Source: an uncultured Flavobacteriaceae bacterium
GTDB taxonomy: Bacteria > Bacteroidota > Bacteroidia > Flavobacteriales > Flavobacteriaceae
Reading direction: 5' to 3'
DNA: 64,000 nucleotides
Assembly (NCBI GenBank): GCA_947494715.1
Contig: CANLWG010000012.1
Location: forward strand, 1-64,000
This document shows, piece by piece, positions 1 through 64,000 of this stretch; position 1 is the first letter of the stretch; each line of letters starts with the position of its first letter. Made by a program: the position numbers and the translations under genes. The notes below the pieces were generated by a model. It made no database searches and was not told where the DNA came from. It saw nothing but the letters and a program-made list of their open reading frames with translations.

Positions 1-8
1 TTGGCATG

Positions 9-31
9 AAAAAAGCCTCTTAAAGAGGCTT
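9..31 (-). terminator. Rho-independent terminator after the STAND nuclease gene
   Basis: On the minus strand an 8-bp stem (AAGCCTCT / AGAGGCTT) with a 3-nt loop is followed directly by a run of T. It lies just downstream of the stop codon of the minus-strand gene ending at 55, so it probably ends that transcript. Confidence 0.75.
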
Positions 32-54
32 AGATCCATCCGGTCTGTGATCAA

Positions 55-2487
55 TTATTCCCTTGCGCAACGGTTACTTTTGTTGTGTGCAGTTTTTTCA
101 TGTTCTTCAATTTCAGTCCTGCATTCTTTAGCCTGTTCCTTCCCACCAGGACAGCAATGACCAAATAAGGGACAGCTGCGCTCTTCCATTTCTAAATCGT
201 TCTCTTCTGGAGCATCCTCGGGAATTTTTTCGTTGATAATGCTCATTAGAAATTCCAGTTGTTCGGGTGTTTTGTCTTTATAGTCACCATTTTCGAACTT
301 TTCTTTTACAAAATTTTGGTGTTCAATCCTTTGCGATCTGGTGATTGGAGGTAATGGCATAAATTCTATGCAGTGCTCCCAACTACAGGCTAACATTTGC
401 AAATGTGCAGCATGATTTTTTTTGAAAATGGGTATATATCCCATATGGTATGATATGCCTTTGGTCATGCATAAAGCAGTAACTAAACACTCTTGCCAAA
501 AGTCCATGTTGTTCAAATCGTAGATTAATTCGGTATCGTGAATCTTTCGATCAGGGTTATTATTTTCTTTTATCAAGTCTTTTTCCCAAAGGACATCAAG
601 AATTTTATCACTAGAACTTAAATCTTCGGTTTCATAATCAAAAGGAAAACCATATCTTCTGATAGCCCATAAAGCATCAAGTTCCATATCTGACAACTCG
701 AAAATAAAACCATACTTTTCCTCAATTGAATCGATTTCGTACTGTTGAAATAGCAGGTCACTCCATTTTATCATGTCCTCGTACAAAACACCATCTGGTC
801 CATCCATTCCGGATTGCATTTTCGAAAAGATATAGCTCTCCGCTTTAGTGAGTAATTGCTTTTTAAAATCTAGTGATATTATTGATTGACAAACTGCTCT
901 TATTGAATCATGCATGCTTATTCCAGATTCTTGATGCAGCAAGAGTCTCTTATTTAAAAGGGGGTATAGGGCAGTTTTTGCGTTTAGCAAAGAATCTATT
1001 TGTTCTTCACATTGATCCCAACCAATAGTGCCTTTAAAAATTGATAAGCTAAAAAGATGGTTTCTACTGTTCTCGTCCAAAGTCATTATTGATTTTTCAA
1101 TAATATAATCACGACATTCTTCAATCGATTTTTTGCTTAGTTCCTCTATGGTTTCTTGTACAATCTCGTTTTCCTGATATAAGTCTTTCAGAAAGAAAAT
1201 GGACATAGGATGACCTCCGACCGAATTATGAAACTTTACTACTTGCTTTTTATCAGAGGCATCTGCGAATTCTGATAGTATTGATTGAGTTTCCTCTAAA
1301 GAGAAACCTAATAAATCAAATTCCTCAAAAAGTGACTTTTGTATTTGGGTTCTAGCGATAAAGATGGTTTCAGTAGAACTTAGTACTAGTTTACCCTTAG
1401 AAGATTGCTTTGTTGATAATTCTACAATTTCTTTTACAAATGATTGGATTTCATTACTTCCAGAGTTAAGGCTATCAAAAACGAGTATGAATTCAAAATT
1501 GTTTAGTGAATCAATAATTGATGGGATAATTTCAACTCTTTCGGTTGTATTTACCTTATTAGCAAGAAATGTTTGGTTTGCATTGAATAAAAATGAGGCA
1601 AGAGTGTATTGTATATTGTCAATTGATGTCCACTGATTGATTGAAACCCAGCATGTGTTTTCTAACCTATTAGTTCTAGCAAGTAATTTAATTGTCGTCC
1701 ATGTCTTCCCAATACCGTTTATTCCGTTTAAACTGAGAATTTGTTTTTCTTCAATTTTTTTTGACAGGTGTTCTAGTTCATTTTCTCGTCCAGTGAATTC
1801 GGCTATATCAATTTGTGTTGACCATGGAGAATCTTCTATAGACAAACCAAGTTTTTCAAATTCATCTTTCAACAAAGACATGGTGACCTTTTTACTTTCT
1901 CTGGATAAATCGAAAACGAGTTTCCAGATTGAGTTGTATATAAATAATGTATCTGCTGTATTTATCTTAAATGGATACCGATTTATAAGCTCTATGCATT
2001 GAAGTCGTAAAATCTTAGCCGGGTCCTCATCGTCATCACTAATCCCAAATCTCGTAAGAATCTTTACTCGGTTTAATAAGTCTAGTAATTCGCTATACTT
2101 TTTATTTTCCGGTACTAGTTTGGCCATCAATTCATCTTCTGGAATGGAACCAGAGTTAATGGACTTCTTTAGACTAATTACGTCAGGGTTTCCTGTCCCG
2201 TTTGTAATAAAGACAAATTCGGTTAATCCGTTGTCTTTATCCATGAACTTTGAAAAAATGTCTCGAATATGAGCTGGTGTCCAGTGGTTACCTTCAATTC
2301 TTTTTTTTACTTGGATAAACTCATGACCTGTTTCGCGAAGAATATTAAAATCTTCTTCATCTTCATTCAAGCTTTCAAAAAGAAATTCGGTTGAATTTGA
2401 TTCATTCAGAATTATGAGTTCAAGAATTCGCAGAACACAATAAGTTACTTGATAATCAAATCCTTTTATTCCATCAGTTCCTCCCAT
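55..2487 (-). CDS. STAND-type NTPase with N-terminal DUF4297/Cap4-like nuclease domain (putative anti-phage defence)
   Basis: An 810-aa cytoplasmic protein. The N-terminus has the GG...KGFDYQ signature of DUF4297/Cap4-type PD-(D/E)xK nucleases, with candidate catalytic residues E38, D46 and the QVK at 59-61. A linker FTGREN (231-236) leads into a P-loop: Walker A GINGIGKT (255-262) and Walker B FILVFDS (333-339), as in STAND/NB-ARC NTPases. A winged-helix-like region (about 480-560) and an uncharacterised C-terminal part follow. The tail has a cysteine/histidine cluster (C772, H777, C778, C779, C789, C807) that could bind a metal. The known relatives (Avs-type and other nuclease-STAND proteins) sense phage components and cut DNA. 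Here the TPR-rich sensor of typical Avs proteins is not obvious, so the protein is compact. The gene is a singleton, visibly more AT-rich than the housekeeping genes to its right, which suggests transfer. The defence role is inferred from domains only. Confidence 0.72.
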   Translation of the reverse strand: MGGTDGIKGFDYQVTYCVLRILELIILNESNSTEFLFESLNEDEEDFNILRETGHEFIQVKKRIEGNHWTPAHIRDIFSKFMDKDNGLTEFVFITNGTGNPDVISLKKSINSGSIPEDELMAKLVPENKKYSELLDLLNRVKILTRFGISDDDEDPAKILRLQCIELINRYPFKINTADTLFIYNSIWKLVFDLSRESKKVTMSLLKDEFEKLGLSIEDSPWSTQIDIAEFTGRENELEHLSKKIEEKQILSLNGINGIGKTWTTIKLLARTNRLENTCWVSINQWTSIDNIQYTLASFLFNANQTFLANKVNTTERVEIIPSIIDSLNNFEFILVFDSLNSGSNEIQSFVKEIVELSTKQSSKGKLVLSSTETIFIARTQIQKSLFEEFDLLGFSLEETQSILSEFADASDKKQVVKFHNSVGGHPMSIFFLKDLYQENEIVQETIEELSKKSIEECRDYIIEKSIMTLDENSRNHLFSLSIFKGTIGWDQCEEQIDSLLNAKTALYPLLNKRLLLHQESGISMHDSIRAVCQSIISLDFKKQLLTKAESYIFSKMQSGMDGPDGVLYEDMIKWSDLLFQQYEIDSIEEKYGFIFELSDMELDALWAIRRYGFPFDYETEDLSSSDKILDVLWEKDLIKENNNPDRKIHDTELIYDLNNMDFWQECLVTALCMTKGISYHMGYIPIFKKNHAAHLQMLACSWEHCIEFMPLPPITRSQRIEHQNFVKEKFENGDYKDKTPEQLEFLMSIINEKIPEDAPEENDLEMEERSCPLFGHCCPGGKEQAKECRTEIEEHEKTAHNKSNRCARE

Positions 2488-2603
2488 GTATTTTTAATTG
2501 CGCACAACTTGTTTATATACACACATTTTACGCTTTTATACTGCCAAAATGGTATATAAAAAGGTTCCGGTAATTTTCAGCATACATTGCCATACTACAA
2601 AAC

Positions 2604-3125
2604 TCAAAAAAACACCCGTACAAAAGGCATCCAGGCATTGGCATAAATACTTTTTTCATCATCGTAGAGTACATCATAGCGGATGCCCAAGGTAAAATTA
2701 CGGTCCGTATAGCCGATCCCCAAAAATAGGGCAGGGGACCAATAATTGTCTTCCAACCGAAAGGTGCCGTCATCAAACTCCCTATTGATGCGTAATTGTT
2801 CCAATTCGGCGGATAATTGAAGGTACGGGATGGGATTATAAAGCGAAAGTATACTCCCACCATAGGCCAATAGCTTGTCGTCATTAAATTTGGCATAGTT
2901 GAAGTTAAGGCTCAGTCCGCTCGCGAATTGATCGTTGAACTGGTAAATGGCACTCGGGGAAATGGAGCCGTTAAAACCGCCATTGGTAAAGCCCAGACCC
3001 ACACCGCCTCCAAACCGGACCCGATTCCAGAAATTACTTCGGCTCATGGGATTTTGTGCAAAAAGAGTGTGGCAGGTCAACACACAAAAAAGAACAACAA
3101 AAGACTTTAGGAACATTTTGGTCAT
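2604..3125 (-). CDS. Small outer-membrane beta-barrel protein (often mislabelled alpha-ketoglutarate decarboxylase)
   Basis: A 173-aa protein with an N-terminal signal peptide ending near HTLFAQ. The rest is made of alternating amphipathic strands (FGGGVGLGFTNGGF, SAIYQFNDQFASGLSLNF, LFLGIGYTDRNFTLGIRY) and ends in an aromatic residue (VRVFF), as outer-membrane barrels do. It has no thiamine-diphosphate or decarboxylase motif. Close flavobacterial homologues are, as I recall, sometimes labelled alpha-ketoglutarate decarboxylase, probably because they sit next to sucA; the sequence does not support an enzyme. It is divergent from sucA with about 216 bp between them. A second in-frame ATG lies 9 nt downstream (MFLKSF) and could be the true start. 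Confidence 0.7.
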   Translation of the reverse strand: MTKMFLKSFVVLFCVLTCHTLFAQNPMSRSNFWNRVRFGGGVGLGFTNGGFNGSISPSAIYQFNDQFASGLSLNFNYAKFNDDKLLAYGGSILSLYNPIPYLQLSAELEQLRINREFDDGTFRLEDNYWSPALFLGIGYTDRNFTLGIRYDVLYDDEKSIYANAWMPFVRVFF

Positions 3126-3277
3126 AATCCCTTAATTTTCTATGATTACATAATCTAAGATACACCTAGATATCGTAAATGTTGTATTTTTGAACATATT
3201 TTGTTAGTGAGACATTTTTTGGAATTTACTTAGGGTAAAGGATAAAAAATCGATTGTCGAACTAATTCCGCCCTGTA

Positions 3278-3292
3278 CTGAATTCATTTCAG
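3278..3292. repeat. CTGAA-N5-TTCAG inverted repeat, copy 1
   Basis: A 15-bp near-palindrome with 5-bp arms lies in the gap before sucA. Three more copies with the same arm sequence and the same 5-nt spacing occur in intergenic DNA at 33152, 33224 and 56981. It may be a dispersed palindromic repeat; the function is unknown. Confidence 0.4.
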
Positions 3293-3341
3293 GACCTAGC
3301 GGAATCTATTTTTTGAGCTATGGATAGAAGAACAATACTAC

Positions 3342-6155
3342 ATGGATAAATATTCCTTCTTAAATACGGCACATACCACTTTTTTTGCCGAACTATACGA
3401 TAAGTACCTGCAGCACCCGGATAGCGTGGAACCCAGTTGGCGGGCCTTTTTCCAAGGCTTTGATTTTGGCATGGAAAGTGCCCTGGACGAGCTGGATATT
3501 TCCGCGCAAAATGGAACGGTAGCCCTTGCCAATGGTCAAGAGGTAGCCATGCCGGAATCACTTCAAAAGGAATTTCAGGTGGTTCGTTTGATTAATGGGT
3601 ACCGTAGTCGAGGCCATTTGTTTACCAAGACCAACCCGGTACGGGAACGTAGAAAATATGAGCCTACACTGGATATTGAGAATTTTGGACTCTCCCAAAG
3701 CGATATGGATATTGAATTCAATGCGGGCGAGATCATCGGTATCCAAAGAAAGACCTTACGAGAAATCCTGGGACATCTCCAGCGGATTTATTGCGATGCC
3801 ATTGGTGTGGAATACATGTATATCCGTAAGCCGGATAGGGTAGGTTGGATACAGGATTGGATCAACGTCAATGACAATCACCCGCAATTCAATGCAGACC
3901 AGAAGAAGCATATTCTCAAAAAATTAAATCAGGCCGTAGCTTTTGAATCCTTTTTACATACCAAATATGTAGGGCAAAAACGGTTTTCATTGGAAGGTAA
4001 TGAGACCTTGATTCCCGCACTGGATGCCATAGTGGAAAGAGCAGCGGGATTAGGCGTGGAGCAGTTCGTTATGGGCATGGCACACAGGGGCCGTTTAAAT
4101 GTATTGACCAATATCTTTGGAAAATCGGCCAAGGATATTTTTAGCGAATTCGACGGAAAGGACTATGAGCAGGAAATCTTTGATGGGGATGTAAAATACC
4201 ATTTAGGGTGGACCTCGCAACGGAAGTCCGATAATGGGAACCGGATCAATATGAACATAGCCCCTAACCCCTCCCATTTGGAAACGGTCGGTGCCGTAGT
4301 GGAAGGTATCTCAAGGGCCAAACAGGACACCCATTATCCAGGCGATTTTTCAAAAGTATTGCCCATTGTGGTACATGGCGATGCTGCAATTGCAGGGCAG
4401 GGTATAGCCTATGAGGTAGTGCAGATGGCGCAATTGGAGGGGTATAAGACCAATGGTACCATTCACATGGTGGTCAACAATCAAATTGGGTTTACCACCA
4501 ACTACCTGGACGGGAGATCTTCCACGTATTGTACCGATGTGGGAAAGGTGACCCTAAGCCCCATTCTTCACGTAAACGCCGATGACGCGGAGGCCGTAGT
4601 ACATGCTGCCTTATTCGCGCTGGAATATCGTATGCAGTTTAAGCGCGATGTTTTTCTGGATCTTTTGGGCTACCGAAAATATGGACACAATGAGGGGGAC
4701 GAACCCCGCTTTACTCAACCCAAACTCTATAAAATCATAGCAAAGCATAAAAACCCCAGGGATATCTATGCGGAGCGATTGCTTTCCGAGGGAGTCATAC
4801 AAGAAGGCCATGTAAAAGAATTGGAAAAGGAGTACAAAAGCTCTCTGGAAGAGGAATTGGAGGACTCTCGAAAGGAGGATAAAACGGAAATCACCCCTTT
4901 TATGGCCGATGAATGGAGGGGTTTTGAAAGCGTTAGGGAATGGGAAATGATGGATCCGGTAGATACCACCTTTGATCCTAAAAAATTAGCTAAAATAGCC
5001 AAGGTCATCACCGAACTGCCGGAAGGTAAAAAGTTCTTGCGTAAGGTAGAAAGATTGATCGGTGATCGTAAAAAGATGTTCTTTGAGACCAATAGATTGG
5101 ATTGGGCCATGGGTGAACTTTTGGCCTATGGTACATTGTTGGAAGAAGGTTTTGGAGTGCGCATGTCCGGTCAGGATGTGGAGCGCGGTACCTTCTCGCA
5201 CCGCCATGCCGTTATGAAGGTGGAGGAAAGCGAGGAAGAAGTGATGCTGCTCAATCATATTTCGGACAAACAAGGTAGGTTCCAGATATACAATTCACTT
5301 TTATCCGAATATGGTGTAGTAGGATTTGATTATGGTTACGCTATGGCGAGCCCGAATACCCTGACGATTTGGGAGGCACAATTCGGGGATTTCAGTAACG
5401 GGGCACAGATTATGCTCGATCAATATATCTCGGCAGCGGAAGACAAATGGAAGTTGCAGAATGGATTGGTTATGCTATTGCCCCATGGATATGAAGGTCA
5501 GGGGGCCGAACACTCCTCCGCACGTATGGAACGGTATCTACAGTTGTGTGCCCGGGACAATATGTATGTTGCGGATGTGACCACGCCGGCACAGATGTTC
5601 CATATTTTACGACGGCAAATGAAGGTCAAATTTAGAAAGCCGCTGATTATCTTTACGCCCAAAAGCCTATTACGCCATCCAAAAGCAGTATCTACTGTGG
5701 AAGAATTGGCATCGGGGAATTTTCAAGAGGTAATTGACGATGCTTCGGCCGAGGTAGGGAAAGTAAAAAGCGTGGTATTCTGTACGGGAAAATTCTATTA
5801 TGACCTTTTGGCCGAAAAAGAAGAACAAGATCGCAAGGATGTGGCCTTGGTACGGGTTGAACAACTATTTCCCTTGCCCGTAGAACAAATGAAGAGTATC
5901 ATCAAAAAATACAGCAATGCGGACGACTGGGTCTGGGCACAGGAAGAACCAAGGAATATGGGTGCCTGGAGTCATTTGATGATGCATTTTTCCGAAGCCG
6001 GCAAGCTTCGGGTCGCTTCCCGTCGCTTCTATGCCTCCCCGGCAGCGGGTAGTGCTGTCCGTTCAAGAATGCGGCACCAGCAGGTAATCGATTATGTTTT
6101 TGATAAAACAAAGGACAATATGACCCGTCCCAAGAGCAAAACCAAAGCACAATAA
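3342..6155 (+). CDS. sucA: 2-oxoglutarate dehydrogenase E1 component
   Basis: A 937-aa thiamine-diphosphate enzyme that decarboxylates 2-oxoglutarate and passes the succinyl group to the lipoyl arm of SucB in the TCA cycle. The full-length family architecture is present: the E1o N-terminal segment (TTFFAELYDKYLQHPDSVEP), GMAHRGRLNVL, SHLETVGAVVEG, the cofactor-binding stretch HGDAAIAGQG...NNQIGFTT, and the C-terminal transketolase domains with HGYEGQGAEHSSAR and FTPKSLLRHP. The start ATG sits directly before the conserved N-terminal segment. The stop codon overlaps the next start by one base (TAATG), so the M23 peptidase gene is probably translationally coupled; sucB follows in the same operon. 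A good -7-like sequence (TATTTTTG) lies at 3185-3192, but I see no matching -33 box. Confidence 0.97.
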   Translation: MDKYSFLNTAHTTFFAELYDKYLQHPDSVEPSWRAFFQGFDFGMESALDELDISAQNGTVALANGQEVAMPESLQKEFQVVRLINGYRSRGHLFTKTNPVRERRKYEPTLDIENFGLSQSDMDIEFNAGEIIGIQRKTLREILGHLQRIYCDAIGVEYMYIRKPDRVGWIQDWINVNDNHPQFNADQKKHILKKLNQAVAFESFLHTKYVGQKRFSLEGNETLIPALDAIVERAAGLGVEQFVMGMAHRGRLNVLTNIFGKSAKDIFSEFDGKDYEQEIFDGDVKYHLGWTSQRKSDNGNRINMNIAPNPSHLETVGAVVEGISRAKQDTHYPGDFSKVLPIVVHGDAAIAGQGIAYEVVQMAQLEGYKTNGTIHMVVNNQIGFTTNYLDGRSSTYCTDVGKVTLSPILHVNADDAEAVVHAALFALEYRMQFKRDVFLDLLGYRKYGHNEGDEPRFTQPKLYKIIAKHKNPRDIYAERLLSEGVIQEGHVKELEKEYKSSLEEELEDSRKEDKTEITPFMADEWRGFESVREWEMMDPVDTTFDPKKLAKIAKVITELPEGKKFLRKVERLIGDRKKMFFETNRLDWAMGELLAYGTLLEEGFGVRMSGQDVERGTFSHRHAVMKVEESEEEVMLLNHISDKQGRFQIYNSLLSEYGVVGFDYGYAMASPNTLTIWEAQFGDFSNGAQIMLDQYISAAEDKWKLQNGLVMLLPHGYEGQGAEHSSARMERYLQLCARDNMYVADVTTPAQMFHILRRQMKVKFRKPLIIFTPKSLLRHPKAVSTVEELASGNFQEVIDDASAEVGKVKSVVFCTGKFYYDLLAEKEEQDRKDVALVRVEQLFPLPVEQMKSIIKKYSNADDWVWAQEEPRNMGAWSHLMMHFSEAGKLRVASRRFYASPAAGSAVRSRMRHQQVIDYVFDKTKDNMTRPKSKTKAQ

Positions 6156-7123
6156 TGAAAGGAATCCTATGTGCCTTGGTCTTTGTGGTGGGCATAAATT
6201 CTGCCTCTTCGCAACAAGAACAGGGCAATTATGCCGTTGCGTCATCGGAGTTTATGGCCCTATATAATAATGCGGATTACGAGGGTATTTTCAACCTTTT
6301 TGATGCCGATATGAAAAAGGCATTGCCCCGCGAACGGACCCTTCGGTTTTTTACGCAGAATGTCAACAACCTTATGGGCAACATCCAGTCCATGCAATTC
6401 TTTGGATTTAAAAGGGGGGCACATCTGTACCGAACTATTTTTGATCGTGCCGTAGCGGATGTTTTAATTTCCCTCAACGCGAAAAATGAAATTAGCGGGC
6501 TGTACATTTCTCCTTCCAAACCATTGGATTTCCCTTTGTTGGAACGAAATACCACCTCTATGATACTACCTTTTAAAGAAGAGTGGTTCGTATATTGGGG
6601 CGGCACTACTTTGGAACAGAATTATCATGTAGGCGAGATAAGCCAACAATATGCCTATGACCTGATGATGGTGGCGGATGGAAGTTCTTATCAAGGTGAT
6701 GCAAAAAGTAATGATAGCTACCTAGTGTTCGGCAAGGAGATCATTGCTCCCTGTGATGCTCGGGTGGCCAAGGTGATTACCGGGGTGCCCGATAATATTC
6801 CGGGTGAAACCAATCCTGACCAACTTACCGGGAATACTATAGTTCTGGAAACATCGATTGGAGAATATCTGCTGTTCGCGCATTTAAAAGATGGCTCCAT
6901 TGTGGTTGAGGAAGGTGCGGACGTGCTGCAGGGAGAACCTTTGGCGCAATGTGGCAACTCGGGGAATTCTACGGAACCCCATTTGCATTTGAGCCTTCAG
7001 AACGATGTGGAAATGTCAAATTCCACTGGGGCCCAGTTATATTTTGATCGGATTTTGGTGAATGGCCAAATCAGGGAAGATTACCTTCCGGTCAAAGAAG
7101 ATTTTATTCAAAATATAAACTAA
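6155..7123 (+). CDS. M23-family peptidoglycan endopeptidase with N-terminal DUF3887-like domain
   Basis: A 322-aa exported protein. A signal peptide (MKGILCALVFVVGINSASSQ) is followed by a DUF3887-like helical region (about 30-110). The C-terminal LytM/M23 domain (about 140-310) carries QQYAYDLMM, with the metal-binding aspartate, and the final CGNSGNSTEPHLHL with the HxH zinc ligand pair. M23 enzymes cleave peptide cross-links in peptidoglycan in the periplasm. The gene begins inside the sucA stop codon (TAATG) and ends 25 nt before sucB, so it is co-transcribed with the 2-oxoglutarate dehydrogenase genes. That is an odd place for a cell-wall enzyme. The HxxxD half of the usual zinc site is written differently from classic LytM (H in YHVGEI may contribute), so activity is likely but not certain. 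Confidence 0.88.
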   Translation: MKGILCALVFVVGINSASSQQEQGNYAVASSEFMALYNNADYEGIFNLFDADMKKALPRERTLRFFTQNVNNLMGNIQSMQFFGFKRGAHLYRTIFDRAVADVLISLNAKNEISGLYISPSKPLDFPLLERNTTSMILPFKEEWFVYWGGTTLEQNYHVGEISQQYAYDLMMVADGSSYQGDAKSNDSYLVFGKEIIAPCDARVAKVITGVPDNIPGETNPDQLTGNTIVLETSIGEYLLFAHLKDGSIVVEEGADVLQGEPLAQCGNSGNSTEPHLHLSLQNDVEMSNSTGAQLYFDRILVNGQIREDYLPVKEDFIQNIN

Positions 7124-7148
7124 ATTAGCACATCAAAAAAATAGCAGA

Positions 7149-8387
7149 ATGATTCTAGAAATGAAAGTTCCTTCCCCAGGGGAATCGATTACCGAAGTGG
7201 AAATAGCTGAATGGCTGGTCGAGGATGGTGATTATGTGGAAAAGGACCAGGCTATAGCCGAGGTAGATTCGGACAAGGCCACTTTGGAACTTCCAGCGGA
7301 AGAAAGTGGTACGATTACCTTTAAGGCCGAAGTTGGCGATGCAGTTGCCGTTGGTGAGGTGGTCTGTTTAATCGATACCGATGCCCCCAAGCCCGAAGGA
7401 GCGATGGCCGAAAAAGAATCTGTAAAAGAGGTGCAAAAAGAAACACCTAAAACTGAGGATACACAAGAAAAATCAGCTTCCGAAGAGGTTTCCGAAACTG
7501 CCAAAACCTATGCCACAGGTACACCAAGCCCTGCAGCTAAAAAGATTTTGGATGAGAAAGGGATACCGGCAGCTAGCGTAAAAGGTACGGGCAGGGATGG
7601 CCGGATTACCAAAGAGGACGCGGTTAATGCCGTCCCAGCTATGGGAACTCCTACCGGAGGTAACCGGGGAGAGACCCGGTCCAAGCTTTCTATGTTACGC
7701 CGTAAAGTAGCCGAAAGATTGGTTTCCGCCAAGAACGAGACGGCTATGTTGACCACCTTCAATGAGGTGGATATGACCCCTATTTTTGAATTAAGGAAAA
7801 AGTACAAGGAGGATTTTAAGGAGAAACATGGTGTAAGTCTGGGCTTTATGTCCTTTTTTACCAAGGCATGTGTACGGGCCCTTGAAATGTACCCGGCAGT
7901 AAATTCTATGATAGACGGTAAGGAAATGATTTCCTATGACTTCTGTGATATTAGTATAGCGGTTTCCGGACCAAAAGGGTTAATGGTGCCGGTAATCCGA
8001 AATGCCGAGAATCTAACCTTCAGGGGTGTTGAGGCAGAAGTAAAACGATTGGCCATCCGTGCCCGGGAAGGAGAAATTACCGTAGATGAAATGACCGGAG
8101 GTACCTTTACGATTACCAATGGTGGCGTGTTTGGTTCCATGTTGTCCACGCCGATTATTAATCCACCACAGAGTGCCATTTTAGGGATGCACAATATTGT
8201 GGAGCGACCCATAGTACGAGATGGTGCCATTGCCATTGCCCCGATCATGTACGTTGCGCTTTCCTATGATCATCGTATTATTGATGGCAAGGAATCGGTA
8301 AGCTTTCTGGTGGCCGTAAAGGAAGCCTTGGAAAATCCCGAGGAATTTTTGATGGAGAATAACGTAGAGCGGGCATTGGAAATGTAA
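7149..8387 (+). CDS. sucB: Dihydrolipoyllysine succinyltransferase (E2 of 2-oxoglutarate dehydrogenase)
   Basis: A 412-aa core subunit that transfers succinyl groups from its lipoyl arm to CoA. The order of domains is standard: one lipoyl domain with the modified lysine K43 in EVDSDKATLEL, an acidic flexible linker (about 80-120), a peripheral-subunit-binding domain (TPSPAAKKILDEKGI...GTGRDGRITKED, about 125-160), and the acyltransferase domain with the active-site H375 and D379-G380 in SYDHRIIDG. ITNGGVFGS is also typical. A single lipoyl domain and this length fit SucB rather than pyruvate dehydrogenase E2, and the location next to sucA settles it. The E3 gene is not in the window. Confidence 0.96.
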   Translation: MILEMKVPSPGESITEVEIAEWLVEDGDYVEKDQAIAEVDSDKATLELPAEESGTITFKAEVGDAVAVGEVVCLIDTDAPKPEGAMAEKESVKEVQKETPKTEDTQEKSASEEVSETAKTYATGTPSPAAKKILDEKGIPAASVKGTGRDGRITKEDAVNAVPAMGTPTGGNRGETRSKLSMLRRKVAERLVSAKNETAMLTTFNEVDMTPIFELRKKYKEDFKEKHGVSLGFMSFFTKACVRALEMYPAVNSMIDGKEMISYDFCDISIAVSGPKGLMVPVIRNAENLTFRGVEAEVKRLAIRAREGEITVDEMTGGTFTITNGGVFGSMLSTPIINPPQSAILGMHNIVERPIVRDGAIAIAPIMYVALSYDHRIIDGKESVSFLVAVKEALENPEEFLMENNVERALEM

Positions 8388-8432
8388 TATACCATCGCGG
8401 CGGCGAGTGTAAAGGCGAAGCAACGAATGGAA

Positions 8433-8879
8433 TTATTCTTTCCGCTTCAAATACACGCAACTATTGTTATAGTCTATAATCGCTTTTGCCTTTGTAAGGA
8501 TATCGGCACCGATAATTCCATCTACAGGCAGCGCTTTATGAGTAATCAAGGCTTCATTTACATGAACCAAATCGAACAGCACGATCTTTAGTTTCTTTTT
8601 TTTCCAACTTCCGATTTCAATTTTGTTTTTGGTAGAGATCAAAGTTGCCATATTGGTGGCCCCGGCTCCGGCCGCCTTGACCTTGGACTCCTTGGAGGTC
8701 AATTTAAAAAACTCGATTTTATCAAACCCCACACAGGTATTGGAAGCCCCGGTATCCAGAATAAATCGCCCTATCACTCCATTGATCTTGGCCGAAATCT
8801 CAAAATGATTGGTATCGGTCAAAACTAAAGGAACTTCGATATAATTCTTTTTCTTCAAGAATTTTTTGAGGGATGTCAT
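8433..8879 (-). CDS. Retropepsin-like aspartic protease family protein
   Basis: A 148-aa single-domain protein of clan AA. It has the catalytic signature FILDTGAS, and a later hydrophobic IIGADIL turn that matches the second conserved element of retropepsins. The domain is one monomer half, so an active enzyme would have to dimerise. No signal peptide or membrane segment is evident, which suggests a cytoplasmic location. It converges with sucB and diverges from tatD. Substrates of these bacterial single-domain proteases are mostly unknown. A -7-like box lies 14 nt upstream of the start. Confidence 0.8.
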   Translation of the reverse strand: MTSLKKFLKKKNYIEVPLVLTDTNHFEISAKINGVIGRFILDTGASNTCVGFDKIEFFKLTSKESKVKAAGAGATNMATLISTKNKIEIGSWKKKKLKIVLFDLVHVNEALITHKALPVDGIIGADILTKAKAIIDYNNSCVYLKRKE

Positions 8880-8892
8880 TGCTGCTTTTTGA

Positions 8893-8900
8893 CAAAGATA
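8893..8900 (-). promoter_or_regulatory. Candidate -7 box (TATCTTTG) for the retropepsin gene
   Basis: An exact match to the Bacteroidota TAnnTTTG -7 element on the minus strand, 14 nt upstream of the ATG at 8879. The transcript would have almost no leader. I see no clear -33 TTTG at the usual distance. Confidence 0.35.
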
Positions 8901-8904
8901 AGCC

Positions 8905-8912
8905 TATTTTTG
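8905..8912 (+). promoter_or_regulatory. Candidate -7 box (TATTTTTG) for tatD
   Basis: An exact TAnnTTTG match four bases before the tatD ATG. If used, the mRNA would be leaderless or nearly so. It lies 4 bp from the opposing box for the retropepsin gene. A TTTG at 8888-8891 is only 13 nt upstream, closer than usual for a -33 element. Confidence 0.35.
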
Positions 8913-8916
8913 CCAT

Positions 8917-9684
8917 ATGATTTTGACCGATACACACACCCATCTATACAGTGAGGCTTTTGACCAAGATAGGGACGGGGTTATTCAAAGTGCTTTAGAT
9001 AAGGGAATTGAACGTTTCTTCATTCCCGCAATAGATTCTACCTATACCCAGGCCATGTTGGATTTGGAAAGTGCCTATCCCGAAAACATTTTTTTGATGG
9101 CCGGGCTGCATCCTACCCATGTAAAGGAGGATTATGAAAAGGAATTGCAGCATGTAGAGCAGCAATTGGTCAAACGCAAATTTTATGCAGTCGGTGAAAT
9201 CGGTATAGATTTGTACTGGGACAAGACTTTTTTAAAGCAGCAGCAGGAAGCTTTTCGCATTCAGATCCAGTGGGCAAAAAAATACCGATTACCTATTGTA
9301 ATCCATTGTAGGGAATCTTTTGATGAAATATTTGAAATCTTGGAAGGTGAAAAAAGCGATGATCTATATGGGATTTTCCATTGCTTTACCGGAAGTGTGG
9401 AACAGGCGAAGACTGCCATATCCTATAACATGAAATTGGGTATTGGGGGAGTTGTTACCTTTAAAAATGGAAAAATTGATAGGTTCCTGGATCAAATCGA
9501 TTTAAAGCACATTGTCCTCGAGACGGATTCTCCTTATTTGGCCCCGGCTCCCTATCGCGGCAAACGGAACGAAAGTGCCTATTTGATCAATGTGTTGGAA
9601 AAATTATCCGATGTTTATGGCGTATCAAAGGAGGAAATTGCTAAAATTACTACTGAAAATTCGAAAGAAGTTTTCGGAGTTTAA
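8917..9684 (+). CDS. tatD: TatD-family metal-dependent hydrolase/DNase
   Basis: A 255-aa cytoplasmic TIM-barrel metallohydrolase, the usual family length. It begins with the metal-binding TDTHTHLYS (HxH) and has GEIGIDLYWD with the conserved glutamate, PIVIHCRESFDE, FHCFTGS and the terminal ETDSPYLAPAPYRGKRNE with the metal-ligand aspartate. The family has 3'-5' exonuclease activity on DNA and may also act on D-aminoacyl-tRNA. The ATG directly precedes the conserved first strand, so the start is secure. The asparaginase gene follows 35 nt downstream on the same strand. Confidence 0.92.
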   Translation: MILTDTHTHLYSEAFDQDRDGVIQSALDKGIERFFIPAIDSTYTQAMLDLESAYPENIFLMAGLHPTHVKEDYEKELQHVEQQLVKRKFYAVGEIGIDLYWDKTFLKQQQEAFRIQIQWAKKYRLPIVIHCRESFDEIFEILEGEKSDDLYGIFHCFTGSVEQAKTAISYNMKLGIGGVVTFKNGKIDRFLDQIDLKHIVLETDSPYLAPAPYRGKRNESAYLINVLEKLSDVYGVSKEEIAKITTENSKEVFGV

Positions 9685-9719
9685 TATTTGATTTCTTTTT
9701 GTTTTAATTCTTAAACCTA

Positions 9720-10760
9720 TTGAAGCTGGACTTGAAAAATAAAACTCAAATATTGCTCATCTATACCGGTGGAACCATCGGAATGGTAAAGGACTATGAA
9801 TCCGGCGCATTGAAGGCCTTTAACTTTGATAAATTATCCAAGCATATTCCGGAATTGGCACAGTTGGATTGTAATATAGATGCGGTGTCCTTCGATAAGC
9901 CCATCGATTCGTCCAACATGAATCCGGGGCACTGGGTAAAAATCGCTACCCTAATAGAAGAGAATTATAATAGCCACGATGGTTTTGTGGTATTGCATGG
10001 CAGCGATACCATGAGCTATACGGCATCGGCCTTGAGCTTCATGTTGGAAAATTTGGCCAAACCGGTCATTTTTACCGGATCTCAATTGCCCATCGGAGAT
10101 TTGCGGACAGATGCCAAGGAGAACTTGATCACTTCCATACAAATAGCGGCCTTGCAAAAAAAGGGAAAACCGGTCATCCAGGAGGTGGGACTTTATTTTG
10201 AATACAAGTTATACCGCGGTAACAGGACCACCAAAATAAACGCGGAGCATTTTCAGGCTTTCGCCTCATTAAACCATCCACCTTTGGTAGAATCCGGGGT
10301 ACATCTAAAGGTGTTTCATGAATACCTAATGCAAAGAAAAAATGTGAAGAGGTTCTTGGTACATAAGGAGTTGGATGCCAATGTCGTGATTCTAAAGCTT
10401 TTCCCAGGGCTTAATCGGGCGGTAGTCCAAAGTGTATTGGGAACTCCCAACCTTAAGGCATTGGTACTGGAGACCTACGGTGCCGGAAATGCACCTACGG
10501 ATCTGTGGCTGTTAGAGGATTTGGGAAAGGCCATGGCAAACGGACTACACATTGTTAATGTCACGCAATGCTCGGGCGGTAGCGTAATTCCGGGACAGTA
10601 TGAGACAAGTGAGCAACTTAAGGAACTGCAGATCATCAACGGGAAGGATATCACTACAGAGGCCGCCATTACCAAGTTAATGTACCTTTTGGGAAGCGGC
10701 GTTTCGCATAAACTGTTCAAGACCGTCTTCGAAACTTCACTTCGTGGGGAAATGCAATAA
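9720..10760 (+). CDS. ansA: Type I (cytoplasmic) L-asparaginase
   Basis: A 346-aa enzyme converting L-asparagine to aspartate and ammonia. The conserved threonine motif 1 is IYTGGTIGM and motif 2 is VVLHGSDTMSYTASAL. TGSQLPIGDLRTDAKEN is also characteristic. It has no signal peptide, consistent with the cytoplasmic type I enzyme. The start must be TTG: the frame is closed by a TAA at 9705-9707, the first in-frame ATG lies inside motif 1, and only TTG codons (codon 1 or 5) precede it. The gene follows tatD closely and may be co-transcribed with it. Confidence 0.93.
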   Translation: MKLDLKNKTQILLIYTGGTIGMVKDYESGALKAFNFDKLSKHIPELAQLDCNIDAVSFDKPIDSSNMNPGHWVKIATLIEENYNSHDGFVVLHGSDTMSYTASALSFMLENLAKPVIFTGSQLPIGDLRTDAKENLITSIQIAALQKKGKPVIQEVGLYFEYKLYRGNRTTKINAEHFQAFASLNHPPLVESGVHLKVFHEYLMQRKNVKRFLVHKELDANVVILKLFPGLNRAVVQSVLGTPNLKALVLETYGAGNAPTDLWLLEDLGKAMANGLHIVNVTQCSGGSVIPGQYETSEQLKELQIINGKDITTEAAITKLMYLLGSGVSHKLFKTVFETSLRGEMQ

Positions 10761-10829
10761 AAATAGTGTTGTAAATTTTATTAACTAAGTTTTTTTTTGT
10801 TATTTGCCCACCCCTGAAAAGGGAGTACT

Positions 10830-10917
10830 AGAGAGGTGGCCGAGTGGTCGAAGGCGCACGCCTGGAAAGTGTGTATACACCAAAAGTGTATCGAGGGTTC
10901 GAATCCCTTCCTCTCTG
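10830..10917 (+). tRNA. tRNA-Ser (anticodon GGA)
   Basis: A full cloverleaf can be drawn: acceptor stem AGAGAGG/CCTCTCT, D-arm GCC...GGC, anticodon stem CACGC/GTGTG with loop CTGGAAA (GGA anticodon at 10864-10866), a long class II variable arm (TATACAC...GTGTATC), and T-arm GAGGG-TTCGAAT-CCCTT. The long variable arm supports serine identity. CCA is not encoded; discriminator base G. Confidence 0.96.
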
Positions 10918-11166
10918 CGAAGACAAAAAGGTTTTTGTTTGAAATGTTATGAGCCGAAATTATTCGAAAATCCAATTTCAATGGTGATTGAAGTTTTAAA
11001 TAAAATAATCTCAGGTTATAACCTTTTTGAATTCCCCTGATGATTGTAGCGGTACATAGGCTAATCTTTGATAAACCCTATCCCCTCTGCGATTAAGTTT
11101 TACTTTTTTTATTGCGATTTTTTTTTATCTTTAACCCTATTAACTAACTAATTTAAGTTTGAAAAA

Positions 11167-11955
11167 ATGAAAAGATTATTCTCTATCCTAGCTCTAGCTG
11201 GGTTATTTGTTCTAAGTACAAATACAGTAAGTGCAAAAGCGACCGCGGCTACGATGGTGTCCAACTTATCCAGCACTGTAGCTGCAACGGCGGTTATGCT
11301 TCAAGATGAGGCCCCAGCAGAAGCGCAAGGTTTTACTCAAGTATTAAAAACTCAATTTATACAAGGAGGTGCCGGTTTTATGGGTATCGTTCTATTATGT
11401 TTGATATTGGGATTGGCAGTAGCCATAGAAAGGATAATTTATCTGAATATGGCCAGCACCAATACTACCAAACTCAAGCAACAGGTTGAGGATGCTTTGG
11501 CATCAGGAGGGGTAGAGGCCGCAAAGGAAGTTTGCAGGAATACCAAAGGGCCCGTAGCGTCCATATATTATCAAGGATTGGATAGGGCCGGTGAGAGCAT
11601 CGAATCTGCCGAAAAAGCGGTAGTTGCTTATGGCGGTGTACAAATGGGACAATTGGAAAAGAACGTTTCCTGGTTGTCTCTCTTTATAGCTATTGCACCC
11701 ATGCTTGGGTTCATGGGTACGGTAATCGGTATGATTCAGGCTTTCCAGAAAATTAGTGCGGTAGGTAACTTGAGCGCCTCGCTTATTGCCGGTGATATCC
11801 AAGTAGCACTTTTGACTACGGTATTTGGTCTTATTACCGCTATCATACTTCAAATTTTCTATAACTATATTATTGCAAAAATCGACAGTATCGTTAATGA
11901 CATGGAAGACTCCTCAATCTCTTTGATTGATATGTTGGTAGACCACAAAAAATAA
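11167..11955 (+). CDS. exbB: ExbB/TolQ/MotA-family proton channel protein
   Basis: A 262-aa inner-membrane protein. An N-terminal hydrophobic segment (residues 4-24) resembles a signal peptide and is followed by a short Ala/Glu-rich stretch. Three transmembrane helices follow (about 72-95, 172-192, 212-235). The conserved ExbB/TolQ region is LFIAIAPMLGFMGTVIGMIQAF, then LLTTVFGLITAI. With ExbD and TonB it uses the proton gradient to energise outer-membrane receptors such as the three in this window. It heads an operon with a small 4-TM protein and two exbD genes. The upstream region has a TATCTTTA sequence one base off the -7 consensus. Confidence 0.92.
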   Translation: MKRLFSILALAGLFVLSTNTVSAKATAATMVSNLSSTVAATAVMLQDEAPAEAQGFTQVLKTQFIQGGAGFMGIVLLCLILGLAVAIERIIYLNMASTNTTKLKQQVEDALASGGVEAAKEVCRNTKGPVASIYYQGLDRAGESIESAEKAVVAYGGVQMGQLEKNVSWLSLFIAIAPMLGFMGTVIGMIQAFQKISAVGNLSASLIAGDIQVALLTTVFGLITAIILQIFYNYIIAKIDSIVNDMEDSSISLIDMLVDHKK

Positions 11956-11978
11956 GTCGGATAATTTAAAACAGTGTC

Positions 11979-12422
11979 ATGCATAAATTTTTAAAAATAT
12001 TTTTGATAGTTATCGGTGTTATCTCGGCGATACTGTGGTACTTTCTTCCACCAAAGGATATGCCGGCAGCTGAAGCCGCTCAGAGTGGTGCCATGAACGG
12101 TATGTTCTGGATTACCTATCTGCTTTTGGCGATAGCAGTGATTTTTGCTTTATTGTTTACCCTTAAAAATCTATTCTCCAATCCAAAAGGTCTTAAGAAA
12201 ACCTTGTTCGTTATTGGAGGATTTTTGCTGGTAGTGGTAATTTCATATGTTTTGTCCAGTGGAACGGATGTAAGTATTGAGGAAATGGCCAATAGAGGGG
12301 TGGCAACAACAGAGAGTACAATTAAGAAAATTGGAATGGGACTGAACGTATTCTTTATACTTACAGCAGTTGCCATTGTATTGATGGTTCTACCAGGTCT
12401 AAAGAAGTTATTTAGTAAATAG
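11979..12422 (+). CDS. Small four-TM membrane protein of the exb operon
   Basis: A 147-aa protein of unknown function with four predicted transmembrane helices (about 4-22, 44-63, 73-93, 121-143) and short loops. It sits 23 nt after exbB and 15 nt before the first exbD, so it is part of the TonB energising operon. Its conserved placement suggests a structural or assembly role for the ExbB/ExbD complex; that is inference. Confidence 0.75.
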   Translation: MHKFLKIFLIVIGVISAILWYFLPPKDMPAAEAAQSGAMNGMFWITYLLLAIAVIFALLFTLKNLFSNPKGLKKTLFVIGGFLLVVVISYVLSSGTDVSIEEMANRGVATTESTIKKIGMGLNVFFILTAVAIVLMVLPGLKKLFSK

Positions 12423-12437
12423 TAAAATTTTATAATT

Positions 12438-13046
12438 ATGGCTAGAAGAGCAGGAGCACCCGAAGTAAATGCCGGATCCATGGCCGATATAGCTTTCTTA
12501 TTGCTTATCTTTTTCTTGGTGACTACTACCATAGAAACGGATGCAGGTTTGGATCGTATGTTGCCGCCCATTGAACCGCCCGACACGGATGTGGTCATTA
12601 AAGAAAAGAATATATTTCAGGTTAATATTAACAAGAACGGCCAACTCTTGGCCGATGAAGAGCTTGTAGACCTAAAAAGTTTAAGGGCCAAGGCCATGGC
12701 GTTCTTGGACAATGGTGGTGATGGTACTTGCACTTATTGTAAAGGTAGAAGGAATGCCGAGTCTTCTGATAACCCTTCAAAAGCTATTATTTCTTTAAAG
12801 AATGATAGGGAAACCAAGTATGGTACCTATATTACCGTCCAGAATGAGTTGGTAGGGGCCTATAACGATTTACGTAACCGAGAGGCGCAACGATTGTTCG
12901 GTAGGGACTTTACGGATATGGAGGCAGAATATCTGAATCCTGAAACATCATCAAGTGTTAAGGATGAGCTTAAGGAGAAGGTAAAGAGGATTCAAGATTT
13001 GTTTCCCCAGAAACTGTCCGAAGCGGAAACCTCTACAAGTAATTAA
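12438..13046 (+). CDS. exbD: ExbD/TolR-family biopolymer transport protein, with CxxC insert
   Basis: A 202-aa protein with one N-terminal transmembrane helix (residues 15-31, MADIAFLLLIFFLVTT) containing the conserved proton-path aspartate D17. A periplasmic domain follows. ExbD of enterobacteria is about 140 aa. Here the periplasmic part carries extra segments, including GTCTYCKG (C98, C101) and a C-terminal helix rich in charged residues. It is closely related to the separate copy at 14615, which has a matching CxxC. It works with ExbB and TonB in energy transfer to outer-membrane receptors. It is followed 21 nt later by a second, shorter ExbD. Confidence 0.9.
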   Translation: MARRAGAPEVNAGSMADIAFLLLIFFLVTTTIETDAGLDRMLPPIEPPDTDVVIKEKNIFQVNINKNGQLLADEELVDLKSLRAKAMAFLDNGGDGTCTYCKGRRNAESSDNPSKAIISLKNDRETKYGTYITVQNELVGAYNDLRNREAQRLFGRDFTDMEAEYLNPETSSSVKDELKEKVKRIQDLFPQKLSEAETSTSN

Positions 13047-13067
13047 TAAAAGCTTAAAAAATCTGAT

Positions 13068-13553
13068 ATGTCAAAATTTGCAAAGAAAAAGGACGGCGAT
13101 CTTCCAGCGGTATCTACGGCCTCCTTACCGGATATTGTTTTTATGCTTTTATTCTTTTTCATGACGGTTACGGTTATGAAGGATAGTACGTTAAAAGTTG
13201 AGAACACGCTACCGAATGCCAGTGAAACTAAAAAATTGGAAAAGAAGGACAGGGTCATATATATCTATGTAGGTAAACCTACCTCTCAATACGAAAAGGT
13301 TTTTGGTTCTGAGCCAAAAATCCAATTGAACGATAAATTTGCCGCTCCATCCGAAGTAGGAGACTATATTTTACAGGAAAGAGCTAAAAAGGCACAGGAA
13401 CTCCAGAATGTTTTGACCACGGCTTTGAAAGTGGATAAAAATGCCAATATGGGACTTATCTCTGATATAAAGCAAGAGTTAAGAAAGGTAAATGCCCTTA
13501 AGGTAAATTATACTACATATGAAGGGGATGCTTTTATGAATCTGAACAGATAG
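13068..13553 (+). CDS. exbD: ExbD/TolR-family biopolymer transport protein (second type)
   Basis: A 161-aa ExbD with the membrane helix in STASLPDIVFMLLFFFMTVT (residues 17-36), again with the conserved aspartate. The periplasmic region is shorter and lacks the CxxC insert of the copy upstream. Flavobacteria commonly encode two unlike ExbDs after one ExbB, so a heteromeric channel is likely. It is the last gene of the operon; a strong terminator follows. Confidence 0.9.
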   Translation: MSKFAKKKDGDLPAVSTASLPDIVFMLLFFFMTVTVMKDSTLKVENTLPNASETKKLEKKDRVIYIYVGKPTSQYEKVFGSEPKIQLNDKFAAPSEVGDYILQERAKKAQELQNVLTTALKVDKNANMGLISDIKQELRKVNALKVNYTTYEGDAFMNLNR

Positions 13554-13576
13554 AATATATTAAAATTTTATTTTTG

Positions 13577-13609
13577 AAAACGCCTTCACTGCTTAGTAAG
13601 GCGTTTTTT
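13577..13609 (+). terminator. Rho-independent terminator of the exbB-exbD operon
   Basis: A perfect 10-bp stem (AAAACGCCTT / AAGGCGTTTT) with an 11-nt loop ends in a run of T, 23 nt after the second exbD stop. Confidence 0.85.
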
Positions 13610-13733
13610 ATTTACTTAATTTAGTGTAGCTTTAATAATCCAATTAATTGAAAGTGATACTATAGCAACACATGAAACCATTGCTTTGTTGGTACTGACA
13701 AATTTTACCCGTCCAAAATAGACCCCAAAATTT

Positions 13734-14423
13734 ATGAGATGCTTTGTTCCTTTATATCTTTTTTTTGGATTTTTGGTTTCGGCCTATGCCCAAGTAAGTG
13801 AGGACACTTTTATTGGGGATACTAACTACCTTGAAGACCAGTTTTATATCGGAATCACCTATAACTTTCTATTGGATAAACCTGTTGATGTTAGTCAGCG
13901 AAATCTGTCCTATGGGCTACAAGCCGGTTTTATAAAGGATATTCCCATCAATGCGGATAGAACCGTTGCCCTGGGTATAGGCATTGGTTATAATGTAAAT
14001 TCCTATTACTCCAATTTAAGGGCCATAGAATCCAGTAATGATGTAATCTATGACGTTCTAGATGGGGATATCGATTTCAAAAGGAGTAAAGTAGAAACCC
14101 ATTTGGTAGAAGTACCATTGGAGTTTCGATGGCGTAATTCCACGGCCACCAGTTATAAATTTTGGAGAGTATACACAGGGTTAAGGTTTGGATATGTAGT
14201 GGGAGGCAGATCTAAGTTTGTGTCCGATTCGGGGAACTTTTCCTTTTACAATGATGACATCAGAAGATTTCAATACGGACTCACTTTTAATTTTGGGTAT
14301 AATACTTTTAACATTCACCTGTACTATGCTCTTAACAACCTGTTCAATGACGATGTTCTTGTTAATGGGGGCGAGATTTCAATGAAACCTTTACGAATAG
14401 GTCTTATCTTTTACATTTTGTAG
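13734..14423 (+). CDS. PorT-family outer-membrane beta-barrel protein
   Basis: A 229-aa protein with a signal peptide (MRCFVPLYLFFGFLVSAYAQ). The rest is beta-strand-rich with alternating aromatic residues (FYIGITYNFLL, VALGIGIGYNVNSYYS, WRVYTGLRFGYVVGG, YGLTFNFGYNTFNIHLYYALN) and a hydrophobic C-terminus (RIGLIFYIL), as in the PorT/OMP_b-brl_2 group. True PorT is required for type IX secretion; this copy may be PorT itself or a paralogue. The neighbouring exbD genes give no firm functional link. Confidence 0.65.
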   Translation: MRCFVPLYLFFGFLVSAYAQVSEDTFIGDTNYLEDQFYIGITYNFLLDKPVDVSQRNLSYGLQAGFIKDIPINADRTVALGIGIGYNVNSYYSNLRAIESSNDVIYDVLDGDIDFKRSKVETHLVEVPLEFRWRNSTATSYKFWRVYTGLRFGYVVGGRSKFVSDSGNFSFYNDDIRRFQYGLTFNFGYNTFNIHLYYALNNLFNDDVLVNGGEISMKPLRIGLIFYIL

Positions 14424-14614
14424 ACTCTTCTTTCTTGCCACTTTTTGTATTGCTCATAATAGGACGGCAAAAAATTATGGCATAAAAGTTGTTTGCTATA
14501 TGGTAACGTTTGGACCTTTTCAAAAAATGAAAAGGCCAACTATTTTCTTCCCCAATAGTCTTGGCTACTTGCCGTATGATATGGTTTAGCTTTTTATAAA
14601 CCAAAACATGTATT

Positions 14615-15226
14615 ATGTCTAAAAGAGAGGAAGTGCCTAAAGTAAATGCAGGATCCATGGCCGATATCGCATTTCTACTATTGATTTTTTTCTTGGTTAC
14701 CACTAGCATAGAAACCGACTTAGGAATAGGTAGGATTATGCCTCCTTTGACTGACCCACCTAAGGCAATAATAAAGGAAAAAAACATATTGCGGATAGAG
14801 CTAAACGATAAAAATGAATTACTCGTTGAAGAAAAATTAGTGGAAATTAAAGACCTTAAGGACATTGCCCTAGATTTTTTAGACAATGGAGGAGCGGCAA
14901 GGGAAACATCGGATTTTTGTGATTATTGTAGGGGGGATAGGGATTTCACTTCTTCCGATCACCCTTCCAAAGCCATTATTTCACTTACCTGCAATAGAGA
15001 GACTGGCTATGGTACGTACATCACCGTACAAAATGAATTGATAGCAGCCTATAACAAATTACGGAATAGGGAATCCCAACGCCTCTTCAAGGAGAATTAT
15101 TCAACAATGGTGGAGCAATATGAATACGCAGGAACCCCATCGGCTGCTAAGGAAAGACTCAAGGAAAGGATTACGCATATCCAAAATCTATTTCCTCAAA
15201 AAATATCGGAGGTAAAAATAGAATAA
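14615..15226 (+). CDS. exbD: ExbD/TolR-family protein, third copy with CxxC insert
   Basis: A 203-aa protein clearly duplicated from the first ExbD at 12438. They share the N-terminus (VNAGSMADIAFLLLIFFLVT), the SDxPSKAIISL and YGTYITVQNEL blocks, and the insert with CDYC (C102, C105). It stands alone, without its own ExbB, after the PorT-like gene. It could replace the first ExbD in the channel under some conditions or serve a subset of receptors. The 190 bp upstream hold a perfect 7-bp hairpin at 14515-14535. Confidence 0.85.
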   Translation: MSKREEVPKVNAGSMADIAFLLLIFFLVTTSIETDLGIGRIMPPLTDPPKAIIKEKNILRIELNDKNELLVEEKLVEIKDLKDIALDFLDNGGAARETSDFCDYCRGDRDFTSSDHPSKAIISLTCNRETGYGTYITVQNELIAAYNKLRNRESQRLFKENYSTMVEQYEYAGTPSAAKERLKERITHIQNLFPQKISEVKIE

Positions 15227-15279
15227 GGAACTACACATTTACTTGTTATTCTATCATTTTCAGGAAAACGGTACAAAGG

Positions 15280-15885
15280 TTATAACCAGAACCTGACCAA
15301 CAACAACTGCGAAATGAAGCCGATACAAAAACCTATGAAAAGCTCTGCTTTGGAATGAGCCTTTAAATAGAGACGTGAGCTGGCCACTAGGCCTATAAAT
15401 ACGGTAAGGATGCTTAAAGCAAGAGTAATGTTTATTTCAAAATGAATACTCAAAGCGGTAAGGAACATAAATAAACTTCCCAAGCCCATAAGATGTAAAC
15501 TACATTTTACCTTAAAAAGTAGTGTGAAGAGTGCGGCAATTGCAGCGATAGTTAACCCTAAGAAGTAATAATGAATTTCCATCACAAAGTTATTGGGAAT
15601 AACTTCGTAAACAATCATTAACAATAAACCGATATGAATAAGAAGGGGGTACTTGCGCTCTTTAATGGAAGGCATAAAAATAGAACGGACCACACCTATA
15701 TTCCTAAGTATGAGGTAGGAAACAATAGGAATGATTATAGTCAGTATAAAAATGGGTAAAAGATTACCACTCTGTACCTCTAGAGGGCTATACTTTGGTG
15801 TGATAATAAAGTAAGCAATAGTCCCCGCAAGGGGTATGAACAAAGGATGGGAGATATAGGAGACAGCCCGTAAAAATAGCCCCAT
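15280..15885 (-). CDS. Conserved polytopic membrane protein, faintly PAP2-like
   Basis: A 201-aa protein with about six transmembrane helices spread over its whole length. The C-terminal SRLYLKAHSKAELFIG...GFISQ resembles the last motif of PAP2-type phosphatases (SR...H...D), but the earlier motifs are not convincing and the usual aspartate is a glutamate. I do not assign a function. Its start overlaps the rpoN stop codon by one base (TAATG on the minus strand), so it is translated from the asnS-rpoN transcript. Confidence 0.7.
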   Translation of the reverse strand: MGLFLRAVSYISHPLFIPLAGTIAYFIITPKYSPLEVQSGNLLPIFILTIIIPIVSYLILRNIGVVRSIFMPSIKERKYPLLIHIGLLLMIVYEVIPNNFVMEIHYYFLGLTIAAIAALFTLLFKVKCSLHLMGLGSLFMFLTALSIHFEINITLALSILTVFIGLVASSRLYLKAHSKAELFIGFCIGFISQLLLVRFWL

Positions 15886-17342
15886 TATATTTGTTTTCGT
15901 AATCGGGCCACCGATATTCCCAACTGTTCCCTGTATTTGGCAACCGTTCTTCGTGCAATAGGATAGCCTTTTTCCTTTAGGATTTTGGCCAATTTATCGT
16001 CTGTAAGAGGCTTTTTCTTTTCTTCGTTAAGTATCACGGTCTCCAAAATCTTTTTTATTTCCTTAGTGGAAACATCTTCTCCCTGTTCATTTTTCATGGA
16101 TTCGGAAAAATAATCCTTTATCAATTTGGTGCCATAGGGCGTATCTACATATTTGCTATTGGCCACTCTAGAAACTGTAGACACATCCATATCTATTTCA
16201 TCTGCAATATCTTTTAATATCATAGGGCGCAAGTTTCTCTCATCACCGGTCAAAAAATATTCCCTTTGGTATTGCATTATTGCGTTCATGGTGATATATA
16301 AGGTCTGTTGCCTTTGGCGAATAGCATCGATAAACCATTTGGCGGCATCCAATTTTTGTTTGATGAAGAGTACGGTATCCTTTTGGGATTTGGATTTGTT
16401 CTTGGAATCCTTATAGCCTTTGAGCATATTACTGTACTCCCTGGATACATGAAGCTCCGGGGCGTTTCTGCCATTTAAGGTAAGCTCTAGTTCTCCGTCT
16501 ACTATCCGTATGGAAAAATCAGGAACTACATGCTCTACTATTCTGTTGTTTCCGGAATAGGATCCTCCCGGTTTGGGATTTAACTTTTCAATTTCCGAAA
16601 TGGCCTCCTTAAGTTCCTCTTCAGAAATACTATGCCTTTGCACCAATTTTTTGTAATGCTTTTTTGTAAACTGCTCAAACGATTTTTCCAATATGGAAAT
16701 CGCCAGTTCAATACTTGGGGAGGCCTCCCTTCTCTTCAATTGTATGATAAGAGATTCTTCCAATGACCTTGCCGCGACTCCCGGGGGATCCAATTCCTGT
16801 ACTATACCCAATACTTTTTTAATGGTCTTTTCATCTGTATATATATTCTGGGTAAAGGCCAAATCGTCCATAATATCAGAAAGAGGTCTTCGGATATATC
16901 CGCTTTCATCCACACTGCCCACCAAAAATTCGGCAATGGCCCATTCCTCATCAGTTAAATAAACGGTATTAAGTTGGTTTAACAAGTATTGATTAAAAGA
17001 AGTCCCGGCTGCATATGGAACGCTTTTTTCGTCATCGTCAACGCTGTAATTACTGGTTTTGGTCCGGTAATCCGGAATCTCATCGTCACTTAGATAATCG
17101 TCTATGTTAATATCTTCCGTGTTAATGCTCTCATTGTCCGTATCACTTTCGTAGATATCCTCATATTCATCCTCCGGCGTACCGTTCTCCTCTTTGCCAC
17201 CTTCCAAAGCAGGATTTTCCTCCAACTCCTGTTTCAAACGTTGCTCAAATGCCTGGGTAGGCAATTGTATAAGCTTCATCAGCTGAATCTGCTGTGGGGA
17301 AAGCTTTTGCGATAATTTAAACTGTAGGTGCTGTTTGAGCAT
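15885..17342 (-). CDS. rpoN: RNA polymerase sigma-54 factor
   Basis: A 485-aa sigma-54. The glutamine-rich activator-interacting region I is at the N-terminus (LSQKLSPQQIQLMKLIQLPT, ELEENPAL), then an acidic linker (about 50-110), the core-binding domain, and the DNA-binding part with a helix-turn-helix and the RpoN box ARRTVAKYREQLGI near the C-terminus. It directs transcription of -24/-12 promoters with the help of AAA+ activators, none of which is encoded here. It follows asnS by about 43 nt on the minus strand and overlaps the next gene, so the three form an operon. Confidence 0.96.
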   Translation of the reverse strand: MLKQHLQFKLSQKLSPQQIQLMKLIQLPTQAFEQRLKQELEENPALEGGKEENGTPEDEYEDIYESDTDNESINTEDINIDDYLSDDEIPDYRTKTSNYSVDDDEKSVPYAAGTSFNQYLLNQLNTVYLTDEEWAIAEFLVGSVDESGYIRRPLSDIMDDLAFTQNIYTDEKTIKKVLGIVQELDPPGVAARSLEESLIIQLKRREASPSIELAISILEKSFEQFTKKHYKKLVQRHSISEEELKEAISEIEKLNPKPGGSYSGNNRIVEHVVPDFSIRIVDGELELTLNGRNAPELHVSREYSNMLKGYKDSKNKSKSQKDTVLFIKQKLDAAKWFIDAIRQRQQTLYITMNAIMQYQREYFLTGDERNLRPMILKDIADEIDMDVSTVSRVANSKYVDTPYGTKLIKDYFSESMKNEQGEDVSTKEIKKILETVILNEEKKKPLTDDKLAKILKEKGYPIARRTVAKYREQLGISVARLRKQI

Positions 17343-17385
17343 TAGGGTTAAATTCTACGTACTTTATAAAGTTAAAAAATGAATT

Positions 17386-18822
17386 CTAAAACTCAGCATT
17401 TTGTGGTGTTCTTGGAAAAGGTATAACGTCCCTTATATTGCCCATACCAGTAGCAAAAAGCACCAATCTTTCAAAGCCAAGACCAAATCCACTATGTACG
17501 GCAGTTCCAAATTTTCGCAGATCAAGGTACCACCAGAGTTCTTTTTCGTCTATATCAAGTGCGGCTATCTTTTCCCTTAACACGTCCAGACGTTCCTCAC
17601 GCTGCGATCCCCCAACTATTTCACCTATTCCTGGAAAAAGGATATCCATGGCCCGTACGGTCTTGCCATCTTCGTTAAGACGCATATAAAAGGCCTTAAT
17701 GTCGGCAGGATAGTCAAATAGGATTACAGGGCACTTAAAGTGCTTTTCTACTAAATAACGTTCATGTTCACTTTGTAGATCGGCACCCCATTCATCAATA
17801 GGATACTGAAATTTTTTCTTTTTGTTAGGTTTGCTGTTGCGTAAAATATTAATAGCCTCCGTATAGGTAACCCGTTTAAAACCGTTATCCGCAACAAATC
17901 CAAGTTTTTCAATAAGGGCCATTTCACTTCGCTCGGCTTGTGGTTTGACTTTTTCCTCGTCCAATAACCGTTTCTCCAAAAATTGTAGATCTTCTTTACA
18001 ATTTTCCAGTATGTATCGAATAACGGATTTAATAAAGTCCTCTGCCAGATCCATATTGGCATCTAGGTCATAAAAGGCCATTTCCGGTTCTATCATCCAG
18101 AATTCGGCTAAATGCCTAGAGGTATTGGAGTTCTCCGCTCGAAATGTCGGGCCGAACGTATACACTTTTCCAAGTCCCATGGCATAAGCTTCCGCTTCCA
18201 ATTGACCGGACACGGTAAGGTTGGTTTCCTTTCCAAAAAAATCCTCTTTAAAATCCACTTGCCCGTTTTCATCTAAAGGTGGATTTTTATCATCCAAGGT
18301 AGTTACACGGAACATTTCTCCAGCCCCTTCAGCATCAGATCCCGTTATAATGGGTGCGTGGAAGTAGTAGAAGCCGTTTTCGTTAAAGTATTTATGTATG
18401 GCGAAAGCTAAGGCCGAACGGACGCGCATGACTGCCGAAAATGTATTGGTACGTACCCGCAAATGAGCTTTTTCGCGTAGAAATTCCAAGGAATGCTTTT
18501 TTGGTTGAATGGGATATACCTCCGGATCTGCCCCTCCATGCACAAAAATCTCCTTTACCCGTATTTCTACATTCTGACCCCTTCCCTGGCTTTCTACCAA
18601 AGTACCTGTTATCCGTAGAGCCGCTCCTGTAGCAATTTGCTTCAACAAATTTTCATTGAACTGTTCAAAGTCCACTACACATTGGATGTTGTTGAGCGTA
18701 GATCCATCGTTAAGGGCTATAAAGCGATTACTTCGGAATGTTTTTACCCATCCGTCCACTTGGACTTCCTTCAATGCGGGTGCCGTTAAAAGCAGTTCTT
18801 TTACACTAGATGATTTCATCAT
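17386..18822 (-). CDS. asnS: Asparaginyl-tRNA synthetase
   Basis: A 478-aa class IIb synthetase that charges tRNA-Asn with asparagine. An N-terminal OB-fold anticodon-binding domain ([20 protein letters not shown]) precedes the catalytic domain. Motif 2 is [21 protein letters not shown] and motif 3 is [15 protein letters not shown]...RDVIPFPR. The insertion and length match bacterial AsnRS rather than AspRS. The gene opens with two consecutive ATG codons; either may be used. It is the first gene of asnS-rpoN-membrane protein, with a candidate -7 box at 18846-18853. Confidence 0.96.
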
Positions 18823-18845
18823 ATGTTACGTGAAAATTAGAACGG

Positions 18846-18853
18846 CAAAGATA
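18846..18853 (-). promoter_or_regulatory. Candidate -7 box (TATCTTTG) for asnS
   Basis: An exact TAnnTTTG match on the minus strand, 24 nt upstream of the first asnS ATG. A good -33 element is not visible. Confidence 0.4.
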
Positions 18854-18917
18854 GCTTTTTTGATTAAAAGAAATTATGGGATATAGGGTATAAAAAAGGT
18901 TTGGTAAGGTAGTATCC

Positions 18918-21314
18918 CTATGGGTTTTCCATGTTTACTTCTTCCTTGGGAAGAATGTCTATTTGTGGTTTTTTCAACACTTCTTTGTTGGCTATACTTC
19001 TTTCTAAAGAGAGCAGGAGAGATGGTAACAAAATAAGATTGGCCAACATGGCAAAAAGTAAAGTGGCCGAAACCAAAGCACCCAGAGCCACCGTTCCCCC
19101 AAAGTTGGAGATAACGAAGACGGAAAAACCGAAAAACAAAACGATGGAAGTATAGAACATACTTACTCCCGTTTCCCTAAGGGCCGCATACACCGATTTT
19201 TGGATACGCCATTTATTGGCAGTAAGCTCCTGACGATATTTGGCCAGAAAATGAATGGTATCATCAACGGAAATACCAAAGGCAATACTAAATACCAAGA
19301 TAGTGGACGGTTTTATGGGAACTCCCACAAAGCCCATGACCCCGGCAGTAATGACTAGTGGAAGTAAATTGGGAATCAGGGAGATAATGATCATCCGCAA
19401 CGAACGGAACAAGTATGCCATAAACAAAGCAATCAAGAAAATGGCAAACGCTAATGAAAGCACTAGGTTTTTTACCAAATATTTGGTGCCTTTTAGAAAT
19501 AACAGGGCACTGCCGGTCATGTAAACGTTGTAACGTTCCGAAGGAAATATTTTTTCGATATTCTCCAATAACCTGTCCTCGATTTCCTCCATCCGATCGG
19601 TCTTTACGTCCTTCATGAAGGTAGTAATCCGAGCGGTCTGTCCCGTACTGTCCACAAAATTTTTGAGCAAGTCACTGTTACCGGAAGATTTCCTGGCAAC
19701 ATCCATGATAAAATTGTTTTCCTGTGTGGTAGGAAGTTGATAGTACTTGGGAATACCATTGTAAAAGGCCTGTTTTGAATATTTGACCAAATTGACCACA
19801 GAAATTGGCTTGGAAAGCTCCGGAATTTCTTCGATGACTTCCCCCAATCGATCTATCCGTTTTAATGTGGCAGGTTTCAATACGCCTTTGGGTCTTTCCG
19901 TGTCCACCACAATTTCTACAGGCATGATACCATCAAATTCCTTTTCAAAGAAACGGATGTCCTGAAAAAATTCCGCTTTTTTTGGCATATCCTCTATGGG
20001 GCTTCCGGAAATTTCAATTTGGTAGATTCCTATAATACTCACCACCATAAGGACAATGGAAACGATATATACGGCTATTCTATGGTCCCTTACAATGCGT
20101 TCCATCCAATTCACAAAAGCATCGATCCATCTCTTGTTCAGATGTTTCAAGTGCTTGGTCTTGGGCAAGGACATAAAACTATAAACAATAGGAATGATCA
20201 AAAGGGATAGGATAAAGATGCCAATGATGTTTATGGAGGCCACAATGCCAAATTCCTTCAATAATTTACTGTCAGTAATGATAAAAGTGGCGAAACCGGA
20301 GGCCGTGGTCATGTTGGTCATTAGGGTGGCATTGCCAATTTTAGAGATGACCCGCTGTAGGGAAAGTGCTTGGTTGCCATGCTTTTTTACCTCCTGCTGA
20401 TATTTATTGATAAGGAAAATACAATTGGGCACTCCGATTACGATGATTAATGGAGGAATCAGCGCGGTGAGTACGGTTATTTCATATTGTAACAAACCAA
20501 GAATTCCGAAGGCCCACATTACCCCAATGATCACAACACACATTGAGATAAAAGTTGCCCGGATACTTCTAAAGAAAAAGAAAAAAATCAGGGAAGTGAC
20601 CGCGAGTGCCGCAAGGATAAATTTCCCGATTTCATCTATGATATTCTGCGAATTCAAAGTACGTATATAAGGCATTCCGGACACGTGTACGTTTAGGCCT
20701 GTTTCTTCTTCAAAATCGTTGATCAAGTTGGTAAGGTCTTTCAGAATAAAATCTTTCCGTACGGAAGTGTTTACAATATCCTTGTCCAAATTTACTATGG
20801 TCCGTATAGTGCTGCTCTCCTTGTTATAAATGAGTTTATCGTAAAAGGGGAGGTTATTGAAAAGATGTCCTGTAAGACTATCTACCTTTCTTTTGGTATC
20901 CAAGGAATCCTTGATAAAGGGCTCCAATACAAATTCCTGCTTTTCGGAATTGCGTTTAAGCTCTAGGAGATTATCTGTGGAAAGGACAAAGTCTACTTCC
21001 GGAAATGCCTGTAATTGCTTGCTGAGCCGGTTCCATCGGTTAAAATTTTTCGGGGAATACAAAGCACTATCATTAACGGCAAACACTACAGCATTGCCTT
21101 CTTCACCAAACTGTTCCAAAAAAGATTGATATTCCTGGTTAATAGGATGGTCGTCCGGTAGCAAATTGGCCTGGGAACTGCTAAAGCGCATATGCTCCCA
21201 CTGTAGTCCCAAAAAGACGGTAAAAGCGGCGATCAATACCAATATCAATATCCTATTTCGTAGAATGATACGGGCCGTTCTCGCCCAAAAGCCTTGTGTG
21301 AGTTTTGCTACCAC
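18918..21314 (-). CDS. RND-superfamily (MMPL/SSD-type) exporter
   Basis: A 798-aa inner-membrane transporter with two homologous halves, each with one helix, a large periplasmic loop and five clustered helices. The first half has GVPNCIFLINKYQ in the fourth helix region; the second has the more typical FGISVDDTIHFLAKYR with acidic residues that could relay protons. This architecture is that of MMPL/HAE3 sterol-sensing-domain-like exporters of lipids or hydrophobic compounds; the substrate is unknown. The start is GTG (21312-21314): no ATG occurs before the first helix, and a -7 box (TACCTTTG) lies 20 nt upstream. The gene ends 95 nt before asnS and is preceded by frr on the same strand. Confidence 0.88.
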   Translation of the reverse strand: MVAKLTQGFWARTARIILRNRILILVLIAAFTVFLGLQWEHMRFSSSQANLLPDDHPINQEYQSFLEQFGEEGNAVVFAVNDSALYSPKNFNRWNRLSKQLQAFPEVDFVLSTDNLLELKRNSEKQEFVLEPFIKDSLDTKRKVDSLTGHLFNNLPFYDKLIYNKESSTIRTIVNLDKDIVNTSVRKDFILKDLTNLINDFEEETGLNVHVSGMPYIRTLNSQNIIDEIGKFILAALAVTSLIFFFFFRSIRATFISMCVVIIGVMWAFGILGLLQYEITVLTALIPPLIIVIGVPNCIFLINKYQQEVKKHGNQALSLQRVISKIGNATLMTNMTTASGFATFIITDSKLLKEFGIVASINIIGIFILSLLIIPIVYSFMSLPKTKHLKHLNKRWIDAFVNWMERIVRDHRIAVYIVSIVLMVVSIIGIYQIEISGSPIEDMPKKAEFFQDIRFFEKEFDGIMPVEIVVDTERPKGVLKPATLKRIDRLGEVIEEIPELSKPISVVNLVKYSKQAFYNGIPKYYQLPTTQENNFIMDVARKSSGNSDLLKNFVDSTGQTARITTFMKDVKTDRMEEIEDRLLENIEKIFPSERYNVYMTGSALLFLKGTKYLVKNLVLSLAFAIFLIALFMAYLFRSLRMIIISLIPNLLPLVITAGVMGFVGVPIKPSTILVFSIAFGISVDDTIHFLAKYRQELTANKWRIQKSVYAALRETGVSMFYTSIVLFFGFSVFVISNFGGTVALGALVSATLLFAMLANLILLPSLLLSLERSIANKEVLKKPQIDILPKEEVNMENP

Positions 21315-21334
21315 AGTAGATTTTTTACAGAGCG

Positions 21335-21342
21335 CAAAGGTA
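21335..21342 (-). promoter_or_regulatory. Candidate -7 box (TACCTTTG) for the RND exporter
   Basis: An exact TAnnTTTG match on the minus strand, 20 nt before the GTG start. Its position supports the GTG start choice. No clear -33 box. Confidence 0.4.
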
Positions 21343-21423
21343 GAAAATGAACGCTTGTGTTCCTAAAATGTGGTATTGAAATACTCCAGACTATATTCTA
21401 AGTAGAATTTAAAGAATGGAAAG

Positions 21424-21457
21424 AGAAAAAAAACCGGGGCAGCTAAACCTTTTAGCT
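21424..21457 (-). terminator. Probable terminator after frr
   Basis: On the minus strand a perfect 7-bp stem (AGCTAAA / TTTAGCT, loop AGG) is followed by GCCCCGG and eight T. The T-run is a few bases from the stem, so it is imperfect but well placed 13 nt after the frr stop. Confidence 0.5.
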
Positions 21458-21470
21458 TATTTGGAATTGA

Positions 21471-22025
21471 TTAAACCTTCATAATCTCGGCTTCCTTGGC
21501 ATGGAGAAAGTCATCTATCTTTTTGGTATAGGTGTCCGTAAGCTCCTGTACATCCAATTCCGCGTTCTTTTGTAGATCCTCGGAAACATCCAAACCTTTG
21601 ATTTCCTTGTTGGCATCCTGTCGTGCACTACGTACCCCGACCTTGGCGTGTTCGGCCTCCGCTTTTGCTTGCTTTACCAACTGTTTTCTGCGCTCTTCAG
21701 TTAAGGGAGGCACATTAATGATGATCATTTCGCCATTATTCATGGGATTAAAACCCAGGTTGGCATTCATAATGGCCGTCTCTATTTCTTGAAGCATACT
21801 CTTTTCCCAGGGCTGTACGGAAATAGTCCGTCCGTCCGGCGTATTGATGTTGGACATTTGGGACAAAGGGGTCTGTGAGCCATAGTACTCTACCATGACG
21901 GAAGAAAGCATGGCCGGACTGGCCTTTCCTGCACGGATTTTAATAAATTCTTTTTCCAAATGGGCTATGGCAGCATCCATACCCTCTTCCGTTGCCTCAA
22001 GTATAAATTGTATCTCTTCGTTCAT
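21471..22025 (-). CDS. frr: Ribosome recycling factor
   Basis: A 184-aa cytoplasmic protein of the usual length. It has the conserved IRAGKASPAML, VEYYGSQTPLSQMSNI, ISVQPWEKSML and PPLTEERRKQLVKQAK segments. With EF-G it splits the post-termination ribosome. It follows pyrH by 40 nt on the minus strand; pyrH-frr is one of the most conserved bacterial gene pairs. Confidence 0.97.
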   Translation of the reverse strand: MNEEIQFILEATEEGMDAAIAHLEKEFIKIRAGKASPAMLSSVMVEYYGSQTPLSQMSNINTPDGRTISVQPWEKSMLQEIETAIMNANLGFNPMNNGEMIIINVPPLTEERRKQLVKQAKAEAEHAKVGVRSARQDANKEIKGLDVSEDLQKNAELDVQELTDTYTKKIDDFLHAKEAEIMKV

Positions 22026-22065
22026 TTTGTAGAATTTTTAAAGGTGAAACAAAAATTGAACCAAG

Positions 22066-22824
<759 letters not shown>

Positions 22825-22953
22825 TCACTTTTTCGGTTGTTTATGCCATAATTATTTCATAATAATAGTGCATTGCTTCCGTATATTTTATATTCTTGCA
22901 ACATGTTAAAAATTATGTAGTTAAGTATTGAATAGATTGTAAAAGTGGTAATA

Positions 22954-24825
22954 ATGAAAAAATTGATTGTAGTATCCTTTCTGGCAATGGTACTGTATGG
23001 TTGCGGTTCCTCAAAAGCATTAATGACCGTAGAAAAAGCGACTATGGCCGTAACCATAGATCTTGTAAATGTTGATGACGATAAGGTAATGGTATCTATT
23101 GATCCAGGGGCATTCCAGGAGGATATGGTTTCGTTTTATATTCCCAAGACCGTTCCGGGAACCTATAGCGAGGACAATTATGGGAAGTACATAGAAGGTT
23201 TCAAAGCTTTGGATTATAAAGGAAACGAGCTTGGAGTTAACAAGACCGATGATAATACCTGGAGTATCTCAAATGCAAGAAGTTTGGACAGGGTATCCTA
23301 CTATGTTAATGATACCTATGATACGGAAAGTGAGGTGAAAGAAGCGGTTTTCTCGCCGGCAGGCACCAATATTTTAGCAGACAAGAATTTTGTTTTGAAC
23401 CTACACGGCTTTGTGGGCTATTTCAATGGATTAAAAGAGGTGACTTATGAACTTACCATTACAAGGCCTGCCGATCTTACGGCCACCACGTCCCTTAAGG
23501 AAAAGAATGACGAGGGCTTAGCTCCCAACGTGGATTTGTTTACTGCCAACCGCTATTTTGAGGTCATCGACAACCCTATCCAGTACACGGAACCGAATAC
23601 GGAAACTTTCCAAATCAATGATATTGCGGTCACGCTCAGTGTATATTCTCCCAATGGAACATATACCGCTCTAAGCCTAAAGGATCGTATGGAAAAGATG
23701 ATGACGGCCCAAAAGGCTTTTTTAGGCGATATTGACGGTACAAAAGAATACAACATTTTGTTGTACCTATCCACTATGGAGCCTTCCGATGCCTCTGGTT
23801 TCGGAGCTTTGGAGCACCATACCTCTACTGTTGTGGTTTTGCCCGAGGCTATGCCCCAGGATCGTTTGGAACAGGCTATGGTAGATGTAGTGTCTCATGA
23901 GTTTTTTCATATTGTTACACCGTTGAACATACATTCAGAAGAAATACAATATTTCGATTTTAATGATCCGAAAATGTCCAAACATTTGTGGATGTACGAA
24001 GGTACTACCGAGTATTTTGCGAACCTCTTTCAAATTCAACAGAGACTGATAAATGAAGAGGAATTTTTTAAGCGGATGATGGACAAGACCAACAATTCCA
24101 AGGCCTATGATGATGCAATGTCCTTTACGGAAATGAGCAAGAACATTCTTGAGGAACCTTTTGAAAAGAACTATGCCAATGTTTATGAGAAGGGGGCATT
24201 GATCAATATGGTACTGGACATTTTATTGAGGGAACAAAGTGACGGAGAAAAAGGGGTGTTGTGGTTAATGAAGGAGCTGTCTAAAAAATACGGGGACATG
24301 ACACCTTTTAAAGATGATGAATTGATTGATGAGATTGTTGCGATGACCTACCCGGAAGTACGCACTTTTTTTGATACCCATGTTATCGGAAACACTCCGA
24401 TAGATTATGAGAAGTATTTGGCCAAGGTTGGCCTTACGGTCAAAACCATTGAAAAAGAATCAGGTTATTTTCTGAATGGCGAAATACCCTTTATAGACGT
24501 TAATCAATCCGAGGGTAACTCAATTTTTGTCCGAAGGGGAATAGAGCTAAACTCATTCTTCAATGATTTGGGCGCCAAAGGCGGGGATGTAATTAAGAGC
24601 ATCAACGATACCTCTATCAACCTTGACGCCATCCGGCCGATAATCGGACAAAGTTTTCAATGGAGCCCGGAAACGGAGATTAAGATGACCGTGCAGCGAG
24701 GGGAGGAGGAGATTACCTTGGAAGGAAAAGTAGGAACTCCTGTGTTACAAGTAGAGACCATTGTACCCATGGAGAATGTAAATCCAAAAGAAACCCAGTT
24801 GAGGGAAGCGTGGTTAAAGAGTTAG
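22954..24825 (+). CDS. M61-family (glycyl aminopeptidase-like) lipoprotein metallopeptidase
   Basis: A 623-aa surface or periplasmic lipoprotein. The ATG at 22954 gives a proper lipoprotein signal (MKKLIVVSFLAMVLYGCGSS); an in-frame GTG nine bases upstream is less likely. The N-terminal half matches the M61 beta-rich domain. The zinc site is VSHEFFHIVTPLNIHSE (HExxH at residues 315-319), followed by MYEGTTEYFA with the third ligand glutamate. The C-terminal 100 residues resemble a PDZ domain (GAKGGDVIKSINDTSI). M61 enzymes remove N-terminal Gly or Ala from peptides. The gene is monocistronic: a clear terminator follows. Confidence 0.9.
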   Translation: MKKLIVVSFLAMVLYGCGSSKALMTVEKATMAVTIDLVNVDDDKVMVSIDPGAFQEDMVSFYIPKTVPGTYSEDNYGKYIEGFKALDYKGNELGVNKTDDNTWSISNARSLDRVSYYVNDTYDTESEVKEAVFSPAGTNILADKNFVLNLHGFVGYFNGLKEVTYELTITRPADLTATTSLKEKNDEGLAPNVDLFTANRYFEVIDNPIQYTEPNTETFQINDIAVTLSVYSPNGTYTALSLKDRMEKMMTAQKAFLGDIDGTKEYNILLYLSTMEPSDASGFGALEHHTSTVVVLPEAMPQDRLEQAMVDVVSHEFFHIVTPLNIHSEEIQYFDFNDPKMSKHLWMYEGTTEYFANLFQIQQRLINEEEFFKRMMDKTNNSKAYDDAMSFTEMSKNILEEPFEKNYANVYEKGALINMVLDILLREQSDGEKGVLWLMKELSKKYGDMTPFKDDELIDEIVAMTYPEVRTFFDTHVIGNTPIDYEKYLAKVGLTVKTIEKESGYFLNGEIPFIDVNQSEGNSIFVRRGIELNSFFNDLGAKGGDVIKSINDTSINLDAIRPIIGQSFQWSPETEIKMTVQRGEEEITLEGKVGTPVLQVETIVPMENVNPKETQLREAWLKS

Positions 24826-24848
24826 CCAACAAATGGATTTTAATACAT

Positions 24849-24882
24849 AAAACGTCACCAGTTCGGTGGCGTTTTAGTTTTT
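24849..24882 (+). terminator. Rho-independent terminator after the M61 peptidase gene
   Basis: An 11-bp stem (AAAACGTCACC / GGTGGCGTTTT, one G-T pair) with a 5-nt loop, followed by AGTTTTT. Confidence 0.75.
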
Positions 24883-24979
24883 ATGGGTATGTGCATGCAA
24901 CCCTTAGGAGTTTTAGATGTCTTTAGGTTATGAGGATTTTTATGTGCACCGTTTTATATAATAAAAAGTAGATTTGAGT

Positions 24980-27328
24980 ATGCTTAAGCTATTGTCGGCG
25001 GCCATTTGCAAAAACAATTACTACGCCTTTTTAATCGCATTTTTCTCTTTTTCCATGAGTTCGGCCCAAACGCTTACCCAGACGGTCAAGGGTAGAGTCT
25101 TGGATGCCGAGACTGAGGCCCCCTTACTAGGTGCTGATGTAGTGGTTTTGCATAGTGATCCTCCAAAAGGTGCGATTACGGACGAACAGGGGTTTTTTCG
25201 GCTGGAGGGAATTCCGGTCGGTCGTGCCTCATTTCAATTTACCTTTCTGGGGTATGAGGATTTTGTAGTATCCGAAATTCTTATTGGTTCTGCCAAGGAG
25301 GTGGAGTTGACCATTTACTTGACCGAAGCACTAAACCAACTGGATGAGGTTGTGCTTACCGCCCCTACGGACAACAGCGCACCGAACAACAAGCTAGCAA
25401 CGGTTAGTGCACGTTCCTTTAGTGTAGAGGAGACCAAACGTTTTCCCGCAAGTGTTAGTGACCCGGGGCGTATGGCCCTCTCGTTTGCCGGAGTGTCCAA
25501 CTCGGATGATTCCAGTAATGAAATTATTATTAGGGGAAACGCCCCTAATCAACTGTTATGGCGCATTGAGGGTATTGAGGTGCCAGAACCCAATCATTTT
25601 TCCGAGGAAGGATACTCTCCAGGCAATGTTAGCTTGGTCAGCACTAGTATGTTGGGGAAATCGGACTTCTTTACAGGGGCCTTTCCGGCAACCTATGGCA
25701 ATGCACTTTCCGGTGTTTTCGATATCAATCTGAGAAATGGAAATAATGAAAAGGGAGAGTATGCCTTTCAATTCGGGGTCTTGGGTGCAGATTTGACTGC
25801 GGAAGGCCCATTCAGCAAGGATTACAAAGGATCCTATTTGATCAATTATCGCTATTCCACAATTGCCTTGCTCAATCAAATTACCGATGTCACCCCTGGA
25901 AGTACCCCGACTTTTCAGGATATCTCCATGAAATTGAATTTACCTCTCGGTACAAGGACTAATCTTTCTATTTGGGGAATCGGAGGAATCAGTGATGAGG
26001 ACGAAGATCCTGAGATAAACGATAACTTTTCGAATGAGGAGATTTTTAAGTCCAAAACCTATATGTCCGGTTTAACGGTTTCACATTTCTTCAAGAATAA
26101 TGACAAATTGGAAGCGAGGCTCTCATATTCCGGAAACGCCAGTGATTATGTTTTTGAAGAAAGGAATACGGATACAGGTGATTTTTTTGAGGAGAGTGAT
26201 ATTCTTCGCAACAATGCTTTCCGTATCAGTGCCGACTACACTAAAAAAGTCAGCGCAAAAACGACGTTAAATTCCGGGGCTATTTTAAGTTTTTTGAACT
26301 ACGATGTGTTGACCACGGAAACCGCTAACAATCAAAGTCGGGATTTGGTAAGGGAAGAAGGAAGTGGTACCATGGCGCAGGCCTATGTACAGGGAAAATA
26401 TCGTTTTACAACGGATTTTTCCACCACTTTTGGCCTTCATGGAACCTATTTCTCGGTTAATGAAGACTTTGTTGTAGAGCCAAGATTGGGCCTTGAGTGG
26501 AAAGTAAATCCCAATCATACACTAAGCGCAGGTTTTGGAATACATTCAAGGAGAATGCCCCTTAACCAATATTTTATTAATATTCCTGAGGGAAATGGGT
26601 TTAGGACCCCGAATGCGGATCTGGATTTAATGCAGGCCGTTCATTACATCATTGGGCACGATTGGCGTATCATTAAAAATGGACACATAAAAGTAGAGGT
26701 ATACTATCAAGATTTGAACAAGGTAGCGGTGTCCAGAGATTCTAGCTTTACCGCATCTTATCTTAATGGGCAATTTATTCCCGCCGAGTTAACGGATACG
26801 GGGGAGGGACGCAATTATGGCATTGAGTTTACCTTTGAAAAGTTCTTTTCGCGTCAATATTATTTTTTGGCTACGGCATCTTTATATGATACAAAATATA
26901 GGGCTTCCGATGGCAATTGGTATGATAGTGCCTATAACTACAACTATACATTCAATTTGGTGGGCGGAAAGGAATTTACCGTTGGTAAGAAGCAAAACAA
27001 TACTATTGGAGTCAGTGCAAGGACACTTGTAAATGGGGGAAAAAGGGCCACTCCTATAGATCAAGAATTGTTTGATCAGACCGAGGAGGTTCGTTTGGAG
27101 CAAAGTCTGAGAAATACGATTGAACTGGATAATTACTTCCGGTTGGATGCCAGTATTTATTACCGCCTTAATAGGCCCAAAGCTGCCCATAGAATTTCTC
27201 TGGACATTCAAAATGTTACAAACCGGGCAAATATTGACAACGTTTTTTTTAACCCAAATACCGGGCAATTGGAAACTGATCTGCAACTTGAATTGATCCC
27301 GTTTATCAACTACAGAATAGAGTTTTAG
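24980..27328 (+). CDS. TonB-dependent receptor with N-terminal carboxypeptidase-like domain
   Basis: A 782-aa outer-membrane receptor. A signal peptide (ending SMSSAQ) is followed by a carboxypeptidase D regulatory-like beta-sandwich (VKGRVLDAETEAPLLGADV, about 32-115), a plug domain (NEIIIRGNAPNQLLWRIEGIEVP), and a 22-strand barrel ending in NYRIEF. It takes up an unknown ligand using energy from TonB-ExbB-ExbD. It differs from the two receptors at 40-47 kb: no CxCGG motif and no lipoprotein partner beside it. The start is the ATG at 24980; a TTG six bases upstream is part of a TAGATTTG sequence that resembles a -7 box. The ECF sigma factor gene lies about 230 bp downstream, but a regulatory link is not shown. 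Confidence 0.9.
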   Translation: MLKLLSAAICKNNYYAFLIAFFSFSMSSAQTLTQTVKGRVLDAETEAPLLGADVVVLHSDPPKGAITDEQGFFRLEGIPVGRASFQFTFLGYEDFVVSEILIGSAKEVELTIYLTEALNQLDEVVLTAPTDNSAPNNKLATVSARSFSVEETKRFPASVSDPGRMALSFAGVSNSDDSSNEIIIRGNAPNQLLWRIEGIEVPEPNHFSEEGYSPGNVSLVSTSMLGKSDFFTGAFPATYGNALSGVFDINLRNGNNEKGEYAFQFGVLGADLTAEGPFSKDYKGSYLINYRYSTIALLNQITDVTPGSTPTFQDISMKLNLPLGTRTNLSIWGIGGISDEDEDPEINDNFSNEEIFKSKTYMSGLTVSHFFKNNDKLEARLSYSGNASDYVFEERNTDTGDFFEESDILRNNAFRISADYTKKVSAKTTLNSGAILSFLNYDVLTTETANNQSRDLVREEGSGTMAQAYVQGKYRFTTDFSTTFGLHGTYFSVNEDFVVEPRLGLEWKVNPNHTLSAGFGIHSRRMPLNQYFINIPEGNGFRTPNADLDLMQAVHYIIGHDWRIIKNGHIKVEVYYQDLNKVAVSRDSSFTASYLNGQFIPAELTDTGEGRNYGIEFTFEKFFSRQYYFLATASLYDTKYRASDGNWYDSAYNYNYTFNLVGGKEFTVGKKQNNTIGVSARTLVNGGKRATPIDQELFDQTEEVRLEQSLRNTIELDNYFRLDASIYYRLNRPKAAHRISLDIQNVTNRANIDNVFFNPNTGQLETDLQLELIPFINYRIEF

Positions 27329-27508
27329 TAAACCCAATTACCATATTGCCTTTCAGAAAAGGTCGTCAAAACAACACCTTAAATTTACGAAGAGTTCTTT
27401 TTTTCTACAGCCAGCTTTCAGTATTGGGTCGTATCCTAAGCTTAGCCTTAACTAGGGTTGTTTTCTTTTATCCAAAAGAAGTACCTTAAAAGAAATTTGA
27501 ACTTTTTT

Positions 27509-27531
27509 GTAACCTTTTCAAAAAGTAACGG
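27509..27531 (+). promoter_or_regulatory. GTAAC direct repeat upstream of the ECF sigma gene
   Basis: GTAACC (27509-27514) and GTAACGG (27525-27531) lie 30-50 nt before the sigma factor start. AAC-type motifs are common in ECF -35 elements, so one of these may be an autoregulatory promoter element. This is suggestive only. Confidence 0.3.
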
Positions 27532-27560
27532 TTTACCCTTTTGAAGACCTAAAATAAAGC

Positions 27561-28115
27561 ATGCAGCAACTGACCGATAATGCACTGATGCTAAAAGTGA
27601 AATCAGGAGACCTGGATAAATTGGGTCTGTTGTACGAACGACATAAAAAAAGGTTGTTTGGCTTCTTTTACAATATGAATGGAAATCCATCTATTAGTGA
27701 GGACTTGGTGCAGAACGTATTTATTAGGATACTGAAATACAGGCATACATTTACCGGAGAAGGCTCTTTTGCGGCATGGATGTTTCGAACGGCCAGAAAT
27801 GCTAACTACGACCATTACAGAAAGCATAAAAAGAAAACTGACCAAACCGAACTGACTTCGATAGAATATAGATTGGAAGACGAACGCGGGCTAGAAAGCA
27901 AAATGGAGGAAAGGGATAAAATTTCACAATTGAATCGTGCTATGCAGAGATTGACCCCTGAAAAAAGGGAAGTTTTAATTCTGAGCAAATACAAGGAAAT
28001 AAAATTCAGCGAAATAGGAGAAATTTTGGGATGTAGCGAGGGTGCTGCCAAAGTAAAGGCACATAGGGCATTAAAGGATTTAAGAGCAATTTTTCTACAA
28101 TTGGAAACGCAATAA
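27561..28115 (+). CDS. ECF-type RNA polymerase sigma factor
   Basis: A 184-aa sigma-70 family protein with only regions 2 and 4. Region 2 has LGLLYERHKKRLFGFFY...ISEDLVQNVFIRILKYRHTF and FAAWMFRTARNANYDHYRK; region 4 has LTPEKREVLILSKYKEIKFSEIGEILGCSEGAAKVKAHRALKDLR, a helix-turn-helix for -35 recognition (quoted as blocks of conserved residues). It is followed three bases later by the gene for a membrane protein with HEAT repeats, the likely anti-sigma factor, and then DUF4097 genes that are probable targets. Confidence 0.92.
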   Translation: MQQLTDNALMLKVKSGDLDKLGLLYERHKKRLFGFFYNMNGNPSISEDLVQNVFIRILKYRHTFTGEGSFAAWMFRTARNANYDHYRKHKKKTDQTELTSIEYRLEDERGLESKMEERDKISQLNRAMQRLTPEKREVLILSKYKEIKFSEIGEILGCSEGAAKVKAHRALKDLRAIFLQLETQ

Positions 28116-28118
28116 GTT

Positions 28119-28922
28119 ATGGAACAGGAAAGATTTGACGTATGGATGATGGAATACCTCTCCGATACTTTGGATGTGGACGGGAAAAGTGAATTTGAGA
28201 GGTTTTTGCAAGACCATCCCGAATACCAGGAACAGTTCAGCGAGATGCAACAGACCTGGGATCTAGTAGATGTTGCATCTATCCCCGAACCATCCAATAC
28301 CATGGATAAACGTTTTTTTGATGTACTCCACGGCGAAATTGAAAAAACGAAAGAATCGGAAAGCAGTTTGCCACCATGGTTTTCAAGAATTGCGACGGTT
28401 TTTTGGAGACCACAAATGGCTTACGGGGTATTGTTATTGGTATTAGGGCTAAATCTGGGGTATTTTCTGAATTCGGATAATCCTTCAGAAGTTGTAAAAA
28501 AGACAGTGGCAGGCGACACCGAGACAGAAGAAGTAAGAGAACAATTGGTATTGACTTTATTGGAGCAGCCTTCCGCCAACAAACGGTTACAGGGTATAAA
28601 CGAAGTCACCAAGATCAAAGAAGTGGACGAAACGGTAATCAAGGCCCTGTTACAAACATTGAACAAGGATGCGAACGTAAATGTCCGCCTGGCCGCTATA
28701 GAATCATTGACCAATTATTTGGATAACCCCGTGGTAAGGGAAGGTTTAGTACAGTCCATAGTAAAACAAGATTCCCCAATAGTTCAAGTGACCCTGGCAA
28801 GCCTTATGGTGGCCCTTCAAGAGAAGAAATCCATAGAACCTTTTAAAACGTTAATGCAGACACAGGAATTGGACAAATCCGTAAAACAAAAATTGGAAAC
28901 ATCGATTAAATCGATTATTTAA
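28119..28922 (+). CDS. Membrane anti-sigma factor with C-terminal HEAT repeats
   Basis: A 267-aa protein. The N-terminal cytoplasmic part (1-90) has a YLSDTLDVDGKSEFERFLQDHPE segment like Bacteroidota anti-sigma domains, but without a zinc-finger CxxC. One transmembrane helix spans about 98-117. The periplasmic part carries helical HEAT repeats (about 165-260; ETVIKALLQTLNKDANVNVRLAAIESL is one unit). Position directly after the sigma factor supports the anti-sigma role: it would hold the sigma factor at the membrane until a periplasmic signal, perhaps sensed by the HEAT domain, releases it. Confidence 0.8.
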   Translation: MEQERFDVWMMEYLSDTLDVDGKSEFERFLQDHPEYQEQFSEMQQTWDLVDVASIPEPSNTMDKRFFDVLHGEIEKTKESESSLPPWFSRIATVFWRPQMAYGVLLLVLGLNLGYFLNSDNPSEVVKKTVAGDTETEEVREQLVLTLLEQPSANKRLQGINEVTKIKEVDETVIKALLQTLNKDANVNVRLAAIESLTNYLDNPVVREGLVQSIVKQDSPIVQVTLASLMVALQEKKSIEPFKTLMQTQELDKSVKQKLETSIKSII

Positions 28923-28983
28923 AATTAATATCAAAATGCCCATCAAAGGGAGTTTATTCATCAATCAAATAAATTGTAATCAC

Positions 28984-29850
28984 ATGAAAAGAGTATTACT
29001 ATGTGCCATGTTAGCGGGGTCTCTCATGGTACAATGTGCAAGGGCACAGAAAAAAGAGTTTAATGAAACCATCAAGAAAGAACTATCCTACGCGACTGCT
29101 AGTGGAGATAGAATGCTTGAAGTACAAAATCTCAATGGTTCTATATCGGTTGAAGGATATGATGGTGATGTAGTTCTTTTGGAAGTGGAAAAGACCATTT
29201 TTGCTAGTTCCACAACGGATCTTGAATTGGGGAAAACGGAAATAGGGGTGAAAGTTCTCCAAGAAGGCAATAAGCTGATCGTCTATCCAGATTCACCCAA
29301 CATGCATTACAAAGATGGCCGGTTTACCTCCAAAAACTGTCGACATTGGGAGGAGTCTCCCTATAGCCATACATTGAACTTTAAGGTTAAAATGCCCAAA
29401 AGCAGTAGGCTAAAAGTCGGCGCGATCAATAACGGGGAAGTTTTGGTAAAAAACACCGAAGGCGATTATATCGAGGCCAATAATATAAACGGGGGAATTA
29501 AGCTTATAAACATTACCGGTCAAACCAAAGTACATTGCATAAACGGAAAAGTGGATATTTCCTATGCGGATAATCCAACGGTTGCATCCACGTATTATTC
29601 GCTTAATGGGGATATCAGCATTACCTATCAAAGGAACTTGTCCGCTGAAATCGCTTTCAAAAGCATGAATGGCGAACTGTTTACGGATTTTGATATTGCC
29701 AAACAATTTGCCAGGACTACTAAAAACAAGACTGGAGAAAGGAATGTTAAGTACAAATACGAATCGAAGCCTGTGGTCCAAATAGGCCAGGGTGGTTTAT
29801 CCTTCGATTTTGAGACCTTGAACGGTGATGTTATCATTAAAAAAATATAA
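28984..29850 (+). CDS. DUF4097-family exported beta-helix-like protein
   Basis: A 288-aa secreted protein. The ATG at 28984 begins a good signal peptide (MKRVLLCAMLAGSLMVQCARAQ); an ATG 48 nt upstream is in frame but adds a hydrophilic stretch, so I reject it. The mature part is built of repeated short strands with N-G turns (QNLNGSISVEGYDGDV, INNGEVLVKNTEGDYIEANNINGG, LNGDISITY, TLNGDVIIKK) typical of DUF4097 solenoids. The role is unknown; such genes often follow sigma/anti-sigma pairs. It is co-directional with the HEAT protein (about 60 nt gap) and with a second DUF4097 gene. Confidence 0.82.
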   Translation: MKRVLLCAMLAGSLMVQCARAQKKEFNETIKKELSYATASGDRMLEVQNLNGSISVEGYDGDVVLLEVEKTIFASSTTDLELGKTEIGVKVLQEGNKLIVYPDSPNMHYKDGRFTSKNCRHWEESPYSHTLNFKVKMPKSSRLKVGAINNGEVLVKNTEGDYIEANNINGGIKLINITGQTKVHCINGKVDISYADNPTVASTYYSLNGDISITYQRNLSAEIAFKSMNGELFTDFDIAKQFARTTKNKTGERNVKYKYESKPVVQIGQGGLSFDFETLNGDVIIKKI

Positions 29851-29865
29851 AAGAAATATGTTGAA

Positions 29866-29964
29866 ATGAGCCAATATAAATCTATGCGAATAGCGATTTC
29901 CATTGGTGAATTACAGCGCCTGATCATGGCAGGTAGATATATGTTTAACACAAATAAAAAATAG
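29866..29964 (+). CDS. Possible 32-aa small protein between the DUF4097 genes
   Basis: A short frame MSQYKSMRIAISIGELQRLI... exactly fills the gap between the two DUF4097 genes: it starts 15 nt after one stop and ends 4 nt before the next ATG. The spacing is what one expects of a real operon member, but length and composition alone cannot prove coding. No known motif. Confidence 0.3.
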   Translation: MSQYKSMRIAISIGELQRLIMAGRYMFNTNKK

Positions 29965-29968
29965 ACAA

Positions 29969-30781
29969 ATGAAAAATCTCGGATTACTAATCGTATCAAT
30001 ACTCATGTTGCCCTTGTTGAGCAATGCTCAAGAAGAAAGCGTGGAATTGTTCTCGGTCCCATTAAGCGACCCTAACAATCCTGGAAAATTAATTGTTGAG
30101 CAATTGGCAGGTTCAATTGATGTTTTGGCCTATGAAGGAAATGAGGTCGTTGTTAAAGCTTCTTTTGGCAATAAAAAAGCACACTACAAGGAGAAGAAGG
30201 AAAAAGATGGCTTGAAACGGATTCAAAATAGCTCCCTAAAAATAAGTGCGGAGGAAAAGAATAATGTGATTCAGATCATTAACGAACATTGGGATAGGGC
30301 CACGAACCTTGAGATTAAGGTTCCCACGAACTTTTCGTTAAAATTGGGGACGGTTAATCAAGGAAATATTAATGTTAAAGGAACCAATGGTGAAATGGAA
30401 ATCAGCAATGTGAATGGTGAGATAACATTAGAGGGTGTAAGCGGCTCGGCTTTGGCAGATACGGTGAACGGAGATATAAAAGCAAGCTTTGTCTCGGTAG
30501 CGCCTAATGAAAATATGGCCTTTAGCAGCCTTAACGGAGACTTGGACGTTACCTTTCCAAATTCAGTAAAGAGCGATCTTAAACTGAAATCGGAACAGGG
30601 CGATATCTATACGGATTTTGAAATGGTAACGGACAAACAAAAAGCGGTGACCAAAAGCGATGAATCGTCCAGCACATACAAAGTGAAAATTGAACAATGG
30701 GTACGCGGAAAGTTAAATGGCGGCGGCCCGGAAATGCTTTTTAAGACCTTTAATGGGGATATTATCATAAGATCCAACTAG
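29969..30781 (+). CDS. DUF4097-family exported beta-helix-like protein (second copy)
   Basis: A 270-aa protein with a signal peptide (MKNLGLLIVSILMLPLLSNAQ) and the same N-G-rich strand repeats as its neighbour (EQLAGSIDVLAYEGNEVVV, VNQGNINVKGTNGEMEISNV, NGDIKASFVSV, FNGDIIIRSN). It ends the sigma/anti-sigma/DUF4097 operon. The two DUF4097 proteins are homologous but diverged, and both probably sit in the periplasm or outer membrane. Confidence 0.82.
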   Translation: MKNLGLLIVSILMLPLLSNAQEESVELFSVPLSDPNNPGKLIVEQLAGSIDVLAYEGNEVVVKASFGNKKAHYKEKKEKDGLKRIQNSSLKISAEEKNNVIQIINEHWDRATNLEIKVPTNFSLKLGTVNQGNINVKGTNGEMEISNVNGEITLEGVSGSALADTVNGDIKASFVSVAPNENMAFSSLNGDLDVTFPNSVKSDLKLKSEQGDIYTDFEMVTDKQKAVTKSDESSSTYKVKIEQWVRGKLNGGGPEMLFKTFNGDIIIRSN

Positions 30782-30816
30782 TTTCAGTACAATTTTTTGC
30801 ACAATAATTTTTGATA

Positions 30817-30853
30817 AAAGACGCCCCGACAAAACTGTCGGGACGTCTTTATT
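30817..30853. terminator. Bidirectional terminator between the DUF4097 gene and tsf
   Basis: A long stem (AAAGACGCCCCGACA / TGTCGGGACGTCTTT, one mismatch) with a 4-nt loop lies between convergent genes and has A/T runs on both sides, so it can serve both strands. Confidence 0.8.
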
Positions 30854-30875
30854 TGAGCTGGTTTTATGCTTTAAA

Positions 30876-31700
30876 TTACCCTAAGGCAACACGTTGGAAT
30901 CCGGTAACTTCCAAATTGGAATCAACGGATTTTATATATTGTGCCACACTTTGTTTGCTGTCCTTGATAAAAGCTTGATTTACCAAAGTATTATCTTTAA
31001 AGAAACGTTTTAGTTTTCCTTTGGCAATATTGTCCAACATGGCTTCTGGTTTGCCTTCTTGACGCAATTGTTCTTTGGCGATTTCAATTTCCTTGTCTAT
31101 TACAGACTGATCCACACCTTCCTCGTTCAATGCCACAGGATTCATTGCCGCTGCTTGCATGGCAACATCCTTGGCGGCTACAGCTGCACCTTCTACGGCG
31201 GCAGAAAGTCCTGCCAAAGTAGCGATTTTATTCCCGGCATGGATATATGATCCAACGAATGGGGCGTTCAATTTTTCAAAACCACCGATTTCTATTTTTT
31301 CCCCGATGACGCCGGTCTGTTCTGTTAATTTGTCCTGAACGGTATTTCCTTTGAAATCTGCGGAAAGAAAGTCCTCTTTGGTATCGAATCCAAGCGCCAA
31401 TTCGGCCAATTCATTGGCCAAAGTAACAAAGCTGTCGTTCTTGGCTACAAAATCGGTTTCACAATTCAGAGAGATGATAATACCAGAAGTATTGTCGGAA
31501 TTTACCTTTGCGATAGCGGCACCTTCGGATGACTCCCTATCGGCCCTTTTGGCCGCTACTTTTTGCCCTTTTTTGCGAAGGATTTCTATAGCTTTTTCAA
31601 AATCACCTTCGGCTTCGACAAGGGCATTTTTACAATCCATCATGCCGGAACCGGTCATCTTTCTTAGTTTGTTTACATCAGCTGCGGTAACTTTTACCAT
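30876..31700 (-). CDS. tsf: Elongation factor Ts
   Basis: A 274-aa guanine nucleotide exchange factor for EF-Tu. It begins with the UBA-like domain (TAADVNKLRKMTGSGMMDCK, NALVEAEGDFEKAIEILRKKG) and has the nucleotide-exchange core with ISLNCETDFVAKND, containing the conserved TDFV. Length is normal. Two ATG codons are adjacent; I use the second (MVKVTAADV), the usual form. It follows rpsB by about 80 nt on the minus strand. Confidence 0.96.
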   Translation of the reverse strand: MVKVTAADVNKLRKMTGSGMMDCKNALVEAEGDFEKAIEILRKKGQKVAAKRADRESSEGAAIAKVNSDNTSGIIISLNCETDFVAKNDSFVTLANELAELALGFDTKEDFLSADFKGNTVQDKLTEQTGVIGEKIEIGGFEKLNAPFVGSYIHAGNKIATLAGLSAAVEGAAVAAKDVAMQAAAMNPVALNEEGVDQSVIDKEIEIAKEQLRQEGKPEAMLDNIAKGKLKRFFKDNTLVNQAFIKDSKQSVAQYIKSVDSNLEVTGFQRVALG

Positions 31701-31780
31701 CATTATTTCTTATGTTTTGTGGGATACCAAAAATACGATTGCATACCCCCAATTGGATTATTTTACTAAATGTTCACTTT

Positions 31781-32971
31781 TTATTCTACTCCGGCTTTTA
31801 CCTTGTCCTGCCATTCCTTCAGTTCGTCCCATTTACCGTCGGCCGCCATTTTAGCCTGCTTGGGCCATGACGTTGGATCCAAATGGGCCATGCGCGAACT
31901 GGCTTCGGTTAAAATCTCCTTTATCTTATCAGACTTGGCTTTTGCCAAATCGGCAAAAGATACTATTCCCGAATTCACGATTGCCTCTGCCGCTTTGGGC
32001 CCTATACCCTCTATTTTGGTCAGGTCATCTCCCTTTTCGGATTTTTCCTTACTAGGAGTTTCAACGGCTGCCTTTTTGGGCTCTTCTTTTTCTTCCTTGG
32101 CCTTAGGAGCCTCCTCAACAACAGGAGTTTCCTCAACTTCTTTTGTTTCTATTGCTTGTTCAGGCTCCGTAGCCTCCTCCTTCGTATTTTCAGGAGCTTC
32201 TTGAACGGTCTTTTCTTCCGTCACTTCGGCTTTGGGAGATTCTGGCTCACTAGCTCCTTCCTTATCGGATTGTTTTTCTGCTTTTCGTTCTGCCAAGCCC
32301 TCTGCTACTGCGTTAGTCACATGGGTCATGATGATGTCAATGGATTTGGAAGCGTCATCATTGGAAGGGATAACAAAATCAATATCCCTTGGATCGGAGT
32401 TGGTGTCGATCATTGCAAAAATAGGGATGTTCAATTTCTGGGCTTCCTTAACCGCTATATGCTCCCGCATGGTATCCACAACAAAAAGAGCCCCGGGCAA
32501 CCTTGTCATTTCCGAAATGGAACCTAGGTTTTTCTCCAACTTCGCACGAAGACGATCTACCTGTAAACGTTCTTTCTTTGATAGCGTGTTGAACGTACCG
32601 TCCTTTTTCATCCGGTCTATAGAAGCCATTTTCTTTACCGCTTTACGAATGGTGACAAAGTTAGTCAACATTCCTCCAGGCCATCTCTCTGTAATATAGG
32701 GCATATTTACATTGGAAACCTTTTCGGCTACAATGTCCTTGGCTTGTTTTTTAGTAGCCACAAAAAGGATTTTACGACCAGAGGCCGCAATCTTTTTGAG
32801 AGCCATATTGGCCTCATCCAATTTTGCAACGGTTTTGTAAAGATTGATGACGTGAATCCCGTTGCGCTCCATGTAGATATAAGGAGCCATGTTCGGATTC
32901 CACTTTCTAGTGAGGTGGCCAAAATGCACACCTGCTTCCAATAATTGTTTTACTTCGACTTTTTTAGCCAT
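31781..32971 (-). CDS. rpsB: 30S ribosomal protein S2 with C-terminal helix-hairpin-helix extension
   Basis: The first 230 residues are normal S2 (LLEAGVHFGHLTRKWNPNM, VATKKQAKDIVAE, ERWPGGMLTNFVTIRK, IPIFAMIDTNSDP). S2 is normally about 230-260 aa; this one is 396. After an acidic Glu/Pro/Ala-rich linker (about 231-314) comes a helix-hairpin-helix unit (DDLTKIEGIGPKAAEAIVNS, 315-334, and on to about 355) and a short conserved tail (DPTSWPKQAKMAADGKWDEL). Similar HhH tails occur, to my knowledge, on L21 in some Bacteroidota. The extension may bind rRNA or DNA. The gene is upstream of tsf as usual. Confidence 0.95.
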   Translation of the reverse strand: MAKKVEVKQLLEAGVHFGHLTRKWNPNMAPYIYMERNGIHVINLYKTVAKLDEANMALKKIAASGRKILFVATKKQAKDIVAEKVSNVNMPYITERWPGGMLTNFVTIRKAVKKMASIDRMKKDGTFNTLSKKERLQVDRLRAKLEKNLGSISEMTRLPGALFVVDTMREHIAVKEAQKLNIPIFAMIDTNSDPRDIDFVIPSNDDASKSIDIIMTHVTNAVAEGLAERKAEKQSDKEGASEPESPKAEVTEEKTVQEAPENTKEEATEPEQAIETKEVEETPVVEEAPKAKEEKEEPKKAAVETPSKEKSEKGDDLTKIEGIGPKAAEAIVNSGIVSFADLAKAKSDKIKEILTEASSRMAHLDPTSWPKQAKMAADGKWDELKEWQDKVKAGVE

Positions 32972-33104
32972 TTTGTTATTAGTTTACGTTCCTTTGAATT
33001 AGCAATACCGGAGTGGTATCCGAAATTTGAACGGAAGCCTCCAGCATTTAGATGCTAAACTAATTTACCCTGATGCTTTGGAAAGCGTGTCAAGGATTTT
33101 AATT

Positions 33105-33126
33105 GTCATCGCCCAAAGGCGATGAC
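33105..33126. repeat. Perfect 9-bp hairpin between rpsI and rpsB
   Basis: GTCATCGCC-CAAA-GGCGATGAC, a perfect stem with a 4-nt loop in the 273-bp gap between rpsI and rpsB. There is no adjacent T-run on either strand, so a simple terminator is doubtful; it may be a processing or attenuation site or part of a dispersed element. Confidence 0.5.
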
Positions 33127-33151
33127 TTTCAATGAACTTGGTTATATATCC

Positions 33152-33166
33152 CTGAACTTGTTTCAG
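33152..33166. repeat. CTGAA-N5-TTCAG inverted repeat, copy 2
   Basis: Copy with extended arms: CCCTGAA-CTTGT-TTCAGGG gives a 7-bp perfect palindrome arm. Lies 26 bp from the perfect hairpin at 33105 and 57 bp from copy 3. Confidence 0.45.
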
Positions 33167-33223
33167 GGTCTGTTTATAAAATCTATTTTTCAAATAAAAT
33201 AGTCCAAAAACATTCAGCGGATA

Positions 33224-33238
33224 CTGAAACGAATTCAG
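33224..33238. repeat. CTGAA-N5-TTCAG inverted repeat, copy 3
   Basis: Copy with spacer ACGAA, just after the rpsI stop codon (minus strand). The flanking ACTGAA and TTCAGGAC resemble copy 1 at 3278 in the opposite orientation. Confidence 0.4.
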
Positions 33239-33244
33239 GACAAA

Positions 33245-33631
33245 TTAACGCTTGGAGAACTGGAATTTCTTACGAGCTTTCTTTTGACCAAATTTCTTAC
33301 GTTCCACCATTCTGGGGTCACGGGTCAGAAGCCCTTCGGGTTTAAGAACGGTTCTATTTTCCTCGTCAATTTCACACATTATCCTGGAAAGTGCCAAACG
33401 AATAGCTTCGGCCTGTCCGGTAATCCCACCACCATAAACATTTACGTTTACATCATAATTACCTTCTGTCTCGGTCAACGCAAAAGGCTGCTTTATCTTA
33501 TATTGCAAAGTAGCGGTAGGAAAATAATCGTTTAAATCGCGCTGGTTTATGGTAATGGTTCCCTTTCCCTCGGAAAGATATACGCGGGCAACGGATTTTT
33601 TTCTTCTACCGATTTTATGAATAGTCTCCAT
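33245..33631 (-). CDS. rpsI: 30S ribosomal protein S9
   Basis: A 128-aa ribosomal protein of normal length with the hallmark N-terminus ([20 protein letters not shown]), [18 protein letters not shown] and the C-terminal [25 protein letters not shown] block, whose final Lys-Arg reaches the P-site tRNA. Its ATG overlaps the rplM stop by one base, so the two are translationally coupled. Confidence 0.98.
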
Positions 33632-34086
33632 TATTTGATTTCATTAAGATTTACTACAGTAGGTTTTTGAGCTTCCTGGCCATGCTCCGTTCCAACATAA
33701 ACCCTTAAGTTTCTGAAAAGATCAGCTCCCAATTTATTTTTTGGAAGCATACCTTTTACGGATTTTTCAATAATACGTTCTGGATGTTTTTCCAATAATT
33801 CCTGGGCCGTAGTTGATCGCTGCCCCCCTGGATAACCAGTATAGCGCAAATACGTTTTATCTTCCCATTTATTTCCGGAAAGTTGTATTTTTTCGGCATT
33901 GATAACTATAACATTATCGCCGCAATCAACATGGGGCGTAAAATTGGTTTTATGCTTTCCTCTTAGGAATTTGGCCACTTTGGAGGCCAAACGGCCCAAA
34001 GTTTGTCCTTCTGCATCGACCAATAGCCACTGCTTGTCAACAGTAGTCTTGTTTGCCGAAATAGTCTTGTAGCTTAATGTATCCAC
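33631..34086 (-). CDS. rplM: 50S ribosomal protein L13
   Basis: A 151-aa ribosomal protein of normal length with [50 protein letters not shown]-like [13 protein letters not shown] and [11 protein letters not shown]. It is the first gene of rplM-rpsI-(rpsB-tsf), transcribed from a strong TTTG-N19-TACATTTG promoter about 50 nt upstream. Confidence 0.98.
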
Positions 34087-34134
34087 TACGTTTGTTTTTA
34101 TTAATTAAACTCTTCAATTCTGTAAAACGGGCTG

Positions 34135-34165
34135 CAAATGTACAATTATTAACTTGAAATGCAAA
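34135..34165 (-). promoter_or_regulatory. Promoter of rplM-rpsI (TTTG-N19-TACATTTG)
   Basis: On the minus strand both Bacteroidota elements match exactly: TTTG (34162-34165) and TACATTTG (34135-34142) with 19 nt between. The predicted start leaves a leader of roughly 40 nt before rplM. The spacing equals that of the tRNA-Gln promoter. Confidence 0.75.
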
Positions 34166-34308
34166 TGGTTCCTGCTTGTATTTTTTGGTTTTTTCCTAAT
34201 TTCTACTTAATGGTTTTTTATTGTTAAAAATCGTAAAAGTAGCTGTTGAACTGTAACTACTCGTAGTTTTTTTGGTCTTTACTACACATCGATCTAGGGA
34301 CAACAATC

Positions 34309-36960
34309 ATGAAAACCAATCTTCTTGCAATTTGCATGTGCCTTAGCGCGCAAACCTTCCTCTTTTCACAAGATTCGACCTCTGTAGTACCCAAGAAGAT
34401 TTATGTTACAAAAGCAATACAAGATCAGAATCCCCCGGTACTTGATGGCATTTTGGATGATTCCATATGGAATATAGTGGAATGGGCCGGTGATTATGTA
34501 GAATTTAGGCCAGATGAAAATACCGAACCTAGTGTAGAAACACAATTCAAGATTATCTATGATGCCAAAAACCTTTATGTGGCTCTCAAGTGCCATGACC
34601 CGGAACCGGATAAGATCGAAAAGAGGCTGTCCAGGAGGGATGGTTTTGCTGGGGACTGGGTAGAAGTCAATATAGATAGTTATCACGATAAAAGAACCTC
34701 TTTTTCATTTACGGTTACCGCGGCCGGTGTAAAGGGGGATGAGTTTGTTTCCAACAACGGGAATAATTGGGACGATAGTTGGAATCCCATCTGGTACGTC
34801 AAAACCAATATCGATGATGAAGGATGGACCGCTGAAATGCGCATCCCGTTGAGTCAATTAAAATTTGGCAAGCATAAAGAACAAATATGGGGACTTCAAT
34901 CCACGAGACGTTTTTTTAGGGAAGAGGAACGTTCACTTTGGCAAAGAAAACCGGTAGATACGCCCGGGTGGGTAAGCGAGTTTGGAGAATTACATGGGTT
35001 GGTTGATCTGGAACCACAAAACCAATTGGAAATACAACCCTACACTGTAGCTCGTTTGGAAACTTTTGAGGCCGAGGAAGGAAATCCGTTCAGGGACGGG
35101 AACGATTCCAAAGTCACTGGTGGATTGGATGCAAAAATCGGGATTACCAATGATCTTACCTTGGATCTGACCATTAACCCTGATTTTGGCCAAGTGGAAG
35201 CAGATCCTTCCGCAATCGCTTTAGATGGATTTCAGATATTTTTTAGGGAACAACGTCCGTTTTTTGTTGAAAACAAAAACATTTTCGACTACAATATTTC
35301 TAGGTCGGAGGCGGGAAATACCTTTGGCTTTGACAATGTGTTCTATTCCCGTAGGATTGGACGTAGCCCGCAAGGTTTCCTGGAAACCGAGGATGAAGAA
35401 TTTGTTGATCAACCTGAAAATACAGCTATCCTTGGCGCGGCCAAATTTAGTGGAAAAACAAGGAATGGGTGGTCCATAGGAGTTTTAGAGAGTGTTACCG
35501 CAAAAAAATATGCCACAATAGACAATAACGGAAATCGAAGAAAAGAGATGGTAGAACCATTGACCAACTATTTTGTGGGGCGGGCACAAAAAGATTTCAA
35601 TGATGGGGATACTTTTGTTGGAGGTATGTTTACGGCCACCAACAGGGATGCCTTGACCCAAGAACTGGATTTTCTACACCGATCTGCGTATGGTGGCGGT
35701 TTTGATTTTAAGCATCAATGGAATGACCGGGATTGGTATTTCGGCGGAAATTTGATTTGGAGCCATGTCCGTGGGAGTGCCGAGGCTATTGAAAATACAC
35801 AGGAGTCCATAACCCATCTGTTCCAAAGGGTAGGTGCCGAACACGTAGAGGTAGATTCTGATAAGACCTCGTTGTCCGGTACTGGAGGCAATTTTCAACT
35901 TGGAAAAGTGGGCAATGGACATTGGAAATTCGAAACTGGCGGTACTTGGCGCTCCCCTGAGCTTGAACTTAACGATATCGGCTTTCAGCGTCAGGCCGAT
36001 GATATACGCCATTATACCTGGATAGGGTATCAGACCTTAAAACCTGATAAGACTTTTAGAAGGGTAGGGATCAATTACAACCATTGGAGCGTATGGGATT
36101 TTTCGGGCAACCATAACAGCCTGCGTTTTAATACCAATAGTTGGCAGAACTGGAAGAACAATTGGTTCACCAATGCAGGGTTCAACTACGAGCCCATTCA
36201 ATATTCAAATTTTGCTTTACGGGGCGGTCCAAGACTACGTATGTCCCCGGAAATAGGGTTTTGGAACAGTATAAATACCGATAGTAGAAAAAAGTTACGA
36301 TTTAGTATGTTCCACAACGGTGAAAAAGGTACGGATAGTTCCTATGCTTCCTATAATATGGAATTTGGGTTCTCCTATCAACCTACCAACGCGCTAAGAA
36401 TATCCGCATTTCCATCCTATGGGATAAATAATGATAAACTCCAATATATTGATAATATTGACGTCAACGGAGATACAAGATACCTCAATGGAGAAATTGA
36501 ACAGCGAACGCTTAGCATGTCGCTACGGGTAAACTACAACATTAATCCAAACCTTACCGTTCAGTATTGGGGTCAACCGTTTATTTCCAGGGGTAGGTAT
36601 TCCAACTTCAAAAATGTAACCGATCCAATGGCGCAGAACTTTGACCAAAGAATTACCCTCTACGAGGATGAACAGATTTCATTGGATGAAGATATCTATT
36701 CCGTAGATGAGAATTTGGATGGGACCATCGACTTTGATTTCGATGATCCCGACTTTTCATTTATTCAATTTCGGTCTAATTTGGTGGTACGATGGGAGTA
36801 TATACCGGGTTCAGAGATTTTCCTAGTTTGGTCCCAAGATATTTCCCAATCAGGAAACCCGCAGGAAGGATTGTTCCAAAGTTTGGGCGATAATGTATTC
36901 GGAGGGGAGAAACCAATGAATATCTTTCTTTTAAAGGCAACGTACAGGTTTGTTTTTTAA
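34309..36960 (+). CDS. DUF5916 outer-membrane protein with CBM9-like N-terminal domain
   Basis: An 883-aa exported protein. Signal peptide (ending FLFSQ), then a CBM9-like beta-sandwich (PPVLDGILDDSIWNIVEWAG ... YDAKNLYVALKCHDPEPDKI, about 35-220) and a long strand-rich DUF5916 region ending in TYRFVF, like an outer-membrane barrel C-terminus. The IALDGFQIFFREQRPFFVEN segment is typical of DUF5916. Family members may bind or transport carbohydrates, but no activity is established. It is monocistronic, 220 bp from the divergent rplM operon. Confidence 0.85.
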   Translation: MKTNLLAICMCLSAQTFLFSQDSTSVVPKKIYVTKAIQDQNPPVLDGILDDSIWNIVEWAGDYVEFRPDENTEPSVETQFKIIYDAKNLYVALKCHDPEPDKIEKRLSRRDGFAGDWVEVNIDSYHDKRTSFSFTVTAAGVKGDEFVSNNGNNWDDSWNPIWYVKTNIDDEGWTAEMRIPLSQLKFGKHKEQIWGLQSTRRFFREEERSLWQRKPVDTPGWVSEFGELHGLVDLEPQNQLEIQPYTVARLETFEAEEGNPFRDGNDSKVTGGLDAKIGITNDLTLDLTINPDFGQVEADPSAIALDGFQIFFREQRPFFVENKNIFDYNISRSEAGNTFGFDNVFYSRRIGRSPQGFLETEDEEFVDQPENTAILGAAKFSGKTRNGWSIGVLESVTAKKYATIDNNGNRRKEMVEPLTNYFVGRAQKDFNDGDTFVGGMFTATNRDALTQELDFLHRSAYGGGFDFKHQWNDRDWYFGGNLIWSHVRGSAEAIENTQESITHLFQRVGAEHVEVDSDKTSLSGTGGNFQLGKVGNGHWKFETGGTWRSPELELNDIGFQRQADDIRHYTWIGYQTLKPDKTFRRVGINYNHWSVWDFSGNHNSLRFNTNSWQNWKNNWFTNAGFNYEPIQYSNFALRGGPRLRMSPEIGFWNSINTDSRKKLRFSMFHNGEKGTDSSYASYNMEFGFSYQPTNALRISAFPSYGINNDKLQYIDNIDVNGDTRYLNGEIEQRTLSMSLRVNYNINPNLTVQYWGQPFISRGRYSNFKNVTDPMAQNFDQRITLYEDEQISLDEDIYSVDENLDGTIDFDFDDPDFSFIQFRSNLVVRWEYIPGSEIFLVWSQDISQSGNPQEGLFQSLGDNVFGGEKPMNIFLLKATYRFVF

Positions 36961-37035
36961 AAGGGAGCGATTTCTTACTAAAATATTACCGTTTTTTTTC
37001 CGTTACTACCTCTCATAACGGATAATAAAAATGCA

Positions 37036-37533
37036 ATGAAAACAAGAATAGCATTACTTTTTCTTTCAGCAACCCTATTGTTGGCCTGTTCATCTGATAA
37101 TGATGACGAGAATGGGGGAGACGATAATTCCTTAATAGGAACATGGAGTTTTACCGAACTTAATGTTGATGACGCGGATGGGGAGATAAAATTGGCCAAT
37201 GAGGTCATCAAGGTTCTCATTTCCCAGGGCTGTGACATCTTCACTTTTGAATTTAAAAGCGACCAGACCATGGAAGCGGCATTTAGGGATTTTACCGAGA
37301 CCGGGACAGATGTAAATTCAGAAGGTACTGGACTTCTAATTGAATGTCCGGAAAATGCCGAGATTATTTCTTCCACTTGGAGTTTAGAAGGAGATCAATT
37401 GACCATAGTGGATAGTGATGGCATGAACGATACGGTCACTATACAATTGAATGGTGATACTCTAACTGTTTCAGCGGAAATTATAGATGAGGACAACCTA
37501 GAAGGAGCCGAGGCGGTATTCAAAAGAGATTAG
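37036..37533 (+). CDS. Lipocalin-like lipoprotein
   Basis: A 165-aa lipoprotein: signal MKTRIALLFLSATLLLAC with the lipobox cysteine, then an acidic linker (SSDNDDENGGDD) and a small beta-rich domain starting LIGTWSFTEL, typical of bacterial lipocalin-like domains. Aspartate/glutamate-rich linkers after the cysteine are known in Bacteroidota as surface lipoprotein export signals, so it may face outwards. Ligand unknown. A strong terminator follows. Confidence 0.8.
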   Translation: MKTRIALLFLSATLLLACSSDNDDENGGDDNSLIGTWSFTELNVDDADGEIKLANEVIKVLISQGCDIFTFEFKSDQTMEAAFRDFTETGTDVNSEGTGLLIECPENAEIISSTWSLEGDQLTIVDSDGMNDTVTIQLNGDTLTVSAEIIDEDNLEGAEAVFKRD

Positions 37534-37564
37534 TTTTTTCCAAATACCCTAGTATCTTCATATG

Positions 37565-37601
37565 AAAAAGGGCCTTACGAATTTTCGAAAGGCCCTTTTT
37601 T
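37565..37601 (+). terminator. Rho-independent terminator after the lipocalin-like gene
   Basis: A perfect 12-bp stem (AAAAAGGGCCTT / AAGGCCCTTTTT) with a 12-nt loop ending in six T. Confidence 0.88.
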
Positions 37602-37714
37602 ACATTCTTCCTCTCCTGACAATTATTAGGACTTCGTTTTAACACTTTTTTTCCTAAGGATTATTTTACTTGATTAAACGTACTATATTTATGTTTTTGA
37701 CGGAAAAAGAAGAA

Positions 37715-38860
37715 ATGCACTATCCAAAAAGCTCTTTTTTAGGGAAAATAATCCTTTTGGCAATGGCATGTCTTCTATTGAGATGTGTGGATCCGGTAGA
37801 TCCGGAGTTTAGATACCAGGAAGGTTTGGTATATATAGATGCCTTGGCAGGTACGGTTGAAGGAGCTTCCTATGTTTCAATTTTGGAATCCACCGAAGAG
37901 TTCGGTATAAATGATAATGTCTTTTTAAGTGGTGCTAAGGTTTCTTTTATCAAAACTGATGATCAAACCCAAGTAGATTTGCAGGAGGAGGGAGAATTGT
38001 ATCTACCTCCCGCTAATTTCAAGGCTCAAGTTGGGGATACTTGGGAACTAAAAGTCGAATTGGCGGATGGCCGGGAGTATAGGTCACTTCCTGAAAAAGT
38101 CTCAACATCGGTTCCTATTCAGGAATTGGATGTAGCCTATGAACCAGAACTCTTGTTCAATGAGGGTTTGGATAAATTTATTCCGGGACATTCCCTTTCG
38201 CTTACTTTGGAAGATCCCGGCGATGAGGAAAACTATTATTATTGGCGTTTTCGCTCTTTTGAGAAATTGATAAACTGTGTTGTCTGCGCTAATTCAATTT
38301 ATAGGAACGGCGAATGCCAGACCAATCCACCGGCCAGCGCATCCCTTCGGAAACCGTATTATACCTATGCTTGCGAATCGGATTGTTGGCAAATTCGGTA
38401 TGAGGACAACATCAACATTTTTTCGGATGAATTCACTGACGGCGCCAAAATCTCAAACTTACCGGTAGCGAATATTCCATTGTTTACCAAAAGAAGTATA
38501 CTGGTAGAACTTCAGCAGTTTTCCATATCCGCCTCGGCATATAGGTACTACAAGACCCTTAAGGATATCGTAGACAATAACTCGGGATTCAATGCCCCTT
38601 TGCCTGCGGCCCTCGTTGGCAATATGTCGAATCCCAATAACGCAAATGAGTTTGTATTAGGCCGATTTACAGCCGCATCTACTGTCATAAAACCTGTTTT
38701 CATAGATCGTACATTTGTGGAAGGGATACCTTTGGAGACCATATTGCCGGGACAGTACGAGGGAGAAGAAGAACCGGTACCGAGACCGGTTGTTGTCTTT
38801 GCCCCCTGTAATGAAAATAGATTCAATACAAGCTCGCGTCCTTTAGGTTGGATAGATTAG
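37715..38860 (+). CDS. DUF4249 lipoprotein (copy 1, without adjacent receptor)
   Basis: A 381-aa outer-membrane lipoprotein. The ATG at 37715 gives a signal peptide ending at lipobox C24 (LLLRC), followed by VDPVDPEF, the hallmark of DUF4249; in-frame upstream starts (ATG 37691, TTG 37670) only add residues in front of the signal. A conserved cluster of five cysteines (C188, C191, C201, C220, C224, the last in ESDCWQIRY) is shared with copies 2 and 3. The C-terminus CNENRFNTSSRPLGWID is also conserved. By analogy with SusD-type proteins it may bind a ligand for a TonB receptor, but no receptor follows this copy; a gap of about 195 bp and copy 2 come next. Confidence 0.82.
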   Translation: MHYPKSSFLGKIILLAMACLLLRCVDPVDPEFRYQEGLVYIDALAGTVEGASYVSILESTEEFGINDNVFLSGAKVSFIKTDDQTQVDLQEEGELYLPPANFKAQVGDTWELKVELADGREYRSLPEKVSTSVPIQELDVAYEPELLFNEGLDKFIPGHSLSLTLEDPGDEENYYYWRFRSFEKLINCVVCANSIYRNGECQTNPPASASLRKPYYTYACESDCWQIRYEDNINIFSDEFTDGAKISNLPVANIPLFTKRSILVELQQFSISASAYRYYKTLKDIVDNNSGFNAPLPAALVGNMSNPNNANEFVLGRFTAASTVIKPVFIDRTFVEGIPLETILPGQYEGEEEPVPRPVVVFAPCNENRFNTSSRPLGWID

Positions 38861-39055
38861 TAAATATGAATATGGAATGGGGTTAGCTCCACTTCTTATA
38901 GTATTTTTACTTTAAAATTTCTCGAATGTTTAAGGTTCCCCGATTGTTTTTATGGATTCTTTTTCCATGGGGGTTTTTTTTTTAGATCAAAACCGGTTTT
39001 TGCTATTGAACATTGTTTTTTTTTGGCATATATTCAAATTCTGGAAATTTCTTAC

Positions 39056-40207
39056 ATGGGTTTAAAATATCTGAAACATAAGGCGCTACTTTTTTCAATT
39101 ATAGCTCTTGCTATACTTAACAACTGTGTTGATCCCATAGAGCCGGATTTTGACTTTAATGAAGGGCTTATTTTTGTAGAAGGCTTTGCGTCCACGGAGC
39201 CTGACGTTTCCTTTGTTATCATTAGCGAATCTGCCATCGAATTCGGCGTATATGTCGTTAACTTTGTGGAAGGAGCCTCGGTGAATTTTGAGAATACAGA
39301 TAATGGGGACATTGTTCCACTGGTTGAACTTCAGGATGCCTATGTGCCACCGGGGGATTTTACCGTGGCCCCTGGAGAAAGTTGGAAACTAAATATACGC
39401 ATGTCAAATGGTAAACAATATACTTCCGAGATAGAAAAAGTATTAAATCCGGTACCGATAACCAACCTAAAAGTACAGTATGATGCGGAATTGGAATTCA
39501 GGGAAATCTTTGGCGGAAGATTTATACCCGGCCATGAGATTTTCGTATCTTTTACCGATCCTCCGGATGCCGGCAATTACTATTATTGGAGCTATCGCAG
39601 CTATGAAAACCTGGATATCTGTGAAAAATGCAGGGAATCTTATTTCCGTGATGATGAATGCCAACCTCTTCCTAGGGGTATTGGTGGTCTTCAACCCTAT
39701 TATGATTATCCTTGTCAAAGTGATTGTTGGCGTATCCGTTTTCCCGAAAGTATTCCAATTTTTGAGGATGAATTTTCCAATGGCAAGACCATAACGGATT
39801 TTTCCATAGGCAATGCCATATTGTACACAAAGGAGGATATGGTAATAGAGGTTCAACAATTCGCGATTTCATCTTCGGCACATGAATATTATAAGGTGCT
39901 TAAAGATCTTGTTGATAATAATAGTGGACTTAATGCACCGCCACCGGCGGGTTTAGTGGGAAATATGTTCAATCCGGCGGATAGCGAAGAGTTTGTTTTT
40001 GGCAGATTCACGGCTGCGGCAACTTCTGAGGCCTCGATTTTTATTGATAGGACATTTATAACCGAGGACGCCCTGGAGACTCGAGAGGAATTAATTTTAG
40101 AACCGGGCTTTGGCAGTCCACTACCTCCCCCTGCAACTTTCTCGGCAGCTTGTAGCGAAACCAGATTTAGAACAGCTATTCGCCCGGAAGCTTGGATCGA
40201 CCAATGA
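39056..40207 (+). CDS. DUF4249 lipoprotein (copy 2)
   Basis: A 383-aa outer-membrane lipoprotein. The ATG at 39056 gives a signal with lipobox C24 (ILNNC) and the VDPIEPDF hallmark; a TTG 33 nt upstream is in frame but unlikely. The cysteine cluster is C189, C192, C202, C220, C224 with QSDCWRIRF. The C-terminus CSETRFRTAIRPEAWID matches the other copies. A TonB-dependent receptor starts 19 nt after its stop, so the pair is an operon and probably works as lipoprotein plus receptor. Confidence 0.85.
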   Translation: MGLKYLKHKALLFSIIALAILNNCVDPIEPDFDFNEGLIFVEGFASTEPDVSFVIISESAIEFGVYVVNFVEGASVNFENTDNGDIVPLVELQDAYVPPGDFTVAPGESWKLNIRMSNGKQYTSEIEKVLNPVPITNLKVQYDAELEFREIFGGRFIPGHEIFVSFTDPPDAGNYYYWSYRSYENLDICEKCRESYFRDDECQPLPRGIGGLQPYYDYPCQSDCWRIRFPESIPIFEDEFSNGKTITDFSIGNAILYTKEDMVIEVQQFAISSSAHEYYKVLKDLVDNNSGLNAPPPAGLVGNMFNPADSEEFVFGRFTAAATSEASIFIDRTFITEDALETREELILEPGFGSPLPPPATFSAACSETRFRTAIRPEAWIDQ

Positions 40208-40226
40208 TACCAAACCAAAACTTAAT

Positions 40227-42638
40227 ATGTCCATAAAACCACAATTTCTACTAACATTCTTTTTTTCTATATGCATAGCTTCATTTGTTAGGTCGCAGGA
40301 GTATGCCATGTCTTTTGAAGTCTTGGCCCAGGCAACAGGATTGCCTTTGGACAATGCCCAGATTTCGATTAGGCCTTGTAATTGTGGGGGGATCACCACT
40401 TCAGGAAGGTTTTCCATTACTCTTCCAGGAAACACATATGAAGTTACAGTTTCCTTTATAGGTTTTAAAGATGACATCCAGACTGTTATACTTGATCAAA
40501 GTCGGATTCTAAAAGTACAATTGTACGAAGAGGAAGAACAACTTTCTGAAGTGGTGGTTCGGGCCAAACGGATATTGGACAATATTGAAACCCCTCAAAT
40601 GGGAGCGTTGAAGTTAACTTCCCAAGAATTAAAAAAGATACCGGCAGCCGTTGGTGAGTTTGATGTGTTGCGAGGCATGACACTTTTGGCCGGAGTTAAC
40701 AATGCCGGTGAGATAAGCAATGGGATATCCGTACGGGGAGGGTCTTTGGACCAGAATTTGGTGTTATACGACTATGCCCCGGTTTTTAATCCCACTCATT
40801 TATTCGGGCTTTTTTCAGTTTTTACACCGGATGCCATTTCTTCCGTAGACTTGTATAGGGCCAATATCCCGGCCCGCTATGGGGGACGGTCTACCTCGGT
40901 ACTGGATATTAAGGTCAAAAACCCCTATACGGATAAGTTTAAGTTGAGTGGGGGTGTAGGTATTGTATCGAGCCGGTTATCATTGGAAACGCCTATTATC
41001 AAAGACAAGTTGCTACTCAATATTGGAGGCCGGGCCGGATTTACCGATTTTTTATTACCACTATTTTCAGAACGATTGGAAGATACCAAGGCCAATTTTT
41101 ATGATGGCACCATGAAGCTGTTATTCCTCCCCACAGAGAACGATCAGATTTCCTTTACAGGATTTTATAGTAAGGACTTTTACCAGTTGGATTTAATTAC
41201 GCAAATAGAGAATATTAACGCGAGTAGTAATCAATATGATTTCAAGACCTTGAACGGAACACTCAATTGGATACATACATTTGGGGACGAGTCCAATCTG
41301 AGGAACATTTTTGTTATAAGCGACTATACACCAAAGACTATCTTTCCAGAAAGGGATAGCGATAATGAAATTGAATTTGAATCCAAGATCAATTATCTGA
41401 GTTTTATTTCCGAGTACTCCAAGAGAGTGAACGATAAGCTGGAATATTATGGAGGTATCCAGGCCAATAGATATACTATAGAACCAGGAAATTTGGATCC
41501 GGGGTCTGGGAATAGCATTATCCCCGTTACTTTGGAATCAGAAACGAGCTATGAATTTGCCGGCTTTGGCAATGTCAATTGGAATGCAACCGAGGATTTG
41601 ACTATTTCCGCCGGACTACGCTTCAATCATTTTGTGTTTGTAGGGCCTTATACGCAGGCTACTTTCGATGAAACCTCCGGGGCTTTATTGAATACTCAAT
41701 TTTTTGAGAAAGGTGCCGGTGTAAAGACCTATAATGGCCTGGACCCCAGACTAGGCATTAATTATAAGTTGGGGGAAACAATGTCGCTAAAGGCCAGCTA
41801 TGCCAGGCTAAACCAATACCTTCAAAATATTTACAACACAACTACCCCTTTGCCAACTTCCCGTTGGAAAACTGCAGACCCGAACATTGAACCCCAGCAA
41901 AGCGATAGTTACGGTCTCGGAATTTATAAGAACCTGGAGGAAAGTGGCATAGAAATAGGATTGGAAGGCTACTATAGAAAGTCAAAAAATAATCTGACCT
42001 ATAAACCTGGAGCCGATTTCTTCCTGGAGGAATTTTTGGAAAGGGATGTGGTCCAGGCGGAAGGGGAGGCCTATGGTATGGAACTCAGTTTTAAGAAACC
42101 CAAAGGAAAGTTCAATGGCTGGTTCAATTATACCTGGTCCCGTAGTTTTTTGCGTTCTTTTAATGAAAGATTGGCAGATCGAGTGAACAATAACCAACAG
42201 TTTCCTTCAGACTTTGATAGGCCTCATGTATTCAACGGCACCATTAATTTTGAAGGGGATAAGTACAACACATGGAGCTTTAATTTTACGGCCCAAAGTG
42301 GAAGACCCTATACCGTGGCCAATAGTGTTTTTGCCTTGGAGGATATTAATGTGCCCATTTTTTTGGAAAGGAACAATGCACGCTTGCGACCCTATCATCG
42401 CTTGGACTTCTCATGGAAAGTGAAGTATGGAAGAAACCCCAATAGAAGATGGGTGGGGGATTGGACGTTTACCATTTACAATGTATATAGCCGAAGGAAC
42501 CCTTTGAACCTTTATTATGCGCAGAGGCAGGATGGCGTGGATGCGGACGTATTCTTAGGCAGCCCTTTGGGTACGTATGAACTTTCCGTACTCAACAGCC
42601 CATTGTTTGCTGTTACCTACAATTTTGTCTTCGATTAG
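40227..42638 (+). CDS. TonB-dependent receptor paired with DUF4249 (copy A, CxCGG)
   Basis: An 803-aa outer-membrane receptor. The ATG at 40227 begins a signal peptide ending SFVRSQ; frames can be extended upstream into the DUF4249 gene but that is not credible. An N-terminal carboxypeptidase-like domain (about 28-105) holds the unusual motif CNCGG at 51-55. The plug has VLRGMTLLAGVNNAGEISNG and ISVRGGSLDQNLVLYDYAP; the barrel ends FAVTYNFVFD. It is very similar to copy B at 44529 along its whole length. With ExbB/ExbD/TonB it would import a ligand bound by the lipoprotein encoded directly upstream. Ligand unknown. Confidence 0.9.
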   Translation: MSIKPQFLLTFFFSICIASFVRSQEYAMSFEVLAQATGLPLDNAQISIRPCNCGGITTSGRFSITLPGNTYEVTVSFIGFKDDIQTVILDQSRILKVQLYEEEEQLSEVVVRAKRILDNIETPQMGALKLTSQELKKIPAAVGEFDVLRGMTLLAGVNNAGEISNGISVRGGSLDQNLVLYDYAPVFNPTHLFGLFSVFTPDAISSVDLYRANIPARYGGRSTSVLDIKVKNPYTDKFKLSGGVGIVSSRLSLETPIIKDKLLLNIGGRAGFTDFLLPLFSERLEDTKANFYDGTMKLLFLPTENDQISFTGFYSKDFYQLDLITQIENINASSNQYDFKTLNGTLNWIHTFGDESNLRNIFVISDYTPKTIFPERDSDNEIEFESKINYLSFISEYSKRVNDKLEYYGGIQANRYTIEPGNLDPGSGNSIIPVTLESETSYEFAGFGNVNWNATEDLTISAGLRFNHFVFVGPYTQATFDETSGALLNTQFFEKGAGVKTYNGLDPRLGINYKLGETMSLKASYARLNQYLQNIYNTTTPLPTSRWKTADPNIEPQQSDSYGLGIYKNLEESGIEIGLEGYYRKSKNNLTYKPGADFFLEEFLERDVVQAEGEAYGMELSFKKPKGKFNGWFNYTWSRSFLRSFNERLADRVNNNQQFPSDFDRPHVFNGTINFEGDKYNTWSFNFTAQSGRPYTVANSVFALEDINVPIFLERNNARLRPYHRLDFSWKVKYGRNPNRRWVGDWTFTIYNVYSRRNPLNLYYAQRQDGVDADVFLGSPLGTYELSVLNSPLFAVTYNFVFD

Positions 42639-42649
42639 ATGTAAACAAA

Positions 42650-42979
42650 TTATTGTTTGTAGAACTTCGTACTAACTTTTTGCTCCAGTGAATTTATGAT
42701 GATCATATATACCCCTTTTTCAAGATGTGCAACGGGTATACTTAATGCATTGTTCTTAATTTTCCACTGGTGCTGCAGTACCGAATTCCCGTAAATATCC
42801 GAAATCAAGATATTTGCTCGAGCACTATTTTCAAGACCTAAAACATTGATTACATTGGTCGCTGGATTGGGGAATAGTTTTATTTTGGGTTGAACAGCAA
42901 TTTGTTCGGGATTCCCTTCCTGGGAATGACCCAATGCCATTGCAAAGAACAAGCTAAGTATAAGGAGGAGTTTTTTCAT
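42650..42979 (-). CDS. Small protein consisting of a T9SS type A sorting domain
   Basis: A 109-aa protein. Signal peptide (MKKLLLILSLFFAMALGHSQ), about 12 residues, then a complete type A C-terminal sorting domain (KLFPNPATNVINVLGLEN ... ANILISDIYGNSVLQ ... LSIPVAHLEKGVYMIII ... KFYKQ). Normally this domain follows a large cargo; here there is none. The ATG at 42979 is used; a TTG 57 nt upstream adds no signal. It could be a remnant of a secreted protein, a decoy or a surface-anchored peptide. It lies between the two DUF4249/receptor pairs on the opposite strand. Confidence 0.8.
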   Translation of the reverse strand: MKKLLLILSLFFAMALGHSQEGNPEQIAVQPKIKLFPNPATNVINVLGLENSARANILISDIYGNSVLQHQWKIKNNALSIPVAHLEKGVYMIIINSLEQKVSTKFYKQ

Positions 42980-43327
42980 AGCCGGTGTATCCTTAAATAC
43001 GGGATTAAAAATATTCCAGCCCGCCCTGTTCCACAAAACATTGTTGTGAAAATGGCTTTTTTAATGGTTCAAAAAAAATAATTAACGCATGTTAACAGTT
43101 TGGATATACTGTTAATGGGCCTCCAGCTAATTGTTTCCTTCGCCCAATTCCACATCCTAAGGTGTGCTAAGTTCAAAAGTATTTTTCATTTTGGGCTCAG
43201 TGATTGTTTTTATACAACTTGGATTTATCCATTATGATAACTCAGATATTACCTGTTGTGTTAAATTTTTAATTCTAAGATTTTTTAAATTATTATCATT
43301 AGTTTCAGTAGAATTAATAATTCGGCA
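42980..43327. other. 348-bp divergent intergenic region
   Basis: Separates the T9SS-domain gene (minus) from DUF4249 copy 3 (plus). It is AT-rich. A minus-strand TACTTTTG (43174-43181) matches the -7 consensus but has no -33 partner. I see no ORF, RNA or convincing terminator here. Confidence 0.5.
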
Positions 43328-44506
43328 ATGAACAAAAAAGTTTATTCCCTTTCAATAAGATATTTGCAGTACATTTTTTTAGCGTCCTTGATTGGTTGTG
43401 TAGATCCTATTGAGCCTGAATTTGAATTTAAGGAGGGAACAGTATATGTAGATGCATTCGTATCCACCTCTTTGGGAGCTTCTTCAGTGGTTATCTCCGA
43501 ATGGGTACTTGAATCGGATGAGCTTGCCAATGAATTCATCAGTGGGGCAAATGTTTTGTTTAGGAATGCCGACACTAATCTTGAAGTAATGCTAACCGAA
43601 CAGGAAGGCGCATACCTACCTCCTGAAGATTTTGCCGCTTCCGTAGGTGATTTATGGGAGCTTTTAATTACCTTACCTAGTGGAAAACAGTACCGTTCCT
43701 TGCCAGAGGAAGTGACCAGGCCAGTAGACTTTTCGAATATTAGGGCAACGTATAATCCACAGTTGACGTTTAGGGAAAGTTCCAACACCTTTATCCCCGG
43801 TCATTCTATTTCTATTGATGTCAACGATCCAACAGATGAGGAAAATTTTTATTATTGGAGGTTCCGTTCATACGAAAAGATAAGGATTTGTGAAACATGT
43901 TTTAATAGTGTTCTGAGGAACGGGAAATGTGAGGAAAATGAATCATATCAAAATCCTCCTTCAACCGGTTACGAGTTCGATTATTTATGTGAAACGGCAG
44001 ACTGTTGGCAAATACGTTACACAGAGAACATAAAAATATTCTCCGATGAATTCACGAATGGCACTATCCTTAATGCCTTGCCCGTAGCAGACGTAATTTT
44101 GTACACCAAAACAAATATTCTCGTAGAGGTACAACAGTTTTCCCTGTCTGCTCCAGCGTATGAGTATTATAGGATTTTAAAGGATATTGTAGAAAACAAC
44201 GGCAGTTTTAATGCCCCGCCTCCTGCGGCATTGATTGGCAACTTGTTTAACCCCGATGACGATCAAGAATTTGTTTTGGGTAGGTTTACAGTCGCCTCTA
44301 CAACAATGCGATCTATATTCATTGAACGCTCAAATATTCCTGAAAACCCCATAGATCCGGAGTCCCTTGCACAGTTAGAGTGTTGCGGCCTTGGATGTAT
44401 TCCTTTGCCACTAGTGCCTGGAGTTGGTTGTATTGCCGTTAACTTTACTACTTGTGAGGAAACTCGGTTTAGAACATCTAATATGCCTGAGGGCTGGGTG
44501 GAATGA
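43328..44506 (+). CDS. DUF4249 lipoprotein (copy 3)
   Basis: A 392-aa outer-membrane lipoprotein with lipobox C24 (ASLIGC) and VDPIEPEF. The cysteine cluster is C188, C191, C201, C221, C226 with ETADCWQIRY. It differs from the other copies by an extra cysteine-containing loop near the C-terminus (LECCGLGCIPLPLVPGVGC) before the shared CEETRFRTSNMPEGW. A TonB receptor starts 22 nt after its stop. Same probable role as copy 2, perhaps with a different ligand. Confidence 0.86.
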   Translation: MNKKVYSLSIRYLQYIFLASLIGCVDPIEPEFEFKEGTVYVDAFVSTSLGASSVVISEWVLESDELANEFISGANVLFRNADTNLEVMLTEQEGAYLPPEDFAASVGDLWELLITLPSGKQYRSLPEEVTRPVDFSNIRATYNPQLTFRESSNTFIPGHSISIDVNDPTDEENFYYWRFRSYEKIRICETCFNSVLRNGKCEENESYQNPPSTGYEFDYLCETADCWQIRYTENIKIFSDEFTNGTILNALPVADVILYTKTNILVEVQQFSLSAPAYEYYRILKDIVENNGSFNAPPPAALIGNLFNPDDDQEFVLGRFTVASTTMRSIFIERSNIPENPIDPESLAQLECCGLGCIPLPLVPGVGCIAVNFTTCEETRFRTSNMPEGWVE

Positions 44507-44528
44507 ACTGTTGAAAAAGCATTTTTGT

Positions 44529-46946
44529 ATGACGACAACTCGTATTTTTTTTATGTTGCTTTCGATGTTGTTCATCAACTGGTCCAGCGCACAAATTTCT
44601 GAATATGAGCTATCCCTTAAAGTAATAGATCAAAGAACCGATAGTCCTCTTGAAAATGCACAAATTTTCATCAGTCCATGTAAGTGTGGAGGTGTTACGG
44701 ATAATAATGGTTTCTTCTCGATGAAACTTCCTGAAAACACCTATGCCATAAATGTTTCCTACATCGGATTTAGGGAGTACTCCGAACAAACCGTGCTGGA
44801 TAGTGATATTATGATAGAAGTGGTTCTTTCCGAAAAAGAAGAACAGTTGTCCGAGGTTGTGGTCAGGGCCAAAAAGGTCAATGAGAATATTGAGTCTCCA
44901 CAAATGGGCGTATTGCGATTGGATGCAGAGGAGATAAAAAAATTACCGGCCGCGTTGGGGGAATTGGATGTACTGAGGGGAATGACCTTATTGGCAGGAG
45001 TGAACAACGCTGGAGACATCAGCAATGGACTTTCGGTAAGGGGCGGATCCCTTGATCAAAACCTTTTGCTTTACGATTATGCACCGGTTTTTAATCCTAC
45101 ACATCTGTTCGGTCTTTTTTCCGTTTTCACACCGGACATGTTATCTTCCGTAGACTTGTACAGGGCCAATATTCCATCACGTTATGGGGGCAGGGTAGCC
45201 TCCGTACTGGATGTCAAGGTAAAAAACCCATATACCGATAAATTTAAATTAAGCGGTGGTATCGGTTTGGTATCCAGTAGGTTATTGATAGAAACACCAA
45301 TTGTTAAGGATAAATTGATGTTGATTGCAGGCGCTAGAGCCGGATTTACGGATTTCTTGCTTCCTATTTTCTCGGAAAGGCTTAAAAACACCAAGGCCAA
45401 ATTTGGAGATACAACGTTAAAGTTATTGTATTTGCCTACAGAAAGAGATCAGCTTTCTTTTACTGGTTTTTATAGTAAGGATTTTTATCAATTGGATCTC
45501 ATTACACGAATAGAGAACGTTAATGCGGAAAACAATCAGTACGATTTTGGGATTTTGAACGGAACATTAAATTGGACCCATTCCTTTAATGATAAATCCC
45601 ATCTAAGAACCGTAGTGGTGGGGAGCAATTACAACCCAAAGATTCTATTTACAGAATTTGAGAGCGATAATGAGATAGAATATGGGTCAAGAATCAATTA
45701 TCTGAGTTTTATATCCGAGTTTTCCAAAGAGATCAGTGGAGACATTGATTATTATGCAGGAGTGCAGGCCACACAATACAAGATTCATCCCGGTAGCTTG
45801 GATCCCGGCACATCCAATATTCTTCCAGTCTCTTTAGCTACAGAAACCAGTTATGAGCTATCCGGGTTTGCCAATGCCAACTGGCGACCAATTGATAATC
45901 TGTCATTGTCCGCTGGGTTACGTTACAATCATTTTGCATTCGTAGGACCTTATGAGCTTACCAAATATGACGAAACCGATGGTACGGTAATAGGCACTGA
46001 AATTTTTGAAAAGGGAGATAGCGTGAAGTCATATGACGGAATAGAACCTAGATTGGGCGTTTCGCTTAAAGCGGGTGAGAACACTTCATTCAAAGCAAGT
46101 TATGCTAGGATAAACCAATATCTGCAAAATGTATATAACAGTACAACGCCCTTGCCAACTTCACGATGGAAGACCGCCGATCCAAATATTAGCCCTCAAA
46201 TTGGTAATACCTATGGTCTGGGTTTCTATCAAAATATCAATGATAATACTATTGAAATAGGCATAGAAGGCTATTACAGGGATACAAGGAATGTATTGAC
46301 CTATAAACCCGGTGCGGATTTTTTTCTTGAAGAGTTTCTTGAACAAGATGTAGTCCAGGGTCAAGGACAAGCCTATGGTGCTGAACTTAGTTTTAAGAAA
46401 CCCAACGGAAAAATCAATGGATGGTTCAATTACACATGGTCAAAAAGCAGGCTCCGGTCAGTAAATGAGAATTTGGGGGATAGGATAAACAACAACCAAT
46501 GGTTTGCATCTGATTTTGACAGGCCTCATGTTTTTAATGGCACTGTCAATTTAGAACACAACAAGTATAGTACTTTGAGCTTTAATTTTACGGCCCAATC
46601 AGGTAGGCCCTATACCGTTGCCAATGGATTTGTCACTATAGAGGAAATAGCGGTGCCTGTTTTTTTAGAGCGCAACAACGGCCGCCTTCCTGTTTACCAT
46701 AGGTTGGATTTATCCTGGAATATTCATTTTAGTAAAAGCAAGGAAAACAAGCGTTGGATAAATGATTGGACATTTACTATCTATAATCTTTATGGGCGTA
46801 ACAACCCCTTTAATATTTATTACTCCCAACGAGGGAACAATGTTAGGGATAATACCAATTTTGGAAGCAGCCCTTTAGGCACATATCAACTTTCTGTACT
46901 TAATAGTCCCTTATTTTCGTTGACCTATAATTTTAAATTTCAATAG
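44529..46946 (+). CDS. TonB-dependent receptor paired with DUF4249 (copy B, CxCGG)
   Basis: An 805-aa outer-membrane receptor homologous end to end with copy A. Signal peptide ends NWSSAQ; the ATG at 44529 is chosen over an upstream frame that overlaps the lipoprotein gene. CKCGG is again at 51-55 in the carboxypeptidase-like domain. The plug keeps VLRGMTLLAGVNNAGDISNG and LSVRGGSLDQNLLLYDYAP; the barrel ends SLTYNFKFQ. The gene ends one base before the end of polA, which runs in the opposite direction. Confidence 0.9.
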   Translation: MTTTRIFFMLLSMLFINWSSAQISEYELSLKVIDQRTDSPLENAQIFISPCKCGGVTDNNGFFSMKLPENTYAINVSYIGFREYSEQTVLDSDIMIEVVLSEKEEQLSEVVVRAKKVNENIESPQMGVLRLDAEEIKKLPAALGELDVLRGMTLLAGVNNAGDISNGLSVRGGSLDQNLLLYDYAPVFNPTHLFGLFSVFTPDMLSSVDLYRANIPSRYGGRVASVLDVKVKNPYTDKFKLSGGIGLVSSRLLIETPIVKDKLMLIAGARAGFTDFLLPIFSERLKNTKAKFGDTTLKLLYLPTERDQLSFTGFYSKDFYQLDLITRIENVNAENNQYDFGILNGTLNWTHSFNDKSHLRTVVVGSNYNPKILFTEFESDNEIEYGSRINYLSFISEFSKEISGDIDYYAGVQATQYKIHPGSLDPGTSNILPVSLATETSYELSGFANANWRPIDNLSLSAGLRYNHFAFVGPYELTKYDETDGTVIGTEIFEKGDSVKSYDGIEPRLGVSLKAGENTSFKASYARINQYLQNVYNSTTPLPTSRWKTADPNISPQIGNTYGLGFYQNINDNTIEIGIEGYYRDTRNVLTYKPGADFFLEEFLEQDVVQGQGQAYGAELSFKKPNGKINGWFNYTWSKSRLRSVNENLGDRINNNQWFASDFDRPHVFNGTVNLEHNKYSTLSFNFTAQSGRPYTVANGFVTIEEIAVPVFLERNNGRLPVYHRLDLSWNIHFSKSKENKRWINDWTFTIYNLYGRNNPFNIYYSQRGNNVRDNTNFGSSPLGTYQLSVLNSPLFSLTYNFKFQ

Positions 46947-46947
46947 A

Positions 46948-49785
46948 TCAATGTGCTTCCAACCAATTGTTTCCTTCCCCTAGCTCTACATCCAAGGGAA
47001 CTGCAAGTTCATAAGCGTTTTCCATTTCGGATTGAATAAGCGGTCTTAACGCTTCCAATTCCGGTTTGTATGCATCAAAGACCAATTCATCATGTACCTG
47101 GAGCAGCATTTTGGTTTTGTAATTCCCCTCCAATAGTTTTTTGTGGATGTTGATCATGGCAATTTTAATGATATCCGCCGCACTACCTTGTATAGGCGCA
47201 TTTACAGCATTCCGTTCCGCGGCACCGCGGACCACTTGATTGCTACCATTAATATCCTTTAAATAACGCCTTCTGCCCAAAACAGTCTGTACATACCCAT
47301 GTTCCCTGGCGAAATCAATTTGATCGCTAATGTAGTTGCGTAGTTTGGGATATGTCTTGTAATAGGTGTCGATGAGTTCTTTCGCCTCGGAACGACTAAG
47401 ATCCGTTTGGTTGCTTAATCCAAAGGCCGAAACGCCATAGATAATACCAAAATTTACGGTTTTGGCATTTCCGCGTTGTTCGCGGGTCACTTCCTCCAAG
47501 GGTACATTGAATACTTTTGAGGCTGTGGAGGCATGAATATCCTCCCCATTCTTAAAAGCTTCGATCATAGTGGTTTCCTCGCTTAGAGCAGCGATTATAC
47601 GGAGCTCTATTTGAGAATAATCCGCTGCCAATAAGGTATAATTTTCGTCCCGCGGAATAAAAGCTTTCCGAACTTGCCGGCCTCTTTCGGTCCGGATAGG
47701 AATATTTTGAAGGTTGGGGTTATTACTGCTCAATCTACCCGTGGCTGCAACGGTTTGCATATAATCGGTATGAACTCTTCCCGTAGAAGGTTCCACCTGC
47801 TCAGGAAGTGCATCCACATAGGTGCTTTTTAATTTGGACAGTCCGCGATAATCCAATACATCTTGAATAATCTGGTGATCCTTGGCCAAATAGGAAAGCA
47901 CGTCTTCCGAAGTGGAATATTGCCCCGTTTTGGTCTTTTTAGGTTTGTCCACCAGCTTCATTTTATCAAAAAGGATCTCTCCCAATTGTTTTGGGGAAGC
48001 TATATTGAATTGTTCTCCCGAAGCCTCGTAAATTTTGCTTTTCAACGTCGCAATATCGTTGTTGAGTTCTTCAGAAAGGGATTTCAGGAAATCTTTGTCC
48101 AGGTTAATGCCTTCCAGTTCCATATCCGCCAATACCAAAAGTAATGGAACCTCAATGGTGTTGAACAAGTCTTCGGTTTTAGCTTCCGCCAATTCAGGCC
48201 GAAAATGCTGTGCCAATTGAAAGGTGATATCCGAATCCTCTACAGCATACTCGGTCTGTTGCTCCAAAGGAACATCGCGCATACTCAATTGGTTCTTCCC
48301 TTTTTTACCGATGAGTTCCGTAATAGAAACAGGCGTGTAGTTGAGGTAGGTTTCCGAAAGGACATCCATATTATGGCGCATGTCCGGATTGATCAGATAA
48401 TGTGCCAACATCGTATCGAAAAATTTACCTTTCACCTTTACATTGTACTTGTCCAGAACCTTTATGTCGTACTTCAGATTTTGTCCAATTTTTTCTATGG
48501 TTTCCGATTCAAAAAAGGGTCGTAATTGTTCTATAATTTCCTGGGCTTCATCCCTGTCCTCCGGGAAGGGAACATAAAATCCTTTTTTCGGCTCCCAAGA
48601 GAATGCAATGCCTACAAGCTCCGCTGTCAATGAATTGATTCCAGTAGTTTCGGTATCGAAACATACAGCCTCTTGCTTCATTAAGTTTTGTAGAAACAGT
48701 TTCATTGCCATTCCTGGAGTAACGCTTTGGTAGACATGGGGAACGTCTTTTATGGTTTTTCTGCTGGAGACTTCCTTAATGGTCGCAGCTGGGCTGGCCC
48801 CATCATTACCGAAAAGGGAAAATTGGCCACTACCGGCAGGTTGCGCTTGTTTTTTTGCAGTTTCTGTACTACTCACCTGCGTCTGGGTTTCCTCTACTTC
48901 GCCGGAAAATATTTTTATGAATTGATCTTTTAACCTTCGGAATTCCAATTCCTCAAAAATTTCCTGAACCTTTTCACTATCTGGGACGGAAAGTTCGTAA
49001 TCCTTGGCATCAAATTGAACATCACAAGTGATACATATGGTCGCCAGTTTTTTAGAGAGAATACCCAGTTCGGCATTCTCTTCTACCTTTTCCTTCATCT
49101 TGCCTTTCAACTTATCGGTATTGGCCAATAATCCTTCCATGGAATCAAATTCCTGGATAAATTTCTTGGCAGTTTTATCACCAACACCTGGCAGTCCGGG
49201 AATATTGTCACTGGCATCACCCATCATGCCCAGATAGTCGATAACCTGTTCCGGCCGTTTTACTCCAAAACGTTTTTGCACCTCGGGAATTCCCCAAATT
49301 TCTATTCCGTTGCCCATCCTGGCCGGGCGATACATAAAAATATTTTCTGAAACCAATTGCCCAAAGTCCTTATCCGGTGTCACCATAAAAACCTTATAAT
49401 CTTCCTTCTCGGCCTGTTTGGCCAAGGTGCCTATGATATCATCGGCCTCAAGTCCGGAAAGTTCTACCACGGGAATATGCATGGCCTTTAAAATATCCTG
49501 AATATAGGGTACGGCAATCTTTATGGCATCCGGGGTTTCATCCCGATTCGCCTTATAATCAGCAAACATTTCTGTGCGTTCCGCACTCCCATCCTTATCA
49601 AAACATACGGCCAAGTGATCTGGTTTCTCCCTTTTAATAACATCAAAAAGTGAGTTCATAAACCCCATAATGGCAGAGGTATCCATTCCTTTGGAATTGA
49701 TTCTCGGATTTTTGATCAAAGCGTAGTAGCCGCGAAAAATAAGCGCATAGGCATCTAATAGAAAAAGTCGTTTTTGTTCAGCCAT
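46948..49785 (-). CDS. polA: DNA polymerase I
   Basis: A 945-aa repair and Okazaki-fragment polymerase. All three domains are present: the 5'-3' flap nuclease (1-300; YALIFRGYYALI, VTPDKDFGQLV, GMMGDASDNIPGLPGVGDKT in parts), a 3'-5' proofreading exonuclease with intact catalytic residues (CFDTETTGINS, DSDITFQLA), and the family A polymerase (LLAADYSQIELRIIAALSEE, NFGIIYGVSAFGL, LLQVHDELVFDA). Length is typical. A -7 box lies upstream at 49808. Confidence 0.98.
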   Translation of the reverse strand: MAEQKRLFLLDAYALIFRGYYALIKNPRINSKGMDTSAIMGFMNSLFDVIKREKPDHLAVCFDKDGSAERTEMFADYKANRDETPDAIKIAVPYIQDILKAMHIPVVELSGLEADDIIGTLAKQAEKEDYKVFMVTPDKDFGQLVSENIFMYRPARMGNGIEIWGIPEVQKRFGVKRPEQVIDYLGMMGDASDNIPGLPGVGDKTAKKFIQEFDSMEGLLANTDKLKGKMKEKVEENAELGILSKKLATICITCDVQFDAKDYELSVPDSEKVQEIFEELEFRRLKDQFIKIFSGEVEETQTQVSSTETAKKQAQPAGSGQFSLFGNDGASPAATIKEVSSRKTIKDVPHVYQSVTPGMAMKLFLQNLMKQEAVCFDTETTGINSLTAELVGIAFSWEPKKGFYVPFPEDRDEAQEIIEQLRPFFESETIEKIGQNLKYDIKVLDKYNVKVKGKFFDTMLAHYLINPDMRHNMDVLSETYLNYTPVSITELIGKKGKNQLSMRDVPLEQQTEYAVEDSDITFQLAQHFRPELAEAKTEDLFNTIEVPLLLVLADMELEGINLDKDFLKSLSEELNNDIATLKSKIYEASGEQFNIASPKQLGEILFDKMKLVDKPKKTKTGQYSTSEDVLSYLAKDHQIIQDVLDYRGLSKLKSTYVDALPEQVEPSTGRVHTDYMQTVAATGRLSSNNPNLQNIPIRTERGRQVRKAFIPRDENYTLLAADYSQIELRIIAALSEETTMIEAFKNGEDIHASTASKVFNVPLEEVTREQRGNAKTVNFGIIYGVSAFGLSNQTDLSRSEAKELIDTYYKTYPKLRNYISDQIDFAREHGYVQTVLGRRRYLKDINGSNQVVRGAAERNAVNAPIQGSAADIIKIAMINIHKKLLEGNYKTKMLLQVHDELVFDAYKPELEALRPLIQSEMENAYELAVPLDVELGEGNNWLEAH

Positions 49786-49807
49786 GTTAGGTATTCTTGA
49801 AGAATTT

Positions 49808-49815
49808 CAAAACTA
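49808..49815 (-). promoter_or_regulatory. Candidate -7 box (TAGTTTTG) for polA
   Basis: An exact TAnnTTTG match on the minus strand 23 nt upstream of the polA ATG. No clear -33 element. Confidence 0.35.
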
Positions 49816-49840
49816 CAAATATTATCCCCTTTTAAGGGCA

Positions 49841-50836
49841 TTAGGAAGTGATATATGAATCGGAAGGAGTATTTACATGTCCTTCCTTACAGTATGTTCT
49901 ATAAGTAAAACCAGGTTGAATGCAATACCCGCCGGTTTCCCCTTTTTTATTGATGGCTATAAACCCAATTTGGAAGTCGAGTTTATTCCTGCTTTTTTCA
50001 ATAATACGTTTTACACCTTCCTCACATGCCTCTTGGGGTGTTTTGCCTTGCCGCATAAGTTCTACGATCAGAAAACTGCCCACAGTACGCACAACTTCTT
50101 CACCGACCCCAGTTGCTGTGGCCCCGCCCACTTCATTGTCCACGAAAAGTCCGGCTCCGATAATAGGGGAATCCCCTACACGTCCAGCTAATTTATAGGC
50201 CATACCGCTGGTAGTGCAGGCACCGGCAAGATCTCCATTTTGATCAATGGCCAACATCCCTATAGTATCATGGTTTTCTATATTGATTATGGGTTGGTAT
50301 TTGGAGGTCTTTTTCCATTCTATCCATTCCTGTTTTGATTTTTCCGTGAGGATATCGGTCTTTTCAAAACCCTGTTCCAAGGCAAATTGCTCTGCACCTT
50401 TTCCTGCAAGCATAACATGCGGTGTTTCTTCCATAACCTTGCGTGCAACGGATATGGGGTGGGCTATGTTTTGCATGCAGAGCACGGCCCCACAGTTACC
50501 GTCCTTGTCCATGATACAGGCATCCAGTGTAACCCTTCCGTCCCTGTCGGGGCGTCCACCCACTCCTACGGTCTGATTTTCTACATCGGCCTCTTCCACC
50601 CGAACCCCCTTTTCCACTGCGTCCAAGGAACTGCCTCCGTCTTTTAAGACTTCCCAAGCCTTGGCCGAAGCATTATGGAAATCCCAAGTACAAATAACTA
50701 TGGGACGTACGTTTTCTATCTCCTGGGGCAGTGCCGTAGAAGACTTGTTTGCTTCGCTACAGGAGGCCAAAACAGATGAGGAAACGAGTCCGGCCGTACC
50801 TGCCGCCGAATTTTTAAGGAAGGTTCTTCGTTGCAT
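49841..50836 (-). CDS. N4-(beta-N-acetylglucosaminyl)-L-asparaginase (glycosylasparaginase)
   Basis: A 331-aa Ntn-hydrolase that cleaves the GlcNAc-asparagine bond of N-glycans. The N-terminus has a Tat-like twin arginine (MQRRTFLKNS) and a lipobox-like cysteine (SSVLASCSE), so it is exported. The proenzyme cuts itself before the nucleophile threonine in NHDTIGMLA, and GRVGDSPIIGAGLFVDN is conserved. Flavobacteria such as Elizabethkingia secrete such enzymes together with PNGase F. It lies after polA's upstream region on the minus strand and diverges from cutC with only 38 bp between. Confidence 0.92.
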   Translation of the reverse strand: MQRRTFLKNSAAGTAGLVSSSVLASCSEANKSSTALPQEIENVRPIVICTWDFHNASAKAWEVLKDGGSSLDAVEKGVRVEEADVENQTVGVGGRPDRDGRVTLDACIMDKDGNCGAVLCMQNIAHPISVARKVMEETPHVMLAGKGAEQFALEQGFEKTDILTEKSKQEWIEWKKTSKYQPIINIENHDTIGMLAIDQNGDLAGACTTSGMAYKLAGRVGDSPIIGAGLFVDNEVGGATATGVGEEVVRTVGSFLIVELMRQGKTPQEACEEGVKRIIEKSRNKLDFQIGFIAINKKGETGGYCIQPGFTYRTYCKEGHVNTPSDSYITS

Positions 50837-50874
50837 GTTTTATTGGTAAATTACAGCCCTAAATATACATAAAT

Positions 50875-51597
50875 ATGTTGGTGGAAATTTGTGCAAATTC
50901 CCTGCAATCGGCATTGAATGCCGAAAAAGGTGGAGCGGACAGGATAGAGCTTTGTTCGGAATTGGCGGTAGGAGGTATTACCCCTTCTTATGGGTTACTC
51001 AAAAGCGTTAAGGAGCATATCTCTATCCCGGTACATGTGCTCATCCGGCCCAGAAGCGGCAATTTTACCTATTCCGATTTGGAATTTGAGATTATGAAAA
51101 AAGATATAGCCCTTTGTATGGATTTAGGTTTTGAAGGAATCGTTGCCGGGGTTTTACATTCGGATTTTACCCTGGATATGGAACGCACGCAATCCTTGAT
51201 CGAAGCTTCAAATGGGCTTCACTTTACCTTTCACCGGGCTTTTGATTGGGTGGCAAATCCATTGAACACTCTGGAAAAGTTAGAAGATATGGGCGTGCAA
51301 ACCTTGCTGAGTTCGGGACAACAAAAATCTGCTTTGGCAGGTATAGATTTATTAACGAGGTTAAATGAACAGGCGTCTACTTGTACCATTCAACCAGGTG
51401 GCGGAATTGGAGCAGAAAATCTACAGGAATTTAAAAGTAGAAACTTCAAGGCCATACATCTTTCAGGTAGCACTTTCATTAAAAAATTGAATACCACTCC
51501 TAGGATACCGATGCATTCGGGTGCAAAATTAAAAGATGATGAAATAACCGTAACGGATTTGGATATCGTTCGTCATATTGTGAAAGAGGCCAAATAA
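50875..51597 (+). CDS. cutC: CutC family protein
   Basis: A 240-aa TIM-barrel protein. Conserved blocks: VEICANSLQSALNAEKGGAD, RIELCSELAVGGITPSYG, VHVLIRPRSGNF, FEGIVAGVLHSDFTLD, FHRAFDW and IQPGGGIGAENL. Named for copper tolerance in E. coli, but direct copper handling is disputed and the true reaction is unknown. The start ATG directly precedes the first conserved block. Confidence 0.94.
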   Translation: MLVEICANSLQSALNAEKGGADRIELCSELAVGGITPSYGLLKSVKEHISIPVHVLIRPRSGNFTYSDLEFEIMKKDIALCMDLGFEGIVAGVLHSDFTLDMERTQSLIEASNGLHFTFHRAFDWVANPLNTLEKLEDMGVQTLLSSGQQKSALAGIDLLTRLNEQASTCTIQPGGGIGAENLQEFKSRNFKAIHLSGSTFIKKLNTTPRIPMHSGAKLKDDEITVTDLDIVRHIVKEAK

Positions 51598-51632
51598 ATC
51601 CGGATTCTCGATCCTAAGAATGCGGTAAGGAA

Positions 51633-51640
51633 TATCTTTG
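51633..51640 (+). promoter_or_regulatory. Candidate -7 box (TATCTTTG) for the metallophosphoesterase gene
   Basis: Exact TAnnTTTG match 14 nt before the ATG at 51655; no clear -33 box. It implies a very short leader. Confidence 0.35.
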
Positions 51641-51654
51641 TAAAAAAAAGATTG

Positions 51655-52884
51655 ATGCTACGCTGGATTATTTTTATCGCTATCTATATTGTTCTTGGTT
51701 TGTATGCCTTACAAGCCTTAAAAACGGTTACCCGTTTTCCTTGGGTATACTATGTTTTCATTATTATTTCTATTTTGGTGTTGGGTAATTTTGTATATCA
51801 GTTTACCTGGGGAGAGGCTGAGGGGCGTGTGTTGAGTCGTCCAAAAAGTTATGCCTTTGGTTTTTTGATTACCGTGCTTACGTTTCAGTTCATTACTATC
51901 ATTTTCCTTTTTTCCGAGGATATCTTCCGATTGCTGGCCGGGACATACCATAAATTTTTTGGAAGCTCAAAAGAGTTCAGCTTGCCCGAAAGGAGACGAT
52001 TTCTAAGCTTAATTGCCTTGGGCATTGCCGCCGTACCCTTTGGTGCTTTGTTATATGGTATGTATCGCGGGAAGTACAATTATCAGGTGTTGAAGTACAA
52101 TTTGGAATTTGAGGACCTGCCGGATGCCTTTGATGGTTATCAGATTACACAAATATCGGATGTACATAGTGGAAGTTTCGATAATAGGGAAATGGTGGAA
52201 TATGCCGTCGACCTGGTTAACCAACAACATAGCGATGTTATTTTCTTCACTGGAGATATGGTGAATAACAAAGCTGAGGAAATGTATCCGTGGAAGGATG
52301 TTTTTACAAAACTTGAGGCCAAGGACGGAAAGTATTCTATTTTAGGGAATCATGATTATGGCGATTATGTCCCTTGGCCGACAGAAGAACTGAAAAGGGA
52401 TAATCTGGACGAACTTAAAAAGCTACAAAAGGAAATTGGTTTTGACCTTTTGCTTAATGAAAGCAAATACCTGCAAAAAGGAAATGATCGAATAGCCTTG
52501 ATAGGTGTGGAGAATTGGGGCCGGGGCGGGTTCAAAAAAGCGGGTAATCTAGACAAGGCGATAGAGACTATATCCAAGGACGATTTTAAGATTTTATTGA
52601 GCCATGACCCATCGCATTGGGAAGATGTGGTGATACCCCATAAATATCATTATCACCTAACGCTTAGCGGCCATACCCATGGTATGCAATTTGGAATAGA
52701 GATACCGGGATGGGTGAAATGGAGTCCCGTACAATGGCGCTATAAATATTGGGCCGGAATCTACAAGGAAATGGATCAATTTATTAATGTGAACCGGGGA
52801 TTTGGGTTTATTGGATATCCGGGCCGGGTAGGGATCTGGCCGGAGATTTCTGTAATTACCCTTAAAAAGAAAACCTTAACATGA
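51655..52884 (+). CDS. Membrane-anchored metallophosphoesterase
   Basis: A 409-aa protein with an N-terminal membrane region of several helices (about 2-20, 25-45, 62-84, 116-138) and a calcineurin-like phosphoesterase domain from about 150. Metal-binding motifs are intact: TQISDVHSGS, FFTGDMVNN, SILGNHDYGD, LLSHDPSHW and LSGHTHGMQ. Related proteins act on UDP-diacylglucosamine or other phosphodiesters; the substrate is unknown here. I use the ATG at 51655, one codon after a TTG. Confidence 0.9.
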   Translation: MLRWIIFIAIYIVLGLYALQALKTVTRFPWVYYVFIIISILVLGNFVYQFTWGEAEGRVLSRPKSYAFGFLITVLTFQFITIIFLFSEDIFRLLAGTYHKFFGSSKEFSLPERRRFLSLIALGIAAVPFGALLYGMYRGKYNYQVLKYNLEFEDLPDAFDGYQITQISDVHSGSFDNREMVEYAVDLVNQQHSDVIFFTGDMVNNKAEEMYPWKDVFTKLEAKDGKYSILGNHDYGDYVPWPTEELKRDNLDELKKLQKEIGFDLLLNESKYLQKGNDRIALIGVENWGRGGFKKAGNLDKAIETISKDDFKILLSHDPSHWEDVVIPHKYHYHLTLSGHTHGMQFGIEIPGWVKWSPVQWRYKYWAGIYKEMDQFINVNRGFGFIGYPGRVGIWPEISVITLKKKTLT

Positions 52885-52946
52885 TTTTAACCTTTGTTCC
52901 CAACTACAAAAACAAGGGTTTCCAAGTGTTTTTTAACAAATTTTAC

Positions 52947-52954
52947 TACATTTG
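52947..52954 (+). promoter_or_regulatory. Candidate -7 box (TACATTTG) for the thioredoxin-like gene
   Basis: An exact TAnnTTTG match, 23 nt before the ATG at 52978. A hairpin (AACCTTTGTT / AACAAGGGTT, one G-T pair, 52889-52920) lies just upstream and may end the preceding gene's transcript. Confidence 0.4.
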
Positions 52955-52977
52955 GCGCATAACCCAATGATTTACAT

Positions 52978-53274
52978 ATGTCTAAATTTGGTGAACTTAT
53001 AGACGTAAGCGTTCCGGTTCTTTTGGATTTTTATGCTGAATGGAACGAACAATCCACTGCCATGCATCCTGTACTTAGGGATGTGGCCGCTGCCTTAGGC
53101 GATAAAGGAAAGGTAATCAAGATCGATGTGGATAAAAACAAGGAGCTTTCCCAAGCCCTACGCGTCAAAGGACTCCCTACCTTGATGATTTATAAAAAAG
53201 GAGAAATGGTCTGGCGGCAAAGCGGGGAACAGGACGCCAATACACTTATTGGGATACTTAATGAATATGTTTAA
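52978..53274 (+). CDS. Thioredoxin-fold protein lacking the CxxC active site
   Basis: A 98-aa protein matching thioredoxin from end to end (VLLDFYAEW ... IKIDVDKNKELSQALRVKGLPTLMIYKKGE), including the cis-proline loop GLPT. The active site WCGPC is replaced by W22-N-E-Q-S26, so both redox cysteines are gone and the protein contains no cysteine at all. It cannot act as a classic disulfide reductase. It may serve as a binding or scaffold module. Cytoplasmic, monocistronic. Confidence 0.85.
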   Translation: MSKFGELIDVSVPVLLDFYAEWNEQSTAMHPVLRDVAAALGDKGKVIKIDVDKNKELSQALRVKGLPTLMIYKKGEMVWRQSGEQDANTLIGILNEYV

Positions 53275-53392
53275 GTAGGTCAATGGGAGTAAAGTGAAAC
53301 ACTCTCTTCATTTTTATCCTGAGTTATCATCAAATCCAAGCTACATCCGAGCCCTATAAAATCATTGCTTTTTACCTAAAAGGTAGAGTCGA

Positions 53393-56300
53393 TTAATTTC
53401 CTTCTGTAGTGGCAGTAGTACTATCTGTTTGTTCACCTTGAGATTCTAAACTGTCAATGGAGGTAGTATCCCTAAGGTCGGGGTCGCTTTGGGGTTCTAA
53501 TTCTTCTTCTAGGATATCGTCCCTATAAAAATGGGCGAACTTATCTATATACTCATTGAATATCAGTGTTTCCTTTTCGGCCAATTCCCTATCATTGTTG
53601 GCGATAAGAATATCAATGTTTCTCCTATATCCCTCCATGTCGGCTATAATATCATCGATATGGTCATATTGCTCATCCAAGGGAATGCCGGCATAGTACT
53701 CCAAACGTTCCTGGTATTTTGTTTTCAACTGATTAAAGAGTTCTCGTGCCTTGGTAGTTTCGCCAACCCTAAAATAGCCATCCACAAAAGGCTCTACAAA
53801 CGTATAGTATCCAAAATAATCCACCGGTAAATTGGTCATTGCTATTTCAATGATATCCTTGGCCTCATCAATTTTTTCCTCCTTTATTAGTTCCTCCACT
53901 AACCGTGCAAGATTGCTCCTAAAGGTAAGTCCTTGGATACGTGTCTGTGTATCATGGTAAATATCCGAACTGCCCGAATTGCCCCATTCCCAATTCGTTA
54001 CCACATCGTACATGAGTTCGGTATCTATACGCCCCATCTCAAAGGAATTTCTACGTTCGGTTTTGATAGGCACCAGTTTATACGCCAAGCCGTCCAACTG
54101 CAGATAATCCTTCATCCAAATGAATTCGGCATCGTCAAAACTTCCACCGGAGAAGTAAATAGGTCTTTTCCAATCATTGTTGGCCATAATATCCAACATC
54201 ATCATGCTTTTTTTGGTAATGGCACTTTGTGGCAGGTCTATATCGATATAATCTACCATTAATGCAGAATCCTTTGCTTTCACCAATCCGCTTTCCAACG
54301 CATTTTTCTTGTTTACCGGAATACGGATTTTATTGGTGGGATAATAGACCGTATTTAAAAAGTTTTCGGAATACTGGTCAATGTCGGCCCCTTGTTTTTG
54401 TAGGATATGCTTCAACTTGGTCTGCGGTTTATCACTATCCAGCCAATCGATAAAGTCCTTTACGTTCCATCTACTATCCGTAAGCCCTTGAAAATAGAGC
54501 ACATCCCGGGAGCCCCAACGATATTTATCATGTTCTATTTGGGAAGGTATGGGTTCGCTATCATAGGCTTTGCGCTTCATTTGGTCTACATACCAATCTG
54601 TTTCAAAAAGGCTGGTACATACAACTCTAACATCCGTTCTAAAGCCTTCAATTTCTTGGGCATACCACAGGGGAAAGGTGTCATTGTCCCCGATAGTGAA
54701 CAATATGGCCCCCGCATCTTTTTGGCAGGAATCCAGATAGGCCCTGGCAGATGACCATGCGGTATAGCGATTTGATCGGTCATGGTCGTCCCAGTTTTGT
54801 ACGGCCATGACCGTGGGTACGGCGAGCAGACATATAACTACAACGAGAGGAGCTAAAATCTTAGGGGTCAACCATTTCTTGAATTCATCAAATAGTCCAT
54901 ATACACCCAATCCTATCCAAAGCGCAAAAATGTAAAAAGAGCCTACCAAGGAATAATCCCGCTCCCTGGGTTGAAAGATATAAGGATTGGTATAAAATTG
55001 AATGGCGATGCCCGTAAACATGAAGAATATAAAGAGCACCCAAAATTGTTTGGGGTTCTTTGAGATTTGAAAGAGGATGCCGATAATTCCCAAAATCAAG
55101 GGTAAGAAGAAATAGGTGTTTCGCCCTTTATTCTCCAAAATTTCACTGGGAAGGTTGTCCTGGCTCCCCAAAAACCAGCTGTCCACAATAGGAATCCCGG
55201 AAAGCCAACGGCCATTTTCATCATATCTGCCCTGGATATCATTAGTTTTTCCAGTGAAGTTCCACATAAAATAGCGCCAATACATGTAACCAAATTGGAA
55301 CTCCAGCATGTATTTGATATTCTGCCATAGTGTCGGTGGCTGTACCTCTATGTATTCACTAAATCGCTTCAAGAAGCTTATATACTGTTCCGCATCGATT
55401 TCGCCATTGGCATAGCCATCTTTTACTTGATTTACCGCTTTGCGAAGTTCTTCGTTGGATTGGGTCATCTTAAAGTCCAATGGCCCAAAATATCGCATAT
55501 AATTTTCCGCATGCTGACCGCTCCACAATCTGGGCAGGACACCTACATGATCTGGATTTGGCCCTTGTAGCGCGTCTTTGTAATAGTTTACGATAACGTA
55601 TTTGCCCAATTTTTCATCTTTCTCATACTTTGGAGCTTCATCCTTGTCGTCTCCTGGAGGGGCAAAAATGTCGGAATAATAGGTGCCATAAACAGGGCTG
55701 TCCACCCCAGGATATTGTTCCCTGTTGTAGTACGCCAATAGGGCCCGTGCGTCCGCTGGATTATTTTCGTTGATGATCACATTGGCATTGGCACGAATGG
55801 GCAACATAAGCCAAGAGGAGAAGCCCAGAAACAAGAACATAAGGCACAGGACTAGAGTATTTGCGGTTCTAAAATTGTTTTTTCGGGTATAGTTAAGGCC
55901 AAAATAGAAGGTGGCTACAAAAATAAGCCCCATAATAACAGTACCGGAATTAAAAGGTAATCCAATGCTATTAATAAAAAAGACCTCGCTCCAACCAAAG
56001 AGCTTCAGTACATAGGTCAGTGAAAATTTATAGACCAGCATTAGGATCGTTATGACCGCTACATTGGCCATCAAAAAGTTCTTGACCGTGGTAGTTTTGT
56101 ATTTCTTAAAATAATAGAGCAAACCTATGGAAGGAATGGCCAGGAAACCCATAAATTGGATACCAAAAGTAAGCCCGACAACAAAGGAAATTAAAACCAG
56201 CCATTTATTGCCCCGGGGATTGTCCAAGTCATCCGTCCATTTTAGTCCCATCCAGAGCAAAAGTGCCATAATAAAACTGGCCATGGCGTACACTTCGGTC

Positions 56301-56731
56301 TCTACCGCGTTGAACCAAAAACTATCGGAATAGGTAAATGCCAGGGAACCGATTAATCCACTTCCCAAAATGGCTATGGCCTTGCCGTTGGTAAGGGCGT
56401 CATTTTTCCCAATAAGCTTTTGGGTAAGATTGGTTATGGTCCAAAACATGAAGAGAATGGTAAAAGCGCTGGAAACGTTAGAAACGGAATTGACCATTCT
56501 TGCCACTTGGTCCGGGCTAAATGCGAACATAGAAAAGAAAGCACCTATCATTTGCAATAAAGGGGCTCCGGGAGGATGCCCTACCTGTAACTTGGCCGAT
56601 GTGGCAATGTATTCACCGGCATCCCAAAAACTGCTGGTAGGTTCAACGGTGATAACGTAGGTAATAAAGGCTATAAAAAAAACGACCCATCCTAGGATGG
56701 TGTCCCATTTCTCGAAGTTTTTTGCAAACAT
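53393..56731 (-). CDS. DUF2723 (GT117-type) polytopic membrane protein
   Basis: A 1112-aa inner-membrane protein. The N-terminal half has about ten transmembrane helices and the glycosyltransferase-like loop FWDAGEYIATSAKLQVGHPP, resembling the first loop of protein O-mannosyltransferases. The C-terminal half is soluble, with TPR-like helices near 980-1060 and an acidic tail. DUF2723 members are thought to transfer sugars from lipid carriers, perhaps in protein O-glycosylation, which is widespread in Bacteroidota; not proven. The ATG at 56731 (MFAKNFEKW) is chosen; the frame extends 33 nt to a TTG. Confidence 0.88.
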   Translation of the reverse strand: MFAKNFEKWDTILGWVVFFIAFITYVITVEPTSSFWDAGEYIATSAKLQVGHPPGAPLLQMIGAFFSMFAFSPDQVARMVNSVSNVSSAFTILFMFWTITNLTQKLIGKNDALTNGKAIAILGSGLIGSLAFTYSDSFWFNAVETEVYAMASFIMALLLWMGLKWTDDLDNPRGNKWLVLISFVVGLTFGIQFMGFLAIPSIGLLYYFKKYKTTTVKNFLMANVAVITILMLVYKFSLTYVLKLFGWSEVFFINSIGLPFNSGTVIMGLIFVATFYFGLNYTRKNNFRTANTLVLCLMFLFLGFSSWLMLPIRANANVIINENNPADARALLAYYNREQYPGVDSPVYGTYYSDIFAPPGDDKDEAPKYEKDEKLGKYVIVNYYKDALQGPNPDHVGVLPRLWSGQHAENYMRYFGPLDFKMTQSNEELRKAVNQVKDGYANGEIDAEQYISFLKRFSEYIEVQPPTLWQNIKYMLEFQFGYMYWRYFMWNFTGKTNDIQGRYDENGRWLSGIPIVDSWFLGSQDNLPSEILENKGRNTYFFLPLILGIIGILFQISKNPKQFWVLFIFFMFTGIAIQFYTNPYIFQPRERDYSLVGSFYIFALWIGLGVYGLFDEFKKWLTPKILAPLVVVICLLAVPTVMAVQNWDDHDRSNRYTAWSSARAYLDSCQKDAGAILFTIGDNDTFPLWYAQEIEGFRTDVRVVCTSLFETDWYVDQMKRKAYDSEPIPSQIEHDKYRWGSRDVLYFQGLTDSRWNVKDFIDWLDSDKPQTKLKHILQKQGADIDQYSENFLNTVYYPTNKIRIPVNKKNALESGLVKAKDSALMVDYIDIDLPQSAITKKSMMMLDIMANNDWKRPIYFSGGSFDDAEFIWMKDYLQLDGLAYKLVPIKTERRNSFEMGRIDTELMYDVVTNWEWGNSGSSDIYHDTQTRIQGLTFRSNLARLVEELIKEEKIDEAKDIIEIAMTNLPVDYFGYYTFVEPFVDGYFRVGETTKARELFNQLKTKYQERLEYYAGIPLDEQYDHIDDIIADMEGYRRNIDILIANNDRELAEKETLIFNEYIDKFAHFYRDDILEEELEPQSDPDLRDTTSIDSLESQGEQTDSTTATTEGN

Positions 56732-56937
56732 GCAATCCGTGGTTTTGGTAAACCCTGGTTTCAAAACTTATTTTCAAAACCTCGGGTTGAACTAATCCCG
56801 CTTTTTAGAGGGATATGTTTTTATACAGTGCAACAATAACGGCGAATTTACTAAATCTAACCTAGATGGGGGTATATTTTTTATAAAGGATTAACAGTTT
56901 GGGCCGGTCCAAATTTGGTGGATTGTCCACAAAAATG

Positions 56938-56968
56938 TTTGTGCAAACCAAACTTTGTCTTAAATTTG
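56938..56968 (+). promoter_or_regulatory. Promoter of tRNA-Gln (TTTG-N19-TAAATTTG)
   Basis: Both elements match exactly: TTTG at 56938-56941 and TAAATTTG at 56961-56968, 19 nt apart. The predicted start is about 35 nt before the mature tRNA. Confidence 0.75.
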
Positions 56969-56980
56969 CACGCTCTTATA

Positions 56981-56995
56981 CTGAACTAGATTCAG
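56981..56995. repeat. CTGAA-N5-TTCAG inverted repeat, copy 4
   Basis: Copy with spacer CTAGA, between the tRNA-Gln promoter and the tRNA. It would lie in the 5' leader of the precursor. Confidence 0.4.
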
Positions 56996-57010
56996 TGAGT
57001 ATTTTTGAAT

Positions 57011-57082
57011 TGGCCCATGGTGTAATTGGCAACACAGCTGGTTTTGGTCCAGTCGTTCTAGGTTCGAGTCCTAGTGGGCCAA
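57011..57082 (+). tRNA. tRNA-Gln (anticodon TTG)
   Basis: Complete cloverleaf: acceptor TGGCCCA/TGGGCCA, D-arm GTG...CAC, anticodon stem GCTGG/CCAGT with loop TTTTGGT (anticodon at 57044-57046), T-arm CTAGG-TTCGAGT-CCTAG, discriminator A. CCA not encoded. Confidence 0.96.
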
Positions 57083-57090
57083 CAGAATTG

Positions 57091-57118
57091 AAAATCCCGG
57101 TAAAAGCTGGGATTTTTT
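57091..57118 (+). terminator. Terminator of the tRNA-Gln transcript
   Basis: 8-bp stem AAAATCCC / GGGATTTT with a 10-nt loop and a T-run, 8 nt after the tRNA. Confidence 0.8.
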
Positions 57119-57261
57119 GGTTTTAGGAAGGGTATAATTAATTGTCTCTGAGTTTTCATATTGTATTCAAGGGCATTAATTATCTTTAGCAACAACTGGA
57201 AATAAGTCATGATTTCCTGCTACTTAATACATACAAACCATTATCAAAACAAGGTATTGAA

Positions 57262-57657
57262 ATGAAGCAAGTCCTCCTAGTCCTTCTGCTTGCAATGATG
57301 ATACTGAGTTGTCATTCCTATAAAACAATCGGATTTTCAGAATTTCGGGATGGTAGAAGATATGAGGTAGAATTAAACAATGGACAAACCCTTGATGCCC
57401 GATACAAAAGTACCAAAGAGGACTCTGTTTATCTCTTGATTAACAATTCCGTTGTAGAGTTCCCAAAATCCAAAATCGTTCGCATTAGAAGAAAAAAGGT
57501 ATCTGCAATTGTATTGATAGGTGGTTGTGCCCTTGCAACAGTTGGCATCGTTGCTTTCATTAACTATGCTGACAAGGATGGACAGTTCTGGATACTGTAC
57601 GTGAAGAGGCCAATTAATTCTGGATTTTGTTTTGATAGGAATTATCATATAATTTAA
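57262..57657 (+). CDS. Hypothetical lipoprotein with one transmembrane segment
   Basis: A 131-aa protein. Lipobox at MKQVLLVLLLAMMILSC, a small beta-rich segment (EVELNNGQTLDARYKSTKED, SVYLLINNSVVEFPKSKIV), then a hydrophobic stretch (about 76-95). The end (FWILYVKRPINSGFCFDRN) is compositionally unlike the rest, which may mean a frameshift or decayed terminus. Function unknown. Confidence 0.55.
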   Translation: MKQVLLVLLLAMMILSCHSYKTIGFSEFRDGRRYEVELNNGQTLDARYKSTKEDSVYLLINNSVVEFPKSKIVRIRRKKVSAIVLIGGCALATVGIVAFINYADKDGQFWILYVKRPINSGFCFDRNYHII

Positions 57658-57783
57658 GAAACGGGCAGATTGATCACTGTGTTTCTGTAGTAGATTTCCA
57701 CCGTTTAGAGCATTTTGTCATCTATTTGAGTTAAGATTGGAAGTGAAAAAACATAGTTCTATCCTATGTAAAATGTGGACTAA

Positions 57784-57879
57784 ATGAGCGATATGGAATT
57801 TGGCAATGAAATCATAACAAAGGATAAAGCGGATGAAACTAAAATAGGAACATGGGTCACCATTAAAATTCCAGGTTAG
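57784..57879 (+). pseudogene. Possible remnant of a histidine kinase C-terminus
   Basis: A 31-codon frame ending IITKDKADETKIGTWVTIKI plus PG. The ending IGTWVTIKIP resembles the last strand of LytS-type and TPR-linked histidine kinases of Bacteroidota, whose ATPase domains end in (I/G)GTxVxIxIP. It is preceded by an in-frame stop and lies 14 bp from the end of the convergent orphan LytTR regulator gene. A short fortuitous ORF cannot be excluded. Confidence 0.3.
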
Positions 57880-57892
57880 GCACTTTTCCGAC

Positions 57893-58651
57893 TTAGGCTA
57901 CTTTTGTTCCTAAATCTTGGCTATCGAAAAGTTCCATTAAACTTGTTCTTCTCCTTCTTGCTACGGGAATGCGTTCTCCGGTATCAAGAATCAAGGTGCC
58001 GTCTGGAAAAAACTTCTTTATTTTGTTAAGGTTCACCAAATGGGATTTATGGGCCCTGAAAAATAGAGGCATTGTCAAAGAATTTTCAAAAAATTTGATG
58101 CCATAGGAACTTAGATGAATATTTCCATCCTGCAAATATATTTTTGCATACCCCTCCACACTTTCCAGCCGTATGATATCCGAGATATTTGAAAAATAGG
58201 TGCATCCCAAGGTCGGGATTGCAATTTTTTTATTTTCCAATGCAAGCATATCCAAAAGTAGCTTGCTAGTAGTATTCCTTGTTTTACCGCTGGTCAACCT
58301 TTGTAAAGCCTTGGTAATAATAGCTATAAATTCTGCCTGACCATAAGGCTTTAGTAAAAACCCAAGTGCAAAATTTCGATAGGCTTCTATGGCAAACTTA
58401 TCATGCGCCGTACTAAAGACCACTTCCGTGTTTGGGGATTTTAGACGTTTCAATAAATCCAAACCGGTTAAATTTGGCATTTCAACATCAACAATGAGCA
58501 AATCTGGGTTATGTTCATTTAGGTATTCGAGACCTTCCAAAGGATCGGTAAAGCATTGGGGCGTATCAAAACAGTCAAAGTTTTTGGACAATGACTTTTT
58601 ACAATATTCTATATCCGATATGTCATCGTCTATTATTACAATGGTCATCAT
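57893..58651 (-). CDS. LytTR-family response regulator (orphan)
   Basis: A 252-aa regulator. An N-terminal receiver domain (IVIIDDDISDIEYC, phospho-acceptor D55 in LLIVDVEMPN, then the switch threonine in VVFSTAH and lysine in FLLKPYG) is followed by a C-terminal LytTR DNA-binding domain (IRLESVEGYAKIYLQDGNIH, FFRAHKSHLVNLNKI, RIPVARRRR). No complete histidine kinase gene is nearby. It is the last gene of a minus-strand series that starts with a T9SS adhesin, about 96 nt after the receiver-like gene, so it may regulate or report on that system. Confidence 0.92.
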   Translation of the reverse strand: MMTIVIIDDDISDIEYCKKSLSKNFDCFDTPQCFTDPLEGLEYLNEHNPDLLIVDVEMPNLTGLDLLKRLKSPNTEVVFSTAHDKFAIEAYRNFALGFLLKPYGQAEFIAIITKALQRLTSGKTRNTTSKLLLDMLALENKKIAIPTLGCTYFSNISDIIRLESVEGYAKIYLQDGNIHLSSYGIKFFENSLTMPLFFRAHKSHLVNLNKIKKFFPDGTLILDTGERIPVARRRRTSLMELFDSQDLGTKVA

Positions 58652-58747
58652 AAAAGATTTGATAAAAGTGCACTGTATCTATAAAAATACATATTGTAAG
58701 GCTTATCCTTAAGTAGTTAACGAAAAAATACCGTTTTAATTATCCAG

Positions 58748-59110
58748 TTATAATTTTAAAAAATCCACAATCTGGGAAACATACTCAATTTTGCTAGTTG
58801 AAACGTCCATTACCTCAATTCCTTTTACCATGTTTAAATTCTTGTAACTATTCTTGTTGATAGGGGCAAAAACAATTGGGATGTTAAATTTGGCCAACGG
58901 AACGCAATCGGTTAATTCGTATTCTTCATTATAAACAAAAAGTATAAAAAGGAACTTGATTTCCGATTTCAATTTAATGGTATCGGCAATACTCGAAATT
59001 TTTTTGTGCCGATATCCGTTGATGTTGGTTTTTTTTAAAGATTGCTTAATGATACTGCCCAAGGGCCCCTGTTTATCATAAATTATAAAACTTCCTTCTG
59101 CTTCAAACAT
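58748..59110 (-). CDS. Small protein resembling a degenerate receiver domain
   Basis: A 120-aa cytoplasmic protein, not recognised by clear family motifs. Its alternation of strands and helices suggests a receiver-like fold: a strand FLFILFVYN (53-61) ends in Tyr-Asn where the phospho-aspartate would be, NIPIVFAPINK (76-86) resembles strand 4 with the switch residue replaced, and GIEVMDVSTSKIEYVSQIVDFL resembles strand 5 and helix 5. If correct it cannot be phosphorylated in the standard way. It lies directly before the LytTR regulator gene in the same direction. Confidence 0.6.
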   Translation of the reverse strand: MFEAEGSFIIYDKQGPLGSIIKQSLKKTNINGYRHKKISSIADTIKLKSEIKFLFILFVYNEEYELTDCVPLAKFNIPIVFAPINKNSYKNLNMVKGIEVMDVSTSKIEYVSQIVDFLKL

Positions 59111-59174
59111 ATTACCTTATAAAAAACTTGGTTAGTATAAATTGTTAGGTGGGTATAAAAGAAATGAGATAAAT

Positions 59175-59690
59175 TTAGTGAGGGCATATATTTGGTTTTG
59201 ATTCGGAAATTGGGATAATATGCGATAATAGAAGGCTACCCTTTCTATATATCTTTATCCATTTTGCCATGTTGTTCAACGGAATACTGATGTCAAAAAA
59301 AGTACCGCCTGGAAAAGGAAAGGCGTCCAATTCTGGTAGGGTTCCAAGGGCAACAAGGGTACGCTTTTGATTTACGAGCGTATAATAGAAATGATTTCCT
59401 GTGGGATCTAGCCCTTTGGGTCTTTCTTTTATGGGCTCTCCGGTAGGAATCATTTCATAATCCCTTACCCACAAATGGCCGTATTGATTAATGAAATATT
59501 TAACCCGGAGGCCACTGTAGTCATCTACAAGCTCTTCTTTATGTTCCTCTACCGTGTCATATTCGATATAATCGTAATAGGGCGGCAGGGTCGTTTCCAA
59601 CTCAAATGCATCATTTGTTGGGAAAAGAAGTTTTTGTAGATAAAACAAACAGTGTTGTTTTGTGTTTTTTATAAGGGCTTGTGCTTCCAT
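59175..59690 (-). CDS. Hypothetical cytoplasmic protein of the T9SS adhesin operon
   Basis: A 171-aa protein I do not recognise. It has no signal peptide or membrane segment. It is rich in aromatic residues (PPYYDYIEYDTVEEHKEE, KYFINQYGHLWVRDYEM, GNHFYYTLVNQKRTL) and mostly beta-strand in character. The ATG at 59690 leaves a 25-nt gap to the upstream OmpA gene; an ATG at 59744 in the same frame would overlap that gene by 29 nt. The context suggests a role linked to the adhesin and its regulator. Confidence 0.65.
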   Translation of the reverse strand: MEAQALIKNTKQHCLFYLQKLLFPTNDAFELETTLPPYYDYIEYDTVEEHKEELVDDYSGLRVKYFINQYGHLWVRDYEMIPTGEPIKERPKGLDPTGNHFYYTLVNQKRTLVALGTLPELDAFPFPGGTFFDISIPLNNMAKWIKIYRKGSLLLSHIIPISESKPNICPH

Positions 59691-59715
59691 GGGAACTATG
59701 ATTTGGGTTTGGGTT

Positions 59716-61647
59716 TTACTTTTTGAATTCAACAATGAATTCACTTCTACGGTTCAGTTGGTGCTCAGCCTTTGTACAGCGCACGCCATTGGAACAATGG
59801 TTCACCAATTGGCTTTCACCATAACCTTTGCTTGTAAGCCTTGTCTTTGAAATTCCCCTGGTGATCAAATAATCTATTGTAGATTTGGCCCTTCTTTCGG
59901 ACAGGTCCATATTGTACATGTCATTGGCACGGCTATCGGTATGTGATCGTACATCGATATTGATGGAGGGATGGAGCTTCATCACGGAAACAATTTTTTC
60001 CAGTTCCAGCGCGGCATCCGGACGGATGTTGGATTTATCCAAATCAAAATAGATGACGACATTGAATAGTTTAGCAATATCGTCCCCTGCCTTAATATCT
60101 ATTACATTTTTGTCAAGTTCAAAATTGTGCTCGCGTTCTTTTTGTCCTTTTTGTGAATATGCATCTTTGGATTCATATTTTTCTTTTTCGGCCTTAATGA
60201 TATAGGAAGTATTTATATCCACTTCACTCTCATAATATCCCTTTTCATCAGTTTTCAGTTCAACGAAAATATTATCTCCCTCATCATATAGAGTAATCGA
60301 GGCATCCTTCAAAGGTTCTTTGGTTTCCCTATCGGTGACCACTCCGAATACCCTACTTTTTAATACGTCCTTAATCTTTTCCGTTTCTATGAAGCTATAG
60401 ATATCGTCATGGCCCAGACCGTTGGGCCTATTGGAACTTATATACCCATTGTTGCCCATAATGGCAAAGGCAACGTCGTCAAAGGAGGAGTTTAGCGGTT
60501 TCCCTACGTTCAATAAATTTCCAAAAGAGTTGTCTTCCTTAATCTTGACATAAAAAATATCATAGCCGCCTAGGCCGTAATGCCCATCGGAAGAAAAGTA
60601 CAATTCATTGTCGGGGGAAAGGAAAGGGAAGGACTCCCTTCCTTTTGTATTGATTTTCGTTCCCAGGTTCTTTGGGTTGTCCAAAATGCCTTCAGGGCTT
60701 ATACTCACAGAATATATGTCAGTAAAACCCAGCGATCCGGGCCGATCTGATACAAAATACATTTTGTCCTCTGTGGGGCTTAAAACTGGGTGTGCATTGG
60801 AATAGTCGTCCCCATTGATGGACAAATCTTCCACATCGGTCCATTTTCCATTCTTCAATTTTGCCCGATAGATTTTTAAATGTTGGACCTCTTGTTTCCT
60901 CTTATTCTTAGATGGTGTTATGTTGTTGCGTGTAAAGTACATAGTGGCCCCGTCCGTTGTAAAGACAGCACTGGATTCATGATACTTTGTGTTAACATCC
61001 CCTTTAAGTTTCGTCGGTGTCCCTAGGGATCCATCGCTACTTATAGCGGACTCGAACAAATCCAAAAATGATAGTCCGTCCCATGGGCTAAGACGTCTTC
61101 CTGCTTTTGTAGCATCCTGTGTAGAGGCAAAGACCAATTTTTTTCCATGAAAGGAAGCTCCAAAATCCACCCCTGTAGAATTTATTTTGGCCGCCTGAAT
61201 GATATATCTTCCAGAGTTTTCTTCAATGATCTTTAGATAATCTATGGCATTTCCATACGTTTCGTTTACGATACCATTTTTTTTGATATAGATATTGAAC
61301 CAATGTATGGAGAGTCCTTCGTCACCTATGGCCTTAAGGGATTGTGAATACCTTAAGTAGTAGATGGGCTCTAGGTTTTCGGTCAATGAGAACAATTCTT
61401 TGTACCAATTCGCAGCGTCTACATATTTGGCGTTGAAATAATAAATGTTCCCCAGTTTCCTGAAAAGCTCCTCGGATCGGTATCCTGATTCTGCAAGATC
61501 CAGATAGATTTCCGAAGCGTCAATATAGGCAAGTTCTTGATATTTTTTATTGGCACGGTCCAATTTCACTTCCTGTCCAAGGCCGGTAAGTACAGAGACA
61601 AAAAAGATCAAGATGCACGTGCATGGAATTTTTAGATATGTATTCAT
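59716..61647 (-). CDS. PorE-like OmpA-family protein (TPR, WD40-like, carboxypeptidase-like and OmpA domains)
   Basis: A 643-aa exported protein with the domain order of T9SS PorE: signal peptide (ending LTGLGQ), TPR helices (about 28-130), beta-propeller PD40 repeats (about 160-400; HPVLSPTEDKMYFVSDRPGS is one blade), a carboxypeptidase regulatory-like domain (FGVVTDRETKEPLKDASITL, about 435-500), and an OmpA peptidoglycan-binding domain (YFDLDKSNIRPDAALELEKI, then HTDSRANDMYNMDLSERRAK). It would anchor the secretion or attachment complex to peptidoglycan. It follows the PorP/SprF gene by 20 nt. PorP/SprF-OmpA pairs are typical partners of T9SS type-B cargo. Confidence 0.92.
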   Translation of the reverse strand: MNTYLKIPCTCILIFFVSVLTGLGQEVKLDRANKKYQELAYIDASEIYLDLAESGYRSEELFRKLGNIYYFNAKYVDAANWYKELFSLTENLEPIYYLRYSQSLKAIGDEGLSIHWFNIYIKKNGIVNETYGNAIDYLKIIEENSGRYIIQAAKINSTGVDFGASFHGKKLVFASTQDATKAGRRLSPWDGLSFLDLFESAISSDGSLGTPTKLKGDVNTKYHESSAVFTTDGATMYFTRNNITPSKNKRKQEVQHLKIYRAKLKNGKWTDVEDLSINGDDYSNAHPVLSPTEDKMYFVSDRPGSLGFTDIYSVSISPEGILDNPKNLGTKINTKGRESFPFLSPDNELYFSSDGHYGLGGYDIFYVKIKEDNSFGNLLNVGKPLNSSFDDVAFAIMGNNGYISSNRPNGLGHDDIYSFIETEKIKDVLKSRVFGVVTDRETKEPLKDASITLYDEGDNIFVELKTDEKGYYESEVDINTSYIIKAEKEKYESKDAYSQKGQKEREHNFELDKNVIDIKAGDDIAKLFNVVIYFDLDKSNIRPDAALELEKIVSVMKLHPSINIDVRSHTDSRANDMYNMDLSERRAKSTIDYLITRGISKTRLTSKGYGESQLVNHCSNGVRCTKAEHQLNRRSEFIVEFKK

Positions 61648-61667
61648 AATGGGGGTTATAAAGTGTG

Positions 61668-62609
61668 TTAAAAGAATCTTGGGTTTATGGAGTTTATGGT
61701 TCTTTTGGTAAACTCAAAGCGTAAAAAGAAATCGTGGGAACCAGAATTGTAGTTCCCGAGTTCGCTGGTATCGTAATCGTAGGCATAGCCCACCATAAAA
61801 CGATTGTTTATTTGAAAACCAGCCAAGGCACTTACAGCGGCATCCAATCTATAGGATAAGCCCAGCGTGAACCTGTCGTTGAACAAAAAGTTAGCGGAGG
61901 CATCAAAAGCCAAGGGGGCTCCCTTTACGGCTTTGGTCAATATGGCCGGCTTAAATTTAAGTCCCTCGTTAATCTCAAAGACATATCCTGCGATCAGATA
62001 GAAGTGGGCTTTTTCCGATGCGGTGGATGAGATGGAATCATCATAATGATCTGTGGACAATATGTTTGGAGACGATAATCCAACATACCATCTATCATCA
62101 AAATGGAGGAAAACACCCAAGCCTGCATTGGGTGAAAAGCGGTTCTCAATGTTTTGGGAAAATTCCAATTCACCGCGATCTCTTATGTCCAATTTTCCAA
62201 AGTCGACATTTAAGAGGTTCATTCCTCCCTTTAGACCAAAGGACAACTCAGTCTTAGTGCTCAGAGGAATGGTATAGGAAAAATCAACGGTTACGTTACT
62301 TTCCGTAGATGGGCCTATCTCATCATGGATAACGGAAAGGCCGAGGCCAACACCCCGTTCCCCGATTGGGCTATTTACAGAGAAGGTAAGGGATTTGGGA
62401 GCCCCGTTAAGCCCTGCCCATTGGGAACGGTAAAGACTGTTGAAACTTAAAACACCCCTATTACCGGCGTAGGCCGGGTTTACCGTGACCGTATTGTACA
62501 TATACTGGGTATATTCCGAATCTTGCTGGCCGTGGCAAAGGAAAGGGAGGCCCATTGTCAATAAGACAAGGAGCACAATTTTTTTATAGTTGCTATGGAT
62601 TTCTTTCAT
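61668..62609 (-). CDS. PorP/SprF-family type IX secretion outer-membrane protein
   Basis: A 313-aa barrel protein. Signal peptide (ending LCHGQQ), then the hallmark YTQYMYNTVTVNPAYAGNRG and LYRSQWAGLNGAPKS, followed by amphipathic strands to the C-terminus. SprF/PorP proteins are needed for secretion and attachment of specific T9SS type-B cargo such as SprB. The cognate cargo is almost certainly the adhesin encoded 30 nt upstream. The PorE-like gene follows by 20 nt. Confidence 0.94.
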   Translation of the reverse strand: MKEIHSNYKKIVLLVLLTMGLPFLCHGQQDSEYTQYMYNTVTVNPAYAGNRGVLSFNSLYRSQWAGLNGAPKSLTFSVNSPIGERGVGLGLSVIHDEIGPSTESNVTVDFSYTIPLSTKTELSFGLKGGMNLLNVDFGKLDIRDRGELEFSQNIENRFSPNAGLGVFLHFDDRWYVGLSSPNILSTDHYDDSISSTASEKAHFYLIAGYVFEINEGLKFKPAILTKAVKGAPLAFDASANFLFNDRFTLGLSYRLDAAVSALAGFQINNRFMVGYAYDYDTSELGNYNSGSHDFFLRFEFTKRTINSINPRFF

Positions 62610-62639
62610 GGTCTTTCAATTTATTTTCTTGGATATGGA

Positions 62640-64000
62640 TCAGTTATCGCTGGTTAGGTATAAATAACCGGACTGTTGAACGGTACGCGGTTCACCTCTG
62701 CCTGTAAATTCATACTGTAAAATGTAGAAATAGGTTCCGGTGGGCAGTTTTTTATTTCCGGCAATAGTTAGCCTACCTTCGGAATACCCTTTGAATACCT
62801 TATTCTGGTTATCATATCCATTTGCTTCAAACACTTTTACTCCCCAACGGTTGAATATTTCAACCTGGTTGTTGGGGAAACAATCGATACCCTCCAATAA
62901 GAAGATGTCATTTTGCCGGTTATTGTTGGCAGATACAGCATTGTATATCCTAACCGGACAGGTAAGTTGTACTGTTTGGGTATGGGAAGTTTCGTTTCCA
63001 CAATCATCCGTGGCCGTCCATGTTCGCACTATGGAGTATTCGGAACTACAATTTCCAGGTATTTCTGTTTCTGTAAAGTCAACAGTAGCCATGCCACAAT
63101 TGTCCGTGGCGGTAAGTACTGCAGCTTCAGGAATGGCATCACAATCCGCAAAACCATCCTGAGGTAAAGCTTCCACAAATACGGGGGCAGAAGTATCCTC
63201 TACCGTAATCATCTGTTCATGTACGGTTTCATTGCCACAGGCATCCGTTGCTTCCCAGGTTCTCAGAACCGTGTAGTTGCCGGAACATCCGCTATTTAAG
63301 ATTTCTTGGTTATAGGTCACCGTTGCAACACCACAATTATCCGTTGCAGTCAGTGTCTCGGCTATGGGAAGATTCGTATCACATTCCATGGTGAAATCAG
63401 TAGGAAGTGTCTCGACGAATACAGGGTCGGTGGTATCCTGTACAGCAATGGTTTGCGTATGTGTTGTGGTAAGTCCGCACTCGTCTGTTGCGGTCCATGT
63501 TCTTTCCAAGCTATAATCCGATACACAGCTCCCATCCGTTCTAGTCTCTACAAACGTCACTATGGTAGTGCCACAGTTGTCCGTAGCGGTCAAGGTCTCA
63601 GGCGCAGGTACTGAATCACACTCCACGGTAATATCTATAGGCAAGGTCCCCACGAACACAGGGTCAGTGGTATCTTGTACGGTAATGTTTTGGGTACAGT
63701 CTAATGTATTGAGCACCGTATCCTCTCCAAAGTCCCGTATACCATTGCTGTTCGTATCCTCATATTCGGTTACGGTATAGGTACGGGTAACGGCCATATT
63801 ACAATTGCCCGTATCCGGGCCATTGGCTGCAGTTATTTCAATAATACCACAGGGAATATTGCCAATGATTCCATCTGCATTACCCAAGGCCTCAAATTCT
63901 ATTTCGGTGAGGGCAGTGGCAGTAGGGATATCTTCATAACATTCCACGGTAGTGGTAGGGAAAGTAGGACAGGTGACCTCAAAGACACAACATATTGGCG
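62640..64000 (-). CDS. Repetitive adhesin with T9SS type B sorting domain (partial, runs off right edge)
   Basis: At least 450 residues; the frame remains open to the window edge, so the 5' part is missing. It has three near-identical repeats of about 80 residues (V-x-D-T-T-D-P-V-F-V...ATDNCG...RTWTATDECG), HYR-like immunoglobulin-type units rich in Thr, Asp and paired cysteines. The last ~105 residues are a gliding-motility-associated (type B) C-terminal domain (VEIFNRWGVKVFEANGYDNQ, KLPTGTYFYILQY), which targets the protein to the cell surface through T9SS. Probably a very large surface adhesin. It heads the operon with its own PorP/SprF. Confidence 0.9.
   Translation of the reverse strand, partial: PICCVFEVTCPTFPTTTVECYEDIPTATALTEIEFEALGNADGIIGNIPCGIIEITAANGPDTGNCNMAVTRTYTVTEYEDTNSNGIRDFGEDTVLNTLDCTQNITVQDTTDPVFVGTLPIDITVECDSVPAPETLTATDNCGTTIVTFVETRTDGSCVSDYSLERTWTATDECGLTTTHTQTIAVQDTTDPVFVETLPTDFTMECDTNLPIAETLTATDNCGVATVTYNQEILNSGCSGNYTVLRTWEATDACGNETVHEQMITVEDTSAPVFVEALPQDGFADCDAIPEAAVLTATDNCGMATVDFTETEIPGNCSSEYSIVRTWTATDDCGNETSHTQTVQLTCPVRIYNAVSANNNRQNDIFLLEGIDCFPNNQVEIFNRWGVKVFEANGYDNQNKVFKGYSEGRLTIAGNKKLPTGTYFYILQYEFTGRGEPRTVQQSGYLYLTSDN
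62967..63677 (-). repeat. Three tandem ~240-bp coding repeats in the adhesin
   Basis: Protein repeats of about 79-80 residues (starting at the QDTTDPVFVGTLP, QDTTDPVFVETLP and EDTSAPVFVEALP units) each contain LTATDNCG and an RTW(T/E)ATD(E/A/D)CG block. The first two start with identical residues; the third is more diverged. More copies probably lie beyond the edge. Confidence 0.85.

What the first reader, a model, noticed from the sequence alone, without database searches (positions are those of the whole stretch)
55..2487. Compact nuclease-STAND protein as a candidate anti-phage defence system
Seen: DUF4297/Cap4-like N-terminus (GG...KGFDYQ, E38, D46, QVK 59-61), a STAND-type P-loop (GINGIGKT, FILVFDS) and a C-terminal region without obvious TPR sensor, ending in a Cys/His cluster. 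Known: fusions of such nucleases to STAND NTPases (Avs group) detect phage proteins and degrade DNA. Inference: the short C-terminus with a CPxFGHCCPGG-type metal-binding motif would be a different kind of sensor. The gene is AT-rich, solitary and has its own terminator, as expected of a mobile defence gene.
Basis: partly seen in the sequence, partly recalled or inferred. Interest (0 to 1): 0.75.

Follow-up and report, generated by a model that had tools for sequence, protein, structure and literature searches.

The report
Cassette-borne nuclease–NLR gene cut by IS
A bacterial gene that looks like an infection alarm fused to a DNA-cutting enzyme lies in what appears to be a movable integron gene cassette, and an insertion sequence that seems to seek out cassette junctions has landed on its downstream end.

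Summary
The gene is real: window 55-2487, minus strand, 810 aa, intact. Its N-terminus passes Pfam's cut-off for the Cap4/DUF4297 nuclease. The middle carries P-loop, Walker B, GxP and MHD-type motifs of an NB-ARC/STAND switch, but Pfam scores there fall just below cut-off. PADLOC gave no Avs match and I found no full-length relative, so function is inferred; anti-phage defence through an induced nuclease is the likeliest role.

The context is the new part. The window starts at a contig end that is one end of an IS1182-family element; the 'own terminator' and the last residues belong to it. The gene lies between two matching recombination boxes like those of an integron cassette. The same genome has an integrase directly before such a cassette, and relatives have intact arrays. 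Two sister species lack the gene. Close relatives of the IS sit, by eye, at one position in attC-like sites in five genera.

I rate this a new variant of a known kind, with an attC-targeting IS1182 lineage as a side finding.

The parts
55..2487 (-). ORF of the candidate protein, 810 aa, intact
   Evidence: no internal stop (row G000)
2263..2484 (-). Cap4/DUF4297 nuclease match, with E38, D46, Q59-V60-K61
1702..1725 (-). P-loop GINGIGKT (aa 255-262)
   Evidence: NB-ARC 21.4 bits and nSTAND6 27.6 bits, both just under cut-off; hhalign Prob 84.5
1471..1491 (-). Walker B FILVFDS (aa 333-339)
1207..1218 (-). GGHP (aa 424-427), read as the GxP motif of STAND NTPases (motif recalled)
907..915 (-). 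MHD (aa 525-527), at the place of the NB-ARC MHD motif (motif recalled)
94..810 (-). C-terminal region (aa 560-798) without any detected relative; putative sensor
142..174 (-). CPLFGHCCPGG (aa 772-782)
   Evidence: a 33-residue query found two matches at E 6-7 in unrelated genes
2499..2508 (-). start box R' GTTGTGCGCA; its first base is 21 nt before the ATG
82..91 (-). end box R'' TGCACACAAC, 9 of 10 complementary to the start box
78..81 (-). 4-nt spacer AAAA next to the IS; AAAA also follows the other IS end on contigs C35 and C13
1..77 (.). end of an IS1182-family element (contig end; 74-77 bp shared with five other contig ends)
13..31 (.). terminator hairpin, inside the IS sequence
   Evidence: the three G023 IS copies printed also have a hairpin right after the transposase stop

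Best explanation
The gene came in as a single-gene integron cassette and codes an NLR-like defence protein: an N-terminal Cap4-type DNA endonuclease, a central NB-ARC/STAND ATPase, and a compact C-terminal region that would sense the trigger. By analogy with Avs3, trigger binding would let the ATPase part bring nuclease domains together, which then cut DNA and stop the infected cell. Shown: intact ORF, Cap4 match, NTPase motifs, matching boxes at both ends, an integrase before such a cassette in the same genome, absence from two sister species, an IS1182 end beside the 3' box. Inferred: nuclease activity, trigger, defence. Because the IS splits the 3' site, the integrase can probably no longer excise this cassette (inference).
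For: Cap4_nuclease above cut-off (34.0 bits with the first 225 residues alone). PADLOC LmuA, a Cap4-type effector by recall, 25.7 bits. Residues 226-353 match two NB-ARC proteins, hhalign Prob 84.5, E 7e-6 (both pass NB-ARC). Own start and end boxes pair at 9, 10, 10 and 8 of 10 positions in the four cassettes whose two ends I could read, cross pairs 5-8, one tie (C35 start with C12 end); the boxes were picked by eye, chance of 6 or more of 7 beyond the anchor is 0.0013. Integrase on C24 above the cut-off of NF040815 'tyrosine recombinase/integron integrase' (238.5/220), directly before one such cassette. Relative G011: integrase followed by co-oriented ORFs with attC sites between. G001 and G002 have no match to the candidate anywhere and a serine hydrolase gene in its place. 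Defence genes in integron cassettes are reported (PMC12444791, passages). In G011, of 10 array ORFs tested, one matches a PADLOC model strongly (PDC-S31, 188 bits) and one weakly (TmtA, 22.4 bits).
Against: No experiment. STAND scores are under Pfam's cut-offs. The Cap4 match covers about 70 of 200 positions, and a small alignment of eight Cap4 proteins gave only Prob 18.9 (E 0.0012). No Avs model among PADLOC matches at E up to 1 (that the library holds Avs models is recalled). No homologues, so no conservation argument. Cap4 matches at all are rare: 11 of 299 family genomes, the own one included, and the three long ones I read differ. Defence genes were few among cassettes in Xanthomonas, 1.8% of orthologous genes (PMC12444791, passage). 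The boxes deviate from the GTTRRRY rule of classical integrons (rule recalled). The integrase is below the cut-off of TIGR02249 'integron integrase' (199/265). Upstream of the candidate I saw no integrase ORF and no clear attI. No intact attC is claimed in the own genome.
Confidence: 0.6

Rival explanations
1. A silent or decaying cassette gene: captured by the integron, now frozen by the IS, without a promoter or present function.
For: The start box begins 21 nt before the ATG, so any promoter lies in the 116-nt gap to the next gene or beyond (gap); the IS has altered the C-terminus; most cassettes of large integrons are said to be unexpressed (PMC11023631, start of abstract in a search listing).
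Against: 810 codons without a stop and the catalytic motifs kept.
Confidence: 0.2
2. A nuclease-NTPase guarding against plasmids or other mobile DNA rather than phages.
For: The LmuA match; Lamassu-type systems act on plasmids as well as phages (recalled).
Against: No SMC-like partner beside it by reading: the neighbouring ORFs are an outer-membrane-type protein and a 2-oxoglutarate dehydrogenase E1 protein (names by recall).
Confidence: 0.1
3. A STAND-type regulator, not a nuclease effector.
For: Weak match to the MalT model (22.1 bits).
Against: That model's cut-off is 537 bits; the N-terminus has the Cap4 residues and passes the Cap4 cut-off, and no helix-turn-helix family was listed at E up to 1.
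Confidence: 0.05

Closest known systems
Avs3-type antiviral STAND proteins (AVAST type 3)
   Same: N-terminal nuclease, central STAND ATPase, C-terminal sensor in one protein; dimerisation of the nuclease domain as activation (PMC12198126, passages; tripartite layout in PMC10907252, passages)
   Different: 810 aa, no TPR family and no Avs model listed at E up to 1; C-terminal region without relatives found
HerA-DUF4297 and Lamassu LmuA (Cap4-type nucleases)
   Same: Cap4-type nuclease domain (DUF4297 as Cap4-like: PMC12198126, passages)
   Different: In HerA-DUF4297 the ATPase is a separate protein, in Lamassu too (recalled); here an NTPase is fused
Chromosomal integron cassette arrays as defence libraries (Vibrio)
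   Same: Genes between attC sites, some of them defence genes (PMC12444791, passages)
   Different: Flavobacteriaceae host (nearest OdhA relatives), integrase in the same direction as the cassettes, divergent boxes, cassette-like ends at several chromosomal places
IS1111-attC insertion sequences
   Same: IS that target integron attC sites (PMC11187229, passages)
   Different: Here an IS1182-family element, inserted next to the R'' box with about 4 nt between

Membership tests
Cap4/DUF4297 nuclease (PF14130) | Score over the curated cut-off | tested here: met
   32.6 against 26.2 bits, over 2-69 of 200 profile positions only
Cap4/DUF4297 nuclease (PF14130) | Catalytic E, D and QxK residues (pattern recalled) | tested here: met
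   E38, D46, Q59-V60-K61 read in the sequence; the same region aligned with Cap4 proteins, Prob 18.9
Cap4/DUF4297 nuclease (PF14130) | DNA cleavage | not testable with these tools
   needs purified protein
NB-ARC/STAND NTPase | P-loop, Walker B, GxP, MHD in order (recalled) | tested here: met
   positions 255, 333, 424, 525
NB-ARC/STAND NTPase | Pfam score over the curated cut-off | tested here: inconclusive
   NB-ARC 21.4/23.5, nSTAND6 27.6/27.7; hhalign Prob 84.5
Avs (antiviral STAND) | Match to a catalogued Avs model | tested here: not met
   PADLOC at E up to 1 gave only LmuA and an endonuclease effector; not filed as an Avs member
Avs (antiviral STAND) | C-terminal TPR-like sensor | tested here: inconclusive
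   no TPR family listed at E up to 1; structure model uninformative
Avs (antiviral STAND) | Recognition of a phage protein, protection against phage | not testable with these tools
   needs plating assays
Integron gene cassette | Matching recombination boxes at both ends | tested here: met
   9 of 10; this start box pairs with the other three end boxes at 6-7 of 10
Integron gene cassette | Integron integrase in the genome next to such cassettes | tested here: met
   C24 (NF040815 passed, TIGR02249 not); attC sites after the integrase in G011 and G034
Integron gene cassette | Complete attC at the 3' end | tested here: not met
   split by the IS; the rest would be on another contig. I therefore call it a former cassette, not an intact one
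Integron gene cassette | Excision or integration by the integrase | not testable with these tools
   needs a recombination assay

The most novel reading that the evidence does not exclude
Flavobacteria of this family carry dispersed integron arrays with a divergent attC type that stock defence genes, among them NLR-like nucleases with sensors of unknown kind such as this one; and an IS1182 lineage lives by inserting into those attC sites, which freezes single cassettes in place and can supply them with a stop codon and a terminator.
Probability: 0.35. Interest if true: 0.72.

Novelty: new variant of a known kind. Interest (0 to 1): 0.55.

Why it matters
Integrons have recently been reported to store phage defence genes in Vibrio and on mobile integrons (cited in PMC12444791). 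This locus suggests the same in Flavobacteriaceae, with a compact NLR-like nuclease for which I found no close kin. An IS lineage that marks attC sites would also be a handle for finding arrays that standard attC models may miss, and a way by which cassettes become fixed.

Tried and rejected
Homologue searches for the candidate failed: peptide scans of viral contigs and genome contigs, which reach close relatives only; tblastn in phages and plasmids; and 60 relatives, 397 family and 395 phylum genomes, overlapping sets that include the own genome, with local hits in 1, 2 and 3 other genomes. Those in G048 and G123 are NB-ARC proteins (TPR over cut-off in G123 only) without a Cap4 hit; the G323 hit is an ABC transporter by reading. 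The three phylum hits, among them the lowest E-value (G773, 1.1e-5), were not followed.

AlphaFold without an alignment: mean pLDDT 35.8, so no fold search was made. Three long Cap4 proteins of the family (G012, G122, G086; 1093, 1090 and 1316 aa) differ by reading.

First idea rejected: that the contig-end repeat was a repeated cassette. The copy on C2 showed it to be IS1182.

Scans for intact attC in the own genome gave no usable result. Loose settings: window 16 found against 20.7 expected; the other own stretches 0-9 against 0.7-4.0, above chance in some (L010 9 against 2.7, L033 5 against 0.7), output partly cut. Second scan at its stricter threshold: window 1, L008 1, L030 3, the other own stretches 0. 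Intact attC in the own genome are not claimed; the evidence there is IS-split halves.

Full report
OBSERVATION. The ORF at 55-2487 (minus strand, 810 aa) is intact. Pfam gives Cap4_nuclease above its cut-off for residues 2-74, nSTAND6 and NB-ARC just under theirs. Two further motifs fit an NB-ARC-like switch: GGHP at 424 and MHD at 525 (their meaning is recalled). A profile of two NB-ARC proteins aligns with residues 226-353 (Prob 84.5).

HOST. 

THE CONTIG END. The window is the start of contig C12 of its genome. Its first 74-77 bp occur at six contig ends, this one included, always pointing outward. A second sequence of about 77 bp occurs at seven contig ends (96-100% identity) and once inside contig C2 (88%). 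On C2 it lies before an IS1182-family transposase (NF033551 130.9 bits on a fragment, under the cut-off of 270). The C2 copy has the second sequence at one end and the sequence TTGTGCAACGGTTAC, like that of the first, at the other, so the two repeats are the two ends of one multi-copy IS at which the assembly breaks. The hairpin at window 13-31 and codons 805-810 with the stop lie in the IS.

THE CASSETTE. Beside the IS in C12 stands TGCACACAAC plus 4 nt; GTTGTGCGCA begins 21 nt before the ATG. The same layout occurs on C24, C38 and C35, each with its own sequence: own boxes pair at 8-10 of 10, cross pairs at 5-8 (boxes picked by eye). On C24 a 375-aa tyrosine recombinase directly precedes such a cassette; it passes the model NF040815 and falls below the cut-off of TIGR02249. 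The far sides of the IS copies carry what reads by eye as the rest of attC sites: 6 of 8 right flanks (C38, C35, C20, C23, C13, C3), C2 less clearly, C6 not. Integrase relatives at 54-59% identity occur in 7 of the 60 genomes searched, own included (G007, G001, G034, G023, G011, G019, G042). In G011 the integrase is followed by co-oriented ORFs with attC sites between them: 13 hits of the attC scan on the plus strand, some nested and some inside ORFs, against 0-4 in five Markov shuffles; the minus strand gave 9, expected in part because attC are near-palindromes. G034 shows four sites on the integrase strand; at that threshold the other 17 stretches scanned gave 0-3 each.

AT THIS LOCUS. In sister species G002 and G001 the outer-membrane-type and OdhA genes are conserved, but a serine hydrolase gene (363/364 aa; name by recall) stands where the candidate is, and the candidate has no match elsewhere in either. 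In G002 the two genes after that hydrolase resemble two on contig C35 here, by reading, which fits the join C12-IS-C35, with AAAA on both sides of the IS. C13 also begins with AAAA, so the join is likely, not proven. G002 has what reads as a decayed attC further along. The candidate is a recent gain here, or was lost in both sisters. I saw no attI-like sequence or integrase ORF upstream of it; insertion away from the main array is the simplest reading.

THE IS AND attC. The transposase has matches in 6 of 60 genomes. Of the 21 matches I examined the flanks of 16; the five dropped are partial or carry stops. In all 9 copies of G023 the 5' flank ends in an attC-like arm (TATAGC[CT][AT][AT]T or TATAC[AT][AT]T). 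In G029, G003, two of G021 and C2 of G000 the 3' flank is 4 nt followed by GTT (four) or ATT (G029) and the rest of a box; the 5' flanks of the two G021 copies also end in such arms. So all 14 copies of the closer lineage (64% identity or more) with a readable end sit, by eye, at one position of an attC-like site, in five genera including the window's. The two more distant copies (51-52%; G000 C27, G002) show no such 5' arm by eye; their 3' ends were not found. The G000 contig-end copies agree: AAC 4 nt before the IS in 5 of 6 left flanks, AAT in one. Against: the 3' ends of the G023 copies were not found by my pattern; in the three printed, two run into a sequence before an IS110-type gene and one reads GTT a few bases further out. 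The target 4-mers of the two ends match for only some G000 flanks. Known attC-targeting IS are of the IS1111 group (PMC11187229, passages). Searches for IS1182 with attC (four papers, titles and abstract starts seen, none on this) and for attC-targeting IS terms (seven papers, listing seen) showed no IS1182 case; the library lacks most subscription journals.

FUNCTION. The layout effector-STAND-sensor is that of antiviral STAND proteins (PMC10907252, passages), and dimerisation of the N-terminal nuclease through the STAND part is the reported activation of Avs3 (PMC12198126, passages). I propose the same logic here. It is not an Avs member by PADLOC matches. The sensor is unknown. The Cys stretch could bind metal; that is a guess from the residues.

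LIMITS. No homologues, no usable structure model, no experiment. Integrons in this phylum are not new in themselves: two papers list Bacteroidota (PMC8618304 and PMC9668308, one passage each).

Noticed in passing
contig ends C12, C38, C26, C24, C35, C5, C20, C23, C13, C3, C6 of G000; L066, L103-L123: An IS1182 lineage sits, by eye, at one position inside attC-like sites in five genera; two more distant copies show no such site.
   Followed up: partly
L066:12810-13775: An IS110-type transposase gene (by reading) lies beside IS1182 copies near the integrase of G023, so two unrelated IS kinds may use the same sites.
   Followed up: no
L068:6599-7417 and 7420-9411: In the G011 array an ORF matches PADLOC PDC-S31 strongly (188 bits) and the next ORF TmtA weakly.
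   Followed up: no
L009:3738-3860 (C26): A sequence resembling the stretch between integrase and first cassette on C24 stands before a serine-hydrolase-like gene; no integrase ORF of 70 aa or more was seen before it.
   Followed up: no
window 37670-46946: Three DUF4249 genes, two of them overlapped by TonB-receptor genes: repeated surface-uptake pairs.
   Followed up: no
L011:7193-8032: A short-chain-dehydrogenase-like gene near the C5 IS copy appears as two ORFs in a row.
   Followed up: no
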